Origin: an uncultured Saprospiraceae bacterium
GTDB taxonomy: Bacteria > Bacteroidota > Bacteroidia > Chitinophagales > Saprospiraceae
Length of the DNA stretch: 64,000 bases
Reading direction: 5' to 3'
Assembly: GCA_937995755.1 (NCBI GenBank)
Contig: CALKJD010000110.1
Coordinates: 1-64,000, forward strand
Part shown: one piece after another, positions 1-64,000 of the stretch
Layout: every line of letters starts with the position of its first letter
How positions within the stretch are numbered: the first letter of the stretch is position 1
Translations under genes and position numbers: made by a program
Notes under the pieces: generated by a model
What the model was told of the DNA's origin: nothing
What the model saw: only the letters and a program-made list of their open reading frames with translations
Database searches by the model: none

Positions 1-1
1 C

Positions 2-127
2 AAGTTTGGTAAAGTAGATTTTAAGAAACGTAATTCGAAAATAAAGAATACAGATCTAAAGCAAGGTGAAGAAGGCGGTGGCCAAGGGGGTGGATCTACT
101 GGGAGTCCAGGAGGCGGACAGGGATAG
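2..127 (+). CDS. C-terminal end of a protein truncated by the window edge; Gly-rich tail (GEEGGGQGGGSTGSPGGGQG)
   Basis: Open frame from base 2 to TAG at 125-127; only the C-terminus is visible. Confidence 0.6.
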   Translation, partial: KFGKVDFKKRNSKIKNTDLKQGEEGGGQGGGSTGSPGGGQG

Positions 128-356
128 GTTTAATATCGTAATTATTAATTTTTCAACGTGGTAAATTAGAGTAACGATCGTTTTGATTGAGTATCTACCA
201 TAAAAGGTTTGGCGAGGCTTGTGCTTAAAAATATTAAAATAAATTTTCTTGAAAGTGATAGATGATGTTGATCGATCTAAAAAGCACAAGTTTAATATTT
301 AACGAGTATTAGAAATCGGTATTTTATATATTACGTCCAATTAATAAAATACAATC

Positions 357-527
357 ATGAAGGAATTTATTTATTTCTTAGTTAAAGTCGTATTGGTAAG
401 CGCATTTATAGGTCTGATTGTAACTTTTATATTAAGATCTCTTGATATGAATGGAGTTTATGGTCAATATGCTGCTAATATCACGGTTGTATTGATAATA
501 TTCTATAAGTGGAGAAAGAAGAAATAA
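357..527 (+). CDS. Small membrane protein, 56 aa (MKEFIYFLVKVVLVSAFIGLIVTFILRS...FYKWRKKK)
   Basis: ATG to TAA, two hydrophobic segments and a basic C-terminus; below the ORF-track cutoff. Confidence 0.55.
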   Translation: MKEFIYFLVKVVLVSAFIGLIVTFILRSLDMNGVYGQYAANITVVLIIFYKWRKKK

Positions 528-577
528 GTTAGCATTTACTTATTGGGGAATACGGTGTATCATTGAGCTCCAAGAAA

Positions 578-610
578 AAAGAGCCACCAAGTAAAACTTG
601 ATGACTCTTT
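578..610 (-). terminator. Hairpin terminator downstream of the transketolase C-terminal subunit
   Basis: AAAGAGCCACCAAG-taaaa-CTTGATGACTCTTT with A-run on + strand (T-run on - strand). Confidence 0.55.
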
Positions 611-632
611 ATCTCAATAGTTATATCGTTGA

Positions 633-1586
633 CTATTTTCTCGCTATTGCTCTTTTCGCCGCAGCAATCACATCATCCACAGATAATCCATACTTATCAA
701 GAAGTTCTGTTGGTTTTCCGCTTTCACCAAATGAATCATTGACTGCCACTAACTCTTGTGGAGTCGGTAGCTTAGATCCAAGAAGATTAGCGACACAAGA
801 TCCTAATCCACCATTGCGTTGGTGCTCTTCTGCTGTTACTATACATCCTGTCTTGGTCACAGACTTGAGGATCGCTTCGTCGTCTAATGGCTTGATAGTA
901 TGTATGTTGAGAAGATCTACAGTGATACCTTCTTCAGCCAATGATCTCGCCGCCTCTAGAGATTGCCATACCATATGTCCTGTTGCAACTATAGTTACGT
1001 CTGATCCTTCATTCATATGTATCGCTTTACCGATTACAAATGGTTTGTCTTCCATAAACATAGGCCAAGACGGTCGACCAAATCTTAAATAGACAGGTCC
1101 TTCGTATTCAGCAATTGCTAATGTAGCCGCTTTAGTCTGGTGGTAATCGCAAGTATTGATCACAGTCATTCCAGGTAGCATGTTCATCATGCCGATATCT
1201 TCTAGAATCTGGTGGGTAGCACCATCTTCTCCAAGAGTAAGACCTGCGTGAGATGCACATATCTTTACGTTCTTATCTGAGTACGCAATGGATTGTCTGA
1301 TTTGATCATATACACGACCAGTAGAGAAATTGGCAAATGTACCTGTGAAAGGTATTTTGCCACCAATAGCCATACCCGCAGCAAGACTCATCATATTGGC
1401 TTCTGCGATACCTACCTGGAAAAATCTATCTGGGTACGCATCTTTAAATTTATTCATTTTGAGAGATCCAGTAAGGTCGGCGCATAGGCCTACTACCTCA
1501 GGATTTTTCACAGCAGCTTCGTGCAAGCCGTCACCAAATCCATCTCTTGTTCCTTTCTTTCCGCTAGACTGATAGTCTGATAGCAT
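633..1586 (-). CDS. Transketolase, C-terminal subunit
   Basis: 317 aa; transketolase pyrimidine-binding and C-terminal domain sequence ([38 protein letters not shown]). Confidence 0.93.
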
Positions 1587-1634
1587 AGTTTATATTTTAT
1601 TAAGGTTATTGTCGTTGGTTATAATGATTTTGGA

Positions 1635-2477
1635 CTAGTAGTCGCCCTGTGTTTCTTCTAGTTGAGAAAGAGCATCTGCTAGCTGTTCGTCGTTAGGAGC
1701 TGATCCATGCCATTTGTGGGTACCCTCCATAAAGTCTACCCCCTTTCCCATCTCAGTGCGCATTAATACGACTGTAGGTTGTCCACTGCCTGATCTCCCT
1801 TTTGCTGTTTGTAAGCCTGATAGAACTGATGACATGTCGTTGCCATCCATTTCCATAACGTGCCATCCAAATGCTTTCCATTTGGCAGGTAGATCACCAA
1901 GTGACATCACATCTTTGGTGTCACCATCTATTTGGCGACCATTCCAATCAACTATAGCTACTACATTGTCGCACTTATAGTGTGCTCCATACATTGCAGC
2001 TTCCCATACTTGACCTTCTTGAAGTTCTCCATCTCCCATGAGTACATAGACCATTTTGTCATCACCGTCAAGTTTTTTCGTTTGAGCTACCCCTATAGCA
2101 GCAGATAGGCCTTGACCCAGAGATCCTGACGCGATACGAATACCTGGAAGGTGCTCATGAGTTGCTGGGTGACCTTGTACTCTAGAGTTGATATGTCTAA
2201 ATGTTGCTAACTCAGCTACTGGAAAGTAACCAGACCTAGCTAGTACACTATACCATACTGGTGATATGTGACCATTAGATAGAAAGAATAGATCTTCTCC
2301 TTTACCATTCATGTTGAATGATGGATCGTGCTCTAGGTGATTGAAGTATAATGCAGTAAGTAGATCTGCACAGCCGAGTGATCCTCCTGGGTGACCTGAG
2401 CTTACAGCATGTACCATACGTACTATATCTCTACGTACCTGCGAAGCAATTTTTTTGAGTTCTGCGATTTCCGCCAT
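1635..2477 (-). CDS. Transketolase, N-terminal (TPP-binding) subunit
   Basis: MAEIAELKKIASQVRRDIVRMVHAVSSGHPGGSLGCADLLTALYF; GDGELQEGQVWEA TPP motif. Start placed at the internal ATG, not at the 2570 end of the track ORF. Confidence 0.92.
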   Translation of the reverse strand: MAEIAELKKIASQVRRDIVRMVHAVSSGHPGGSLGCADLLTALYFNHLEHDPSFNMNGKGEDLFFLSNGHISPVWYSVLARSGYFPVAELATFRHINSRVQGHPATHEHLPGIRIASGSLGQGLSAAIGVAQTKKLDGDDKMVYVLMGDGELQEGQVWEAAMYGAHYKCDNVVAIVDWNGRQIDGDTKDVMSLGDLPAKWKAFGWHVMEMDGNDMSSVLSGLQTAKGRSGSGQPTVVLMRTEMGKGVDFMEGTHKWHGSAPNDEQLADALSQLEETQGDY

Positions 2478-2549
2478 TTTACAATTGGTTGTTAGTTGGT
2501 GTATGTAACTTATTTGAAATAATAAATATAGAATTTGCCTAAAAATAAA

Positions 2550-2580
2550 ATAGGCAATCTTGAAACACAAGACTGCCTAT
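2550..2580 (-). terminator. Intrinsic terminator downstream of HU
   Basis: ATAGGCAATCTTG-aaaca-CAAGACTGCCTAT followed on - strand by a T-rich tract. Confidence 0.7.
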
Positions 2581-2602
2581 AAAATATCTTAGTACAGTAA
2601 TA

Positions 2603-2875
2603 CTAGTTTACTGATTCAGAAAGTGCTTTTCCTGGCTTAAATTTCACTTGGTTTTTAGCTTTGATCTGGATAGTAGCACCTGTTAATGGGTTTCTTCCTT
2701 CTCTTGCTTTTCTCATATTAGTTGAGAATGTACCAAATCCAACGAAAGCAGCTTTGTCTCCTGCTTTAAGAGTAGACTCGATTGCACCGAATACACCGTT
2801 TACTGCGTCAGTTGCCTGAGCTTTAGTGATTCCTGCTGCGTCTGCTACTTTCTCGATTAGATCTCCTTTGTTCAT
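2603..2875 (-). CDS. HU-family DNA-binding protein
   Basis: MNKGDLIEKVADAAGITKAQATDAVNGVFGAIESTL...GFGTF...REGRNPLTGATIQI...KFKPGKALSESVN. Confidence 0.95.
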   Translation of the reverse strand: MNKGDLIEKVADAAGITKAQATDAVNGVFGAIESTLKAGDKAAFVGFGTFSTNMRKAREGRNPLTGATIQIKAKNQVKFKPGKALSESVN

Positions 2876-2913
2876 CTTATTGAATGTTTTAGTTAACTAA
2901 GTAATTATTGAGG

Positions 2914-2945
2914 CAAAAGTATATTAATGAAAATATATATACAAA
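2914..2945 (-). promoter_or_regulatory. Bacteroidota-type promoter for HU
   Basis: On - strand TTTG-20 nt-TACTTTTG, matching the TTTG / TAnnTTTG (-33/-7) pattern. Confidence 0.6.
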
Positions 2946-3097
2946 CAATACCCAAGAAAAGGGCTAAAAGAGCCGTAAATAAAGGGTTTTTACCCATTTT
3001 GAGGTAGTTGATAACACTTGTAAGATTGATTTGGCTTACTTTTGGAATATAAATATCAATTTAACCGTTCTATATCTCTCACAAATTAGCTAGTCAT

Positions 3098-3310
3098 ATG
3101 AAGAAATATACCATCCCTTTATTCTATTTAGTAGGCTTTTTGTTAATGGCTACTAGTCAAACGTCGTGTAAGGCTGGATACGGTTGCCCAGCTGAAGAAG
3201 CATATTATAAAAATCAAGAAAACCCTAAACCAGCTTCGACGAAGAGGGGAGAGTCCAATTTATTTGATAAGAAAAGAAGGAAAAAGCTTAAAGAGAGAGG
3301 ACAAGGTTAA
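3098..3310 (+). CDS. Small putative lipoprotein with basic C-terminal tail
   Basis: Signal peptide with lipobox-like TSC, then KAGYGCPAEEAYYKN...KKRRKKLKERGQG. Confidence 0.6.
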   Translation: MKKYTIPLFYLVGFLLMATSQTSCKAGYGCPAEEAYYKNQENPKPASTKRGESNLFDKKRRKKLKERGQG

Positions 3311-3340
3311 TTATTGGCTACATCTACGCTATAAAAAAAG

Positions 3341-3414
3341 AAGTGCAAGCCCTATGACGGATTTGCACTTACAGCGGTCTCATGACCTATATACCAGTTT
3401 AGATTATAAACTGG
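3341..3414. other. Two consecutive stem-loops in an intergenic region
   Basis: AAGTGCAA(3341-3348)/TTGCACTT(3363-3370) and CCAGTTTA(3394-3401)/TAAACTGG(3407-3414). Confidence 0.5.
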
Positions 3415-3462
3415 GAACCTCCCCTATGAAAAAAAAATCTTGTTATAGTACCTATCTTAGTA

Positions 3463-3888
3463 TTATACGATATCTATAATCCTACCATCGTTTTCTTTTT
3501 TGTCTTTTTTAGCTATTGTTATATTAAGAATGCCATTTTCATACGTGGCAGATATGTTTTCACGATCTATCGTTTCAGGTAGATGAAAGCTTCGTTTAAA
3601 ACTACTGTAGCTAAATTCTCTACGTAGAAAACTACGTTCCTCCTTTACTTTGTTTATTTCCTTGTTAGTACTCACGATGAGTTGATCTTTTTCAACTTTA
3701 ATCATGAAGTCTGACTTATCTAGTCCAGGTGCAGCTATTTGTATATTATGCTGATTGTTGTTTTCAGTAATGTTAACGGATGGTGTATCAGATACAAAGT
3801 CAGTACCTATAATATCACTCAAGCTACTGTTGAGCACATTGTCGATTACATTGGTAATCTTATTTGTGGTAAATATTGGATGGGTCAT
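3463..3888 (-). CDS. Hsp20/alpha-crystallin family small heat shock protein
   Basis: 141 aa alpha-crystallin domain (IQIAAPGLDKSDFMIKVEKDQLIVS...SFKRSFHLPETIDRENISATYENGILNITI). Confidence 0.9.
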   Translation of the reverse strand: MTHPIFTTNKITNVIDNVLNSSLSDIIGTDFVSDTPSVNITENNNQHNIQIAAPGLDKSDFMIKVEKDQLIVSTNKEINKVKEERSFLRREFSYSSFKRSFHLPETIDRENISATYENGILNITIAKKDKKENDGRIIDIV

Positions 3889-3998
3889 ATTGTTTTATTT
3901 ATGTTGCGTTTAAATATAAATACAACTGGTAGTAATGTATTGGATGGGTAATGATCCATAAACACTATGTTTGGTTGTATTTGGTGCAGCGAAGTACC

Positions 3999-4030
3999 GA
4001 AGAGGAAGTAAATGGTAGTACTTCCTCTTC
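3999..4030. other. 12-bp perfect stem-loop between the two hsp20 genes
   Basis: GAAGAGGAAGTA-aatggtag-TACTTCCTCTTC; no flanking T-tract. Confidence 0.6.
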
Positions 4031-4049
4031 TACGTACATTGCTTTTATG

Positions 4050-4487
4050 TTATTTAATGATAACTTGCTTCGGTGCAGCTTCTGGAGTTTTTCCTATTGT
4101 CAGATAAAGTATTCCACTTTCTACCTTAGCATTGATATCTTCTTGGTTAGCATCTTTTGGAAGATTAAATGATCTATTGAATGCTCCATAAGAAAACTCC
4201 TGAAGTCTATAAGTTTCTTCATTTAAAGTCTTTTCTATATCGGAGCTTATCACCAACTTATTATCCTTTACTGATATGTTGATATCTGTTTTATTGTAAC
4301 CAGGTACAGACATTTCAATAGTATATTCCTTATCATCTTGCTTTACATTCACTGCAGGAGTGGTATTTACTTTATCCTTTGCTACAGCATTAATTGGAGT
4401 GTTCATGATTTCATTTACCATATTGGCAAATGTTGGAAATGCAATTTGATTTCGTCTTGCTCCGTTGCGGTATTTTGTGTGATTCAT
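4050..4487 (-). CDS. Hsp20/alpha-crystallin family small heat shock protein
   Basis: 145 aa; IEMSVPGYNKTDINISVKDNKLVISS...GAFNRSFNLPKDANQEDINAKVESGILYLTI. Confidence 0.92.
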   Translation of the reverse strand: MNHTKYRNGARRNQIAFPTFANMVNEIMNTPINAVAKDKVNTTPAVNVKQDDKEYTIEMSVPGYNKTDINISVKDNKLVISSDIEKTLNEETYRLQEFSYGAFNRSFNLPKDANQEDINAKVESGILYLTIGKTPEAAPKQVIIK

Positions 4488-4684
4488 AATGGTATAATTT
4501 AGTATTTAAGTTTTAATGATTTTTGATGAGTTCTAACCTCAATTCTACAATACCACTAGATCAATTGCTATTCCATTCCAATTATTAAGACAAAGAGACA
4601 AGAATCTCAAAATGAAAGAGACAAAATGTCGCATTTGTAATTAAATGAGTGACATTTTGGCGCCTTGGTTTATGTTTTGTATGA

Positions 4685-4719
4685 AAAAAGCCAGTTGGAA
4701 ATTAATCCAACTGGCTTTT
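4685..4719 (-). terminator. Intrinsic terminator downstream of dodecin
   Basis: AAAAAGCCAGTTGG-aaattaat-CCAACTGGCTTTT. Confidence 0.75.
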
Positions 4720-4747
4720 ATTTACACTCTGTAGTAAACAGGAATAA

Positions 4748-4951
4748 TTAGTCTTTTACTTCGAATGTGATTTTTAGATTAACTCTGTACTCTTCTACTT
4801 TTCCATCTTCAACGGTTACATTCATGTTTTGAACAAATGCTGATTTGATGTTTTTAACTGATTTGGCAGCCTTCTCTACACCTCTAGAGGTAGCATCTTC
4901 CCAACTTTCTTTAGAATTACTAAGTACTTCGATTACTTTTAAAATTGCCAT
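4748..4951 (-). CDS. Dodecin family flavoprotein
   Basis: 67 aa; VIEVLSNSKESWEDATSRGVEKAAKSVKNIKSAFVQNMNVTVEDGKVEEYRVNLKITFEV. Confidence 0.92.
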   Translation of the reverse strand: MAILKVIEVLSNSKESWEDATSRGVEKAAKSVKNIKSAFVQNMNVTVEDGKVEEYRVNLKITFEVKD

Positions 4952-5152
4952 AAAATTGTAGTTTTTATATTATAAATTATTGTCGACTACAAATATACAT
5001 ATTAATAAATTGTTTAATATGAGTTTGTTGGACTTTCTGCTTCGAGTCAAATAATTGGGGTATTTGTCATCTTTGAGTCTAAGTTGTGATTGGTGTTTTG
5101 ATTTCTAATTTTCTCTGTTTTATGTCATCATTTAGTTTCTACCTTTAATACT

Positions 5153-7438
5153 ATGAACGCCATTAAACCTGTTGCTGCAACGTCTGTTGCACTTATACTT
5201 CTATGCTCATTACTTTTGTTGTCCTGTGATGGAGATAGTACTCATAATCACCATAATCAAGTGACTCAAGAGTTTCATGAAGGAACTCAGTCTATGGTTT
5301 CGGATATGGAAGCGATATACAGTAAATTAGATTTTGAAAAGAATAATTTTCAAAACCACGAGGCATTGATTATCATGGAAAAGAAAATCGATGAAGGTGA
5401 TTTTCCTAATACTCGTAAAAACCTTATGAAGTATGCAAATTTACTATTGAGGGCAGGTGAAAACGATAAAGCCATCGATGTAATCAATGGGTTATTGATG
5501 GCGAATCCTGGAATGGAACGTATAAACGATTCGACACTTAAAATACATCAATTGTTAGCGATTACATATATGCGTAAGGGTGAGATAGACAATTGCATAA
5601 TTAATCACAATTCAGAATCTTGTCTTTTTCCAATAAAAGGTGAGGCAATTCATACTGCACAGGATGGTTCTAGAGGGGCAATCCAAATTTATGAACAAAT
5701 ACTAGAAAAATTTCCTGAGGATTATGAAAGCATGTGGCTGCTCAATGTAGCCTATATGACGCTGGGAGAGTATCCTGATCTCGTTCCATCCCAATATCTC
5801 ATCAAGCCTGATATGATTGAAGATAAAGTAAAGGTAAAGAGTTATGATAATATGGCTATGGATCTGGGCTTAGATATCAATGATGTATCTGGATCGAGTA
5901 TTTTAGATGATATGGATAATGATGGCGACTTAGATCTCTTTGCCTCTTCTTGGTCTCTCAAAGGTCAGCTTAGGTATTTTGAAAACATAGAAGGTGAATT
6001 TGTTGAGAGAACTTTGGAGGCAGGATTAGTTGGATTGTATGGCGGACTTAATTTGAAGCAAACAGATTACAATAATGATGGATATCTAGATATATACGTC
6101 ATACGAGGAGCATGGAGAAAAAATACACAAAAGGGAATTTATCCCAATTCACTCCTCAAAAATAATGGGGATGGGACTTTTACAGATGTTACGACCCAGG
6201 CTGGCTTATATGAAATAACAGCAACTTCATCAGTAGTATGGATTGATCTTAATAATAATGGTTGGTTAGATCTGTTTGTAGCTAATGAATCTAGACTAAA
6301 ACAAAAGAGTGATAAATTTCCATGTAAATTATATATCAATAATGGAGATGGTACTTTTGTAGAAAGAGCAGAAGAGTATAAACTTGATCTAGTTGGATAT
6401 TACAAGGGAGTAGCTACGGCTGATTATGACAACGACGGAGATCAAGATCTTTATGTAACCAATTACGTTGGTGAGAATGTGATGATTAAAAATCTATTGA
6501 TGGAAAATGATAGTTTATCGTTTTCATTTGAGACTTCTCAAAGTAATACACAAGAACCTTTGTTGGCTTTTCCTTGCTGGTTTTTTGATTATGACAACGA
6601 TGGTTGGGAAGATCTTTATGTTTCTGCTTTTGCTGACTTTTTGAGCGATGGTAGAAGTGCTGAAGTAGCAAAATCGTATCTCGGACTAGATAAGGGATGC
6701 GATGGGCCAAGATTATATCATAATAATAAAAACGGAGGGTATACTAATGTAACTAAAGAAATGGGACTTGATCTTGCATTGCATACAATGGGATGTAACT
6801 ATGGAGATGTGAATAACGATGGATATCTTGATTTTTACTTAGGTACCGGAGCTCCAAGTTTCAAAACGATTGTTCCCAATAGATTGTTTTTAAATCAGCA
6901 AGCAACATCATTTGTAGATGTGACTACCTCGGCCAATGTTGGAAATATTCAAAAGGGTCATGGTATATCCATTGCAGACATAGATAATGATGGCGATCAA
7001 GATATATATGCGGTTATGGGTGGAGCATTTTCTGGGGATAATTTCCAAAATGCATTATTCGTCAATCCAGGAAATGATAATGCTTCTGTGAAGGTAAAGT
7101 TAGTGGGCACTGTGACTAATAAGGCTGCTTTAGGGAGTAAAATCAAGTTGACTGTTACTGAAAATGGAAAGCAAAGGACTATCTTTAGAACCGTTTCTAG
7201 TGGAGCGAGTTTTGGAGCCAATAGTCTTACTCAAGAAATAGGAATAGGTAATTCTCAAAGTATAGATAAACTAGAAGTTCGCTGGGCCAATGGATCTACG
7301 GATTTCGTGAATTACGGAAGCCAACCTATTGATAAACGTATTATAGTTACAGAAGGGAGGTTAAAAGTAATTGTTGAAGATGTGAATATTCTTACATTGA
7401 GCGGAGATTCAAAACACAACCATCACCATCATCTTTAA
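5153..7438 (+). CDS. FG-GAP/VCBS repeat lipoprotein with C-terminal ASPIC/UnbV-like domain
   Basis: Lipobox LLSC; repeated DxDNDGDxDL motifs; C-terminal LGSKIKLTVTENGKQRTIFRTVSSGASFGANSLTQEIGIG...VRWANGS. Confidence 0.88.
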   Translation: MNAIKPVAATSVALILLCSLLLLSCDGDSTHNHHNQVTQEFHEGTQSMVSDMEAIYSKLDFEKNNFQNHEALIIMEKKIDEGDFPNTRKNLMKYANLLLRAGENDKAIDVINGLLMANPGMERINDSTLKIHQLLAITYMRKGEIDNCIINHNSESCLFPIKGEAIHTAQDGSRGAIQIYEQILEKFPEDYESMWLLNVAYMTLGEYPDLVPSQYLIKPDMIEDKVKVKSYDNMAMDLGLDINDVSGSSILDDMDNDGDLDLFASSWSLKGQLRYFENIEGEFVERTLEAGLVGLYGGLNLKQTDYNNDGYLDIYVIRGAWRKNTQKGIYPNSLLKNNGDGTFTDVTTQAGLYEITATSSVVWIDLNNNGWLDLFVANESRLKQKSDKFPCKLYINNGDGTFVERAEEYKLDLVGYYKGVATADYDNDGDQDLYVTNYVGENVMIKNLLMENDSLSFSFETSQSNTQEPLLAFPCWFFDYDNDGWEDLYVSAFADFLSDGRSAEVAKSYLGLDKGCDGPRLYHNNKNGGYTNVTKEMGLDLALHTMGCNYGDVNNDGYLDFYLGTGAPSFKTIVPNRLFLNQQATSFVDVTTSANVGNIQKGHGISIADIDNDGDQDIYAVMGGAFSGDNFQNALFVNPGNDNASVKVKLVGTVTNKAALGSKIKLTVTENGKQRTIFRTVSSGASFGANSLTQEIGIGNSQSIDKLEVRWANGSTDFVNYGSQPIDKRIIVTEGRLKVIVEDVNILTLSGDSKHNHHHHL

Positions 7439-7449
7439 TAAAAATTGAA

Positions 7450-10400
7450 ATGAAGACAAATCGATTATTTACGCTACTATTATCATTGTTTTTTTTAATT
7501 GTAGTCATAGTATCATGTTCTGACGAAAGTAGCAAGTCTTCAACCTCAGGAATAGAAAGACCTTACCAACCGTGGATTTTTCGTTCTGTATTAGATCAAA
7601 GTCCACGAATGGTGACATTAGCACTCAATGACAAATTGTGGGTGGCTTATCGAACTACTACAGGTGGTTTGTATAAAGCTTGGAGAGGTGAGGTCTTATT
7701 TGATGGCCCTGTTTATACTAATAATCATGGTCCTCAACCCATGACTATTGGTGATGCTTATGTACAAAATGAGGATGCATCTGTTTGGAAATTAATTGAT
7801 GGAAATGGAGACGAGATACCTTCTACTTTTCAGTATAAAGGACATAAAGTAGTAGACGATACTGCTGTACTCATGTATGAGCTTTCGGATAATACTGCAC
7901 CATCGGTTGTACAGATCGAAGAACAAGTAGAGACAGTAGAGTCAGAAATCGGTGATATGATTCTACAAAGAAAATTTACAACATCTAATGTATCCGAAGG
8001 GAGGCAAGTAGTGTTGTCAACAACTGCTAGTTCTATTGCCGCTATCGAAAATGTAATTACTAACGGAAAGCTTACTCAACTAAAAGAGACTGAAGTAAAA
8101 AAAGGATCTCGATCGTTAGTCGATATGTCTGCTGATCTGGTACTCAATGCAAATGCCATTACCAATCTTGATGTAACTTTTGTTGCTGGTGCATCGATAC
8201 CTAATCCACATGCACTAGGTGACGAAGAAGATACAGATGAAACACCAGAAGGAGCTAGACTAATCGCTCGAAATGATTGTAAAACTTGTCATAATAAAAA
8301 TGTAAAAACTATTGGCCCTGCATATGTAGATGTAGCGAAGAGATATAAAAATACCGAAGACAACATTAAGATGCTTGTCATGAAAGTAACAAACGGTGGA
8401 TCTGGAGTATGGGGTAGTCAGATTATGAATGCACATCCAGATCTCTCCCAATATGATATTACCAAAATGGTAGAATATGTGATGTCTCTCGATGCAGATA
8501 CTGAAGGAGATGAAGTAGGTGTAACTACTAAGACCGACATGGCAGCAGAGTCTCCATCTACGGTGGTCAAGATGGAAGATGCTATTCCAGGTGCTGTGAC
8601 AGTGATCTATAAGCAAAAGAAAGGAGTGCAGAACTTAGATGGTATGCAGACAAGTAAAGCAGCTAATGCTGGGATCATGCCTAAGTTTGATAATATTAGT
8701 GGAGCTGATTTTGCTAATAATAGAGATAATTTTGGCTTAGTGGCAGAAGGCTTTTTGTTAATCGAAAAAGAGAACAGCTATAACTTTCGAATCTGGAGTG
8801 ATGATGGATCTAGGGTTTCAATTAATGGTAAAGTTATATTAGATAACGATGGAAATCATGGTACAGATTATAAGGAAGCAGCAGTAACTTTAGCTAAAGG
8901 GTTACATCCATTTAAGATTGAGTATTTTCAAGGTGAAGGGGGAAGTTATTTGTCATGGAATTGGAAGCCAAGTGGATCCGAAATATGGACGGTAATACCG
9001 GCAGAAAATATAATGCATACAGCTGATATGCAAAAAGTCATCGGCGACTTAACTCTACCTATGGCTAATCTCACTAGAGTTCCTGGGGATGGTTATATGG
9101 TTGATGGGGTCCATCCCTCATTTGATCTTTCGCAAGTAAGACCTGAGTCGTTTACACCCAAAGTAGGTGGTATGGATTTCATGTCTGATGGTCGTATGGT
9201 GGTGAGTACTTGGGATGCTGCAGGATCAGTCTATATGTTGGATAATCTCGATGCTGAAAATTCAGAAGATATAAAAGTAACTAAGATTGCAGAAGGACTA
9301 GCAGAGCCACTTGGTCTAAGCGTAGTAGATGATGAAATCTATATTATGCAAAAGCAAGAATTGACCAAGCTTGTAGATAATAATGATGATGGTCTGATAG
9401 ATGAGTATCATACAGTAAGTGATGATTGGCAAGTGTCAGCTAATTTTCACGAATTTGGATTTGGAATGGCTTATAAAGATGGATATTTCTATGCAGCATT
9501 AGCTACAGCAATAGAGCCAGGTGGAGCGAGTTCTAATCCACAGATATCTGACAGAGGAAAATGTATTAAAATCAATAAAGAAACAGGAGCAGTAGAATTC
9601 ATTGCATCTGGATTTAGGACTCCTAATGGAGTAGGTATAGGCTATGGTGGAGATATTTATGTTGCCGATAATCAAGGAGATTGGTTGCCATCTTCTAAGA
9701 TCGTAAGAATACAAGATGGAGCTTTTTATGGTAATAGGTCAGTAAACCCAGAAGCGGTAAAAGGGTTAAAAGATACTCCGCCTTTAGTGTGGTTGCCGCA
9801 AGATGAAATCGGTAATTCGCCAAGTACTCCTTTGGCGATTAATATAGGCCCTTATCAAAATCAAATGATACATGGTGAAGTAACACATGGAGGGGTTAAG
9901 CGTGTATTTGTTGAAGAAGTGGATGGGCAATTGCAAGGTTCATTGTTCAGGTTTACTCAGGGCATAGAAGCAGGAGTCAATAGGCTTGCGTGGGGTCCAG
10001 ATGGAGCACTCTATATTGGAGGTATTGGTTCTACAGGTAATTGGGGGCAGACGGGTAAGCTATGGTATGGCCTACAGAAAATAGTATACAATGAAAAGCC
10101 GACATTTGAAATGTTAGCAGTCAGAGCCAAATCTAATGGAATGGAAATTGAGTTTACAGAACCACTCCAAGAAGGTGATGGTTGGAATCCTAGGGACTTT
10201 ATGGTGAAGCAGTGGTACTACGAACCAACGATTAATTACGGAGGACCTAAGATGGGAGAACAAGCTTTAAAAGTAAAATCGGCTACGGTCTCTACAGATC
10301 GAAAAAGTGTATTCTTAGAGTTTGATGGTCTGAAGAAAAATCATGTAGTGTATATCAAGTTACTTAATCACTATGTAAGTGAAGGTTCGAGATCACTCTG

Positions 10401-11145
10401 GAGCACGGAGACATGGTACACTATGAATAAAGTGCCAACCAATGTGAAAGGAATAGTAAAAAAATCTCCTTTTACGAATAAGCCAAATACATTAACCGGA
10501 GCAGAGCAAGCCGCTGGATGGAAGTTGTTGTTTGATGGGAAATCTACTGCTGGCTGGCATAATTACGGAAAGAAAACTGTAGGATCAAGTTGGAAAATTG
10601 AAAATGAAGCATTGACGCTTGCTACAGATAAGAAATCAGACGGCGGCTGGCAGGTAGCAGATGGAGGCGATCTTGTATCTGATCTACAGTATGAAAATTT
10701 TGAACTTAAACTAGATTGGAAAATCGCCAATTGTGGAAATAGTGGAATCATTTTTTCAGGTTTGGAAACAGAAGAGTATGACTACATCTGGCAGACTGGC
10801 CCAGAAATGCAAATACTTGATAATACCTGTCATCCTGATACGAAATTTGTTACACATAGAGCAGGGGATTTATACGATATGATAGAGACCTCTCATATCA
10901 CAGTAAAGCCTGCAGGAGAATGGAATAAAGTACGGATTATCAAAGTTGATGGCGAAGTAGAGTTTTGGCTTAATGGTTATAAAGTAGTGGAGTTTACGAT
11001 GTATAATGATCAGTGGAAAGAGATGGTATCCAAAAGTAAATTTAATGGTTGGAAAGGATTTGGTGAAGCCAAGAAAGGCCATATCGCATTGCAAGATCAT
11101 GGAGATAGAATCTGGTACAGAAATATAAAAATATTAGAAAAATAG
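7450..11145 (+). CDS. Multidomain lipoprotein: cytochrome c (CKTCH), PA14-like, glucose/sorbosone dehydrogenase-like propeller, C-terminal DUF1080 (3-keto-disaccharide hydrolase-like)
   Basis: Lipobox IVSC; NDCKTCHNKNVKTIGPAY; PA14-like FRIWSDDGSRVSINGKVILDNDG; FRTPNGVGIGYGGDIYVADNQG; GWKLLFDGKSTAGWHNYG...NSGIIFSGLE. Confidence 0.85.
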   Translation: MKTNRLFTLLLSLFFLIVVIVSCSDESSKSSTSGIERPYQPWIFRSVLDQSPRMVTLALNDKLWVAYRTTTGGLYKAWRGEVLFDGPVYTNNHGPQPMTIGDAYVQNEDASVWKLIDGNGDEIPSTFQYKGHKVVDDTAVLMYELSDNTAPSVVQIEEQVETVESEIGDMILQRKFTTSNVSEGRQVVLSTTASSIAAIENVITNGKLTQLKETEVKKGSRSLVDMSADLVLNANAITNLDVTFVAGASIPNPHALGDEEDTDETPEGARLIARNDCKTCHNKNVKTIGPAYVDVAKRYKNTEDNIKMLVMKVTNGGSGVWGSQIMNAHPDLSQYDITKMVEYVMSLDADTEGDEVGVTTKTDMAAESPSTVVKMEDAIPGAVTVIYKQKKGVQNLDGMQTSKAANAGIMPKFDNISGADFANNRDNFGLVAEGFLLIEKENSYNFRIWSDDGSRVSINGKVILDNDGNHGTDYKEAAVTLAKGLHPFKIEYFQGEGGSYLSWNWKPSGSEIWTVIPAENIMHTADMQKVIGDLTLPMANLTRVPGDGYMVDGVHPSFDLSQVRPESFTPKVGGMDFMSDGRMVVSTWDAAGSVYMLDNLDAENSEDIKVTKIAEGLAEPLGLSVVDDEIYIMQKQELTKLVDNNDDGLIDEYHTVSDDWQVSANFHEFGFGMAYKDGYFYAALATAIEPGGASSNPQISDRGKCIKINKETGAVEFIASGFRTPNGVGIGYGGDIYVADNQGDWLPSSKIVRIQDGAFYGNRSVNPEAVKGLKDTPPLVWLPQDEIGNSPSTPLAINIGPYQNQMIHGEVTHGGVKRVFVEEVDGQLQGSLFRFTQGIEAGVNRLAWGPDGALYIGGIGSTGNWGQTGKLWYGLQKIVYNEKPTFEMLAVRAKSNGMEIEFTEPLQEGDGWNPRDFMVKQWYYEPTINYGGPKMGEQALKVKSATVSTDRKSVFLEFDGLKKNHVVYIKLLNHYVSEGSRSLWSTETWYTMNKVPTNVKGIVKKSPFTNKPNTLTGAEQAAGWKLLFDGKSTAGWHNYGKKTVGSSWKIENEALTLATDKKSDGGWQVADGGDLVSDLQYENFELKLDWKIANCGNSGIIFSGLETEEYDYIWQTGPEMQILDNTCHPDTKFVTHRAGDLYDMIETSHITVKPAGEWNKVRIIKVDGEVEFWLNGYKVVEFTMYNDQWKEMVSKSKFNGWKGFGEAKKGHIALQDHGDRIWYRNIKILEK

Positions 11146-11222
11146 AACAGTGGCTTTTTGTCTGTACTTTTTTCTAGTTGAGTACAAATTCTTCATTAGT
11201 CATATTTTAAAGGCAATGGCAC

Positions 11223-11269
11223 ACAAAAAAAAGACCAAACAGCGCAGAGCGCTATTTGGTCTTTTTTTA
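11223..11269. terminator. Strong bidirectional hairpin terminator (copy 1 of a module)
   Basis: AAAAAAGACCAAA-cagcgcagagcgcta-TTTGGTCTTTTTTT. Confidence 0.75.
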
Positions 11270-11270
11270 A

Positions 11271-11334
11271 ACTCTCAAACTCTCAAACTCTCAAACTCTC
11301 AAACTCTCAAACTCTCAAACTCTCAAACTCTCAA
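11271..11334. repeat. Tandem repeat, 8 perfect copies of the 8-mer ACTCTCAA
   Basis: Counted directly: 64 bp of uninterrupted ACTCTCAA units. Confidence 0.95.
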
Positions 11335-11391
11335 AAGTCTCAATTCTGATAGGCTCAATTCTAAAAGTCTATCGTCTCCAACTCCCAAACA

Positions 11392-13011
11392 TTACAACTT
11401 AACACACTCACCCTCTCTTATAGTCAATACAAAATTGCTAAAGAAATCTACCTCACTCATGACACGATCTATAATGTCTTGCATGATAGGATCTTCTGGT
11501 AGATTAGCATCATAAGTGGCTCCACGAGAGATTACTTCTGCTTGATTACAATATCGCTCAAGAGTAAAATTGTTAAAGTCAAATCGTATGTCTTTCTCTA
11601 CCTTATGGAATTCAATTAAATCCAATAATTCGGTGTAAGCTATCTCCGTCAGATACATACGCTTGACACCATAGTTATACATTATGTCATATGTGTTTTT
11701 ATCTATCCTATTGATCTGCATTCCTGGACGAGAAGCAATTGGACAGAGTGTAGGATCTACTTCTGGTTCGTCCGGTTTGTCTGCACATTGAGCTAGTATT
11801 TCTTCTGTCGAATTACAGCCTGATCCATTGTCTTCCCAAACAGATGGAGGGTCATTATCTCCTCGCTCTAATACAGCACAGACTAGTTTAGAATGGCATA
11901 TGCTCAAGTTAGGATTTTGTGTTACATTAAACCAATGAATTGAATCTGCTTCTATGCCATCTAAGCCAGAGATATCTGATAGATTAGGATTGCTCTGTAT
12001 TCGAAAATATGGTTTAAATCCGGTTACACTTTTTACATTGGATAAAAAATCTAAATGTTCAAAATTACAACGAAATACTTCTATTCTATTGAACCCTACA
12101 CTTTTCAATTTAAGGAAGCTATTAAAAGGGCCCCCATTTATTTCGTAAATATTTAAATTTAGAGTAATCGAAATTAATTTGTTGAAAAGAGTAATGGGTT
12201 CTTCTTGAACTATACCAGAGATTCCAATTGCTCCTGCTGTTTCTAAATTTCTAAAAATATCAATTTCTTCAATAGCAATTCCCAATAGCACAATACCTCC
12301 TGCTACAGGTGTATTGTTGAATCCTTTAAATCTATTTAATCCTGGTGAAAGTATTACTACATTAAACACTGAATCTAATTGATTAAAGCCATCAATTTCT
12401 ACCAAGCTAGAATTACCAATTAACCTTACATTATGAATATATCTTGCAGTGTTAAATGAAGGGATGTTCAATAGGCTTATATTGTCTAAGAAGAATAACT
12501 CTTCTTGGATATACTCCAACCCTTCAAACCCTTCGATCAAACTGAGGTTTTGATTATCGATGATAGCCATATTATTAAGACTGTCTATCTGATTACCTCC
12601 AAAAATATAATTAAGGTTATTGTTTCTAGAAATTTCTATGTTGGATAAAACAGAAGCTTTTATATCCAATAGGATCTCTTGCAAATTAAAATTGTCCGAA
12701 ATAGTTGTATTGCCTTCTACAGTCAAGGTGCTATTCAAAGATTCGATAGAAATAAGTTGGTTGCATAGTTTTATTTCTAAGTCGCCAGTGATAAGTGTAA
12801 TCTGGCTAAGTGGACTTAGGTCTACAATGTTAGACCCATTAGCATCACCCAACAAGATGACCGACCCATCTATAGCAGTGCAATCAGGGTTGTCTATGAC
12901 AAACGCATCTAACTCCAACTGAGTAGAAAATAGGTAATCTTGCACACAAGTCTGTGCTACACTTGATAGACAAGTGCAACACAGATATGTTATTATAATT
13001 AGGTTTTTCAT
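11392..13011 (-). CDS. Secreted protein with receptor-L-domain-like (leucine-rich) repeats
   Basis: Signal peptide (MKNLIIITYLCCTCLSSVAQ); repeating L-x-x-I/L strands, GDLEIKLCNQLISIESL, GFEGLEYIQEELFFLDNISL. Confidence 0.65.
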   Translation of the reverse strand: MKNLIIITYLCCTCLSSVAQTCVQDYLFSTQLELDAFVIDNPDCTAIDGSVILLGDANGSNIVDLSPLSQITLITGDLEIKLCNQLISIESLNSTLTVEGNTTISDNFNLQEILLDIKASVLSNIEISRNNNLNYIFGGNQIDSLNNMAIIDNQNLSLIEGFEGLEYIQEELFFLDNISLLNIPSFNTARYIHNVRLIGNSSLVEIDGFNQLDSVFNVVILSPGLNRFKGFNNTPVAGGIVLLGIAIEEIDIFRNLETAGAIGISGIVQEEPITLFNKLISITLNLNIYEINGGPFNSFLKLKSVGFNRIEVFRCNFEHLDFLSNVKSVTGFKPYFRIQSNPNLSDISGLDGIEADSIHWFNVTQNPNLSICHSKLVCAVLERGDNDPPSVWEDNGSGCNSTEEILAQCADKPDEPEVDPTLCPIASRPGMQINRIDKNTYDIMYNYGVKRMYLTEIAYTELLDLIEFHKVEKDIRFDFNNFTLERYCNQAEVISRGATYDANLPEDPIMQDIIDRVMSEVDFFSNFVLTIREGECVKL

Positions 13012-13025
13012 TTTATCGATATATA

Positions 13026-13364
13026 TTATTCATTACATGAGTCGAAAAAAGGTACTGAAGTATTAGTAGCAGTAGATCCATTACAATTACTTCCGTTCCA
13101 CGTATCAGATCCTCTGATGGTAAGTAATTCGTGATCTCCTATTGCAAATATACCATCTGTATATCCATACTCTATGAGATATCCTCCTTCTGGATTAGGA
13201 GTTACCACTACAGTAGTAGCGTCAAAGTAGACATTGACAATAATAGTGATAGTAGCTTCTATGAAGAACCATTCAGTACCATTCCATTGTGGATAGCTGT
13301 TACTTATTGTGGCTAATACTTGCGTCAGATTAGGTACAATATGACCTGTAGGTAATTTAAGCAT
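13026..13364 (-). CDS. Hypothetical protein
   Basis: 112 aa ORF, same strand and immediately upstream of the L-domain protein; no family recognised. Confidence 0.45.
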   Translation of the reverse strand: MLKLPTGHIVPNLTQVLATISNSYPQWNGTEWFFIEATITIIVNVYFDATTVVVTPNPEGGYLIEYGYTDGIFAIGDHELLTIRGSDTWNGSNCNGSTATNTSVPFFDSCNE

Positions 13365-13616
13365 AGGTAGCTAGATCTAGGCAAACTAAAAACTATGGAA
13401 TATCATAATTGATGTTTATATCTAATGTTAATTCCAATTATCAATGCTAAAATAACAGTTTGTTCTGAAGTAGGCGATGTTATTGAATCTAATAATAAGG
13501 AGTATTGCTAAATTAAAAATAATCCACTCCTTTGTATTTGTTTAAGAGGTAAATTCAAAGGTATATTTCTGCTAACCTTCTCTTTATACAAATCACAGCC
13601 GAAAAACTTCGGTAAA

Positions 13617-13662
13617 CAAAAAAAAGACCAAACAGCGCACAGCGCAATTTGGTCTTTTTTTA
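13617..13662. terminator. Strong bidirectional hairpin terminator (copy 2 of the module)
   Basis: AAAAAAAGACCAAA-cagcgcacagcgcaa-TTTGGTCTTTTTTT; near-identical to 11223-11269. Confidence 0.75.
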
Positions 13663-13712
13663 TTCTCTCAATAGTCTCAATTCTAAAAGTCTATCGTCTA
13701 AAAGTCTCAAGT

Positions 13713-15116
13713 CTAAAACTTAAACCCTGCAGTGAATTGAATCACCCCTTTCGTAGTCTCTGTATTGGCTAGTGGAGTATGATCTTCGTTTTGCGGAACA
13801 TAAGCTATATACCCTTCTTCGTTACTGTTGCGTGAATAAGATATATCGAAATAAAAATTATCTTCTCTCAATCCTAATCCATAAGAATAAGTTGAACTAT
13901 ATTCACCTTCGTTCGCATCGTTAGAATATGGTGATTGTAATAATCCTGTTCCTAATCTCAATCTAAATTTTTCATACGCAAGTTCAGTTCCTAATCTAAG
14001 ATTAACCACTGACCCCAATTCTTTTTCTATCTCTTGATTGAGTTCTTCGCCATATACGATGTCTGCAAGTTCTGGACTATAAGCACCTAGGTCGAAATTG
14101 GAAGATGAGTAATCTAAAAATTCTACATCAGCATTGGCAAAACCTTTGATTTTTCCTAAGTTGTACAGTACTCCCACACTACCATTTACTTTCCATGGAG
14201 TTTTGTATTTGTATTTAAAGTTCCCATCAGATGCTAATGCATCAGTTTCGCCATTGTCGAATGTATATTCGTCAGACTCACCAAAATCTTCAGTGATAGT
14301 ATAATAGTTAGGCGAGTGAACAGACGCACCTATTCTAAGTGGTTTTACACCTTTGTAAATAAAGCCAGCTTTAAAGTTGATTCCAGCTCCACTAGCGTTA
14401 AGATAGTCTTCGCGATCATATTTGTTAAATACTTGTAAGGCATTAATTTCATCCTCTTCGACGTAAAATTTCTCTTCATCAAACGAGACAAATGGAATTC
14501 CAAGCGAGATACCAATATCTAATTTGTTGTCATAGTTTCCGGCCCATCCAAAGTTAAGTTCACTGACATATCCTTTCTGAGAAACTAAGTGTTCCTTTCT
14601 TAAAGAAGCATTCTGATATGCAATGTCAAAAATGGCTACTGGTACTTCACTTAAGCTCTCTGAATAACTTCCTACTGTCGTTCCTCGATACAAAAACGAT
14701 TTGTTTAGATCAGCTACTTTTTGAAATCCAATAGTAAAATTAGATGTCTGCCATTTACCTGAGCTTGGTCTTGATACAAATACGGCAGCCATATTGCTTA
14801 ATCCAAAATTAGTTTTTGATTGATTAGTTGTGTTTGCCGAATCTTCTACTAAGAAAGCATCTGTATTAGTACTTGTGATAGTAGGTGTAAACGTAAATTC
14901 TGATCTATAGAATCCTGCTAATCCTGCTGGATTGATACTCATAGCACCAATGTCGCCTCCCATGGATCCAAATGATCCTCCTACGCCAGCTACTCTCGCT
15001 GTACCCTGTGGTGTCAGCACAGAGTATCTAAGCGCGTCAGATATAGTCTGTCCGTAGCTACTTACTCCTACGCATGCCAGTATTAGGGTAAGCGTTATAT
15101 ATTTTATTCTAGTCAT
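13713..15116 (-). CDS. Outer membrane protein, OmpP1/FadL-like transporter family
   Basis: 467 aa, signal peptide, DALRYSVLTPQGTARVAGVGGSFGSMGGDIGAMSINPAGLAGF, C-terminal aromatic residue FKF. Confidence 0.8.
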   Translation of the reverse strand: MTRIKYITLTLILACVGVSSYGQTISDALRYSVLTPQGTARVAGVGGSFGSMGGDIGAMSINPAGLAGFYRSEFTFTPTITSTNTDAFLVEDSANTTNQSKTNFGLSNMAAVFVSRPSSGKWQTSNFTIGFQKVADLNKSFLYRGTTVGSYSESLSEVPVAIFDIAYQNASLRKEHLVSQKGYVSELNFGWAGNYDNKLDIGISLGIPFVSFDEEKFYVEEDEINALQVFNKYDREDYLNASGAGINFKAGFIYKGVKPLRIGASVHSPNYYTITEDFGESDEYTFDNGETDALASDGNFKYKYKTPWKVNGSVGVLYNLGKIKGFANADVEFLDYSSSNFDLGAYSPELADIVYGEELNQEIEKELGSVVNLRLGTELAYEKFRLRLGTGLLQSPYSNDANEGEYSSTYSYGLGLREDNFYFDISYSRNSNEEGYIAYVPQNEDHTPLANTETTKGVIQFTAGFKF

Positions 15117-15251
15117 TTTATTTTGGTTTTAAATTTTCGCCAAAGCGTATAAAAAAGGTGGACAATAACTTGTATCATCCACCCTATATTTATTCGCGTT
15201 TATCTAATCACGAAGTGGTAGATTGTAACACTCCTCTATATTTAACTGTAA

Positions 15252-16445
15252 TTATCCTCTTCCTCCACTTCTAGAGCTGCGGCTGCTTGATGAAGATTTT
15301 TTACTCGAAGATCCACTTGATCTTGTAGAAGATGATCTACTACTTCTCGAGGAAGAACTAGAGTTAATCTTCGATCTGCTTGAACTTGATCCTACAGATG
15401 ATCCATTTGATCTAGACCTTGTACTTCCACTATTGCTGTTATAGTTTCTTCTCGGAGTACTTGAAGAAGCTTTAGTTCTACTCGTAGTACGCCCACTTCT
15501 AGTAGTTGCTTTCGTAGAGCTACCTGATCTAGTCGTCGTTCTATCAGCATTGGTATTAGTCGTTCTATTTCTCTTATAGATTGACGGTCTAGTGGATCTA
15601 CTTGTCGTGGTAGTAGATCTAGTTGTCGTGGTAGTAGTAGCACCAGATTGACTTCCATTAGTCCTTGTAGTGGCTCCAGTTACCTTCGTTTTTGTCCCAG
15701 CCATAGTTGGGTTACTAGTTGCTCCAGTAGTACTTACTCTTCCAGTATTAGGATTTTTACCTCTTGTACTGCTTATAGTAGCTCCACCTTTTCTAGATCC
15801 ATACGTTCTAGTATCTGTGTATCTTGGAGTTTTACTATTATAGTTGCGGTAGCCATTTCCGTTGTAACCGTTAGTTCCGTTTCCGTAATAGTTGTTTACG
15901 ATATAGTTACCTCCACCGTAATATCCACTACCACCGTAGTATCCACTATTGAATCCATTGCCACACCATGAGTTATTACCCCATGAGTTCCATCTGTTGT
16001 AACGGTTATATCTGTAAGCATTACCCCATCCACTATATGCATAAGGACTTCCGAAAGAAACGCTTATGAATGATCCTCCATAGTTATAAGGATCATAAAA
16101 AGGATCATAGAATGGATCATTCCATCTACTTGAACCTCTATAATAGTTAGAGTAGTATCCTCTATTGAAATTTCCACCACTGCGGAATCTTCTTATTCTA
16201 TTTGTGTAATTATAGTCATAGTCATCATAGTATTCGTAATCAGAGTCATCGTAATCTGAATTGCCAAATTCTTCACTATAATTAGTTTCGCTCTCTACAT
16301 CAGACTCATCGTCAGAGTATGTGTAATATGTAGCGTCATCAGTATCCGGATCATAATATAGATCGTCAAACTGAGCTTGGAGGCTTACACTTGCGATTAA
16401 TGCAAATATTAGCGTCATGAATGTGTGTTGTAGTATGCTTTTCAT
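15252..16445 (-). CDS. Secreted low-complexity protein: acidic/Tyr N-part, Gly/Asn/Tyr middle, Thr/Arg and Ser/Arg C-part
   Basis: Signal peptide followed by YDPDTDDATYYTYSDDESDVES..., GNGYRNYN..., and C-terminal SSSSRSSRSSSTRSSGSSSKKSSSSSRSSRSGGRG. Confidence 0.75.
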   Translation of the reverse strand: MKSILQHTFMTLIFALIASVSLQAQFDDLYYDPDTDDATYYTYSDDESDVESETNYSEEFGNSDYDDSDYEYYDDYDYNYTNRIRRFRSGGNFNRGYYSNYYRGSSRWNDPFYDPFYDPYNYGGSFISVSFGSPYAYSGWGNAYRYNRYNRWNSWGNNSWCGNGFNSGYYGGSGYYGGGNYIVNNYYGNGTNGYNGNGYRNYNSKTPRYTDTRTYGSRKGGATISSTRGKNPNTGRVSTTGATSNPTMAGTKTKVTGATTRTNGSQSGATTTTTTRSTTTTSRSTRPSIYKRNRTTNTNADRTTTRSGSSTKATTRSGRTTSRTKASSSTPRRNYNSNSGSTRSRSNGSSVGSSSSRSKINSSSSSRSSRSSSTRSSGSSSKKSSSSSRSSRSGGRG

Positions 16446-16677
16446 CTCCTATTAATTTTTAGATGGTGCAATATATCTCGACTCTCTTACATCGAACATT
16501 CGCAATTTATTACTTTTGCGATGATTTATCTGTTAAGGTGACTTTAAAGTCGAATAAATACTGTTAAAATGCGCAACTTGGATTCTTTTATCCACTGTGT
16601 TACAACACTATAGACGCGAAAAAGAGCTTTGAAGTTTCATTTTCAAATTCCTTATATTTTATTTAACTATCCACATA

Positions 16678-18147
16678 ATGGCAAAGGAAATCACAAATAG
16701 AGAGGAGAATTACTCTCAATGGTACAATGATATTGTAAAAAAAGCAGAATTAGCTGAAAATTCAGCTGTAAGAGGATGTATGGTGATCAAACCCTATGGC
16801 TATGCGATATGGGAAAAAATGAGAGACCAATTAGACATCATGTTTAAAGAGACTGGACACGTAAATGCGTACTTTCCTTTACTTGTGCCTAAGAGTTTAT
16901 TTGAAGCCGAAGAGAAAAATGCGGAAGGATTCGCTAAAGAATGTGCAGTAGTAACACACTACAGATTGGAAACAGATCCTGACAATGAAGGTAAACTAAG
17001 AGTGGACCCCAATGCTAAGTTGGAAGAAGAGTTGATCATTAGACCTACTTCTGAGGCTATTATTTGGAATACTTATAAAGGATGGATACATTCTTACAGA
17101 GATTTACCGTTACTTATCAATCAATGGGCTAATGTCATGAGATGGGAGATGCGTACGCGTCCATTTTTACGTACTGCGGAGTTTCTATGGCAAGAAGGGC
17201 ATACCGCTCATGCTACTAAAGATGAGGCTATGGAAGAAGCCAAGAAGATGCATGATGTATATGCGACTTTTGCAGAAGAGCATATGGCCATGCCGGTTAT
17301 AAAAGGATATAAATCAGAAAATGAAAGATTTGCAGGAGCAGATGATACATTTACGATTGAGGCATTAATGCAAGATGGGAAAGCATTGCAAGCAGGTACT
17401 TCTCACTTTTTAGGTCAAAATTTTGCTAAGGCGTTTGACGTGAAGTATCTCACTAGCGAAAATAAAGAAGAGTACGTTTGGGCTACTTCTTGGGGTGTAT
17501 CTACGAGGCTCGTAGGCGCACTGATCATGACGCACTCAGATGATCAAGGGCTTGTGTTGCCTCCTAAGTTAGCACCTATCCAAGTGGTGATAGTACCGAT
17601 ACCTAAACCTACTGACGAAATTATGGAAGTAGCTAACAAATTATCTGCTGAGCTAAAATCTAAAGGGATTTCTGTGAAAATAGATACAGATGATAGAAAG
17701 AGACCAGGATTTAAGTTTGCTGAATACGAAATGAAAGGAGTCCCAGTAAGATTAGGTATAGGAGCAAGAGATTTGGCTAAAGGAGTAGTAGAAGTAGCTA
17801 GAAGAGATGAGAAAACGAAAGAGTCTGTTGCCTTAGAAGGCTTGTCAGAACATGTAGAGCAACTTTTAGCTGATATACAGTCGAACCTTTTCAATAGGGC
17901 GCTTAAGTTTAGAGAAGAGCGATATACTGAAGCAAGTACATACGAAGAAATGAAACAAATACTCGACACCAAAGGAGGGTTCGTAAGAGCATTCTGGGAT
18001 GGAACATCTGAGACTGAGTTGAAAATAAAGGAAGAGACTAAAGCTACTATCAGATGTATTCCTTTAGAAGGCGGTGAAGGTGAAGGTACTTGTATCTACT
18101 CTGGAAAGCCTGCGACGCAGATTGCATTATTTGCAAAAGCATATTAG
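16678..18147 (+). CDS. proS: Prolyl-tRNA synthetase
   Basis: 489 aa; class II aaRS motifs ([19 protein letters not shown]), [15 protein letters not shown]. Confidence 0.96.
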
Positions 18148-18253
18148 TGGCTTCTTGATTTCTTTAGGTTGATTTGAACTTTATATTAAGACGCTGACCT
18201 AATTATATAGACGATAAATATACATACACAACAACATTATAAATAATAACCAT

Positions 18254-18658
18254 ATGTCATTTGAAATTGAAGGATTACTTCACAAGAAATTTGAAACAGA
18301 AAGTAAATCTGCAACATTCCAAGCGAGAGAATTCGTGATTCAAACTGATGGACAATATCCTCAGTACGTTAAGTTCCAGCTTACGCAAGATAAATGTGCT
18401 CTTATAGATTCTTATAATGAAGGATCGAAGATTAAAGTAAATTTTGATCTAAGAGGTAGAGAGTGGAACGAAAAATATTTCACTAACCTGAATGCTTGGA
18501 AAGTAAGTGCAGCTCAAGATGTTGCCGCAGCTACACCTCCACCTGCAGCTGGGATGTCTGATTTTTCTGGTATTAATGAAAACTACGCTAATACAGCAAC
18601 TCCAGCAGCTCCTGCAGCCAACGCTAAGACTGAAGATTTTGACGATTTACCATTTTAG
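18254..18658 (+). CDS. DUF3127 (SSB-like OB-fold) domain protein
   Basis: MSFEIEGLLHKKFETESKSATFQAREFVIQTDGQYPQYVKFQLTQDKCALID; acidic DFDDLPF tail resembling SSB C-termini. Confidence 0.85.
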   Translation: MSFEIEGLLHKKFETESKSATFQAREFVIQTDGQYPQYVKFQLTQDKCALIDSYNEGSKIKVNFDLRGREWNEKYFTNLNAWKVSAAQDVAAATPPPAAGMSDFSGINENYANTATPAAPAANAKTEDFDDLPF

Positions 18659-18663
18659 GTAAA

Positions 18664-18793
18664 GCGTTTACGAAGTAAACGCGGAATGTGCGGAGTATAA
18701 TGTGTTTTGCGCAGCAAACACATGGGCACCGAACATAAAAAAGCAGTAAACGCTCTGTCGTAGAGAGTTACCAATTTATTTGAAGTCAAATAA
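18664..18793. repeat. Cluster of four short hairpins, two with GNA triloops
   Basis: GCGTTTAC-GAA-GTAAACGC (18664-18682); TGTGTTTTGC-GCA-GCAAACACA (18701-18722); CTCT-gtcgt-AGAG; TTATTTGA-ag-TCAAATAA (18776-18793). Confidence 0.7.
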
Positions 18794-18843
18794 AAGCAAA
18801 GATCATTCTCAATAGAATATCACATATAAATAATGCAAGAAGA

Positions 18844-19401
18844 GTGGTGCCGTTACGGTTATCACTCTTTTTGTATACATTATGGTGTGGTGTAGTCTCG
18901 GTCTCAGCACAGGAGCTTATTGGCTTTTCAGCGGAATATGGTGATACCTTCATCGAGTGGAATGTGATACCTGCGGATGAAACTATAGATATAGGAGAGT
19001 TAAATCTAAGTTGGCCTCATGAGTCTCAATGGAATGATTGGCAGTATCAAGTAGATGGTAGGGTAGGAAATATTAGACAAAAATGGATCAATAGACCCAA
19101 TGAGTGGGAGTTGATAGATGGGGAGTATGTCGTAGCTATTAAAAATCAATGGAAGGGTGATCTTACCATATGGAGGATTAAGTGCGATGATTATAGCTTG
19201 AAGTTTGAAAGTAAATACAATAATCTCGCTGATGAATGGACACTTACCACTGATAAATATGGTGACTTTGAAATTTATACTGAGTACGAAGGCGATCCAA
19301 GAGATTGGATTATAGAAGATAGTTTGGATGTAGATGTACCCTTAGCTATTAAGATGGCAATGATATTTATCTCAATTCATTATAGCGTCCCTCACAAATA
19401 G
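18844..19401 (+). CDS. Secreted hypothetical protein
   Basis: GTG start, signal peptide (MVPLRLSLFLYTLWCGVVSVSAQ), 185 aa, Trp-rich. Confidence 0.6.
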   Translation: MVPLRLSLFLYTLWCGVVSVSAQELIGFSAEYGDTFIEWNVIPADETIDIGELNLSWPHESQWNDWQYQVDGRVGNIRQKWINRPNEWELIDGEYVVAIKNQWKGDLTIWRIKCDDYSLKFESKYNNLADEWTLTTDKYGDFEIYTEYEGDPRDWIIEDSLDVDVPLAIKMAMIFISIHYSVPHK

Positions 19402-19417
19402 GGAGGCTATTGTTTTT
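19382..19417 (+). terminator. Intrinsic terminator overlapping the end of the preceding CDS
   Basis: ATAGCGTCCCT-cacaaat-AGGGAGGCTAT-tgtttttt. Confidence 0.7.
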
Positions 19418-19462
19418 TGCGCATTCCAAATCACCTTACACTAGAGCTGGCATAAAATAAAA

Positions 19463-19490
19463 ATAGACCCTAACTACAGCTAGGGTCTAT
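19463..19490 (-). terminator. Intrinsic terminator downstream of the peroxiredoxin
   Basis: ATAGACCCTA-actacagc-TAGGGTCTAT. Confidence 0.65.
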
Positions 19491-19514
19491 GTATATTTTA
19501 TATTCTGCGAATTT

Positions 19515-19979
19515 TTAATTCTCCAGAGCCTCTTTAAGTTGCTCTGCATGTTCTTTGGTTTTCACTTTCTTAATGATCTCCACAACTTTACCTTCTTCAT
19601 CCATTACAAATGTGGTACGGTGTACACCATCAAATTCTCTACCCATGAATTTTTTGGGGCCCCATATGCCGAAAGCTTTGATGATTTCTTTTTCTGGATC
19701 CGCTATAAGCGAGTATTGAAACTCATACTTATCAATGAATTTCTGATGTTTTTTTTCATTATCTGGACTCACACCAAATATTTGATAGCCATTCTTTTCA
19801 AACCATCTGTAATTATCTCTCAGATTACATGCCTCTCTTGTACATCCTGGACTATCGTCTTTTGGGTAGAAGAATAAAATATACTTGGACCCCTTGAGAC
19901 TTGCAGAACTCACCTCCGTTCCATTTTCTATATTCCCCTTAAAACTAGGAGCGTTATCTCCAATATTCAAATGCGTCAT
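19515..19979 (-). CDS. bcp: Thioredoxin-dependent peroxiredoxin (BCP family)
   Basis: FFYPKDDSPGCTREACNLRDNY; 154 aa. Confidence 0.93.
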   Translation of the reverse strand: MTHLNIGDNAPSFKGNIENGTEVSSASLKGSKYILFFYPKDDSPGCTREACNLRDNYRWFEKNGYQIFGVSPDNEKKHQKFIDKYEFQYSLIADPEKEIIKAFGIWGPKKFMGREFDGVHRTTFVMDEEGKVVEIIKKVKTKEHAEQLKEALEN

Positions 19980-20061
19980 GTCTAACTTATTTCGTGTAAT
20001 AGTTAGACAAAATGAGTGGTGGGTTGTTCACACAAGTGACAATTATTTTAAATAAATGTTA

Positions 20062-21738
20062 CTAATGGTGTAAAAGTTGAGAGTAGCTGGATTTGTTCCC
20101 TTTTTCATCGGTAGCAATAATAGTAAGTTCACGCTGACCTGAGATAAAAGCCTTTTTAGGTACTACTAAAGTATGATCAAGTATTTTGAATGGAGAAATG
20201 ATCCATTGCCCATCAATATAGGTATCGATGCTTACATCAGATATGTTGTCTTTCACTGTGAATGAGAGGTCTTTATCTAAGGAGGTCTGTCTAGGAATAA
20301 TGTTGGGTGGTATAGTGTCAATGTATAAACTATAATCTCCAAATACCTTAGTGTTAAAATTAAGGCTATCGCCTATTATTACTCCACCTTTATAGGTGAG
20401 ATCTCCATCTTCATCTATAAGTACTGCACAAAGCTTGGTAAGAAGTACTGAATCTGTCGATATAATAGGAATGGTGATATTAATAGGCTTGTAAAGAGGA
20501 CTTCTGTCCTTATGAATACTATAGACAGTATAATCCTCATTTCTAGATTCACTATAATTGAAATATAAATCTCTATCTAGAGCATTGGTTTCTAGAGTCA
20601 TATGGCAGCTTCCAAGTTTGAAGTTGTAGGCTTGGTCGTATTTTATTAGTTTTTCAAAAGAAGAACTGTTCTCAACCATCTTATTACTACGGCTTACGTC
20701 AAATTGAACTTTTGATGTATTACCACTGAAGTCTGAAGCTTCGATTTCTACCTTTCTCGGTTTTGAACTAAATATTGATATGATACCGTTTTTACTCGTC
20801 TCATCATATATATTTAATAGGTTGCCTGGCATCGGATAGCACCGTACCGCCGTGCGTTTATGTTCTTTTTTATCTGCATAGTCTATATGTGTTTTGATAT
20901 ATGCAGTTTCATCCCAGTTGACACTATCTACAGTTACACCGTATCTAAGGGTGTCGTCTACAGACATTTTTATTTTGTAGATACCGTTTTTATTGCTTGC
21001 GCCATCCATTCTGTCCCATCCTTGGAGTAATACGCCTATACGCCATGCAGGAATAGTCACAGCTCCTTTGCCGATGGTATATTTACCTTTGCCTACTTTT
21101 TGAGTGGGGTAGTTGCTGAAGTGGGTTTGCTGATGATCAGGACTAAGTCCGTGAATAGATACACTAGCTACATCAGGCGCAATGTTGTCCTTTGGACCTA
21201 TTCCAAATAGTAGCGGATTTATAGGTGTTTCACTTTTAGTGTTTCTAATTTCAAAATGTAGATGAGCTCCGTACGATCTTCCACTATTGCCTAAGAAGCC
21301 TATAAATGCACCTCGCGTTAGTATTAATTTTTCTTTTTGCGGATATATGTCGATTTCGTAGGATTGAGATGCGAGTTGAAGACGTTGGATGTACTCTTCG
21401 ATCGAGTCTTGAAATTCAAACATGTGAGCATAGACAGAAGTGTATCCATTAGGATGATCTACATATAATACTCGTCCGTAACCGCCTGTTTGAATTTTGA
21501 TTCTAGATATATACCCAGGAGCTGCCACAAAAAGAGAATCTCCGCTTTTATTAAATTTTGAAGGCTTGATATCCAGTCCAGCATGAAAGTGCGTCGCTCG
21601 CAGCTCACCAAATGATCCAGCTAATATGATATCATGCTTGATGGGCGAATCAAAATAGCTAGTATCTAGCATCTTCTGTGCATGTAGACTCATACCTACT
21701 AGTAAAATGTAAAGGCACAGCCTTATTCTCATTATCAT
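20062..21738 (-). CDS. M23 family (LytM) metallopeptidase
   Basis: GSFGELRATHFHAGLDI, NGYTSVYAHM, GRSYGAHLHFEIR motifs. Confidence 0.9.
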   Translation of the reverse strand: MIMRIRLCLYILLVGMSLHAQKMLDTSYFDSPIKHDIILAGSFGELRATHFHAGLDIKPSKFNKSGDSLFVAAPGYISRIKIQTGGYGRVLYVDHPNGYTSVYAHMFEFQDSIEEYIQRLQLASQSYEIDIYPQKEKLILTRGAFIGFLGNSGRSYGAHLHFEIRNTKSETPINPLLFGIGPKDNIAPDVASVSIHGLSPDHQQTHFSNYPTQKVGKGKYTIGKGAVTIPAWRIGVLLQGWDRMDGASNKNGIYKIKMSVDDTLRYGVTVDSVNWDETAYIKTHIDYADKKEHKRTAVRCYPMPGNLLNIYDETSKNGIISIFSSKPRKVEIEASDFSGNTSKVQFDVSRSNKMVENSSSFEKLIKYDQAYNFKLGSCHMTLETNALDRDLYFNYSESRNEDYTVYSIHKDRSPLYKPINITIPIISTDSVLLTKLCAVLIDEDGDLTYKGGVIIGDSLNFNTKVFGDYSLYIDTIPPNIIPRQTSLDKDLSFTVKDNISDVSIDTYIDGQWIISPFKILDHTLVVPKKAFISGQRELTIIATDEKGNKSSYSQLLHH

Positions 21739-22787
21739 AATGTTGGATTGCCGAATGTCTGGTGAATGAGTGTTCTGAGTTCATATATAAGACTATGAGT
21801 CGAACGCTTGCCTTCAAGAATAAGATTCTTAAAACTCTCTAATGTGGCTGATATTTTTGGATTGCTGGTAATTATTTGACCAATTTCTTGCTCTATAGAT
21901 TTATAAAGCCAATCGATATCTTGCTTGATTCTTTTATTTTTAAATCGACCTTTCTCCTTGGATAAGGTACAGAATGCGTTGACTTGATCTGTAAGTTGGT
22001 TGATGCCAAATCCGTGTAGGCCTGAGATCATTGCGACGGGTACTCTCCACTCGATGATAGGGTGGTGATACAGACCGAGTGCATTGCGATATGACTTAGC
22101 AGATTCAGTAGCTAGCTGCATTCGATCTTCATCTGCTTTATTGATAGCTACTATATCTGCGAGCTCTACGATTCCTCTTTTGATACCTTGTATCTCATCT
22201 CCTGCGCCTGGAAGTAGTAATAGTACAAATACGTCTGACATTTCAGCCGCCATAGTCTCTGATTGGCCTACGCCCACAGTTTCAATGAGTATAATATCGT
22301 AACCTGCAGACTCACAAAGCCTAATGCTCTCTCGCGTGGCATGATGTACGCCACCGAGTGTTAGTCCAGCAGCACTTGGTCTTATATATGCATTAGGATG
22401 TTGGCCTAGAGCTTCCATCCTTGTCTTGTCTCCAAGTATACTACCATGTGTGACACTACTACTAGGGTCTATAGCTAATACGGCTACTCTATGCCCTTGA
22501 TTGGCATATTGTAACCCCCAGTTTTCGATCAAGGTACTTTTGCCGACTCCTGGAGAGCCAGATACAGCAATCCGTATAGATGTTGGTGTAGTGTGATTAG
22601 ACAGATAGTCTGCTATTTCTGTAGAAATTTGTCTTTTAGATAGATCGTTACTTTCTGCTAAGGTAATGGCTTTGCTCAGTGCAAATCTATCACGCTCTAT
22701 GATCGCTTTAGCAATGTCGGTAGCAGACCGGTTGCTTTTAGATTTTGATCGATAAGACGGATTAATATGTTCCATAGTAGAATGCAA
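21735..22787 (-). CDS. meaB: Methylmalonyl-CoA mutase-associated GTPase MeaB
   Basis: GSPGVGKSTLIE P-loop, VLAIDPSSSVTHGSILGDKTRM, ETVGVGQSE; 4-bp ATGA overlap with the M23 gene. Start may be 22775. Confidence 0.93.
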   Translation of the reverse strand: MHSTMEHINPSYRSKSKSNRSATDIAKAIIERDRFALSKAITLAESNDLSKRQISTEIADYLSNHTTPTSIRIAVSGSPGVGKSTLIENWGLQYANQGHRVAVLAIDPSSSVTHGSILGDKTRMEALGQHPNAYIRPSAAGLTLGGVHHATRESIRLCESAGYDIILIETVGVGQSETMAAEMSDVFVLLLLPGAGDEIQGIKRGIVELADIVAINKADEDRMQLATESAKSYRNALGLYHHPIIEWRVPVAMISGLHGFGINQLTDQVNAFCTLSKEKGRFKNKRIKQDIDWLYKSIEQEIGQIITSNPKISATLESFKNLILEGKRSTHSLIYELRTLIHQTFGNPTL

Positions 22788-22813
22788 TTATATAACCGAG
22801 TATAAACAGAAAA

Positions 22814-22840
22814 AGTGCTCTACCCATCGGATAGAACACT
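22814..22840 (-). terminator. Intrinsic terminator downstream of rpsT
   Basis: AGTGCTCTA...TAGAACACT with T5 on - strand. Confidence 0.6.
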
Positions 22841-22887
22841 CTTATATATTTTCAGAGAGTAAAAAATACTCTAGATTTAGCTATTTC

Positions 22888-23145
22888 TTAAGCAGAAAGC
22901 TTAGTTACAAACTTAGTAAGCTTACTTTTTAAGTTACTTGCCTTGTTTTTATGCCAAGTGTTTTTCTGAGCTAGTCTATCGATCATGCTTATAACATGAG
23001 GAAGGAATTTTTTCGCTTCTGTACCATCTTCCATCTCTCTAAGCTTAAGTATAGCTGTACGAGCAGACTTCTTGTAGTATCTGTTTCTTAGACGAATTTT
23101 AGCGTCTTGTCTGATTCTCTTCTTTGATGACTGATGTTGTGCCAT
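22888..23145 (-). CDS. rpsT: 30S ribosomal protein S20
   Basis: MAQHQSSKKRIRQDAKIRLRNRYYKKSARTAILKLRE...NTWHKNKASNLKSKLTKFV. Confidence 0.96.
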   Translation of the reverse strand: MAQHQSSKKRIRQDAKIRLRNRYYKKSARTAILKLREMEDGTEAKKFLPHVISMIDRLAQKNTWHKNKASNLKSKLTKFVTKLSA

Positions 23146-23171
23146 TGTATTGTATCTTTTAAATTGGGCTG

Positions 23172-23202
23172 CAAAAGTAATTTAAATATCTGAATAACAA
23201 AA
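23172..23202 (-). promoter_or_regulatory. Bacteroidota-type promoter for rpsT
   Basis: On - strand TTTTG-18 nt-TACTTTTG. Confidence 0.7.
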
Positions 23203-23293
23203 GACTACGGTAAAAATAATCGCTTATTTGATGATATTTAAAACCTTTGTAATCCATATGGATTTATTATATGTCTAAGGTGTTGATAGTAAA

Positions 23294-23779
23294 TTACTTG
23301 CCTTTGTACTTGTAAGCGATATAGTAGATGTTTCTTTCATCACTATTCTCTAAAGGTACTTCGCTTTTATATACTATGCTTACATTATAGCGACCTACCT
23401 TACCGCTAAAGTCATTTTCTATCACTTCATCTAACGGTAAACGTATATCTAAGTCTGTATTTGAATCGAGTTTTTCGACAACTCGCATCTCTTGCAGAGT
23501 TCTTGTCTTGTACTTTTTACTTTCATCTTGCTCTATATGCAATAATATATCGCTGAGATCAAGAGTGTTAGCAGAAACATTTGTCGCGTTTATGTCTGTC
23601 TCACCTTTCATGCCATAGTGAGTTTTAAATTTCAACTCGGACTTCAATATGGTAATAGCTTCTTTATCTGAAAGGCTGATTTCTTCCTGAGCCATTTTTT
23701 TTGTGGATGAGCAGGAAATAAACAAAATACTGAGTATGCTTATATACAGTACGTTGAGTGAGTATTTAGCTATATTCAT
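23294..23779 (-). CDS. Putative lipoprotein
   Basis: 161 aa, lipobox FISC-SSTKK; overlaps the S4 gene by 1 bp. Confidence 0.65.
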   Translation of the reverse strand: MNIAKYSLNVLYISILSILFISCSSTKKMAQEEISLSDKEAITILKSELKFKTHYGMKGETDINATNVSANTLDLSDILLHIEQDESKKYKTRTLQEMRVVEKLDSNTDLDIRLPLDEVIENDFSGKVGRYNVSIVYKSEVPLENSDERNIYYIAYKYKGK

Positions 23780-24003
23780 TATTCTATGATTTCGATTTGT
23801 TTGATTCCAAAGAGGACTTTGTCGCCTGCGCGAAGTTTTTTACCACGTCTAGTTTCGACTTCGCCATTGACAGATATTTCTCCGTTTTGACAATACATCT
23901 TTACTTCACCTCCGGAATTAACTAAGCTTGCAAGCTTCATAAGATTTTTAAGTTCGATATATTCTTTTCCTTCTAAGGCAAATTGTGCTTCTTGTATTTT
24001 CAT
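23779..24003 (-). CDS. S4-like RNA-binding domain protein (YbcJ type)
   Basis: EYIELKNLMKLASLVNSGGEVKMYCQNGEISVNGEVETRRGKKLRAGDKV. Confidence 0.88.
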   Translation of the reverse strand: MKIQEAQFALEGKEYIELKNLMKLASLVNSGGEVKMYCQNGEISVNGEVETRRGKKLRAGDKVLFGIKQIEIIE

Positions 24004-24170
24004 AAGTGTATCAATGATTATTAAGCAAAAATAGTGCTGAAATGACTGGATATTTTAATTCTTCCTTTGGCGAACTATAGAAAAGCAATGCAGTAATATA
24101 TGGAGACACTTAATCTGAGAAGATAATTACTTGTCATAGTTCATTATCAAAATAAAATAGTGGTTGACGC

Positions 24171-25544
24171 TTAGGCAAATACTTCCCTAAGCAAATCATC
24201 TACTTTACTAATACCTACTATATTGGCATCATACTTAGAAGTATCTATGCCTTTGAGACTGTACTTGGAAATGTAGATTTGGCTTCTGCCTAGTCTTGCC
24301 GCTTCTTGGAGTCGTTGCTCTATTCTACTCACAGATCGTACTTCACCAGATAAGCCTACCTCTCCTATAAATGCCATCTCATCTGAAAGCGAAATATCCT
24401 GTAGCGATGAAATTAATGATGCCACTACGGCTAGATCCAATGCAGGGTCTGTTATCTTAAGTCCTCCTGCAAGATTAAGAAAAACATCTTGTTGACCATA
24501 CGCTAGGCCACATCTTTTCTCTAATACTGCAAGTAGCATTGATAATCTTCGCAAGTCAAATCCTGTAGCCGATCTCTGAGGGTTACCATATATAGCTGGG
24601 CTAACTAATGCTTGTACCTCTATTAAGAGTGGTCGCATTCCTTCCATACTTGCTGCTACAGCTATACCACTAAGTTTATCTTCATTTTGCGAGAGTAGGA
24701 GTTCTGAAGGATTATCTACTTCTCTCATACCATCAGATTGCATTTCATAGATCCCTATTTCGTCAGTAGAGCCAAATCTGTTTTTGATCGTTCGTAGTAT
24801 TCGGTAAGCATACAGTTTGTCTCCTTCGAAGTGCAATACTACATCTACGATATGCTCTAGTAGTTTTGGTCCAGCTAATGAGCCCTCTTTTGTAATATGG
24901 CCTATGATGAATACTGGGATGTTAAGTGTTTTGGCAAATTTTTGTAGTTCCGAGGTGCATTCTCTAACCTGACTTACGGTACCTGCGGTACTTTCTATGT
25001 GAGGGCTGTACAGTGTCTGTATACTATCTATGATCAATATCGAAGGCATAATCTGTTTAGCTTGCCTAAGGATAGTGTCAATATTTGTTTCGTTATATAT
25101 TAAGCAAGCATCATTTTGCCCTTGTATTCGATTGGCTCTCATTTTAATCTGCTCCTTACTCTCTTCTCCAGAGACATATAATATAGATGTCTGTATACGT
25201 AAGCATATCTGTAGTAGTAGAGTAGATTTACCTATTCCGGGTTGACCACCAAGTAATACAAGAGATCCAGGTACGATACCACCACCTAGTACTCTATTGA
25301 GCTCATTATCCGTAAATTTTATCCTTTGAGTCTCACCAATCACTACATCTGCAAGACTTTTAGGACTATTATCCGTTTTGCTAGGTTCTTTCCACGCTTT
25401 GGATTTTACATCTGACTTAGTTTCTCTTTGTATTATTTCCTCTTCTAATGTATTCCATTCACCACACGAATTACATCTTCCTTCCCACTTAGAATGTTGT
25501 GATCCACAGTTGCTACAAAAGTATGCTGTTCTTATTTTACTCAA
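24171..25544 (-). CDS. radA: DNA repair protein RadA
   Basis: N-terminal C4 zinc finger, GGQPGIGKSTLLLQ, KNRFGS motif. Confidence 0.96.
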   Translation of the reverse strand: MSKIRTAYFCSNCGSQHSKWEGRCNSCGEWNTLEEEIIQRETKSDVKSKAWKEPSKTDNSPKSLADVVIGETQRIKFTDNELNRVLGGGIVPGSLVLLGGQPGIGKSTLLLQICLRIQTSILYVSGEESKEQIKMRANRIQGQNDACLIYNETNIDTILRQAKQIMPSILIIDSIQTLYSPHIESTAGTVSQVRECTSELQKFAKTLNIPVFIIGHITKEGSLAGPKLLEHIVDVVLHFEGDKLYAYRILRTIKNRFGSTDEIGIYEMQSDGMREVDNPSELLLSQNEDKLSGIAVAASMEGMRPLLIEVQALVSPAIYGNPQRSATGFDLRRLSMLLAVLEKRCGLAYGQQDVFLNLAGGLKITDPALDLAVVASLISSLQDISLSDEMAFIGEVGLSGEVRSVSRIEQRLQEAARLGRSQIYISKYSLKGIDTSKYDANIVGISKVDDLLREVFA

Positions 25545-25774
25545 ATTATTATAAATTTATGAGATGAAGTGTCCCCATTAATTGGGCTAATTACGCGTAT
25601 TTACACATTATTTTAAAAAAAAAGATAATTTAGATGTGACTTTAGTTAGGATAGTGCGTCAGAAGTGCAGATTAGATAATTAATTAGGTTAATTAATCTT
25701 AATTATGAAAACTTCTACAAACACCTAAAGAGGTATATAAAGAGAATTGTTTTCAATTGGTTTTTTGGGGTTAT

Positions 25775-25816
25775 GCAGGGTGCTAGGATTCTTTCTTAGT
25801 ATCCCTGCTCTTTTTT
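25775..25816 (+). terminator. Intrinsic terminator on + strand with no upstream + strand gene
   Basis: GCAGGG...CCCTGC hairpin (25775-25808) with T6 at 25811-25816; preceded by AATTG-tttt-CAATT-gg-TTTTTT (25745-25766). Confidence 0.65.
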
Positions 25817-25867
25817 AGGGGTAGAGTGTTTTTTTTCTTAAATAGAAAATTTAAAGGATAAGCGTTT

Positions 25868-26203
25868 TTATCTATCCGCACATCTTACACATCTATTGCT
25901 TTCTGGCATATAGATTAGCCTTTTCGGCTGGATTGGATTTTTGCACATTTTGCATTTACCAAAATTTTCATCATCTATATTGATTACCGCTACTCTTAAT
26001 TTGGTCAGTTTTTCACGCTTGTTGCGAAGCGATACTTCCATGACACTTTTATTATTGATCGCATCCATTCGACTGATTCTTCCTAGACTATTCTCAGGTT
26101 TCACAGGTTCGGTCATTTTCTCAAGACTGTTAATGTCCTCTTTCATTTTCTCAATCAACAAGTTAATTTGCTTTTTGAGATCATTTTTCTCTGCGTCTGT
26201 CAT
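25868..26203 (-). CDS. TraR/DksA family C4 zinc-finger protein
   Basis: FGKCKMCKNPIQPKRLIYMPESNRCVRCADR. Confidence 0.88.
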   Translation of the reverse strand: MTDAEKNDLKKQINLLIEKMKEDINSLEKMTEPVKPENSLGRISRMDAINNKSVMEVSLRNKREKLTKLRVAVINIDDENFGKCKMCKNPIQPKRLIYMPESNRCVRCADR

Positions 26204-26323
26204 AAAATTGAAATTATAGGTGCTACGTTAAAAATCACATTCATTATGGTAAGTACGATAATAATTTAACGAAAATTCCTTTATATTAAGCATAAACACT
26301 CTTTTTCACACTTAAGACTTGGT

Positions 26324-26701
26324 ATGAGTCAGTTTTCCTGGACCCTTCTAGATGATTTTGGGCATAAATATGAGATTGGACTCTATCATGGTGACAAATC
26401 AAAGCATGTGCTTATACATATCAATCGCAAGCCAATTGTGATTGATTTTCATATTAAAGAGACTAAGTTGTATTCATTCTATGTAGGTCACGAATTATGT
26501 GAAGTGCAGATCTTAAAAGATATGGAACATTATAAATATAGCTTTGTAACCAATCAAGAAATAGATACCCCACTTAATCTTGCTCGTAAAGAACAAAGCC
26601 GTAAGTATTTTATACTGATTATTGCTTTAGGCTTGGCGTTGGTTCTATTTATATTAGGAATCAGTTACTGGATGATGTCGATTACGCATCTTCTCAATTG
26701 A
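26324..26701 (+). CDS. Hypothetical protein with C-terminal transmembrane anchor
   Basis: 125 aa; C-terminal hydrophobic helix YFILIIALGLALVLFILGISYW. Confidence 0.6.
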   Translation: MSQFSWTLLDDFGHKYEIGLYHGDKSKHVLIHINRKPIVIDFHIKETKLYSFYVGHELCEVQILKDMEHYKYSFVTNQEIDTPLNLARKEQSRKYFILIIALGLALVLFILGISYWMMSITHLLN

Positions 26702-27069
26702 ATCTATAATATTTAAGGTTTTATAGATTTCTAATTAACAGTTATATTCTTTCTGAGTATATTTTAAGAGCATATATTCTTGCATTAAAGCCAATTACTC
26801 ACCGAAAAGATCAAATTGTTAGTTGGGAATGGATATGTCTACGATTAATTATATCTTTAAACTATTGCTGTTGCATAAAGAATTAGCCTTTTCAATAAAT
26901 TGATAGGAGAAATACCACAAATATTTGATAGTCAAATAAGATTGGTTTAGAAGCAAAGTAAATAGGCTGACAAAACTTGAGCAATTTTTTTAATAATTGA
27001 TATATCGAAATAGTATAATATATTATTTTGTGATTAGATAATTTTTTATAAATTCAAAAAACTTTAAGA

Positions 27070-27564
27070 ATGAAAACAATAACGAACGGAATTTTACTTT
27101 TGTTTATGCTTTGTCTAAGCTTTTCTTCATTTGCTCAGGATACCTATAAATCTGCTATAGGACTACGATTAGGTAGTCCAGTGGCTGTAAGTTATAAGAC
27201 CTTTGTAAAAGAAGATATAGCAGCAGAGGCTTATCTAGCTTTTAGATCATATAATGGATATAGCTTTACGGCGATTGGCGTATCGGGTCAGAAACATAAC
27301 CCAATACCTAGTGTTGAGAGACTATCATGGTACTATGGTGCTGGATTAGGTGCATATTTTTACAGCTTTGACAATGATTTTATAGCTGGGGATAATGGTT
27401 CTCTATCTTTAGGGCTTCAAGGGTACTTAGGTTTAGATTATGCTTTCGAAGATTTCCCAATAAATATTAGTGTTGATTGGATACCTACCTATTTTGTTTC
27501 CGGCTTTGGAGATGGCTTTGGAGGAGGATATGGTACATTAGCTGTAAGATATATTTTGAACTAA
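27070..27564 (+). CDS. Small outer-membrane beta-barrel protein
   Basis: Signal peptide, alternating amphipathic strands, YGTLAVRYILN terminus. Confidence 0.65.
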   Translation: MKTITNGILLLFMLCLSFSSFAQDTYKSAIGLRLGSPVAVSYKTFVKEDIAAEAYLAFRSYNGYSFTAIGVSGQKHNPIPSVERLSWYYGAGLGAYFYSFDNDFIAGDNGSLSLGLQGYLGLDYAFEDFPINISVDWIPTYFVSGFGDGFGGGYGTLAVRYILN

Positions 27565-27586
27565 TAATAAACGTTGATCAAATATT

Positions 27587-27620
27587 AATAGCGAAGGAAC
27601 AATGATTTCTTCGCTATTTT
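27587..27620 (+). terminator. Intrinsic terminator
   Basis: AATAGCGAAG-12 nt-CTTCGCTATT + T-rich. Confidence 0.7.
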
Positions 27621-27740
27621 TATTTGAGAAGATTAACTTATACTTTTACTTTACATTTCCAACCATTCGTTATTATTAATAACCTTCTGGATTGGGACTA
27701 GATAATTAGAAAAGAGAAAAGTATTATCCCAAATACTAGA

Positions 27741-27774
27741 GTGGAAGTCATTGAAAAATGGCTTCCACTTTTTT
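27741..27774 (+). terminator. Second + strand terminator, separated from any ORF
   Basis: GTGGAAGTCAT-tgaaa-AATGGCTTCCAC then TTTTTT. Confidence 0.65.
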
Positions 27775-27899
27775 GTTGAAATAAGTTTTACCATACTTCT
27801 AACCCAGCCTTAACATTCCTTAACACATCGCTAGCGTCTTCATTGTAATTAATACAGATCCAAAAAGAGATCTATTTTATCTAATACAAAATACAGAAG

Positions 27900-28592
27900 G
27901 TGATGAAAGCAATGAAAACAATAATCGGAATAGTAACACTTATACTTATAGGGACTTTAACTATGACCGCACAGACAGAAGTAGGAGTAAAGACAGGTGT
28001 CGCTTTCAATAACAGTAATTTCTCTGGACTAGTTGGAGATATCTTGCCAGATACACGTACTCACTATGGATATTCAATAGGAATATATGCTGATGTTCCA
28101 ATGAATAATAGCTTTAGTTTTCATCCAGAAATAGCATATGCATCAAGAGGCTTCAGTATGGATCAAGGTACAAATTTTGATGTTTTAGGGATGGATATTC
28201 CTGTAGGTGTAAGAGCGGTAACCAACGTGAAATACATAGAGACTCTAGCACTTTTGCGTTATAAAATAGGCGACGGTCCGTTTAAGGTTTTTGTAGAAGG
28301 AGGGCCTGGATTGGGGTATGCAACTTCAGCATATATACAGCCGAAGGCAACTCTATTGCTCGAATTTAATCTGCCGCAAGTAGATGTTAATCTAAGTGGA
28401 GATACTTACAATAGAACAGATGTAACCGCTAACATAGGCTCTGGTGTAGAATACGATACAGGTCAAGGCATCTTAGGAGCTAATGTTAGATATAGTCACG
28501 GTTTAGCCAATGTACTTAATGATCCAATTATCAACACGAGAATTACGAATCAGTCGATTAATTTGAGTGTGTCTTATGGATATAGATTCTAA
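27900..28592 (+). CDS. PorT-like outer-membrane beta-barrel protein
   Basis: Signal peptide, TEVGVKTGVAFNNSNFSG..., RYKIGDGPFKVFVEGGPGLGY, C-terminal SVSYGYRF. Confidence 0.75.
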   Translation: MMKAMKTIIGIVTLILIGTLTMTAQTEVGVKTGVAFNNSNFSGLVGDILPDTRTHYGYSIGIYADVPMNNSFSFHPEIAYASRGFSMDQGTNFDVLGMDIPVGVRAVTNVKYIETLALLRYKIGDGPFKVFVEGGPGLGYATSAYIQPKATLLLEFNLPQVDVNLSGDTYNRTDVTANIGSGVEYDTGQGILGANVRYSHGLANVLNDPIINTRITNQSINLSVSYGYRF

Positions 28593-28679
28593 GTCGGGTA
28601 TCAAGCTAACATAGAAGGATAACAAAATAAAACATGTAATAGGAAGGTGACTTAATGGTAGAATATATTTCCTTTTACG

Positions 28680-28718
28680 GAGCCTAAGTGTATTGCGTCA
28701 CACTTGGGCTCTTTTTTT
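28680..28718 (+). terminator. Intrinsic terminator
   Basis: GAGCCTAAGTGT-attgcgtc-ACACTTGGGCTC-T7. Confidence 0.85.
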
Positions 28719-28729
28719 GCGAAGACTAA

Positions 28730-29092
28730 TTAGCTATTCACCATATGTGCTGCAGTCTGTGGGAATCTATTGAAAATTTCAATTTTGAGCGATTCATCAA
28801 TATCTAAATCCCAGATTGCTTTTCGCATATTTTTAAGCCAAGAAATAGCTGATTTTTCAGTAATAGCATGTGGCATATGACGAAGCCTCATACGAGGATG
28901 GCCATACTCAGCTACATACAGACTCGGACCTCCAAGAAATCCTGTTAGAAACAGAAATTGCTTACGTTTGACTAACTCCATGTCAGTAGTGAATAGATGA
29001 TTGATACTATCATCCGCCATGACATGATTGTAAAAGTTGTCTACCATTAACTTAAGAGTGTCTTCGCCCAATCTGTGATATATACTTTCCAT
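28730..29092 (-). CDS. Truncated hemoglobin (globin-like)
   Basis: 120 aa; MVDNFYNHVMADDSINHLFTTDMELVKRKQFLFLTGFLGGPSLY...MRLRHMPHAI. Confidence 0.88.
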   Translation of the reverse strand: MESIYHRLGEDTLKLMVDNFYNHVMADDSINHLFTTDMELVKRKQFLFLTGFLGGPSLYVAEYGHPRMRLRHMPHAITEKSAISWLKNMRKAIWDLDIDESLKIEIFNRFPQTAAHMVNS

Positions 29093-29227
29093 AGGTTGTA
29101 TTTAACTTGCTGCAAATCTACTTTTTAAAACGTGATAATAGATTATTCGGATTCCTTTTCACTTTTCGTATAATTTGGGTAACCTTTGGATCATATCTAC
29201 CGTTGCAATAGTATATATTCTCAAAAT

Positions 29228-30226
29228 ATGAAAATCATTAAAGTTTTATTCTTCTTTTTAGTATTGATGGTAAGCACTACAGCAAATGCACAATTACAAA
29301 GTGAAAATCTATTCGTAGAAGTAGATGTCTCGGCTACAGGCGACGATATCGTGAGGTATGGTAAAATAACTTTCAACGATAAAAATCAGCCTAAGAGAAA
29401 GTACTTCAAGAAAAAAGTTAAAAAAGCGATGTTTTTGGATTCGATCGCTCGTCATCTAGAGTTGTTGCCTATAGAGAAAAGAAATACGCTTGTATATATT
29501 CACGGCATGTGGGCTTATAAGTGGTCTTTTCTAAAAGGGAATCTTCATAAGATGCAGTCAGACATGTGGGCCAATGATGCCAACCCTAACGGAATGGTAG
29601 TTACGGTGATATGGCATTGCTCGGTAAAGTATTTTGATAATAGAGAAATGGCGCAAAAGTCAGGAATTATTTTGTCTCCTTTGATTAGAGACATACACGA
29701 AATTACAGCTGCCGCTTCACCCACTTCTAAGACTAGTTATATACTTCATTCTATGGGCAATAGAGTTTTTAAAGCGATGTGGGAAGGTCATCTTTATGAA
29801 CATATGCCCTATCATGCAGAGCATATTGCAATGGCTGGCGCCGACATTAAGCCCAATTCATTTGATGAAGGAGAAGCGTTAGAAAATATAGGGTATCTGT
29901 CTGATGATGTTTTAGTGTTTAAACATAATAATGACAGGACATTGGGTATCTCTAAAATGCTCAATGATTATGATCGATTGGGATTGCAAGGAATTCCTGA
30001 TTTAGATAAAGTATCTAGTGCTATCACTGAAGTAGATGTCTCTGTCATCACTGATAATGAGGACGCTGCAGCCAGATTTAGTAATCATCGTTATTTCTAT
30101 ATGAGCCCTACAGTAAGAAAAGATTTGGCTCTATTCTATCAAGGTGTGGCTAAAGATAAAATGCCGCGTAGAAAGGAACTGGATCACCCAAGAAGATATA
30201 TGTTAGAAATGCCTGAAAATAATTAG
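29228..30226 (+). CDS. Secreted alpha/beta hydrolase-like protein (DUF900-like)
   Basis: Signal peptide MKIIKVLFFFLVLMVSTTANAQ; NTLVYIHGMWAYKWSF, SYILHSMGNRVFKAMW nucleophile elbow. Confidence 0.7.
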   Translation: MKIIKVLFFFLVLMVSTTANAQLQSENLFVEVDVSATGDDIVRYGKITFNDKNQPKRKYFKKKVKKAMFLDSIARHLELLPIEKRNTLVYIHGMWAYKWSFLKGNLHKMQSDMWANDANPNGMVVTVIWHCSVKYFDNREMAQKSGIILSPLIRDIHEITAAASPTSKTSYILHSMGNRVFKAMWEGHLYEHMPYHAEHIAMAGADIKPNSFDEGEALENIGYLSDDVLVFKHNNDRTLGISKMLNDYDRLGLQGIPDLDKVSSAITEVDVSVITDNEDAAARFSNHRYFYMSPTVRKDLALFYQGVAKDKMPRRKELDHPRRYMLEMPENN

Positions 30227-30305
30227 GTGTAAAACATTTATCTACTGAAGCTAGGTGGTGTTGTACCATTTTAAACTAGTGGATGGCAATTTTTCACACT
30301 TGATT

Positions 30306-31289
30306 TTAGAAGTGTAATAAATGCAATTTGATTTGCCCTTCAGTATTAATTTCGATTGCAGGAGCTGGTATTTTGATGATATTTAAGACAGATAAGAGTG
30401 TCTTAAGAAAATAGTTGTCGGTATCTATTTTAGTTAGATCTACATCGAGACTGAGATACCATTGACGATATCTAGGAAGGTCTAATTCATAACGTTGATC
30501 GTCTTCTTCCCATTGATTTTCGAATCCACCCCAGAGTCCTTGAGCACCATATCCCACAGCTACATTTAGCCATTTAGGGAAAGTATTAGATTCTGGCAGG
30601 AATGAATGAACATTGATTGACGCCCAATAGGTTTGGCCATTGTAGTCTTTAAGATACTTTTCGAAAAAACTGGTACCGAATAATTTTTTTGCTCTTTGAT
30701 CAAGAGATGAGGTCGCCTCTCCTGATACAGAGCGTATCGGATCTGAAGAATAGCTTCTTGCCCAAGACGATTCTTTGAGGATGATTCTTTGTTCTCCCCA
30801 AAATTTTTGTTGAGCAGCAAATGCTCCGATTCCTATAGTATTAGCAGCAAAGTCACCTACAGAAAATCCCCATTCTGTAGAAAATCCATCCATTACCTCA
30901 ATAGTTGTCTGAAATAAACCTCCACATATGATTCCTGTAGCGATGGACTGTCCTTCTGATAATCCAGCCCATTGAGCTCCTTTGTAGCAAAGTACACCTT
31001 GAAGATATGCAGTATAGATATGACCTACTTTATCGACCTGCTTCCATTCATTCATATCATTGAAAGTATGAAAGCCTTCGGTAGGATATTGTTTGTACCA
31101 AGTGATATATAGGCCAGTAGAGAATCCAGTGTAAGCTATTGTGCTGAATGTCAGGGCTTTGTTGAATCTACTTTTGTTGAATACAGGAGAGGGTTCCCAA
31201 AATTCAAGTGTATCTGACTGCGCAGAAATGTCGGAAATAGAAAATAATAATACTACAAAGAGTAGCTGAAGTTTGAGCCATTTAATCAT
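30306..31289 (-). CDS. DUF2279-like membrane/periplasmic protein
   Basis: DKVGHIYTAYLQGVLCYKGAQWAGLSEGQSIATGIICGGLFQTTIEVMDGFS. Confidence 0.75.
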   Translation of the reverse strand: MIKWLKLQLLFVVLLFSISDISAQSDTLEFWEPSPVFNKSRFNKALTFSTIAYTGFSTGLYITWYKQYPTEGFHTFNDMNEWKQVDKVGHIYTAYLQGVLCYKGAQWAGLSEGQSIATGIICGGLFQTTIEVMDGFSTEWGFSVGDFAANTIGIGAFAAQQKFWGEQRIILKESSWARSYSSDPIRSVSGEATSSLDQRAKKLFGTSFFEKYLKDYNGQTYWASINVHSFLPESNTFPKWLNVAVGYGAQGLWGGFENQWEEDDQRYELDLPRYRQWYLSLDVDLTKIDTDNYFLKTLLSVLNIIKIPAPAIEINTEGQIKLHLLHF

Positions 31290-31538
31290 TGGTCCAAAGG
31301 TAGGAATATACGCTCATATCTTCCATAATATTGATTGATAGCAAGCGACATATGCACAATTGGGTTTGATCAAGACAAATGGAAATGCATATTATAGGAT
31401 TGTAATCGAACGCTAATGAAGAAAAGTATTATGCTATCGAACGATAACGACACTTTTTTGACCTAAGAATTCATTAAATAGCCCTATATTTCGATTTGAT
31501 TCAAGGTAGATGTTAAGCCTGCTTTTAATTTAGATACT

Positions 31539-32597
31539 ATGAAATTAAGACTACCCATTATTATTGCACTTTTCTCAGTGATGGCATTTGTTGTCCATGC
31601 ACAAAATGAGATTCATTTCACACAGTTTGAGATGGCACCTATTCAGCTTAATCCAGCATTAGCAGGTGACTTTCAAGGAACATACAGAATTGGAGGAATT
31701 TATAGAGATCAGTGGTTTACTGCGGTCCAAGAGTCGAGTAGCTCATTCAAGACGGCAGATTTATTTGTAGATGTGAATGTGATCAGAGGATTACGTAAAC
31801 AAGATTGGGTATCTGTAGGACTTGGATATTCGGTGGTGGATAAGGCAGGAAGTATAGGATCTACTAGCGATAATAATGGAGGACTTAGCAATAGTTTCTT
31901 TAATATGGGGGCAGCATACCATTTGGCAAATAAGAAAAGATCCAATATTCTGTCTATTGGCGTACAGCGCTCTTCTGTCAGTACCAAAATCACAACATTG
32001 CAGATCGAAGATGATAGATTTGGGCTTGTGAATAATTCAATATCCGAAGATGCCAGAATGTTTAATGAGATGCAAATGGATGGGGCATTAGAAAATAGCT
32101 TCTCTGATTGGCAATTTGGATTAGTGTATAATAGACGCGGTAAAGAAAGTGATTTTAAAATAGGACTTAGTGCTTCTAGGTTATTCAATGCAAGGTTTAC
32201 AGCTGGCGGATTGAGGTCAGATATTGACCCTTTGATAGCAGCCTTTGCGGAATACAAAATGGCAATGGGAGGAAATGGAATGTGGATTAAGCCATCCTTA
32301 CTATATATGACACAAGGACCTGCTAGCGAATTAGCTATACAAGGAAGAGTCGGTAGGCCAATGAATGAAAATCTGTCTATCAATGCTGGACTAGGAATGA
32401 GAATGGGTGATGCAGTACAAGTTTTATTAGGTGCAGAGTTTAAGCAATATAAAATTGGCGCGAGCTACGACATCAACTTTTCAGGGCTAACAGCTGCGAG
32501 TAGCACAGTAGGTGGTTTTGAGTTAGCGTTGATCTATACGGGTAGTATCAATAAAAAGCCTAAGCTGAAGCCAATAATTATTTGCCCTAGGTTGTAA
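31539..32597 (+). CDS. PorP/SprF family type IX secretion system membrane protein
   Basis: QNEIHFTQFEMAPIQLNPALAGDFQGTYRIGGIYRDQW. Confidence 0.93.
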   Translation: MKLRLPIIIALFSVMAFVVHAQNEIHFTQFEMAPIQLNPALAGDFQGTYRIGGIYRDQWFTAVQESSSSFKTADLFVDVNVIRGLRKQDWVSVGLGYSVVDKAGSIGSTSDNNGGLSNSFFNMGAAYHLANKKRSNILSIGVQRSSVSTKITTLQIEDDRFGLVNNSISEDARMFNEMQMDGALENSFSDWQFGLVYNRRGKESDFKIGLSASRLFNARFTAGGLRSDIDPLIAAFAEYKMAMGGNGMWIKPSLLYMTQGPASELAIQGRVGRPMNENLSINAGLGMRMGDAVQVLLGAEFKQYKIGASYDINFSGLTAASSTVGGFELALIYTGSINKKPKLKPIIICPRL

Positions 32598-32683
32598 ATT
32601 AGGCGTAATAGCTTGCAGCATAAAACGTTATAAGATTATCTAGTAATTAGGATTCAATACATAAAGATTTAAATAGAACTTCA

Positions 32684-34732
32684 ATGAAGGCATTACTTAC
32701 AGCAATAACTATTTTCGGATTCGCTATGATCTCTTTTGGTCAGCCCATAGAAAAGGCTAACTATGAGACAATGATAGAGACCGCAGATTCAGCATACAAC
32801 TCTAACGATTATATCAATGCCATCAAATGGTATGGTGATGCATATAAAGAGTCAAAAGATAAAAACCTATCTGCGCTAATGGCTGATGTATATTTCAAAA
32901 TGGGAGATTATATCAAAGCTGAAAAACGATATGATAGACTTGTCAACAAAGACAAAACAGGAGAGTTCGCAGAAGATAGATACCGTCTTGCTCGTGCTAA
33001 GCTTTATCAAGGAAAATATGCGGAAGCTTTAACTGAATTTCGTACATATGCCTCTACTACTGAGGATGCAGACGGCAAAGCTAGCGCAATGCTTTATATA
33101 AAGGGTATTGAAAATATGGATAAGCTTTCGGATAATATCGAAGCTGTAGTGACGCCACTAGATAAAGAAATCAATTCTGCATTGAGCGAGTACTCACCTA
33201 GACAATATGTCGATGGCACATTATACTACGCAGCACTCGTAGGGAAGAAAGCAATTGAAATAAAAGATGAAGAAACTGCTGAAGAGTCTACTTCTAGAAT
33301 ATATATGGCATCTAGAAATGCAGAAGGTGGATATGATGAGCCAGTAGAATTGGGCACACAAATCAATAGAGAAGGATTTCATCAAGGTAACTTATGTTTT
33401 TCAGAAGATGGCAGACGTATGTATTTCACTAGAGCTAAGTTAAAAGGTAACGAACTAGGTGATTTTGCGAAGATATTCGTATCCAATAAAAATGATAGTG
33501 GATGGGGAGCAGCTGAAGAGATGCCAAGTATACAAGGCGACTACTATACCACACAGCCGACTTCTGGTCAATTATATGGTAACGAAGTAATATTCTTTGT
33601 ATCTGATATGCCAGGAGGATTTGGAGGTATGGATATCTACTACACTACAGTATTAGGAGATGGGTATTCTTCACCTGTTAATCTTGGTGAGACGATCAAT
33701 ACACCTAAGGATGATATTACACCATTTTACAAAGATGGAACCTTATATTTTGCATCTCAAGGATATCCTGGATTGGGTGGATTTGATATCTACTATGCCT
33801 CGTGGGATGGTAGTAATTGGTCAGCAGTTACTAACATGGGATTCAATTATAATAGCTCATATGATGACCAGTATTTAAGTCTTACTCAAGATGGATCTAA
33901 AGGATTCCTAACTACTTATAGACCACATAAAGATAAAAAGTCTATCAAGGGATCTAAAGCTTGTTGTCCAGATATACACCAAGTTGAGCTAAGAGATATC
34001 ATCATAGATTTACTAGCTTATATTGAAGATGAAAATGGTCCTCTTATCGGAGGTACAGTAGAAATAGTAGACTTAAGTACAGGAGATGATCCTAATACTA
34101 AGTCTAATTTTACGACTAATGACTTCAACTTTTTACTAGACTCTGATCATGAGTATATGGTAAGGTTTAGCAAGGAAGGATATTTCCCTGATTCAGTCAC
34201 ATTCAATACGGTGGGTGTATTAGATGACTATACAGTGAAGAAGACAATGGTGCTCAAGCAGAAGCCACCTCCACCACCAGAGCCAGAAGAGCCTGAGACA
34301 CAAGTGTTGACTAAAAACGAATCTATCAGATTGAACAATATTTATTACGATTTCGATAAGTCTAATATCTTACCAGATGCAGAGCAGGATCTCTATTATC
34401 TAAAGGAGATTATGGATGAATACCCAAGTCTAGTGATAGAGCTAAGCTCGCATACAGATGCTCAGGGTACCACAAACTATAATAAAAGGTTATCACAGAG
34501 AAGAGCTAATTCTGCAGCAAGATGGTTGACTAAAGCAGGTGTAGATAAAGATCGTATCAAGCCAGTAGGGTATGGTGAATCTATCATCCTCAATCAATGT
34601 ACTGAAGGTGTAACTTGTACTGATGATGAGCACAGATTTAACAGACGTACTGAGTTTAAAATCTTAGATGGTCCAGAGACAATCATCATCAAGACTCCAG
34701 TAAGCAACTGGGATAATCAAAAAAAAAACTAA
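32684..34732 (+). CDS. TPR/PD40/OmpA-domain outer membrane protein (PorE-like)
   Basis: N-terminal TPR-like repeats, PD40-like strands (FSEDGRRMYFTR), C-terminal OmpA domain (YYDFDKSNILPDAEQDLYYLKEIM...SSHTDAQGTTNYNKRLSQRRANSAARWL). Confidence 0.92.
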   Translation: MKALLTAITIFGFAMISFGQPIEKANYETMIETADSAYNSNDYINAIKWYGDAYKESKDKNLSALMADVYFKMGDYIKAEKRYDRLVNKDKTGEFAEDRYRLARAKLYQGKYAEALTEFRTYASTTEDADGKASAMLYIKGIENMDKLSDNIEAVVTPLDKEINSALSEYSPRQYVDGTLYYAALVGKKAIEIKDEETAEESTSRIYMASRNAEGGYDEPVELGTQINREGFHQGNLCFSEDGRRMYFTRAKLKGNELGDFAKIFVSNKNDSGWGAAEEMPSIQGDYYTTQPTSGQLYGNEVIFFVSDMPGGFGGMDIYYTTVLGDGYSSPVNLGETINTPKDDITPFYKDGTLYFASQGYPGLGGFDIYYASWDGSNWSAVTNMGFNYNSSYDDQYLSLTQDGSKGFLTTYRPHKDKKSIKGSKACCPDIHQVELRDIIIDLLAYIEDENGPLIGGTVEIVDLSTGDDPNTKSNFTTNDFNFLLDSDHEYMVRFSKEGYFPDSVTFNTVGVLDDYTVKKTMVLKQKPPPPPEPEEPETQVLTKNESIRLNNIYYDFDKSNILPDAEQDLYYLKEIMDEYPSLVIELSSHTDAQGTTNYNKRLSQRRANSAARWLTKAGVDKDRIKPVGYGESIILNQCTEGVTCTDDEHRFNRRTEFKILDGPETIIIKTPVSNWDNQKKN

Positions 34733-35106
34733 ATAGAAATGAAACTGGAGGTGGAGACGCCTTCGGTGTTCATGAGTTTTTTATAGACTTTGATAATCTT
34801 CCAGAAATTACTTTTGAGAATGACTCTATTGATATAGGTTCGCTCAAACAAGGCGAGTCAGCTGTAGTACTTTTTCCTTTTACGAATACTGGAAAAGGAG
34901 ATCTAATTATAGAGATAGTAACGGCATGTAAATGTACGGATATCGAATATCCAAGACAGGCGATTCCGCCAGGTGGCAAAGGTATTATCAGAGCTGTATT
35001 CGATAGCACTACACAAAAGAAAGGTCAATTAATCAAAGCTTTAGACATAGTATCAAATACAGATCCCATGTTAATAGAAGCCAAATTCGCTGTTTTCGTG
35101 GAGTAA
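34720..35106 (+). CDS. DUF1573 domain coding region lacking a start codon; -1 frame relative to the OmpA gene, probably expressed as a fusion
   Basis: Open frame from the A10 run to TAA at 35104-35106: ...ETGGGDAFGVHEFFIDFDNLPEITFENDSIDIGSLKQGESAVVLFPFTNTGKGDLIIEIVTACKCTDIEYPRQAIPPGGKGIIRAVFDSTTQKKGQLIKALDIVSNTDPMLIEAKFAVFVE. Confidence 0.85.
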   Translation, partial: KKKLNRNETGGGDAFGVHEFFIDFDNLPEITFENDSIDIGSLKQGESAVVLFPFTNTGKGDLIIEIVTACKCTDIEYPRQAIPPGGKGIIRAVFDSTTQKKGQLIKALDIVSNTDPMLIEAKFAVFVE

Positions 35107-35275
35107 TTTCCGGCTTTTCGTTAGAAAAACGGAAATACCGAAATGAGCGGTTTCCTCATTTCGAGAAAAAACAAATTTCCGGCTTTTCGCCAGAAAAACG
35201 GAAATATCGAAACGCGAGATTTCCTCGTTTCGAAAAAAAACAAATTTCCGGATTTTCGTGAGAAAAACGGAAATA
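35107..35275. repeat. 69-bp tandem repeat, about 2.4 copies, built from two alternating hairpins
   Basis: TTTCCGGCTTTTCG..AGAAAAACGGAAA at 35107, 35176 and 35245 (period 69); intervening CGAAATGAG/CTCATTTCG and CGAAACGcgAG/CTCGTTTCG. Confidence 0.92.
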
Positions 35276-35321
35276 GCTGAATCAAAATCCCTAAAACCTT
35301 TGAGATAAGAGTACTTCAACT

Positions 35322-35885
35322 ATGTCTACCTTAGAAATTATAGCAACAGTACTTAGCCTTATCTATATAATCTTGGCTGTCAAAAACAAATCTATTTGTT
35401 TTGTCTTCGGATTGGTAGCAAGTGTAGTATGGGGATATGTATCTCTTTATAATTACAATCTAGTTTTCGATGCATTGCTTCAGGTGTTCTATATAGGTAT
35501 GAGTGTCTATGGTTTGTACCTGTGGAGTGCAGGTAAGGATCAAAAAGAGGAATTGCCCATCAGGCACATGACAGGGAGGGATCATACGATTACAATAATA
35601 AGTGGTGTGGTATTAGGTATTGGTGTAGCATATTCGACTAGTCTATTTTATGAAGCTTCATGGCCTTATTTAGATAGTTTGACCACTGCATTTTTAATGC
35701 TCGCTACGTATTACTTAGTTAAGCGTAAAATCGAGTGTTGGATTTATTTTATCATAGCGGATGCTATCTATATTTACATCTATTGGGCGCAAGGTGCTAA
35801 GTTGTTTGCGGGTATGATGGTGGTGTATACTGTTATGGCAGCCGTAGGGTATTGGCAGTGGGCAAAAGATATAAAACAGAAATGA
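35322..35885 (+). CDS. pnuC: Nicotinamide riboside transporter PnuC
   Basis: 187 aa multi-TM; NKSICFVFGLVASVVWGYVSLYNYNLVFDALLQVFYIGMSVYGLYLW. Confidence 0.92.
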   Translation: MSTLEIIATVLSLIYIILAVKNKSICFVFGLVASVVWGYVSLYNYNLVFDALLQVFYIGMSVYGLYLWSAGKDQKEELPIRHMTGRDHTITIISGVVLGIGVAYSTSLFYEASWPYLDSLTTAFLMLATYYLVKRKIECWIYFIIADAIYIYIYWAQGAKLFAGMMVVYTVMAAVGYWQWAKDIKQK

Positions 35886-35948
35886 AATATTAATAAAATA
35901 TACCTTGGCTAATCCAACCAATCCCAACTACTGCTGTTACTTTAGTAT

Positions 35949-38195
35949 ATGTTTTTCAAATACAAAACCCACATTATCGGCATTTTCATGCTATTGGCAT
36001 TAGTCAGTGGCTTTTTTTTGCCTCAGACGAAAGTTACTTTCGATTTCGATCAATTCTTTCCAGAAGGAGACGACGATCTAGAATATTTCAAATCTTTCAT
36101 TGAAGAATTTGAGACAGATGATAATTTTCTATTAATCGCCGTAGAAAATAAGGAGGGCGTATTCGATCAAGATTTTCTTTCAAGATTTCATGAGTATAGT
36201 ATAGCAGTCAAAGATGTACCACATATCACTAAGGTGCAGTCGCTTACACAGATGCGTAATCCAATTAAGACTCCATTTGGGATATCTACGATTCCTATTA
36301 TCCATATAGATGAGCCGTCCAAATATCCTCAGGATAAAGAGAACTTACTAAATGACGATAGATTTCGATTGAGTCTTATTAATGCAGATGCTACAGCTCT
36401 GGTCATAGCAGCAAAGACCACAGAAAAGATAGGCTTGGAAGATTCTGATGTGATGCTTAATGCACTTTATGCCGAGACAGAGAAGTATGGATTTGATGAC
36501 GTACATTATCTAGGTCGAGCCTATTTTCAAGACGAGCTAGTGGAGATGAAGATATGGGAGATGCTAATCATCGGTTTGATATCAGTGATACTAGTAACTA
36601 TAATTTTGATATTGATTTATCGAAAGTTTATAGGAGTCATGATAGCATTGGGATCTATAGGATTGGGACTATTACTTTTCATTGGAATGTTAGCAGGATT
36701 TGGAAGAGAACTCAGTGTAATGGCCGCTTTATATCCAGTATTGATGTTGATTGTGGGTACTTCGGACGTAATACATATTATGACGAAGTATACGGATCTA
36801 CTCAAGGAAGGTAAAGAGAAGTTAGAAGCCATGACTACAACAGTCAAAGAAATAGGAATGGCGACATTACTTACCTCGTTGACTACGGCTGTAGGTTTTG
36901 CAACTTTACTTACATCTAATGTGGGGCCGATTAGAGAGTTTGGTGTCAATGCTGCTGTCGGAGTTATGATTGCCTATGTAACAGTGATATTTTTTACTAC
37001 TTCTGTACTCTTGTTTTTTGATAGAGAGCAGATTATCAAAGAGTCAAATTCGGATGGAAGATTAAGTAATTGGTTAGGCAAATGTTATACGCAGGTGAAG
37101 TTCAATCCTAAAAAGATATTGATGGTCTGTGCAGTAATAATGGGACTTTGTTTTGCAGGGATAAGTATGATTACGACCAATTATGATATCAGCAGTACAT
37201 TGCCTAGAGATAGTAATATATCTAATGACTTCAAATATTTTGAAAAGGAATTTGCTGGATTTCGACCATTAGAATTTGCAGTGGAGAGTATGGGCGCATA
37301 TAAAGTAGATAGCTATGAAGTAGTACGAGAAATTAGTAAACTAGAAGATCACCTTCAGTCTACTGGAGTGATTAATGCAATTATGTCTCAAGCTACGATG
37401 TATAAGAGTGTCAATAAAATGAATAACAGTAATCGCGCTGATGCATATGTGTTTACAGATAATGAAAGAGATTTCGTTAATCAGAAAAAAATGATCCAAA
37501 AATCTAGGATGCTGGATCAAGCGGTACTGATCAATAAAGATAAAACCAAAACTCGTATCTCTAGCCGAATAGCTGATATAGGTGCGGATAGTATTAGAGT
37601 ACTCAATCAACGAATAGATCAGTGGATTACTACTAATCTAGATCAAGATATAGTGAGTATCCGTAGTACGGGTACTGGACTTATCATAGATAAGAATGCG
37701 GTGTATATTAGAGATAATTTGCTCCAAGGTTTGGCTCTGGCATTAATAATAGTTAGTGTATTGATGGGCTTCTTATTTAAGAGTTTTAGGATGGTGATCA
37801 TTGCATTGATCCCTAATATAATTCCTCTTCTGTTTGCCGCTGGCTTGATAGGTTGGTTAGGAATAGATCTAGAGGCAGGAATATCTATAATCTTTGCCAT
37901 AGTGTTTGGTATAGCCGTGGATGATACTATACACTTTCTGAGTAAGTATAAGTTGGAGCGAGTCAAAGGCAAATCTGTAGAGGAATCGCTGGAAGTATGT
38001 TATACCGAGACAGGAAAAGCAATTATGATAACTACGGTGATCTTATTCTTTGGATTCTTAGTACTCTTATTATCTAATTCAATGCCGACCAATATCGTGG
38101 GTATGTTGATATCAGTGACATTAGTTACGGCATTAGTATTCGATTTATACTTGCTTCCAATTTTGATTAGATATTTGATGCCTAAAGATAGTTAA
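35949..38195 (+). CDS. RND/MMPL (patched-like) transporter
   Basis: 748 aa; repeated TM bundles with GTSDVIHIMTKY and GIAVDDTIHFLSKYK. Confidence 0.92.
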   Translation: MFFKYKTHIIGIFMLLALVSGFFLPQTKVTFDFDQFFPEGDDDLEYFKSFIEEFETDDNFLLIAVENKEGVFDQDFLSRFHEYSIAVKDVPHITKVQSLTQMRNPIKTPFGISTIPIIHIDEPSKYPQDKENLLNDDRFRLSLINADATALVIAAKTTEKIGLEDSDVMLNALYAETEKYGFDDVHYLGRAYFQDELVEMKIWEMLIIGLISVILVTIILILIYRKFIGVMIALGSIGLGLLLFIGMLAGFGRELSVMAALYPVLMLIVGTSDVIHIMTKYTDLLKEGKEKLEAMTTTVKEIGMATLLTSLTTAVGFATLLTSNVGPIREFGVNAAVGVMIAYVTVIFFTTSVLLFFDREQIIKESNSDGRLSNWLGKCYTQVKFNPKKILMVCAVIMGLCFAGISMITTNYDISSTLPRDSNISNDFKYFEKEFAGFRPLEFAVESMGAYKVDSYEVVREISKLEDHLQSTGVINAIMSQATMYKSVNKMNNSNRADAYVFTDNERDFVNQKKMIQKSRMLDQAVLINKDKTKTRISSRIADIGADSIRVLNQRIDQWITTNLDQDIVSIRSTGTGLIIDKNAVYIRDNLLQGLALALIIVSVLMGFLFKSFRMVIIALIPNIIPLLFAAGLIGWLGIDLEAGISIIFAIVFGIAVDDTIHFLSKYKLERVKGKSVEESLEVCYTETGKAIMITTVILFFGFLVLLLSNSMPTNIVGMLISVTLVTALVFDLYLLPILIRYLMPKDS

Positions 38196-38256
38196 CCCAG
38201 TAAGAGAACACTTTAACTAATTATGGGTTTGGATTACTTCATTACCTTTGCAACTT

Positions 38257-40026
38257 ATGAGTATAACTAAAGAGAAAAAGAAAAGCTTAGACTGGCCGCT
38301 GCTCAAGAGAGTATTAGCTACGGCTTTGCCATACAAATCACTTTTTCTTTTTTGTATCATATTGCCTATTATCCTTGCTCCGGTTACTACGATCAGACCT
38401 TATATCGTCAAAGTAATGGTGGATAACCATATACTTAAGGAAGATCTTGATGGTCTTGGGTTTATGGCTTTGCTATTTGTTGGAGCGGTTATCTTAGATG
38501 CTTTGCTTAGGTATACCTTTATATATACCACAGCATTACTAGGTCAATCAGTGATCAAGGATATGCGTGTCAAAGTCTTTAACCATATCACCAATTTGAA
38601 ACTTAAATACTTTGATAAGACAGCAATAGGTACCGCTACTACAAGAACGATTAGTGATATTGAAGCTATTAACAACGTATTTGCTCAAGGTGTAATTACC
38701 ATATTTGGTGACTTGCTGATAGTCGTAGCTGTAATTTGTGTCATGTTTTACACAAGTTGGATCTTGACGGTGATAAGTTTGGTGACATTGCCATTGTTGA
38801 TCATTGCAACTTATATATTTAAAGAGAAAGTTAAGTCGACTTTTCAGGCAGTGAGAACGCAGATCAGTAAGATGAATGCATTTTTGCAAGAGCGTATTAC
38901 AGGAATGAATGTGGTACAAATATTTAATGCTGAAAAACGAGAAGCGGATAAATTTAGGGAAATAAATAGAGCATATACTAAAGCGAATTTAGACTCAGTA
39001 TTTTATTATGCCGTTTTCTTTCCAGTAGTAGAGCTTATTACAACGATCTCTTTAGCCTTGATGATTTGGTTAGGAGCTAGAGCATATTTGCAAGACTATG
39101 TAAGTTTTGGATCCTTGGTGGCATTTCCTTTATTTCTAAATCTGCTTTTCCGTCCTGTAAGAATGTTAGCAGATAAATTTAACACGCTACAGATGGGGTT
39201 AGTAGCTGCGGACAGAGTTTTTGATGTGTTAGATGATCAGTCTATTATCGAAGACAAGGGTACCATAGTAGCTCAAAATATCAAAGGTAAAGTCGAATTT
39301 GAAGATGTTTCGTTTGCTTATGATGATGAAAACTATGTACTTAATAATGTAAGCTTTACCCTTAATCCTGGAGAGACCTTAGCGATAGTTGGAAGTACTG
39401 GATCTGGGAAGAGTACTATTATCAACATACTCAATAGATTCTACGAGATACAATCTGGAAATATTAAGGTGGATGGTGTTAATGCCAAAGACTATACATT
39501 GGACAGTCTGCGTAAGTCAGTATCTATGGTTTTGCAAGACGTGTTCTTGTTTAATGGGACCGTACTAGAAAATATTACACTAAGAGATAAGAGTATAGAT
39601 AGAGCCAAAGTGATTGCTGCCAGCAAGCAGATAGGAGCGCACGTATTTATAGAAGCGCTTCCAGATGGATATGATTTCAAAGTAACAGAGCGTGGTAGTA
39701 ATTTATCAGTAGGGCAGCGTCAATTGATTTCCTTTGTAAGAGCCTTAGTATTTGATCCGACTATTTTAGTACTAGATGAAGCTACAGCATCGATAGATAC
39801 TGAGACTGAAGCTATTATCCAATTTGCGATTGAGAAATTAATAGCCAAGAGAAGTTCTATCATCATAGCACATAGATTATCTACGATTCGACATGCTAAT
39901 AATATCATGGTGTTAGATAAAGGAAATATCGTAGAGTTCGGACCTCATGACAAACTGATGGAAATAGAGGGAGGCAAGTATCGACAGCTTTATGATATGC
40001 AGTTTAGCGACGAAGAAGCAGCTTAA
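38257..40026 (+). CDS. ABC exporter (membrane + ATPase half-transporter)
   Basis: Walker A GSTGSGKSTI, signature LSVGQRQ, Walker B TILVLDEAT. ATG at 38257 preferred over the TTG at 38248. Confidence 0.94.
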   Translation: MSITKEKKKSLDWPLLKRVLATALPYKSLFLFCIILPIILAPVTTIRPYIVKVMVDNHILKEDLDGLGFMALLFVGAVILDALLRYTFIYTTALLGQSVIKDMRVKVFNHITNLKLKYFDKTAIGTATTRTISDIEAINNVFAQGVITIFGDLLIVVAVICVMFYTSWILTVISLVTLPLLIIATYIFKEKVKSTFQAVRTQISKMNAFLQERITGMNVVQIFNAEKREADKFREINRAYTKANLDSVFYYAVFFPVVELITTISLALMIWLGARAYLQDYVSFGSLVAFPLFLNLLFRPVRMLADKFNTLQMGLVAADRVFDVLDDQSIIEDKGTIVAQNIKGKVEFEDVSFAYDDENYVLNNVSFTLNPGETLAIVGSTGSGKSTIINILNRFYEIQSGNIKVDGVNAKDYTLDSLRKSVSMVLQDVFLFNGTVLENITLRDKSIDRAKVIAASKQIGAHVFIEALPDGYDFKVTERGSNLSVGQRQLISFVRALVFDPTILVLDEATASIDTETEAIIQFAIEKLIAKRSSIIIAHRLSTIRHANNIMVLDKGNIVEFGPHDKLMEIEGGKYRQLYDMQFSDEEAA

Positions 40027-40100
40027 TAAGTATTTTTTTGCTCTTAGTATAGTGATATAGTATTTGTTGTTTTAAGGATTTTATCGATTCTTTACCATCG

Positions 40101-40130
40101 TTGGTCCATTCCTCTAAACTATTATCTTTG
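40101..40130 (+). promoter_or_regulatory. Bacteroidota-type promoter
   Basis: TTG (40101)-19 nt-TATCTTTG (40123-40130) upstream of the 40179 ORF. Confidence 0.5.
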
Positions 40131-40178
40131 TGAAAGGTGTTATAGTATTTAGGTACGATACACAATCAAAAGAAACAT

Positions 40179-40685
40179 ATGACAGTATTCAAAGAATTTC
40201 AAATCGGAGGCGGTGGCCCACAAGGTAAAAGCCCTTTTGGGGGAATTGCAGGGCTAATTTCACTTGCACTATTTATGATGGTGGCATTTTTTTTATTCAA
40301 AGGATTATTTTGGATACTAAATTTAGTAGCACCCGTATTATTGATTGCCACACTAATAATGGACTATACAGTAGTTACTGATTTTGTGAAGTTTCTTATT
40401 AAGTTACTCAAAGACAATCCACTTTTTGGAATAGTAGCTATAGTATTAAGTTTGGTAGCATATCCGTTTACAGCCGGATTTTTGTTTTTTAAGATGATGG
40501 GAAGACGCGCTATCAAGAAAATGCAAGAACAGCATAAAGGAATGAATGCAAATCAAGATGATGTAAATGATGTCGATGATGAAGGTTTTGCAGACTATGA
40601 GGAAATAGAAACACTAGAACTTCCAGACATAGAGGTACAAAAACCGAAAGGTAGAAATAACGATTATGATCAGATGTTCGATTAG
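40179..40685 (+). CDS. Hypothetical membrane protein
   Basis: 168 aa; two hydrophobic regions and an acidic tail. Confidence 0.65.
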   Translation: MTVFKEFQIGGGGPQGKSPFGGIAGLISLALFMMVAFFLFKGLFWILNLVAPVLLIATLIMDYTVVTDFVKFLIKLLKDNPLFGIVAIVLSLVAYPFTAGFLFFKMMGRRAIKKMQEQHKGMNANQDDVNDVDDEGFADYEEIETLELPDIEVQKPKGRNNDYDQMFD

Positions 40686-40700
40686 TCGGATTTTCTATTC

Positions 40701-41813
40701 ATGATTTTGCTATTTTTCATATCGATAGGGCTAAGTATAGGATACATATATCTTCTCCAATGGATCACGGAAGGATGGGGAGCTTGTGAATCTTATAAGC
40801 ATACAGGTGAAAATGTCAAAGTATCGATCATTATAGCCGCGCGTAATGAGGAGAAATATATAGTCGATTGTCTATCGAGTATATTTAAGAATAGCTATCC
40901 AGAAAAATTATTAGAAATTATTGTCGTAGATGATCAATCAGAAGATCAAACGGTGGCGATAATCAAAGAAAAATATCCACAAGTAACCTTACTGTCTACA
41001 GTCAAGAATATAGGTAAAAAAGCGGCTATAGAGCTTGCAGCTAAGTATGCCACTGGAGAGCTTTTAATATTTACAGACGCAGACTGTACGGTACCTGATA
41101 CTTGGGTAGCTACGATGGTGTCTAACTATGATTCTGATCTCGTAAGCTTCATCGCAGCACCTGTACAGATTGATTTAGAAGATACTTGCTTGAGTAGATT
41201 TCAGTATCTCGATGTGGCAGCGACCATGGCAGTAACAGCTAATGGTATTCATCGTCAAAGCTACTATTCAGCTAACGGTGCTAATATGGCTGTCAACAGA
41301 GAGCAATTTTTACAATTGTATGAAGTCAGAAGGGATGCTGAGATAGCCTCTGGAGATGATATGTTTACGATTCAGTATCTAGCCAAGAAAGACCCCAATA
41401 AAATTACATACGTTAGATCATTAGAGGCTACAGTAACGACCAAAGGAGAAAAGACCATCGCTGATCTTATCTCACAAAGAAAGCGCTGGGCAGGTAAGAG
41501 TCGTCATTATCCGGAGAAGAATATTGTATTAGTTCAGGGCTATGTATTCCTATTAGTAGCTTTGATGGTATTCAATGCTGTGTTTGGATTATTTACAGAT
41601 GGCTTCGGAGTTTTCATCGCCTTACTCATGCTGTTTATCAAAGTAACAATGGACTATCTTTTTCTTAGCCATATTTGTCAACATTATGAAAAAAAAGAAG
41701 CCACTAAGAAATATCTTATCTCAGCGGCTTCGTATAATATCTATATCTTATTTGCAGGGCTTGTAGCCATCCTTCCTGGTAAGTATGTGTGGAAGGGTAG
41801 AAGCCTAAAGTAG
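40701..41813 (+). CDS. Family 2 glycosyltransferase, membrane-associated
   Basis: VSIIIAARNEEKYIVDCLSSI...VVDDQSEDQT...FTDADCTVP; QRKRW motif; C-terminal TM helices. Confidence 0.93.
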   Translation: MILLFFISIGLSIGYIYLLQWITEGWGACESYKHTGENVKVSIIIAARNEEKYIVDCLSSIFKNSYPEKLLEIIVVDDQSEDQTVAIIKEKYPQVTLLSTVKNIGKKAAIELAAKYATGELLIFTDADCTVPDTWVATMVSNYDSDLVSFIAAPVQIDLEDTCLSRFQYLDVAATMAVTANGIHRQSYYSANGANMAVNREQFLQLYEVRRDAEIASGDDMFTIQYLAKKDPNKITYVRSLEATVTTKGEKTIADLISQRKRWAGKSRHYPEKNIVLVQGYVFLLVALMVFNAVFGLFTDGFGVFIALLMLFIKVTMDYLFLSHICQHYEKKEATKKYLISAASYNIYILFAGLVAILPGKYVWKGRSLK

Positions 41814-41818
41814 TTATG

Positions 41819-42832
41819 CTAAAATTTTACATTTACTAAGCCTACTAAGTCTTTCACTTCTCGTAATGTTTCTTGAGCTTTCTTTCTGATCTCCGCGGAT
41901 GATGTTTTGATCTCATCTTTTAACGCTCTTTTATTGATGGATAGCTCAGCCTTACGTTCTTTAAAAGTAGATGTCATCGCTACTAAAGCATCAGCAGTAG
42001 CTTCTTTAAGTTCGGAATATTTTAATTTACCATCCTTGTAAGTGTCCATGATTTGATCATGTTGCTCTATGGCTCCTGCAGCTTTCATCATTAGAAATAG
42101 ATTCGCTATTCCAGGACTCATTTCACCCGCAGGGGTATCTCCAGTATCTGTCACCGCAGATTTGATTTGCTTACGCAATCTTGCTTCGTCTGCAAAGCAG
42201 CTAATCCAATGCTTCTCACCGGCAGACTTACTCATCTTTCGTAATGGATCTGCAGTAGACGCAATCTTAGGCGTTTCCGTATGCAGTCCTTCAGGCATTA
42301 CGAAATACTCTTTTCCTACTTGATTGTTAAATCGTTTGGCAATGCTTCTAGAGAGCTCTAAATGCTGATCTTGATCTTTTCCTACAGGTACATAGTCTGC
42401 CTTGTATATGAGGATGTCGGCTGTCTGTAGTACAGGGTAATCTAGTAGACCGGCAGAGATGAAATCGTCTTTACTTTCAGAACTAGATTTTTCACTCTTA
42501 TCTTTATACTGTGTCATATTAGTCAGTCTACCAATAGAGCAGAAGTTGTTGAATATCCAACAAAGCTCAGTATGCTCAGGTATTAAGGACTGAATAAACA
42601 GATTTTTAGGCTTGACACCTACGGACACCAAGTTAAGTATGAGTTCCCAAGTGTTTTCCCTTAGCTTTTTCACATTGTATGGCATAGTCATGGCATGATA
42701 ATCCACTACACCATAGTAGCATTTAAATTGTTCTTGTAGGGATACCCAATTCTGTACAGCTCCGAAGTAGTTTCCTAAGTGGATAGTTCCAGTGGGTTGT
42801 ATAGCACTAAGTACAGTCTTTTGCTCGCTCAT
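41819..42832 (-). CDS. trpS: Tryptophanyl-tRNA synthetase
   Basis: SAIQPTGTIHLGNYFGA, PLRKMSKSA (KMSKS). Confidence 0.96.
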   Translation of the reverse strand: MSEQKTVLSAIQPTGTIHLGNYFGAVQNWVSLQEQFKCYYGVVDYHAMTMPYNVKKLRENTWELILNLVSVGVKPKNLFIQSLIPEHTELCWIFNNFCSIGRLTNMTQYKDKSEKSSSESKDDFISAGLLDYPVLQTADILIYKADYVPVGKDQDQHLELSRSIAKRFNNQVGKEYFVMPEGLHTETPKIASTADPLRKMSKSAGEKHWISCFADEARLRKQIKSAVTDTGDTPAGEMSPGIANLFLMMKAAGAIEQHDQIMDTYKDGKLKYSELKEATADALVAMTSTFKERKAELSINKRALKDEIKTSSAEIRKKAQETLREVKDLVGLVNVKF

Positions 42833-43138
42833 ATCTTTATTCCTTTTCTTTGAAAATTATAAGAGCGCAAAAATAAGAAAGATTATTCTAGGATAGTGGG
42901 TTGATATGAGTAGTAATATGAATGTTGTTTATTTCGTTGTATGATGTATATAAGGTGAGAAATTGTTTAAGGTGAGTCGTATTTCTATTATAATAATGGA
43001 TTGGTAATAAACCTCAAGGAATTGTTAACTGGGAGTTTAGATGATGTAGGGTAATTGCACTTTCTTATTTTAGATGATAGGAAGTGAAGAGTATGAAGCG
43101 ATTAGGATGCATTAGTAAATCACAAAACGTTATCTACC

Positions 43139-45694
43139 ATGATACAATTACCATCTGTTCCACAGTATATATTGGAGTCTAGCTTAAGTTTGATTACGTT
43201 TTATGCTATCTTTTATTGGCTTTTGAGAAAAGATACTTTTCATCATTTCAATAAGTATTATCTTTTAACCACTTCACTTATTTCAGTCTTACTGCCTTTT
43301 ATAGATTTCCATGTAATTGATACGGCTAATCAGGCAGCTGGTAGTGTAGAAAGTCTCATTCAGTATAGAGCAGATCTGAAGCAGTATGAATCAGGTATGT
43401 CCAATAATATGTTTTACACTATTACGATTAGTGATGTAGTAAAAGCAGTATTTTATGTAGGTGTTTTTCTAACAGGCTTGAAGTTTTTGCACTCTTTATT
43501 TCAATTGATAGATAAAGTAAAGAAGAATAAAAGAAGATCAGTATCTGAGGATACTCCTAAGAATATTTTGGGCTCATCGGTTTTTAGTTTTTTATATTGG
43601 AATGAAGAAGCTAACAGTATAAATAATCAACTACTGATGAAAGCAAATGCGTCAAAACTTAAACCTTGGCATAGTATAGATGTGATCATTATGGAATTGT
43701 TGGTAGTGGTAAATTGGATTAATCCATTGATTTATTTATTTAGAAATAGATTTTATAAAATTAATGAATATGTAATCGACGAAAGTATTGCTGCGCACAG
43801 TGGCGGAAGAAAACAATATGCAGAGCAGCTAATGGAAACTAATTTAAAGTTTAATACCAATCAAGATAGAAGTAATTATGTGTCTATAGTAGATAGAGTA
43901 ATGGTACTTACTAAAAAGAGAACATCTGCTTTGGGCAAGTTGAAACCTTTGTTAGTGATTCCTATGGCTTTTGTTATGATGTCATTATATTCCTTTGACT
44001 ATGCCGATAAGCTACCAGATGAAGTTAAGTCTAGCCTAATAAGGATAGAGAATAGTCTTATGAATGCAAGCGAGCATGTAGTGGTAAATCTTACCCATAG
44101 CAAACGTAATTATGAATGGGAATTTAAGTGGGGAGAACATTTATATGGACTAACCTCTAGAGATGAGGATGGTAACCTTAGTTATAACATGAGTAAAGAA
44201 GTTTCACTTTTTGATTTGTATGAATCTATTGAAAGCAAACCCAGCTATAAGACTAAAGGAATCTATGAGTCGATGGGGTTTGATATCAAGATAACATCTA
44301 ACTCTGATACTGTATCTAGTATATCTGTTCCGATAGGAGACTATGAGAGTCTTGGTGATAAAATGAAGAAGGAGATAGTCAAACATAAAACACCGTTTAA
44401 TATCTACTTTTCTAACATTGGATCTACAAATGGCAAAAGAGATGGAGGGTTTATGATCACTGTTTATCAGTTTATGAAGAGTAGTGAAAAAAATAAAGAT
44501 ACTAATAGAGACAGAGAAGTAAAAGCTAGATGGGGAGATCTCAATTTAAGTGGTTCTGATTTTGGTTGGGTCATATCTAACAATTATAGACAAATGTATG
44601 GTACTTGGAATCAGTTGAGATATTCAGAAAAGCCATTCAATATTCAAAAGAAAGATTTTTTAGAAAAAATTAGTTCTAAGTTTGAGCTAATTGTAAATGA
44701 TGAAGAGATATCTACTAAAGAGAGTACTCGTTTGACGCTGAGCATAGTAAGGCCAGAAGTAACAAAAAGTAATGCAGATTGGAATCCATCTGCTGACAAA
44801 CTGGAAACAGAGAATGGCTCTAGGACTGTTAAGACAATTACTAAAGTCTATCATGGAAGATCGGTTTCGATGGTAAATGATGAATATGATTTTAGAGCAT
44901 TATTGAGTAGTGGAGATGTGTATTTAAAAGACATCTTAAGTTCAGTGTCTGATGGTGATGTCATTACTATCGCAGCGATAGATACACTCGACACTTCTGA
45001 GGAAGGCAATCATTTTTTCTTTAATATGACTATTATCGATAAAGATGCCGCCTATACATCTCCATATGAAGTGGAGTTGCCTCCAACGTCAGACAGTTAT
45101 ACTAATTTTCAGATCTACTATAATGCCGAAGACGATCAGACATATGTAAAGGTGGATACAACAGAGACGGCTAACGAAAAGATAGTGAGAGCGTATCGAC
45201 ATAGCGAATCATATAAGCTCACACATGTACCCAATTTTAAAACTAAAAATAGGGTGAACGATACAAGGACTTTGCCAGGTGGTACATTGAGTATAGATCC
45301 CAAAATGAATCTTTCGACTTCTGTGTTAAGAATGGAGAGACTCAATGAGCATTATACTTTGAGTGATAGAATGATTCGAATGGATTGGGGGAAAATGATT
45401 TCACTTCCAGGTATTGGAAATTTTTCTAGAAAAGAATTTAAAAGATCTAATCGATCTAATATTTTACTCTCTGCAGGTGATCATTTTTTAGATGTTTCAA
45501 GATTTGACCTAGTGATTATACGTGAAGGCGATGATCCAATAAGAATACGGACGGATAATGTTAAATCCGATATTTGTCGACAGGTTCTAAAGGGTGTTGA
45601 AGGAGCAGTAAGTATTTACTTTGATAATATTATCGTAAATGATAATGATGAGTACAAATATTATCCATATCAGTTTGTATTTAATATCGAGTAA
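43139..45694 (+). CDS. M56/BlaR1-like membrane protein with degenerate metalloprotease motif and large C-terminal region
   Basis: N-terminal TM layout of Bacteroidota M56 proteins; KANASKLKPWHSIDVIIMELLVVVNWINPLIYLFRNRFYKINEYVIDESIA. Confidence 0.8.
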   Translation: MIQLPSVPQYILESSLSLITFYAIFYWLLRKDTFHHFNKYYLLTTSLISVLLPFIDFHVIDTANQAAGSVESLIQYRADLKQYESGMSNNMFYTITISDVVKAVFYVGVFLTGLKFLHSLFQLIDKVKKNKRRSVSEDTPKNILGSSVFSFLYWNEEANSINNQLLMKANASKLKPWHSIDVIIMELLVVVNWINPLIYLFRNRFYKINEYVIDESIAAHSGGRKQYAEQLMETNLKFNTNQDRSNYVSIVDRVMVLTKKRTSALGKLKPLLVIPMAFVMMSLYSFDYADKLPDEVKSSLIRIENSLMNASEHVVVNLTHSKRNYEWEFKWGEHLYGLTSRDEDGNLSYNMSKEVSLFDLYESIESKPSYKTKGIYESMGFDIKITSNSDTVSSISVPIGDYESLGDKMKKEIVKHKTPFNIYFSNIGSTNGKRDGGFMITVYQFMKSSEKNKDTNRDREVKARWGDLNLSGSDFGWVISNNYRQMYGTWNQLRYSEKPFNIQKKDFLEKISSKFELIVNDEEISTKESTRLTLSIVRPEVTKSNADWNPSADKLETENGSRTVKTITKVYHGRSVSMVNDEYDFRALLSSGDVYLKDILSSVSDGDVITIAAIDTLDTSEEGNHFFFNMTIIDKDAAYTSPYEVELPPTSDSYTNFQIYYNAEDDQTYVKVDTTETANEKIVRAYRHSESYKLTHVPNFKTKNRVNDTRTLPGGTLSIDPKMNLSTSVLRMERLNEHYTLSDRMIRMDWGKMISLPGIGNFSRKEFKRSNRSNILLSAGDHFLDVSRFDLVIIREGDDPIRIRTDNVKSDICRQVLKGVEGAVSIYFDNIIVNDNDEYKYYPYQFVFNIE

Positions 45695-45696
45695 AA

Positions 45697-45736
45697 AACA
45701 AATGGGCTATATCACTTTAGATATAGCCCATTTGTT
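45697..45736. terminator. Bidirectional terminator between convergent genes
   Basis: AACAAATGGGCTATAT-cactttag-ATATAGCCCATTTGTT (16-bp perfect stem). Confidence 0.85.
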
Positions 45737-45754
45737 CATTGATTTTTTTCGATT

Positions 45755-47161
45755 TTATTTGACTAGTTCGGCTAAGGTAGCGTGGGTGTCATCTAGCATT
45801 TTTCTTACTCCAGTATAGTCTTTTGCTTGAGCATATACACGTAGCACAGGTTCAGTGCCACTAGGTCGAATCATGACCCAAGTGTCATCAGCAACATAAA
45901 ATTTATAGCCATCGACTTTTTCTATTTTTAATACATCACGACCACCGATAGATTTTATTTTATCTTCTTTACATAAGTCCATGATAGCCCACTTTTTCTC
46001 ATTGTCGATATGAAGATCATCTCTATCAAATTTGAATTCACCAACTTTTGCATATACTTCTTGTATAAGTTCTTGCATCGTCTTGCCTGTCTTGGCCATA
46101 AATTCCATGATAAGCAATCCTATCCAGATACCATCTCTTTCAGGGATATGGCCTGCTACTGCTAGTCCGCCAGATTCTTCTCCTCCAGCTATAAGCTTTT
46201 CGCTTACCATGATCTCAGCGATATATTTAAATCCAATTTTGGTTACTTCGAAATCTAAACCATAGATTTCAGCTAAATTTTTCATCTTTTCAGTCACAGA
46301 GAATGTGACTACGACCTTACCCGTTTCATGTTTGTATTCTTTGAGATAGTAAAGTAAAAGTAGTAAGAGGTGTTGGCTATCTACAAAGTCTCCTTTGGCG
46401 TCAAACATTCCTACACGATCTGCGTCACCATCATTTGCTAGACCTACATTGATTTCAGAATGATCCTTGATATATTGACTTAGCTCTGTAAGATTGCGGC
46501 TTATTGGCTCAGGCGCTTGTCCGTAGAACGAAGGGTTATTTTCGCAGTGCAGTAAAGCAGCATCATCAAAAAGTTGCTTGATTACATTCTGCCCTGCACC
46601 ATACATTGCATCATATGCCAGTTTAATGCCAGAGTTGCGAATAAGATCTAAGTCAAAATTGGCTTTGATATGATCTATGTAAATAGACTCTAAATCGGTC
46701 ATGATTAATTTCCCAGATGTCAGTGCAGCATTTAGGTCTGCTGTAGCAGTAGGAATGATATCTAATATATGGGATTCAACTTCTGCAATTTCCTTTGGAA
46801 TCGTTGGCCCACCATAAGACGATTTTAATTTAAATCCGTTATAGCTTGGAGGGTTATGACTCGCAGTGATCACGATGCCCAAGTCAGCATTGTGCTTTAC
46901 GATACCCAATGATACCATAGGGGTCGATACGAAATCTTCACCAAGATAGACTGTCAGTCCATATGAAAGGCATATCTCAGCAGCTCTATCAGCAAACATT
47001 TTACCTCCAAATCTAGTGTCGTGACCAATTACTACTTTGCTCATACCTTTAGATACCATCCATCGAGCGGTAGCATCTGATACTCGACTAAGATTGTCTA
47101 AAGTGTAATCTTGAGCTATAATTGCTCTCCAGCCGTCAGTTCCAAATTTGATTGGTGTCAT
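45755..47161 (-). CDS. Phosphoglucomutase/phosphomannomutase (alpha-D-phosphohexomutase)
   Basis: GTDGWRAIIAQDYT; TASHNPPSYNGFK; DGDADRVG; RPSGTEPVLRVYAQA. Confidence 0.95.
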   Translation of the reverse strand: MTPIKFGTDGWRAIIAQDYTLDNLSRVSDATARWMVSKGMSKVVIGHDTRFGGKMFADRAAEICLSYGLTVYLGEDFVSTPMVSLGIVKHNADLGIVITASHNPPSYNGFKLKSSYGGPTIPKEIAEVESHILDIIPTATADLNAALTSGKLIMTDLESIYIDHIKANFDLDLIRNSGIKLAYDAMYGAGQNVIKQLFDDAALLHCENNPSFYGQAPEPISRNLTELSQYIKDHSEINVGLANDGDADRVGMFDAKGDFVDSQHLLLLLLYYLKEYKHETGKVVVTFSVTEKMKNLAEIYGLDFEVTKIGFKYIAEIMVSEKLIAGGEESGGLAVAGHIPERDGIWIGLLIMEFMAKTGKTMQELIQEVYAKVGEFKFDRDDLHIDNEKKWAIMDLCKEDKIKSIGGRDVLKIEKVDGYKFYVADDTWVMIRPSGTEPVLRVYAQAKDYTGVRKMLDDTHATLAELVK

Positions 47162-47330
47162 ATTCTAAATCTATTGTTGATAAATTTCAATTATTCTAAG
47201 TGATACAGTAGTTCGTTTAATTATAACGAAAAAAGATATTATATCGAGTACCTTGTAGTTGACAAAGAAACATAAAATATTGTAATTGAAGGAACTCAAG
47301 CTCTTAAATGTCTATTGGTGATAATGATAC

Positions 47331-47352
47331 ATATTAAATAATAATTTAATAT
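47331..47352. other. AT-rich perfect inverted repeat upstream of pcm
   Basis: ATATTAAAT-aata-ATTTAATAT. Confidence 0.5.
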
Positions 47353-47374
47353 ATTTACCTCAAATAGTCAGAAA

Positions 47375-48067
47375 TTGAAAGATACGCACAAGCTTAGAGG
47401 GTTAAGACAAAGGTTAGTAAATTACTTGCAGTCAAGAGGAATCGATGATTCGCGTATTCTTGATGCTTTTATGGACATTCCTAGACATTACTTTATGTCG
47501 CAGGACTTTGCTGAGTGGGCATATCGTAATGAAGCTTTTCCAATCGCAGCAGGTCAGACTATTTCTCATCCTTATACAGTGGCTTTTCAGACGGACCTAT
47601 TGCAGGTTAAGCCTTCTGATAAAATATTAGAAATAGGTACAGGGTCTGGTTATCAAGCGGCAGTCATATCTTCGATGGGAGCAAAGCTTTATACTATTGA
47701 GAGACAAGCAGAGTTATATCATAACACTAATAAATTATTAATTAAGCTAGGATATGATCGCATTAGGACATTGTTTGGTGATGGATACCAAGGTGCCCCA
47801 AGATTTGCTCCATTTGATAAGATAATTGTCACTTGCGGAGCGTCATTTATTCCTAAGGCATTACCGTATCAGCTCAAGATTGGTGGAAGAATGATTATAC
47901 CAGTAGGAGAGGGAGATGATAAGATGATGACCGTGATCATAAGAGAGTCAGAGACAGAGTTCTCTTCAGAGAAGAAAGGTATCTTTAAGTTTGTACCATT
48001 CCTAGAAGGAACTAATGCAGACCAACAATCTATGTCTAAGCGTCCAATAAAGAGAGTTAGCTTGTAA
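47375..48067 (+). CDS. pcm: Protein-L-isoaspartate O-methyltransferase
   Basis: QTISHPYTVAFQTDLLQVKPSDKILEIGTGSGYQAAVIS; NTG start. Confidence 0.93.
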   Translation: MKDTHKLRGLRQRLVNYLQSRGIDDSRILDAFMDIPRHYFMSQDFAEWAYRNEAFPIAAGQTISHPYTVAFQTDLLQVKPSDKILEIGTGSGYQAAVISSMGAKLYTIERQAELYHNTNKLLIKLGYDRIRTLFGDGYQGAPRFAPFDKIIVTCGASFIPKALPYQLKIGGRMIIPVGEGDDKMMTVIIRESETEFSSEKKGIFKFVPFLEGTNADQQSMSKRPIKRVSL

Positions 48068-48077
48068 TGATAAATAA

Positions 48078-48115
48078 AAATGCAACCCCTTCCATTTTAG
48101 GTAGGAATTGCATTT
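48078..48115. terminator. Hairpin terminator between convergent genes
   Basis: AAATGCAAccccTTCC-attttaggta-GGAATTGCATTT. Confidence 0.6.
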
Positions 48116-48137
48116 CACTCTTATTTGATTTTCAAAT

Positions 48138-48674
48138 TTATATTTTCCGGCCTCCGACTTTTTTAGTTTTACGACTTACTTTTCTTGCTTTATCTACATC
48201 GACTAGTAACGCTGCCATAGCGCTTTGACTTGTTGTATTATATGTTTTTCCTTTGTAAGTGACTTTTCCGACCCTGCGATCCCATTCTTTAGCGAGTAGG
48301 ACAAATTTTCCTCCAGCTTTCTTATTAGGACCAAACATCAAAAAGCTATCCTCGCCTTCTTCAAAAGAGATAGCAAATCGATTTGCTTTGGGTGAAAACA
48401 TTAATACACCTGGAGTCTCTTTAGGAAATACAATTTCTTCTACTTTACGACCATCGACTATTTTAATCTTACCTTCGGATATCTTAGATTCATTGATACC
48501 TAGATCTCGATAGAGTACAATATCCTTAGATAGATAGAATTGTACACTTTGAAGTTCTGCTTCGGACAATCGATAATCGTCGTGCATAGTCTCTGTATAG
48601 TAATTTAGTGATGGGCTACATGAGCTCATCAGCCCTACAATTGCAAATAATGATAATTGGATTAAAGATTTCAT
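48138..48674 (-). CDS. Putative lipoprotein
   Basis: Lipobox MSSC; 178 aa; basic C-terminus SRKTKKVGGRKI. Confidence 0.7.
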   Translation of the reverse strand: MKSLIQLSLFAIVGLMSSCSPSLNYYTETMHDDYRLSEAELQSVQFYLSKDIVLYRDLGINESKISEGKIKIVDGRKVEEIVFPKETPGVLMFSPKANRFAISFEEGEDSFLMFGPNKKAGGKFVLLAKEWDRRVGKVTYKGKTYNTTSQSAMAALLVDVDKARKVSRKTKKVGGRKI

Positions 48675-48880
48675 ATGCGTACGGATTTTTAATGTATAAA
48701 TACCTAAAGAGTTTTTTGTTCTCTCTAAATGTAGTACAACGTTAGACGCATTGGCAAGCTCCTTATGAATGATTAACAGTTGGTTTAACTTAATTTTAAA
48801 TGATATGCTGGGAAATCATTTAAAATTGATGTTGAATACTTTACGCCTGAGAAGTGTAAATTTCGAATTAGGGCAAAAAA

Positions 48881-48909
48881 AGTGGTTCCTGATTGAGTCA
48901 GAAACCACT
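48881..48909 (-). terminator. Intrinsic terminator downstream of the LolA-like gene
   Basis: AGTGGTTCCTGA-ttga-GTCAGAAACCACT with A7 on + strand. Confidence 0.7.
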
Positions 48910-48943
48910 AAGGTTGGTAAACTGAGAATAATAAGGTTCTATA

Positions 48944-49609
48944 CTAATCAATCCTCAGATCTTCTACATGCACCCCTGGGTGCGCGGCCTTATCAAAGGC
49001 AAATATCTTCTCGTCGTATTTTTTATTCGACTCGATGTTATCAAGACTAACTGTATATCTTGATCCATCTCTGGCAAATATGGCAATTTTTTTCATCATA
49101 TTATCCTTTCTATTAATACTAATACGCATTTTGATGTATTCTGAGTCTCTATCAAGCGGTTTGAACTCTATTTCTGTCAATTTTACACCGTTTTCTGTCT
49201 TCACATCAGTAATTGCATATATGTATTCATTTGACTCATAGATACGTAACATGTCTTTTGGAGACATGATTTCACCTTCTTCTTCGAAGTCGGCATCAGT
49301 CAATTGTACTTCTTTATTTGATTTTAAATGGACCCAAACGTTCTTGTTATTGTTATATATCTCTTGATCATCAAGACTTAAAAAGTACATTTCTCCAGCT
49401 TGAATGATTTGTCCATTTTGGATCTCAGTTTCTTGTCCAGAAAGCTTCATCTCTAAAGTGAAATCTGCTTCCATACTACTAAAGCTGTCGTACTTTTTCT
49501 TTAGCTTATCTAAAATTTTCGTGGCTTCTGGGTCGGATGTTTCTCCCACTTGAGCGTAAGTACTCATCATCAGACACATGCTAAACAATAATGTGATATA
49601 TATTTTCAT
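48944..49609 (-). CDS. LolA-like outer membrane lipoprotein carrier protein
   Basis: ATKILDKLKKKYDSFSSMEADFTLEMKLSGQETEIQNGQIIQAGEMYFLSLDDQEIYNNNKNVWVH. Confidence 0.88.
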   Translation of the reverse strand: MKIYITLLFSMCLMMSTYAQVGETSDPEATKILDKLKKKYDSFSSMEADFTLEMKLSGQETEIQNGQIIQAGEMYFLSLDDQEIYNNNKNVWVHLKSNKEVQLTDADFEEEGEIMSPKDMLRIYESNEYIYAITDVKTENGVKLTEIEFKPLDRDSEYIKMRISINRKDNMMKKIAIFARDGSRYTVSLDNIESNKKYDEKIFAFDKAAHPGVHVEDLRID

Positions 49610-49834
49610 GATTTTCTATTTTGTAGTTATATAAGTATAACCCTTATATGATTGCAAAAGTATCATTTCTCTCGGTTAAAGCCTTGTTAAATAAGAAGAA
49701 GCAAATTGGCTAAGATTGAATAGACAATGCTTTTAAGTAGTTTTTCAATGTACTTAACAAGACTAGTGGCGATTTTGATATCAATAATTGCTTTTTTTTA
49801 ATGAACTTGGACGTCACTTAAAGAAGCTTAATCA

Positions 49835-51331
49835 ATGAATCAGAATTTACAGCATATTTTAACTTTAGAGCCACTGACTCTTGCTCAAATTGGCAAAATA
49901 GTAAGTAGTAATAATAAAATTGTACTCGGTCAAGATTGTATAGATCGAGTAACTGTCAATAGAAATTACTTAGAAGCTAAAATATCTCAAGATAATAAAA
50001 CTATATATGGTATTAATACTGGATTTGGATCCCTATGTGATACTATCATACCGCAGCAGGGACTAGAAGAGCTTCAGCGTAATCTGGTGTTATCTCATTC
50101 ATGCGGAACAGGCCCTGCCATACCACAGCAAATAGCCAAAATCGTTCTATTACTTAAGATAAAGAACCTTTCTCTAGGTTGCTCAGGGGTAAGAATTTCA
50201 TTAGTTGAAAGATTGGTGAATATGTACAACGAGGACATGATTCCAGAATTATTTGAAATGGGATCGTTAGGGGCCTCTGGAGATTTAGCTCCACTAGCAC
50301 ATTTGGCAGCTACCATGTTGGGCGAAGGATATGTAAATCATAAAGGAAATAAAATATCCGCCAAAGAAGCTTTGGAGATCCTTGGAGAAGAGCCATTCAT
50401 ACTTGGTGCTAAAGAAGGCTTGGCGCTACTTAATGGGACACAGTTTAGTACTGCCTATGCACTCTATAGTGTTTTAGAGGCCAATAGATTATTATCTCTG
50501 GCGAATCATACCGCTGCAATGTCGATGGATGCCTTTATGTGTTCACTAGACCCATTGGATGAAGATATTCATCGAGTGCGTAATCAGAGAGGACAGATAG
50601 CCGTTGCTGCCGAGATAAGAGGCTTACTCGTGGGTAGTCAATTAGCTGGACATGGAAGGTATAGTGTACAAGATCCATATTCATTCAGATGTGTACCACA
50701 AGTACACGGTGCGAGTCATGATGCTATTGCCTATGCGAGTGATATAGTTGAGCGAGAGATTAATGCGGTAACAGATAATCCTAATATTTTTGATAGAGAG
50801 GATAAAATTCTTTCAGGAGGCAATTTTCATGCACAGCCCATAGCGTTAGCATTGGATTTTTTGGCGATCGCATTATCTGAGTTAGGAAGTATATCTGAGC
50901 GAAGGACTTATGTTTTTCTAGGAGCCAATAGAGAGTTGCCATCATTTTTGATAGCCGACGCTGGATTAAATAGTGGGATGATGATACTGCAGTATACGGC
51001 GGCTTCGATTGCCAGTCAAAATAAACAATTGTGTACACCAGCCTCTGTTGATTCTATCATATCATGTAATGGACAAGAAGATCACGTAAGTATGGCGGCC
51101 AATGCGGGTACAAAGTGCTATAGGGTAGTTCAGAATTTAAAATCATTGATTGCTATAGAATTGATTCTTTCCGCTCAAGCTAAAGATTTTCGAAAAGGAG
51201 TAACATCGGGTAGTGTGGTAGAGAGCATGCATGCGTCTTTTAGATCAACAGTGCCATTTATTAAGTCAGATATGTATAGCAAAGATCTGATAGTAGGTGC
51301 AGAAGCATTTGTGGAAAAGTGGAATGCGTAA
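49835..51331 (+). CDS. hutH: Histidine ammonia-lyase (MIO-type)
   Basis: MIO motif GSLGASGDLAPLAH; LQRNLVLSHSCG; GQEDHVSMAANA. Confidence 0.92.
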   Translation: MNQNLQHILTLEPLTLAQIGKIVSSNNKIVLGQDCIDRVTVNRNYLEAKISQDNKTIYGINTGFGSLCDTIIPQQGLEELQRNLVLSHSCGTGPAIPQQIAKIVLLLKIKNLSLGCSGVRISLVERLVNMYNEDMIPELFEMGSLGASGDLAPLAHLAATMLGEGYVNHKGNKISAKEALEILGEEPFILGAKEGLALLNGTQFSTAYALYSVLEANRLLSLANHTAAMSMDAFMCSLDPLDEDIHRVRNQRGQIAVAAEIRGLLVGSQLAGHGRYSVQDPYSFRCVPQVHGASHDAIAYASDIVEREINAVTDNPNIFDREDKILSGGNFHAQPIALALDFLAIALSELGSISERRTYVFLGANRELPSFLIADAGLNSGMMILQYTAASIASQNKQLCTPASVDSIISCNGQEDHVSMAANAGTKCYRVVQNLKSLIAIELILSAQAKDFRKGVTSGSVVESMHASFRSTVPFIKSDMYSKDLIVGAEAFVEKWNA

Positions 51332-52436
51332 TTGCATAATATACATATCGGTTATAATTGGTTTATTTTTTTCAGCTACTGTTTGGGGACAGAAATATAG
51401 TACCTATTATGGTGAAGTGATGGTAGGGAAAGTAGCCAAACATAGAGACGGTTTACTTTATGATGTGCCGCCTGTAAGTATGATATTTCAAGCTGGGAAA
51501 GTACTGCAGACAGATGGTTCCAAGGCTTGGCACGACTACTGGGGTTATCCTCGATTAGAGCGAAGTGTACATCTTAATTTGTTTGGCGATGCCGATGTAT
51601 TGGGTTATGCTGTTGGTGCCGCACCAGGGATAGGTTTTTATTTGCATAGAGGCGAGCAATCCGCTTTTTTGCTTCATATGGCCGCAGGTTTTGCTTATCT
51701 TTCTAAAGAATATAATCCATTAACCAATCCAAAAAATAACGCCATTGGCTCCAATTTTAATAATACGACCCAGGTCAAAGTATCTTACGAGACTCCCTTT
51801 GTAAGCGATTTGTTATTAGATATAGGGTTAGGACTTACCCATTATTCCAATGGGTTGAGCTCTAGTCCAAATAGTGGAATCAATGTAATAGGACTCCACC
51901 TAGGTCTTAAGCCGGCTATATCTAATCGCAGAATTTCAGAAAGCACTAATCTTGAGAAGCGAGAAGAAGTATTTAAGCATTGGGGCGTAAATGGATATGT
52001 GAGTTATGGAGTTGCCGAAAATGGAGTGCCTGGAGGGCCCAAGTACCCTATTAAAAATTATACACTCGGACTCTATTATCAGTCGCACCCCTTTTTGAAA
52101 TGGCATGCAGGGATGGACTATGATTACGCTTTTGGTGATTACGAATTTGCGATTAGAGATTTTCAATCTGAAGAGACTGCTATAGGTCAAGCAACTTCTA
52201 CAGCAGCGTATGCCGCATTAGAAGGGATGTTTGGTACAGTAAGCTTTAGGTATCAAATGGGATACTATTTAGATCTCCTGTACGATAAATCCGATTATGT
52301 ACCCTATTCCAAGTTCAACGTCATTTATAATATTCCATATGATTTCTATGAAGTGAAACCTTACATTGGAATACTATTAAAAACTCATGTTGCCGTAGCG
52401 GATTACGTTGCCCTACAGGTTGGTTTTGAATGGTAA
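51324..52436 (+). CDS. Acyloxyacyl hydrolase / PagL-like outer membrane protein
   Basis: Signal peptide MRNCIIYISVIIGLFFSATVWG; LGLTHYSNGLSSSPNSGINVIGLHLGLK; overlaps the hutH end by 8 bp. Confidence 0.75.
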   Translation: MRNCIIYISVIIGLFFSATVWGQKYSTYYGEVMVGKVAKHRDGLLYDVPPVSMIFQAGKVLQTDGSKAWHDYWGYPRLERSVHLNLFGDADVLGYAVGAAPGIGFYLHRGEQSAFLLHMAAGFAYLSKEYNPLTNPKNNAIGSNFNNTTQVKVSYETPFVSDLLLDIGLGLTHYSNGLSSSPNSGINVIGLHLGLKPAISNRRISESTNLEKREEVFKHWGVNGYVSYGVAENGVPGGPKYPIKNYTLGLYYQSHPFLKWHAGMDYDYAFGDYEFAIRDFQSEETAIGQATSTAAYAALEGMFGTVSFRYQMGYYLDLLYDKSDYVPYSKFNVIYNIPYDFYEVKPYIGILLKTHVAVADYVALQVGFEW

Positions 52437-52599
52437 TTATGCGTAATTTAGCACAGCATGGTATTCAGCTAGGTGGATTCACCATTGATCCTTACGCAAA
52501 TAACAGTCGTGCTAGCAAATTGAATTGCCGTTAGCATGAACGCATAGAAATGAAAACATTTGCATTTAAAAACGCAATGCAGTTTTTTTACTCTTCAGA

Positions 52600-52905
52600 T
52601 TAATCCAAATACTCTTCAAGTTTAGAGACGAGCACTTGCTTGCTTTGGCCTCCAGTATGCCTCCATTGTAATTCACCTTTGTCATAGATCATAAGTGTAG
52701 GAATACTTCTTACCTCAAGCTGCTGCGCAAGTTCTTCATTCTTGTCAATATTTATTTTTATTATCCTTACTTGATCTCCTAATTCTTCCTTTACTTCTTG
52801 GATTACAGGCATCATTGCTTTACATGGTCCGCACCAGTCAGCATAGAAATCTATCAATACTGGAAGTCCATCATCTATCAGATTGTGAAAATTAGTCTTT
52901 GCCAT
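52600..52905 (-). CDS. trxA: Thioredoxin
   Basis: VLIDFYADWCGPCKAMMPVIQEV; 101 aa. Confidence 0.95.
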   Translation of the reverse strand: MAKTNFHNLIDDGLPVLIDFYADWCGPCKAMMPVIQEVKEELGDQVRIIKINIDKNEELAQQLEVRSIPTLMIYDKGELQWRHTGGQSKQVLVSKLEEYLD

Positions 52906-52979
52906 GATATATTAATTTATTTTTGTGTCTACTTTGTTAATCGGAGCGTTTCGCTCTATTCATTGTTATAAAAGATATT

Positions 52980-53543
52980 ATGAAGAAGATAGTTCAATTA
53001 ATTTGTATTGCGTTAATAACATTATCACTTGGATGTAAGTCAGATCACAAAACTGCAACAGTTGATGGTGTTGGGAAAGTGGATATGACTAATAAGTCAG
53101 TAGATGTCAATCAGCTCTATCAGTTTTACTACAGTAATCCTCAGACTTTGGATGAAAGGCAGGAAAATGAGATTATCGATTATATCATAGATAAAGATCT
53201 AGCGCCAACAAGATCAGTCACTGGATTGTATTATCAGATCATAGAAGAGGGGACAGGCGAAAGGATCAAGCCAGGCGATCAATTAGAGGTTCATTATACT
53301 GGACGTTTCTTAGATGGTAAGGTCTTCGATAGCAGTGTAGAGAGAGGCAAGCCTTTGGGGTTCAAGTTAGGAACCCAAGGTCTTATTCAAGGATGGCTTG
53401 AAGGCTTAAGATATATGAAAGAAGGATCAAAAATGATTCTTGTTGTTCCATCTCGATTGGCTTACAAAGGACAGGGATTTAGTACGATGATTGGTCCAGA
53501 TACACCTCTGACATTTGAGATGGAAGTCATCAAGGTGAATTAG
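52980..53543 (+). CDS. FKBP-type peptidyl-prolyl isomerase lipoprotein
   Basis: GERIKPGDQLEVHYTGRFLDGKVFDSSVERGKPLGFKLGTQGLIQGWLEGL. Confidence 0.93.
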   Translation: MKKIVQLICIALITLSLGCKSDHKTATVDGVGKVDMTNKSVDVNQLYQFYYSNPQTLDERQENEIIDYIIDKDLAPTRSVTGLYYQIIEEGTGERIKPGDQLEVHYTGRFLDGKVFDSSVERGKPLGFKLGTQGLIQGWLEGLRYMKEGSKMILVVPSRLAYKGQGFSTMIGPDTPLTFEMEVIKVN

Positions 53544-53552
53544 CATATCCCA

Positions 53553-54131
53553 ATGCACATTCCGTTACAAGATGCTGAGATAATATACCTCCATGATTTT
53601 ATTTCTCATGATGAGAGTATCCATTATCTTGAAATTCTGTTGGATCAAATTGATTGGCAGCAGAACCAAATTAAGATGTTTGGTAAAGTGTATGATGAAC
53701 CTCGACTTACGGCATGGTATGGCGATCAAGGATTGAGTTATACTTACTCTGGAATTCAGCTAGAACCTAAGCCATGGACAGGAGTGCTGCAGCGGTTAAA
53801 GGAGAAAGTGAGTGAAGTCGCTAAGACTCAGTTTAACAGCGCTTTACTTAACTATTATAGAGATGGTCAAGATTCTATGGGCTATCATCAGGACAATGAG
53901 AAAGAGTTAGGAATTAATCCGACGATAGCATCGCTTACTTTTGGAGCAGAGCGTACCTTTCAACTGAAGCATATTACTGACAAATCAATTAAGCGTAAGG
54001 ATATTCCATTAAAGAGTGGATCGCTCTTAATCATGGCAGGCGCTACTCAGCATCACTGGAAGCATCAGATTCCAAAGACGAAGAAGCATGTTGGTCCAAG
54101 ATTAAATATTACGTTTAGGGTAATTCTTTAG
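53553..54131 (+). CDS. AlkB-family alpha-ketoglutarate-dependent dioxygenase
   Basis: LLNYYRDGQDSMGYHQDNEKELG...SLTFGAERTFQLKH...GSLLIMAGATQHHWKHQIPK. Confidence 0.92.
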   Translation: MHIPLQDAEIIYLHDFISHDESIHYLEILLDQIDWQQNQIKMFGKVYDEPRLTAWYGDQGLSYTYSGIQLEPKPWTGVLQRLKEKVSEVAKTQFNSALLNYYRDGQDSMGYHQDNEKELGINPTIASLTFGAERTFQLKHITDKSIKRKDIPLKSGSLLIMAGATQHHWKHQIPKTKKHVGPRLNITFRVIL

Positions 54132-54150
54132 AGTACGCTGGAGCGAATGA

Positions 54151-54636
54151 TTAATCGGTTGACTTCTTGGTTCTATCACAAGCACCATCGCATTTACCAT
54201 ATAGGTTGAGCGAATGATGAGTCACTTTAAAGTGTAATATCTCACCCATCATACTCTTAATCTGTTGGATACGAGGATCGCAAAACTCGAGTACTTTGCT
54301 GCAGTCCACACAAATCAAATGATCATGTTGCTTATAACCATATGACTTTTCGTACTGCGCCAGATTCTTTCCAAATTGATTTTTGCTTACAAGGTCACAA
54401 TTTACTAATAGCTCAAGGGTATTATACACAGTCGCACGACTTACACGATAGTTTTGATTCTTCATGTGTATGTACAAGGCCTCTGCATCGAAGTGGTCAG
54501 ATCTGCGATAGATCTCTTCCAAGATTGCATAGCGCTCTGGTGTCTTTCGATGTGAGTTAGACACTAAGTGGGAAGTAAAAATAGCTTTCACCTCTTCTAT
54601 AAGTTGCTCGTTATTTTCTATAGCCTCTTGGTTCAT
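54151..54636 (-). CDS. Fur family transcriptional regulator
   Basis: [39 protein letters not shown]-terminal CxxxC. Confidence 0.92.
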
Positions 54637-54644
54637 AATTTCAA

Positions 54645-56861
54645 TTAATTATCTGCTTTTGAGATACGACTGACAGAAGATACTCCATCCACCTTCTCCA
54701 CTGCTCTTAGAACAACGGTAAGTTGATTTGTGTTTTTCACTACTATACTTATTCTTCCTTCGAATACACCTTCTGTCCCAGCGATTGCAAATGATCTAAT
54801 ATCTATTCCTAGTTTATTAGATATTTCATTGGTCAAAGCTTGTATTACACCTACTCCGCTATCTACTCCTGTTACGAGTAAATCTACTACAAATTCTGAG
54901 GATACCGAATTACTCCATTCTGCCTTCAATATTCTATAGCCGTAGTTAGCCATCAAATGAGTTGCATTAGGGCAGTTGGTTCGGTGAATCTTGAGTCCTG
55001 TAGTCGCCGTTAGATATCCGAATATATCATCTCCTTGTACTGGGCTACAGCAGTTAGATAATGAAAATTGATAGATGTCAGCTGGTTCGCCATTAACTAA
55101 GATGTTACTCTTGTTTTCGTGTAGTTTCTTAGGTTTCTTGTCGTCGCTCGGTGATTGAGTCGCTTTTTCTACTTCACGGAGTACGAGATTGTGATCTACG
55201 ACATCAAATGCCTTGAGTTCGGCTACTCTGATATGATCGTTTGCCAGAGCAAAGTACAAGTCTGGTCTTGAGACAAATCCAAAATGCTTTACTAGCATAT
55301 CTATATTGTCGTCAAAATTAACCTTAAGATGTTTCAGCTTTCTCTGAAGGGCCTCTTTTCCTAGCTCACCTTTTTTACGGCGAACTTCTTTCATGGCGGA
55401 TCTTATTTTAGATCTTGCTTTTCCAGTCACCACCATCTTAAGCCAGTTTTCAGTAGGCTTTTGACTCTTAGTAGTGGTTACATGTACTTGGTCACCATTT
55501 TGAAGTTTGTACCCCATAGGTACCAACTTGTTATTGATTTTAATCGCAGTGGCATGATAGCCTACATCGGAGTGCACATCAAATGCAAAATCTAATGCTG
55601 TGGCTCCTTTTGGTAATATTTTCATGTCACCATTAGGCGTAAAAGCATATATTTCCTCTGCAAACAGATTACTCTTAAAGTCATTTAAGAACTCAAGCGC
55701 ACTATTATGTTGTGTGTCTAGTACCTCTCTAATATTAGAAAGCCATCTATCGTAAACGCTATGTTCATTTTTGATACCCTTGTATTTCCAGTGTGCCGCA
55801 AATCCTTTCTCGGCAATTTCATCCATTCGTTCACTTCTAATCTGGACTTCTACGAATCTACCTTTAGGTCCAATCACGGTCGTGTGAAGTGATTCATAAC
55901 CATTTCCCTTAGGTGTCGTTACCCAATCCTTAAGTCGCTCAGGTATAGGGTTATAGACGTCAGTGATAATGCTGTATACTTGCCAGCAAAAGCTTTTTTC
56001 TTTCTCTTTTGGCGTATCTACGATGATCCTTACCGCAAAAATGTCATAGATCTCATTGAATGGTATTTTCTTCGTTTTGATCTTATTATATATACTCGAT
56101 ATGGCCTTGATTCTACTTTGTGTACGATAAGGAATATCTAGTTCGTCCAGTTTTGCAGCCATTGGTTTAATGAAAGCCGCGATGTATTCTTTACGATCAG
56201 TCGCTGTCTCACTAATTTTTTGCTTTAAATCTTCATAGACATCTGGCTCATTGATTTTTAGACAGAGATCTTGAAATTCTGTTTTGATCTTATAAAGTCC
56301 AAGTCTATGAGCCAAGGGCATGTATATATAGCTAGTTTCTGCTGCTATCTTAAGTTGCTTATGTCTAGGCATTGAGCCTATAGTACGAAGGTTGTGTATC
56401 CTATCGCACATCTTGATTAATATCACCCTAACATCTTCTACTAGAGTACTCAGTACTTTTTTGAAGTTTTCTGCTTGCGGACTTTCTACGTTGTAGAGTC
56501 CATCAAGTTTGGTGAGCCCATCTACGATCTTTACTACTTTGGGATTAAATTCTCTGGCGATATCTTCTAAGGTATACTCTGTATCTTCGACTACGTCATG
56601 AAGTATAGCACAAACTACGGCTGTAGGTCCTAGGCCCATCTCTTCAAACGCGATACGAGCTACTTCGATAGGGTGGAGGATATACGGCTCCCCAGACTTC
56701 CTTCTTTGAAATCTATGACCATGTACAGCTATTTCATAAGCACGTTCTAGGTACTTATTATCGTCACCTGAGAGTTTCGGCTTTATTTTAATCATCAAAC
56801 TGTCAAATGCAGCTCTGATTTCTTCGTGCTCAACTTGTGTTAATTCTTTCGTCGCTGCCAT
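54645..56861 (-). CDS. Rel/SpoT bifunctional (p)ppGpp synthetase/hydrolase
   Basis: HD hydrolase ([22 protein letters not shown]), RelA synthetase, TGS and ACT domains; 738 aa. Confidence 0.95.
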
Positions 56862-57054
56862 GGTTCGATAATGCTTAGAGGTATAGAATACTATTAAGTA
56901 TAATACTACAAAAATGGTTCCTCTTCGTTAAATTACATGTAGTTTAAATCGTTATGTATTAGGGATTGCTCTACTTTTTGAGGCCTAAAGTGCGATCATA
57001 ATAGTAGCTCTAAAATAATTCCTTCAAAACATGGATTATTTTGTAAAAAGATAT

Positions 57055-57062
57055 TACATTTG
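57055..57062 (+). promoter_or_regulatory. Candidate -7 box for tRNA-Leu
   Basis: TACATTTG, about 30 bp upstream of the tRNA 5' end; -33 element not clear. Confidence 0.4.
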
Positions 57063-57093
57063 CAGCGCTTTAAGAAAGATGAAGTTCTTTCAT

Positions 57094-57175
57094 GCGGGTG
57101 TGATGAAATTGGTAGACATGCTAGACTTAGGATCTAGTGCTTCACGGCGTGGGGGTTCGAGTCCCTCCACCCGCA
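57094..57175 (+). tRNA. tRNA-Leu (anticodon TAG)
   Basis: GCGGGTG...CACCCGC acceptor pairing; anticodon arm CTAGA-CTTAGGA-TCTAG; T-arm GGGGGTTCGAGTCCCTC; CCA not encoded. Confidence 0.95.
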
Positions 57176-57406
57176 CATATTTTTCAGTACTTCCATCTTT
57201 AAGATGTTTTATAAATAAATGCTTTTCTTATGCTCTTTTTGCTGGGAAAAGCATTTGTGTTTATAGACATTCTAACTTGTGAGTGAGCCCAATCAATAGT
57301 TGAATTGGGTCGAATGAAAAAATAAATTCACAACAATAATAAGGTCGCACAGTTGTTATAGACGATTAGAGCGATTCATACCAATCAGTAAATACACATA
57401 TTAGAT

Positions 57407-58798
57407 ATGAAAATTGATAGAAAAGACACAGGAAACGGAACTGGGACTATCACGATCACAGTAGAAACAGCTGACATCAAAGACAAGTACAATACAAGTC
57501 TGAAAGATTATAGCAGTAAAGCTCAGATCAAAGGATTCCGTAAGGGGAAAACTCCTGTTAACTTTATCAAAAAGATGCATGGTCACAGTATTCTAGCGGA
57601 TACGATTAATAATGTGATGCAAGCAGAATTGAATGATTACATCAAATCTGAAGAGCTAGATCTTATCGGTCAGCCGATACCATCTGAGACGGAAAAAGAT
57701 CAGATGAATCTAGATCCATTTAAATTAGAAGATATTACTTTCAACTTTGATTTTGCACAAGCACCAAAGTTAGATTTAAAATCAGGTAAAGATCTTGGTA
57801 CATATACTACATATGATGTACAGGTTCCTGACGAAATGATAGAAGAAGAGATTGCCAATGGATTAAAGAGATTGGGAACTCAAGAGGAGACGGATGAAAC
57901 AGTGATAGAAAATGACCTTGTTACTGTAATGGCCGTCGAGCTTGATGGTAAAAAGGTAAAAGAAGGTGGCCACGAGACTGAATTCTCTGTACTTGTAAAT
58001 ATGATTAAGGATGAAAAGGCTAAAAAAGCTTTTTTAGGATCTAAAAAAGGTGATTCTCTTGATTTTGATGTTTACACATTAGAAAACGGTACTACTGACG
58101 ACTATGTGGCTAAGTATCTACTAAAGTTAGATCCTGAAGAGGCTGCTAATGTGGGTAAAATGTTTAGAGGAGAAGTGACTAAAGTGATGAGAGTAACTGA
58201 GGCAGAGAAAAATGCTGAATTCTTCCAAAAGTTTACTGGTGATGAGTCGATAGATACAGAAGAGAAAGCTAAGGATGCGATCAGAGCAAATGTAAAGAAG
58301 CATTACAATAAAGAAAGCGATAACTTATTGAAAGGGAAAATCGCAAGTGATTTGATTGAGAAAAATCCAGTTGAATTTCCTGAAGTTTTCATGAAAAGAT
58401 GGATTCGCGTAGCAACTGAAAATGCTGAATCGTTGGATATAGATCAAGAGTACGATGCATATGCTAAGCAACTACAATGGACGCTTATTAAATCTCAGCT
58501 CATGGAGCAGCATAAAGTGGAGGTGTCAGAAGATGATATCAAAGCAGCGGCAAGAGAGAGAGTATTATCGTATTTTGGTGGTGGAGCTGCAGGTGTAGAT
58601 GAAGCGATGATCGAAGGAATTATACCAAGATTACTTAATGATCAGCAACAATTAAATCAAATTTATACAGGAGTTGAATTTGATAAATTGATGAATGCAT
58701 TGATGAAAGAAGTCAAAACAGATGTAAAGTCATTGAACACTGACGAGTTTAAAGGTGTTGTAGATGCTTACAACGAAGAGATGAAAGCTAAGGGGTAA
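57407..58798 (+). CDS. tig: Trigger factor
   Basis: AQIKGFRKGKTPVNFIKKMHG; 463 aa; located directly before clpP-clpX. Confidence 0.93.
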   Translation: MKIDRKDTGNGTGTITITVETADIKDKYNTSLKDYSSKAQIKGFRKGKTPVNFIKKMHGHSILADTINNVMQAELNDYIKSEELDLIGQPIPSETEKDQMNLDPFKLEDITFNFDFAQAPKLDLKSGKDLGTYTTYDVQVPDEMIEEEIANGLKRLGTQEETDETVIENDLVTVMAVELDGKKVKEGGHETEFSVLVNMIKDEKAKKAFLGSKKGDSLDFDVYTLENGTTDDYVAKYLLKLDPEEAANVGKMFRGEVTKVMRVTEAEKNAEFFQKFTGDESIDTEEKAKDAIRANVKKHYNKESDNLLKGKIASDLIEKNPVEFPEVFMKRWIRVATENAESLDIDQEYDAYAKQLQWTLIKSQLMEQHKVEVSEDDIKAAARERVLSYFGGGAAGVDEAMIEGIIPRLLNDQQQLNQIYTGVEFDKLMNALMKEVKTDVKSLNTDEFKGVVDAYNEEMKAKG

Positions 58799-58859
58799 TT
58801 TCAATTATTCTTAGTACTTTTCATTATTATTGACAGAGTTATAAAATAGAAAAGAAGAT

Positions 58860-59561
58860 ATGTTTCCAAAAGATGAATTTAGAAAGTATGCTACTAAGCA
58901 CCTCAATATGAGTGGCATGCACCTCGATAAATACATGGGGGCTACAGTACCTAATATCAATGGCTTTACACCTCAAGTAATTGAGGAGCGCCAGATGAAC
59001 GTAGCGAGTATGGATGTATTCTCAAGATTGATGATGGATAGAATCATTTTTATGGGGGTACCTGTAAATGACTATGTAGCTAATGTTATCCAAGCACAAT
59101 TGTTATTTTTAGAGTCCACAGACCCTAAGAGAGATATACAAATGTTTATTAACAGTCCTGGAGGATCTGTAATAGCAGGAATGGGTATCTATGATACAAT
59201 GCAATATGTAGCTCCGGATGTAGGGACTATTTGTACTGGTTTAGCTGCTAGTATGGGAGCTGTACTATTATGTGCAGGTGTCAAAGGTAAGCGTACATGT
59301 TTACAGCATAGTAGAGTGATGATACATCAGCCAAGTGGAGGGATGCAAGGTCAGTTTACAGATATGGAAATATCGTACAACTTGATTAAAAAGTTGAGAG
59401 ATGAATTATACGAAATCATGGCTCATCACACAGGTAAAACTTTTGATGAAATCCTTAATGATTCTATGCGTGATAACTGGATGACAGCTACAGAAGCTAG
59501 AGATTATGGATTGGTAGATGAAGTACTGGATAGAAAAAATCCAAGAAGTAAAGAAGCGTAA
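58860..59561 (+). CDS. clpP: ATP-dependent Clp protease proteolytic subunit
   Basis: INSPGGSVIAGMGIYDTMQ; GLAASMGAVLLCAGVKGKRTCLQHSRVMIHQPSGG. Confidence 0.97.
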   Translation: MFPKDEFRKYATKHLNMSGMHLDKYMGATVPNINGFTPQVIEERQMNVASMDVFSRLMMDRIIFMGVPVNDYVANVIQAQLLFLESTDPKRDIQMFINSPGGSVIAGMGIYDTMQYVAPDVGTICTGLAASMGAVLLCAGVKGKRTCLQHSRVMIHQPSGGMQGQFTDMEISYNLIKKLRDELYEIMAHHTGKTFDEILNDSMRDNWMTATEARDYGLVDEVLDRKNPRSKEA

Positions 59562-59782
59562 TTAAGTTTCAACTTCGATAAAAAATGCATATGATGCAAT
59601 TGTCTTTTTCAATGGGAACGATGATAGTGTCATATGCATTTCTATTATAGCTATGGTTAAGTAATGCCAGTATGTTTTCAAGCATAGAGGTTATGTCTAC
59701 TATAGAGTTGAAGGTCTTGTCGTAGTATTTATTATGGCAATATAAATTTGGGACCAATTAGTGTTATTAAAAACAGTCTGAT

Positions 59783-61018
59783 ATGAAAAATAAAAAGCTA
59801 AAGTGCTCATTTTGTGGTAGAGATAAGAGTGAAGCTCTTGTGTTGATTGCAGGTATAGAAGGTCATATTTGTGATGTGTGTATAGAGCAAGCTTATGAAA
59901 TAGTATCTGATGAAGTAGGTGCTAAAACTGAAGGTGAGGGAGGACATGAGTTTAATATATCTGAAGATATAAAGCCTGTAGATATCAAAAGGTATTTAGA
60001 TCAGTATGTAATTGGTCAAACAGAAGCTAAGAAATACTTGTCTGTAGCAGTTTATAATCATTATAAAAGATTGAAATTCAATAAGGTGGATGATGTAGAG
60101 ATACAGAAGTCTAACATTATGTTTATTGGTGAGACAGGTACAGGAAAAACATTGTTGGCCAAGACAATAGCTAAGTTTTTACAGGTTCCTTTTACTATTG
60201 TAGATGCTACAGTATTTACAGAGGCAGGGTATGTAGGCGAGGATGTTGAAAGTATGTTGAGTAGGCTATTGCAAGCGTGTGATTTCAATGTAGAAGCGGC
60301 TCAGAAGGGTATCGTCTATATTGATGAAATAGATAAGATTGCTCGTAAAAATGACAACCCAAGTATCACTCGTGATGTATCTGGAGAAGGTGTACAGCAA
60401 GCTATGCTGAAAATGCTGGAAGGTACTGTAGTGAATGTGCCACCACAAGGAGGGCGTAAACATCCAGAACAAAGTATGATTAAGGTTGATACTAATGATA
60501 TTTTGTTTATCTGCGGTGGTGCTTTTGATGGAATCCAGAAGCTTATAGCTAAGAGGTACAATACTCAGGTCATAGGATTTAGTACTGATGAGAGTGAGCA
60601 GATAGATAGCGATAATCTATTACAATATGTATCGCATCAAGATATCAAATCATTTGGACTCATCCCTGAGCTGATTGGTAGGATTCCGGTACTTACTTAT
60701 TTGGAACCTTTGAATAAAGAGACGCTTATAAGTATCTTAACGGAGCCTAAGAATGCGTTGCTCAAGCAATATTCGAGGCTTTTTGAAATGGAGGGAATTA
60801 CGCTTTCGTTTACAAAAGAAGCAATGGATTATATTGCAGGTAAGGCACTTGATTATAAGTTAGGGGCTAGAGGTCTAAGATCTATATGTGAGGCTATACT
60901 TACAGATGCTATGTTTGAGTTGCCTTCTCATGGTGATATCAAAGAATTTGAAGTAGATCTGACTTATGCAAAAGATAAAGTCGACAAATCTAAACTCGAA
61001 AAGCTTAAAGTGGCATAG
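59783..61018 (+). CDS. clpX: ATP-dependent Clp protease ATP-binding subunit ClpX
   Basis: Zinc-binding [10 protein letters not shown]...[36 protein letters not shown]. Confidence 0.97.
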
Positions 61019-61040
61019 TCTGTCCACATTTGAACTGCTT

Positions 61041-61060
61041 TCTACCTAAATTTAGGTAGA
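61041..61060. other. Perfect 20-bp palindrome downstream of clpX
   Basis: TCTACCTAAATTTAGGTAGA equals its reverse complement. Confidence 0.9.
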
Positions 61061-61138
61061 TCAAATATTCCAGTTATAAATATACTATTAAAGTAACGCA
61101 TATGCTTTTTTGTGTTACGTGTTAAGGCTATCTTAGCA

Positions 61139-61173
61139 TTTGGTAAGGGTTGGTGATTCGATCCCTTACCAAA
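61139..61173. other. 11-bp perfect inverted repeat
   Basis: TTTGGTAAGGG-ttggtgattcgat-CCCTTACCAAA. Confidence 0.85.
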
Positions 61174-61276
61174 TTAGACTAAGGACCTAATAGATCGAGA
61201 ACTACATTTCATTTTGGCGGAAGCTGGAATGATTAAAATGATGTATTCTACTTAAAGATTTTAAACCCTCGATCAT

Positions 61277-64000
61277 ATGAATTATCCATTATTCGGATTA
61301 CCTAAATTTGTTTCTTCCCCAGCAAATTTTATCATTTGTACATTATTGTTTTTGACCTGCTCAATTCATAGCAGCAATGCCCAACAATGTCCAACCGCTC
61401 AAGAATCTTGCGCCTTTGAGGCCTACGGTGTAAATAATAGCGATGGCAATTTTGTTGGAGTAGATCCACTTACAGGTGCTCAAACTGCTATAGCTCCTAT
61501 ATCAGCACCCAATGGTGGCTTTATAGGAGGAGGAGAAGTAATTGAAGGTGTATATTATTTCACATCAGACGGCAGTATATTCTCGACTAATCTAGTTACA
61601 GGCGAAGTCTGTACAACTGCGATAGTGTCAGGATGTGCTAGTGGAAGTATGACATCATTAGAAGTAGATCCTACAACAGGTATACTTTATGGACTTGAAG
61701 TAAGCTGTGGTGTAAGTACACAACTATTACAAATAGACTTAACTATGGGAACTTGCTCTACTGTAGGTGTTCCTAATACGTCAGTGACTTGTGGTATCAG
61801 TTTGATTATCGACGAGACAGGACAGGCATACATTATTGATATAGTCGGTGATGATATTACGCCTATCGATTTGGCCACAGGTGCGAGTACTGGACCAGGA
61901 TTACCTTTAGGATTAGATTTAAATTTTGGTCAGGATTATGATTTTGACTGTCCATCTGGAGGAATGGTTTTCGGATTCTTATATGATAACGGTGCAGGGG
62001 TGACTAAGTATGTAAGTATTGATCCACTCACAGGTACAGTTACAGAGCTTGATAATTTAGGGGCTACGCAACTCGCAAGTTTTGCATTTTGTAATAGTGC
62101 AGATCCGTGTGCAAATGACACAGAAGCGCCTACAGTTACAGGCTGTGAGGGTATACCAACTGCCAATTATGTAATAGAAACATATGCATTTGACTATATA
62201 GATATCTCAGCAACAGGAACAAGAGTAGCCTCAGGAGATGATGTGTCATCAATCAATTCAGAATTGAATATGCCAGTAAGTTTAGGTACTCCATTTGCGC
62301 TGTACGATATGACTTATGCTGAATTAGTGCCATCTACAAATGGATATATCTCTACAGATGTAACAGATGGTGGTGGTGATTTGAGTAATGATTGCCCATT
62401 GCCAGATGATCCATCTACTGGAGGAGGAGCGAGATTATACCCACTACATGATGATTTAGATATCAATCTTGGGTCAGATCCTACCGCTGGTGTTTTTTAC
62501 CAATACTTTGCAAGTTCGCCAGTTCCTTCACCAAGTGGTGCTACAGTAGGAGTAAGCGTATTCCAGTGGAGAGCAGATCATTTTCCAGATGCAATGACAA
62601 TAGATTTAGATTTCGAAGCCTTATTGTTTGACAATGGCGAAATTGTATATCAATATGCAATGATAGGTGGAGAAATGGGTTCAGGCGCAACAGTAGGAAT
62701 GCAATCAATGGAAGATGCAATGCCATTTTTAGCAACAACGATATCATGTAATACAGCAGGATCTGTAGTAGCAAATACAGCAGTAGCACTAGTGCCATTT
62801 ATGCCAAGTGGAGCAGGTGCAATACCAAATGATCTAGGACTATGCGGAGCAACGGTTACTTTAGAAAACCCTGAGTTTAGTGATAATTGTGATTTTGTAA
62901 TCACGAATGATTTAACAGGATCAGAAGACCTTATAGGATTTTTACCAGTAGGTGCAACGAATGTAACGTTTACGGCTACAGATGGTAATGGTAATACAGC
63001 TGTTTGTAGTGAGCAAATAGTAGTAGCAGATACAGAAGGACCAGTACTAGATTGTCCTGAGGCAATAATTGTAAATTTAGAAGCAGGTGAATGTTCTGAG
63101 ATAATTAGTTTCGCGGCTTCAGCAACAGATAACTGTAATTCTATAGATGAAATTACAATTGTACAAACAGAAGGAACACTTTCAGGTGAAATCTTCGAAC
63201 CAGGAATCACTACTATCACATTTGTCGCTACAGATCTAAACGGCAATTCATCAGAATGTTCATTTGATGTGAATCTTGTTTCATACAGCGGTCCAGTACT
63301 TACGGCATTGGCATGTAATGATGATGTTAATATATCTGTAGATGACGCATGTAGTATAGAGTTCAACGCAGATATGTTCTTAGAAGGAGGACCTTATGCT
63401 TGTTATGATAACTATATAGTATCAATTAGACCTTTTGGAAATGAAACGCAAGAATATGTGCCAGTAGGGCCACAAGATTTCTCTTCAGCTTTAGGCACAC
63501 ATGAATTTGTAGTAACGGCTCCAGACGGTAATAGCTGTTGGGGTGAATTTACTGTAGAAGATAAATTAGGACCAGCAATTACAGTTGGAGATGTGACTGT
63601 TTCTTGTATTGATCCTTCAGTTGATCTTCCAGTAGATGCTGATGATAACTGTGGCAATGTAACTGTAGTCTGTTCAGATGTAACTGTACCAGGAACATGT
63701 GAAACCGGTATAGATAGAATCATAACACGTACATGTGTAGCTACTGACCAAAACGGTAGAACTTCTACTGCAACAGGAACAATCACTATAACAACAATCG
63801 GAACTGGTGATATCACAGCGCCAATAACTCCTGTACTACTTCCATGTGGTACGGGTACAAGTCCAGAGGAGATCACGGAATACTTTAATGATAAAATAGA
63901 TACGGATGGAGATGGATTTCCTGATACGGAGATCAATCCAACGAATCCATCAGGACCGAATTGTCCAAGTGCAGAAAATTTTGAAAGAAATGAAGGTATC
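61277..64000 (+). CDS. Large secreted adhesin-like protein with HYR-type repeats, truncated by the window end
   Basis: Signal peptide-like MNYPLFGLPKFVSSPANFIICTLLFLTCSIHSSNAQQ; HYR-like motifs (TATDGNGNTAVCSEQIVVADTEGPVLDCPE, SATDNCN, FVATDLNGNSSECSFDV); frame open to the last base, hence absent from the ORF track. Confidence 0.9.
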   Translation, partial: MNYPLFGLPKFVSSPANFIICTLLFLTCSIHSSNAQQCPTAQESCAFEAYGVNNSDGNFVGVDPLTGAQTAIAPISAPNGGFIGGGEVIEGVYYFTSDGSIFSTNLVTGEVCTTAIVSGCASGSMTSLEVDPTTGILYGLEVSCGVSTQLLQIDLTMGTCSTVGVPNTSVTCGISLIIDETGQAYIIDIVGDDITPIDLATGASTGPGLPLGLDLNFGQDYDFDCPSGGMVFGFLYDNGAGVTKYVSIDPLTGTVTELDNLGATQLASFAFCNSADPCANDTEAPTVTGCEGIPTANYVIETYAFDYIDISATGTRVASGDDVSSINSELNMPVSLGTPFALYDMTYAELVPSTNGYISTDVTDGGGDLSNDCPLPDDPSTGGGARLYPLHDDLDINLGSDPTAGVFYQYFASSPVPSPSGATVGVSVFQWRADHFPDAMTIDLDFEALLFDNGEIVYQYAMIGGEMGSGATVGMQSMEDAMPFLATTISCNTAGSVVANTAVALVPFMPSGAGAIPNDLGLCGATVTLENPEFSDNCDFVITNDLTGSEDLIGFLPVGATNVTFTATDGNGNTAVCSEQIVVADTEGPVLDCPEAIIVNLEAGECSEIISFAASATDNCNSIDEITIVQTEGTLSGEIFEPGITTITFVATDLNGNSSECSFDVNLVSYSGPVLTALACNDDVNISVDDACSIEFNADMFLEGGPYACYDNYIVSIRPFGNETQEYVPVGPQDFSSALGTHEFVVTAPDGNSCWGEFTVEDKLGPAITVGDVTVSCIDPSVDLPVDADDNCGNVTVVCSDVTVPGTCETGIDRIITRTCVATDQNGRTSTATGTITITTIGTGDITAPITPVLLPCGTGTSPEEITEYFNDKIDTDGDGFPDTEINPTNPSGPNCPSAENFERNEGI

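Follow-up and report, generated by a model that had tools for sequence, protein, structure and literature searches.

The question raised by this locus is how a DUF1573 domain that lacks a start codon, and that lies in the -1 frame across the end of an OmpA gene, could be translated. The locus is part of a 64-kb window (the whole stretch of DNA analysed, 64,000 nucleotides) from the genome of an uncultured Saprospiraceae bacterium, here termed G000. The main ORF (32684..34732, + strand) encodes a putative short product of 682 aa with a signal peptide, TPR, a PD40 propeller and an OmpA peptidoglycan-binding domain. Read directly, positions 34718-34732 are CAA AAA AAA AAC TAA and include an A10 tract (34719..34728, +), the putative slippage site, an in-phase heptamer A_AAA_AAC (34723..34729, +), a potential site of ribosomal -1 slippage, and, directly 3' of the tract region, the stop codon of the unshifted frame (34730..34732, +), with the unshifted OmpA product ending KKN-stop at the tract. 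The -1-frame ORF (34717..35106, +; 129 codons) is start-less before 35068, where its first ATG lies, the next start-like codon being a GTG at 35098. Adding one A to the transcript gave, on computed translation, exactly 807 aa with no internal stops, 125 of these residues being added from the -1-frame ORF. The tail peptides predicted for this form are GIIRAVFDSTTQK and QGESAVVLFPFTNTGK; no product has been observed. These results agree with an earlier note on this DNA, which had placed the A10, the end of the OmpA ORF and the open -1 frame to 35106 at the same positions, had found no ATG, GTG or TTG before 35068 in that frame and had inferred a fusion of 807 aa. Across the whole 64-kb window, the A10 at 34719-34728 is the only A/T run of at least 9 inside a long ORF, and A10-N-TAR occurs at only two sites in the 4.4-Mb genome, this tract included. 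The other site (G000:C27:27367-27380, locus L233) is embedded in a PspC-like gene whose reading frame continues across it, so that a slip would produce a truncated protein. This rarity, like the codon pattern of the tail given below, points to more than a chance arrangement. Because a start codon is absent, the DUF1573 tail may be annotated as a pseudogene or missed altogether by automatic annotation.

The main ORF matched OmpA, PD40 and TPR in Pfam. It also matched the NCBIfam CHU_0125_OmpA profile (E 4.5e-100 over residues 28-662) and the PorE profile (E 1.5e-81), both matches spanning nearly the full length of the 682-aa protein, but it reached neither the CHU_0125 family cut-off (NF053607; 336 bits vs 620) nor the curated PorE cut-off (NF052230; 274.6 bits vs 600). 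PorE is a component of the type IX secretion system (T9SS) with TPR, propeller, CRD and OmpA domains (PMC7192894). The 682-aa protein shares with PorE and CHU_0125 OmpA-like proteins the TPR, propeller and OmpA C-terminal architecture, the near full-length profile match and a PorP/SprF neighbour, but differs from them in scoring below the NCBIfam cut-offs, in having no visible lipobox in its signal peptide and in carrying a DUF1573 tail. Judged by sequence, it thus only resembles a PorE/CHU_0125-like TPR-propeller-OmpA protein. Its N-terminus reads as a signal peptide by eye, no predictor having been used. The gene upstream (31539..32597, +) encodes a PorP/SprF family type IX secretion membrane protein and is likely the partner gene of the OmpA-like gene; PnuC, MMPL and ABC transporter genes are found downstream.

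In the tail ORF, the DUF1573 domain call of the earlier note was upheld by a Pfam match (E 2.5e-20, residues 31-123) with a score of 72.8 bits, above the gathering score of 26.1. The domain (34807..35085, +) is an Ig-like/PapD-like sandwich with a CxC motif that is invariant in the DUF1573 tail. Structure prediction gave an Ig-like sandwich (pLDDT 84.8), and the PDB structures closest to this model were the HYDIN PapD-like domain 2e6j (TM 0.66) and the P. gingivalis protein 2qsv, the function of which is unknown. Directly after the DUF1573 stop, a 69-bp unit occurs 2.5 times in tandem (35105-35275), each copy being hairpin-capable; this repeat was not seen in the sequence after the DUF1573 stop of the congener G001. 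Elsewhere in the window, two nearly identical hairpin-plus-repeat segments (11218-11340 and 13611-13720), 2.4 kb apart, flank a Receptor-L-domain ORF on the minus strand (11392-13011), one of them with about nine tandem AAACTCTC octamers.

Comparison with congeners showed that the tail is under selection in the split state. In G001 (CALLPN010000016.1, uncultured Saprospiraceae), the A10 and the split are kept, with TAG as the stop codon, although 63% of synonymous sites differ between this genome and G000; the arrangement is therefore neither an error nor a fresh pseudogene. Between the two genomes, the OmpA codons gave a dS of 1.44 and a dN/dS of 0.023, and the tail codons a dS of 1.32, a dN of 0.039 and a dN/dS of 0.029, with tail differences at codon positions 1, 2 and 3 of the -1 frame numbering 9, 3 and 51, respectively. 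This low ratio and codon pattern indicate that translation of the tail is selected in the split state. In a third congener, G002 (locus L009; 2.9 Mb assembly), the tract is A5 and the DUF1573 tail after the OmpA stop has decayed with several frameshifts, so that, as judged from the sequence, tract and tail have been lost together and the tail appears dispensable in some lineages.

The survey was extended to 398 family and 399 order genomes together with fetched regions, two genus searches and a named-genome scan; the named genomes are nearly all metagenome-assembled, and the ortholog sample follows search matches and is not a random draw. Among 141 non-redundant orthologous loci (class counts including one reassignment), 58 were fused in one frame (6 of these with a linker homopolymer of at least 8), 28 were split at a homopolymer, 12 had DUF1573 in a separate gene with a start of its own, 39 were tail-less, 1 was decayed and 3 were unclear. 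The 28 splits comprised A10 (13), T9 (11), A9 (3) and A11 (1), never a tract shorter than 9, and spanned about 28 species in 11 genera of Saprospiraceae (g1, g93, g62, g77, g113, g120, g17, g29, g104, g63 and the G200/G111 group). The tail was in the -1 frame in every one of them and in the +1 frame in none, and 17 of the 28 tails had no ATG, GTG or TTG before the domain. Most A10 cases read [GC]AA AAA AAA AA[CTG] TA[AG] in the unshifted frame. In g63, every split species had exactly T9, located 3' of a GGKQS motif instead of 5' of it; the run begins at the second codon position in some species and at the third in others, with differing residues. Three species of g93 have kept A10 despite saturation of the synonymous sites that follow it. 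Mapped on a quick tree of the OmpA part, the split label required 13 changes, of which well-supported branches force at least 7, showing that the split is not one frozen accident. Across species, then, these sequences conserve the length of the tract but not its base (A or T), its position, its codon phase or the residues around it; variation within species was not covered. Certain fused lineages carry an A8-A10 in frame at this position; a slip on it would lead to the short form within a few codons. In-frame A9-A10 runs were noted in the same linker of the fused orthologs L036/L132 (G200), L014 (G015), L200 and L041 (G090).

We consider it likely, in the absence of RNA or protein data, that expression of this gene involves a programmed frameshift at the A10, brought about by RNA-polymerase slippage with insertion of one base and giving forms of 682 and 807 aa. 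RNA polymerase would slip on the A10 and leave a fraction of transcripts with one extra A. Unaltered transcripts would yield the secreted 682-aa TPR-propeller-OmpA protein ending at the tract, and A11 transcripts would be read through into the -1 frame to yield the 807-aa form with the C-terminal DUF1573 Ig-like domain. As both forms share the signal peptide and the peptidoglycan-binding domain, the tract would set the proportion of envelope anchors with and without the DUF1573 tail. Production of both forms, the leading part of polymerase slippage and the importance of the ratio are inferred, as is any role of DUF1573; what the sequences show is the arrangement itself, its conservation, a start-less tail under purifying selection and a -1 relation that never changes. 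Supporting context comes from relatives within the family in which OmpA and DUF1573 are simply fused in one frame. A run length conserved among homologs has been proposed as a criterion for purposeful slippage (PMC1088944), and known slippage genes carry A10, A11 or T9, in a range of nine to eleven (PMC6260861; PMC4256274). The locus satisfies two criteria of dnaX/tssM-type slippage: the frames join at an A/T run of about 9 or more (28/28), and tract and split are conserved with the downstream frame under selection. As length is kept while phase, residues, base and position vary, polymerase slippage fits better than a ribosomal -1 shift. Insertion predominates in Thermus dnaX slippage (PMC5009743; PMC6260861), which would explain why only -1 tails were found. 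Against this reading, a strictly constant frame sense is also predicted by ribosomal -1 shifting, the heptamer and hairpin of the window's genus suit that mechanism too, the tail has been lost in G002, the named genomes are nearly all metagenome assemblies, and no description of Bacteroidetes polymerase slippage at A10 was found in the literature searched.

The main competitor is a ribosomal -1 frameshift, in which ribosomes would slip on A_AAA_AAC just before the stop with the help of a downstream hairpin, the mRNA remaining unaltered. As an account of the locus this seems unlikely, though it has support in the window's genus, where the in-phase heptamer of X_XXY_YYZ form is followed after 9 nt by a predicted 15-bp RNA hairpin with a GAGA loop (34739..34773, +). 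This fold is conserved between G000 and G001 (z about -3.5 and -3.7, respectively), one U-G pair being replaced by C-G in G001, and the junction including the hairpin has the lowest synonymous divergence of 702 windows (1/14 sites vs 63% overall). A ribosomal share is therefore not excluded in the window's genus, and the constant -1 direction is compatible with it. On the other side, the runs are always 9-11 long where 6-7 would suffice, T9 is kept in two codon phases, hairpins in other genera are absent or at varied distances, where a stimulatory structure would be expected about 5-9 nt downstream, and suppressed synonymous change after the tract, clear in G000/G001 only and partial in one A9 pair (p 0.006), is not clear in T9 pairs and absent in g93, where the tract persists and alone seems enough. 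Slip loci, unlike fused linkers, showed excess folding after the tract (mean z at the tract end about -1.7 for the A group and at +25 about -3.7 for the T group); as the stems differ in sequence and spacing, no structure common to the slip loci is claimed. Matches to an upstream Shine-Dalgarno-like stimulator were scattered, none being consistent across slip loci. A small hairpin (TCCAGT/ACTGGG; 34696..34712, +) is weakly predicted upstream of the tract (z about -2), its role being unknown. Near-perfect inverted repeats of 14-17 bp were also observed in the linker downstream of the tract at the slip loci L235, L245, L239 and L209; they differ between species in sequence and position, and their function is unknown. 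The earlier note had left polymerase and ribosome undecided; the evidence favours the polymerase, with a ribosomal contribution possible in the window's genus.

The remaining explanations do without a programmed shift. A lysine-rich linker might have gained indels, with background slippage rescuing enough tail for the split to be nearly neutral; poly-A tracts are indel-prone, fused relatives with in-frame A8-A10 exist (G200, G015, G111) and the tail has decayed in G002. One more A at a hypermutable site would, however, restore the fusion, yet the out-of-frame state persists, never as +1, and outlasts saturated synonymous divergence in several genera, which leaves such tolerance improbable. The earlier note had named a phase-variable tract and a homopolymer error as its main alternatives, and both do poorly against a -1 sense in all 28 splits. 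Contingency switching, in which changes in the number of As in the DNA would turn the fusion on or off between cells, draws on a homopolymer lying in a gene whose product belongs to the cell envelope and on relatives that differ between A8, A10 and the in-frame state, but +1 cases would be expected and there are none among the 28 out-of-frame loci, and every split species of g63 has exactly T9, so that little credence can be given to it. A homopolymer misread or misassembled in what is really a plain fusion gene would fit with how common fused orthologs are; the same frame sense recurring in 28 genomes, in independent assemblies of many species, cannot be explained by such error, and we regard it as practically ruled out. 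Equally hard to credit is independent translation of DUF1573 as a gene of its own, through an internal start codon or reinitiation. G022, G012 and G175 do have a DUF1573 gene with an ATG and a signal peptide, but here start codons are absent before 35068, the tail by itself has no signal peptide, and the start-less tails in most splits (above) speak against it likewise. The earlier note had suggested a search for homologs fused in one frame or keeping the A-tract with the split, and both were found among Saprospiraceae. It had also held that orthologs with their own DUF1573 start and signal peptide would refute its proposal; such orthologs exist in some relatives (e.g. G022 and G012) but have another architecture than this locus, for which the claim stands. 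The conserved split, tract and frame strongly support a programmed shift giving the 682- and 807-aa forms, product data being absent. A broader reading, offered tentatively and with less confidence than slippage at this locus, is that Saprospiraceae possess a family-wide slippage device that has been repeatedly re-invented. Hard fusion, separate gene and homopolymer slippage would alternate, the tract having moved and been exchanged (A10, A9, A11, T9) without departing from the -1 sense or from a length of about 9-10; the ratio of forms would itself be selected, and the hairpin in the window's genus would add a ribosomal layer.

In E. coli dnaX, a ribosomal -1 frameshift takes place at A_AAA_AAG with a stem-loop. 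The window's genus shares with it an in-phase A heptamer followed by a hairpin, but the present tract is longer, has no clear upstream Shine-Dalgarno sequence and belongs to a family in which the hairpin is not general. To our knowledge, few cellular genes have been described in which slippage gives two functional products, and most of these are single cases. The Citrobacter rodentium tssM1 gene undergoes transcriptional slippage at an A11 before a premature stop (PMC4256274); shared features are a poly-A near the stop of an envelope protein gene, an inserted A that restores a C-terminal domain and two length variants, and Yersinia tssM3 shows the mirror arrangement, as do the in-frame A10 fusions here (PMC4256274). 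The tssM genes are unrelated to the present gene and a tract was found in only two of them, compared with 28 orthologs in 11 genera here with A and T variants, for which slippage is experimentally unproven. In dnaX, Thermus has a nine-base run and Chlorobi has 10 A (PMC5009743, PMC3711429); common to these and the present gene are a conserved homopolymer of 9-10 bases and two products of one gene (putative here), whereas gene, function and phylum differ and the present shift extends an envelope protein by a distinct domain. No earlier report linking OmpA-DUF1573 or Saprospiraceae to slippage was found in the literature searched, a limited test with most subscription journals outside it. With at least 28 natural examples alongside fused, separate and tail-less relatives, both the value of having two forms and the choice between polymerase and ribosome become testable by comparison. 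The kind of recoding is thus already known from dnaX and tssM and the gene family is new to it, no product having been observed; what sets this case apart is how widely it occurs, that A and T tracts replace one another and that fused and separate forms exist beside it.
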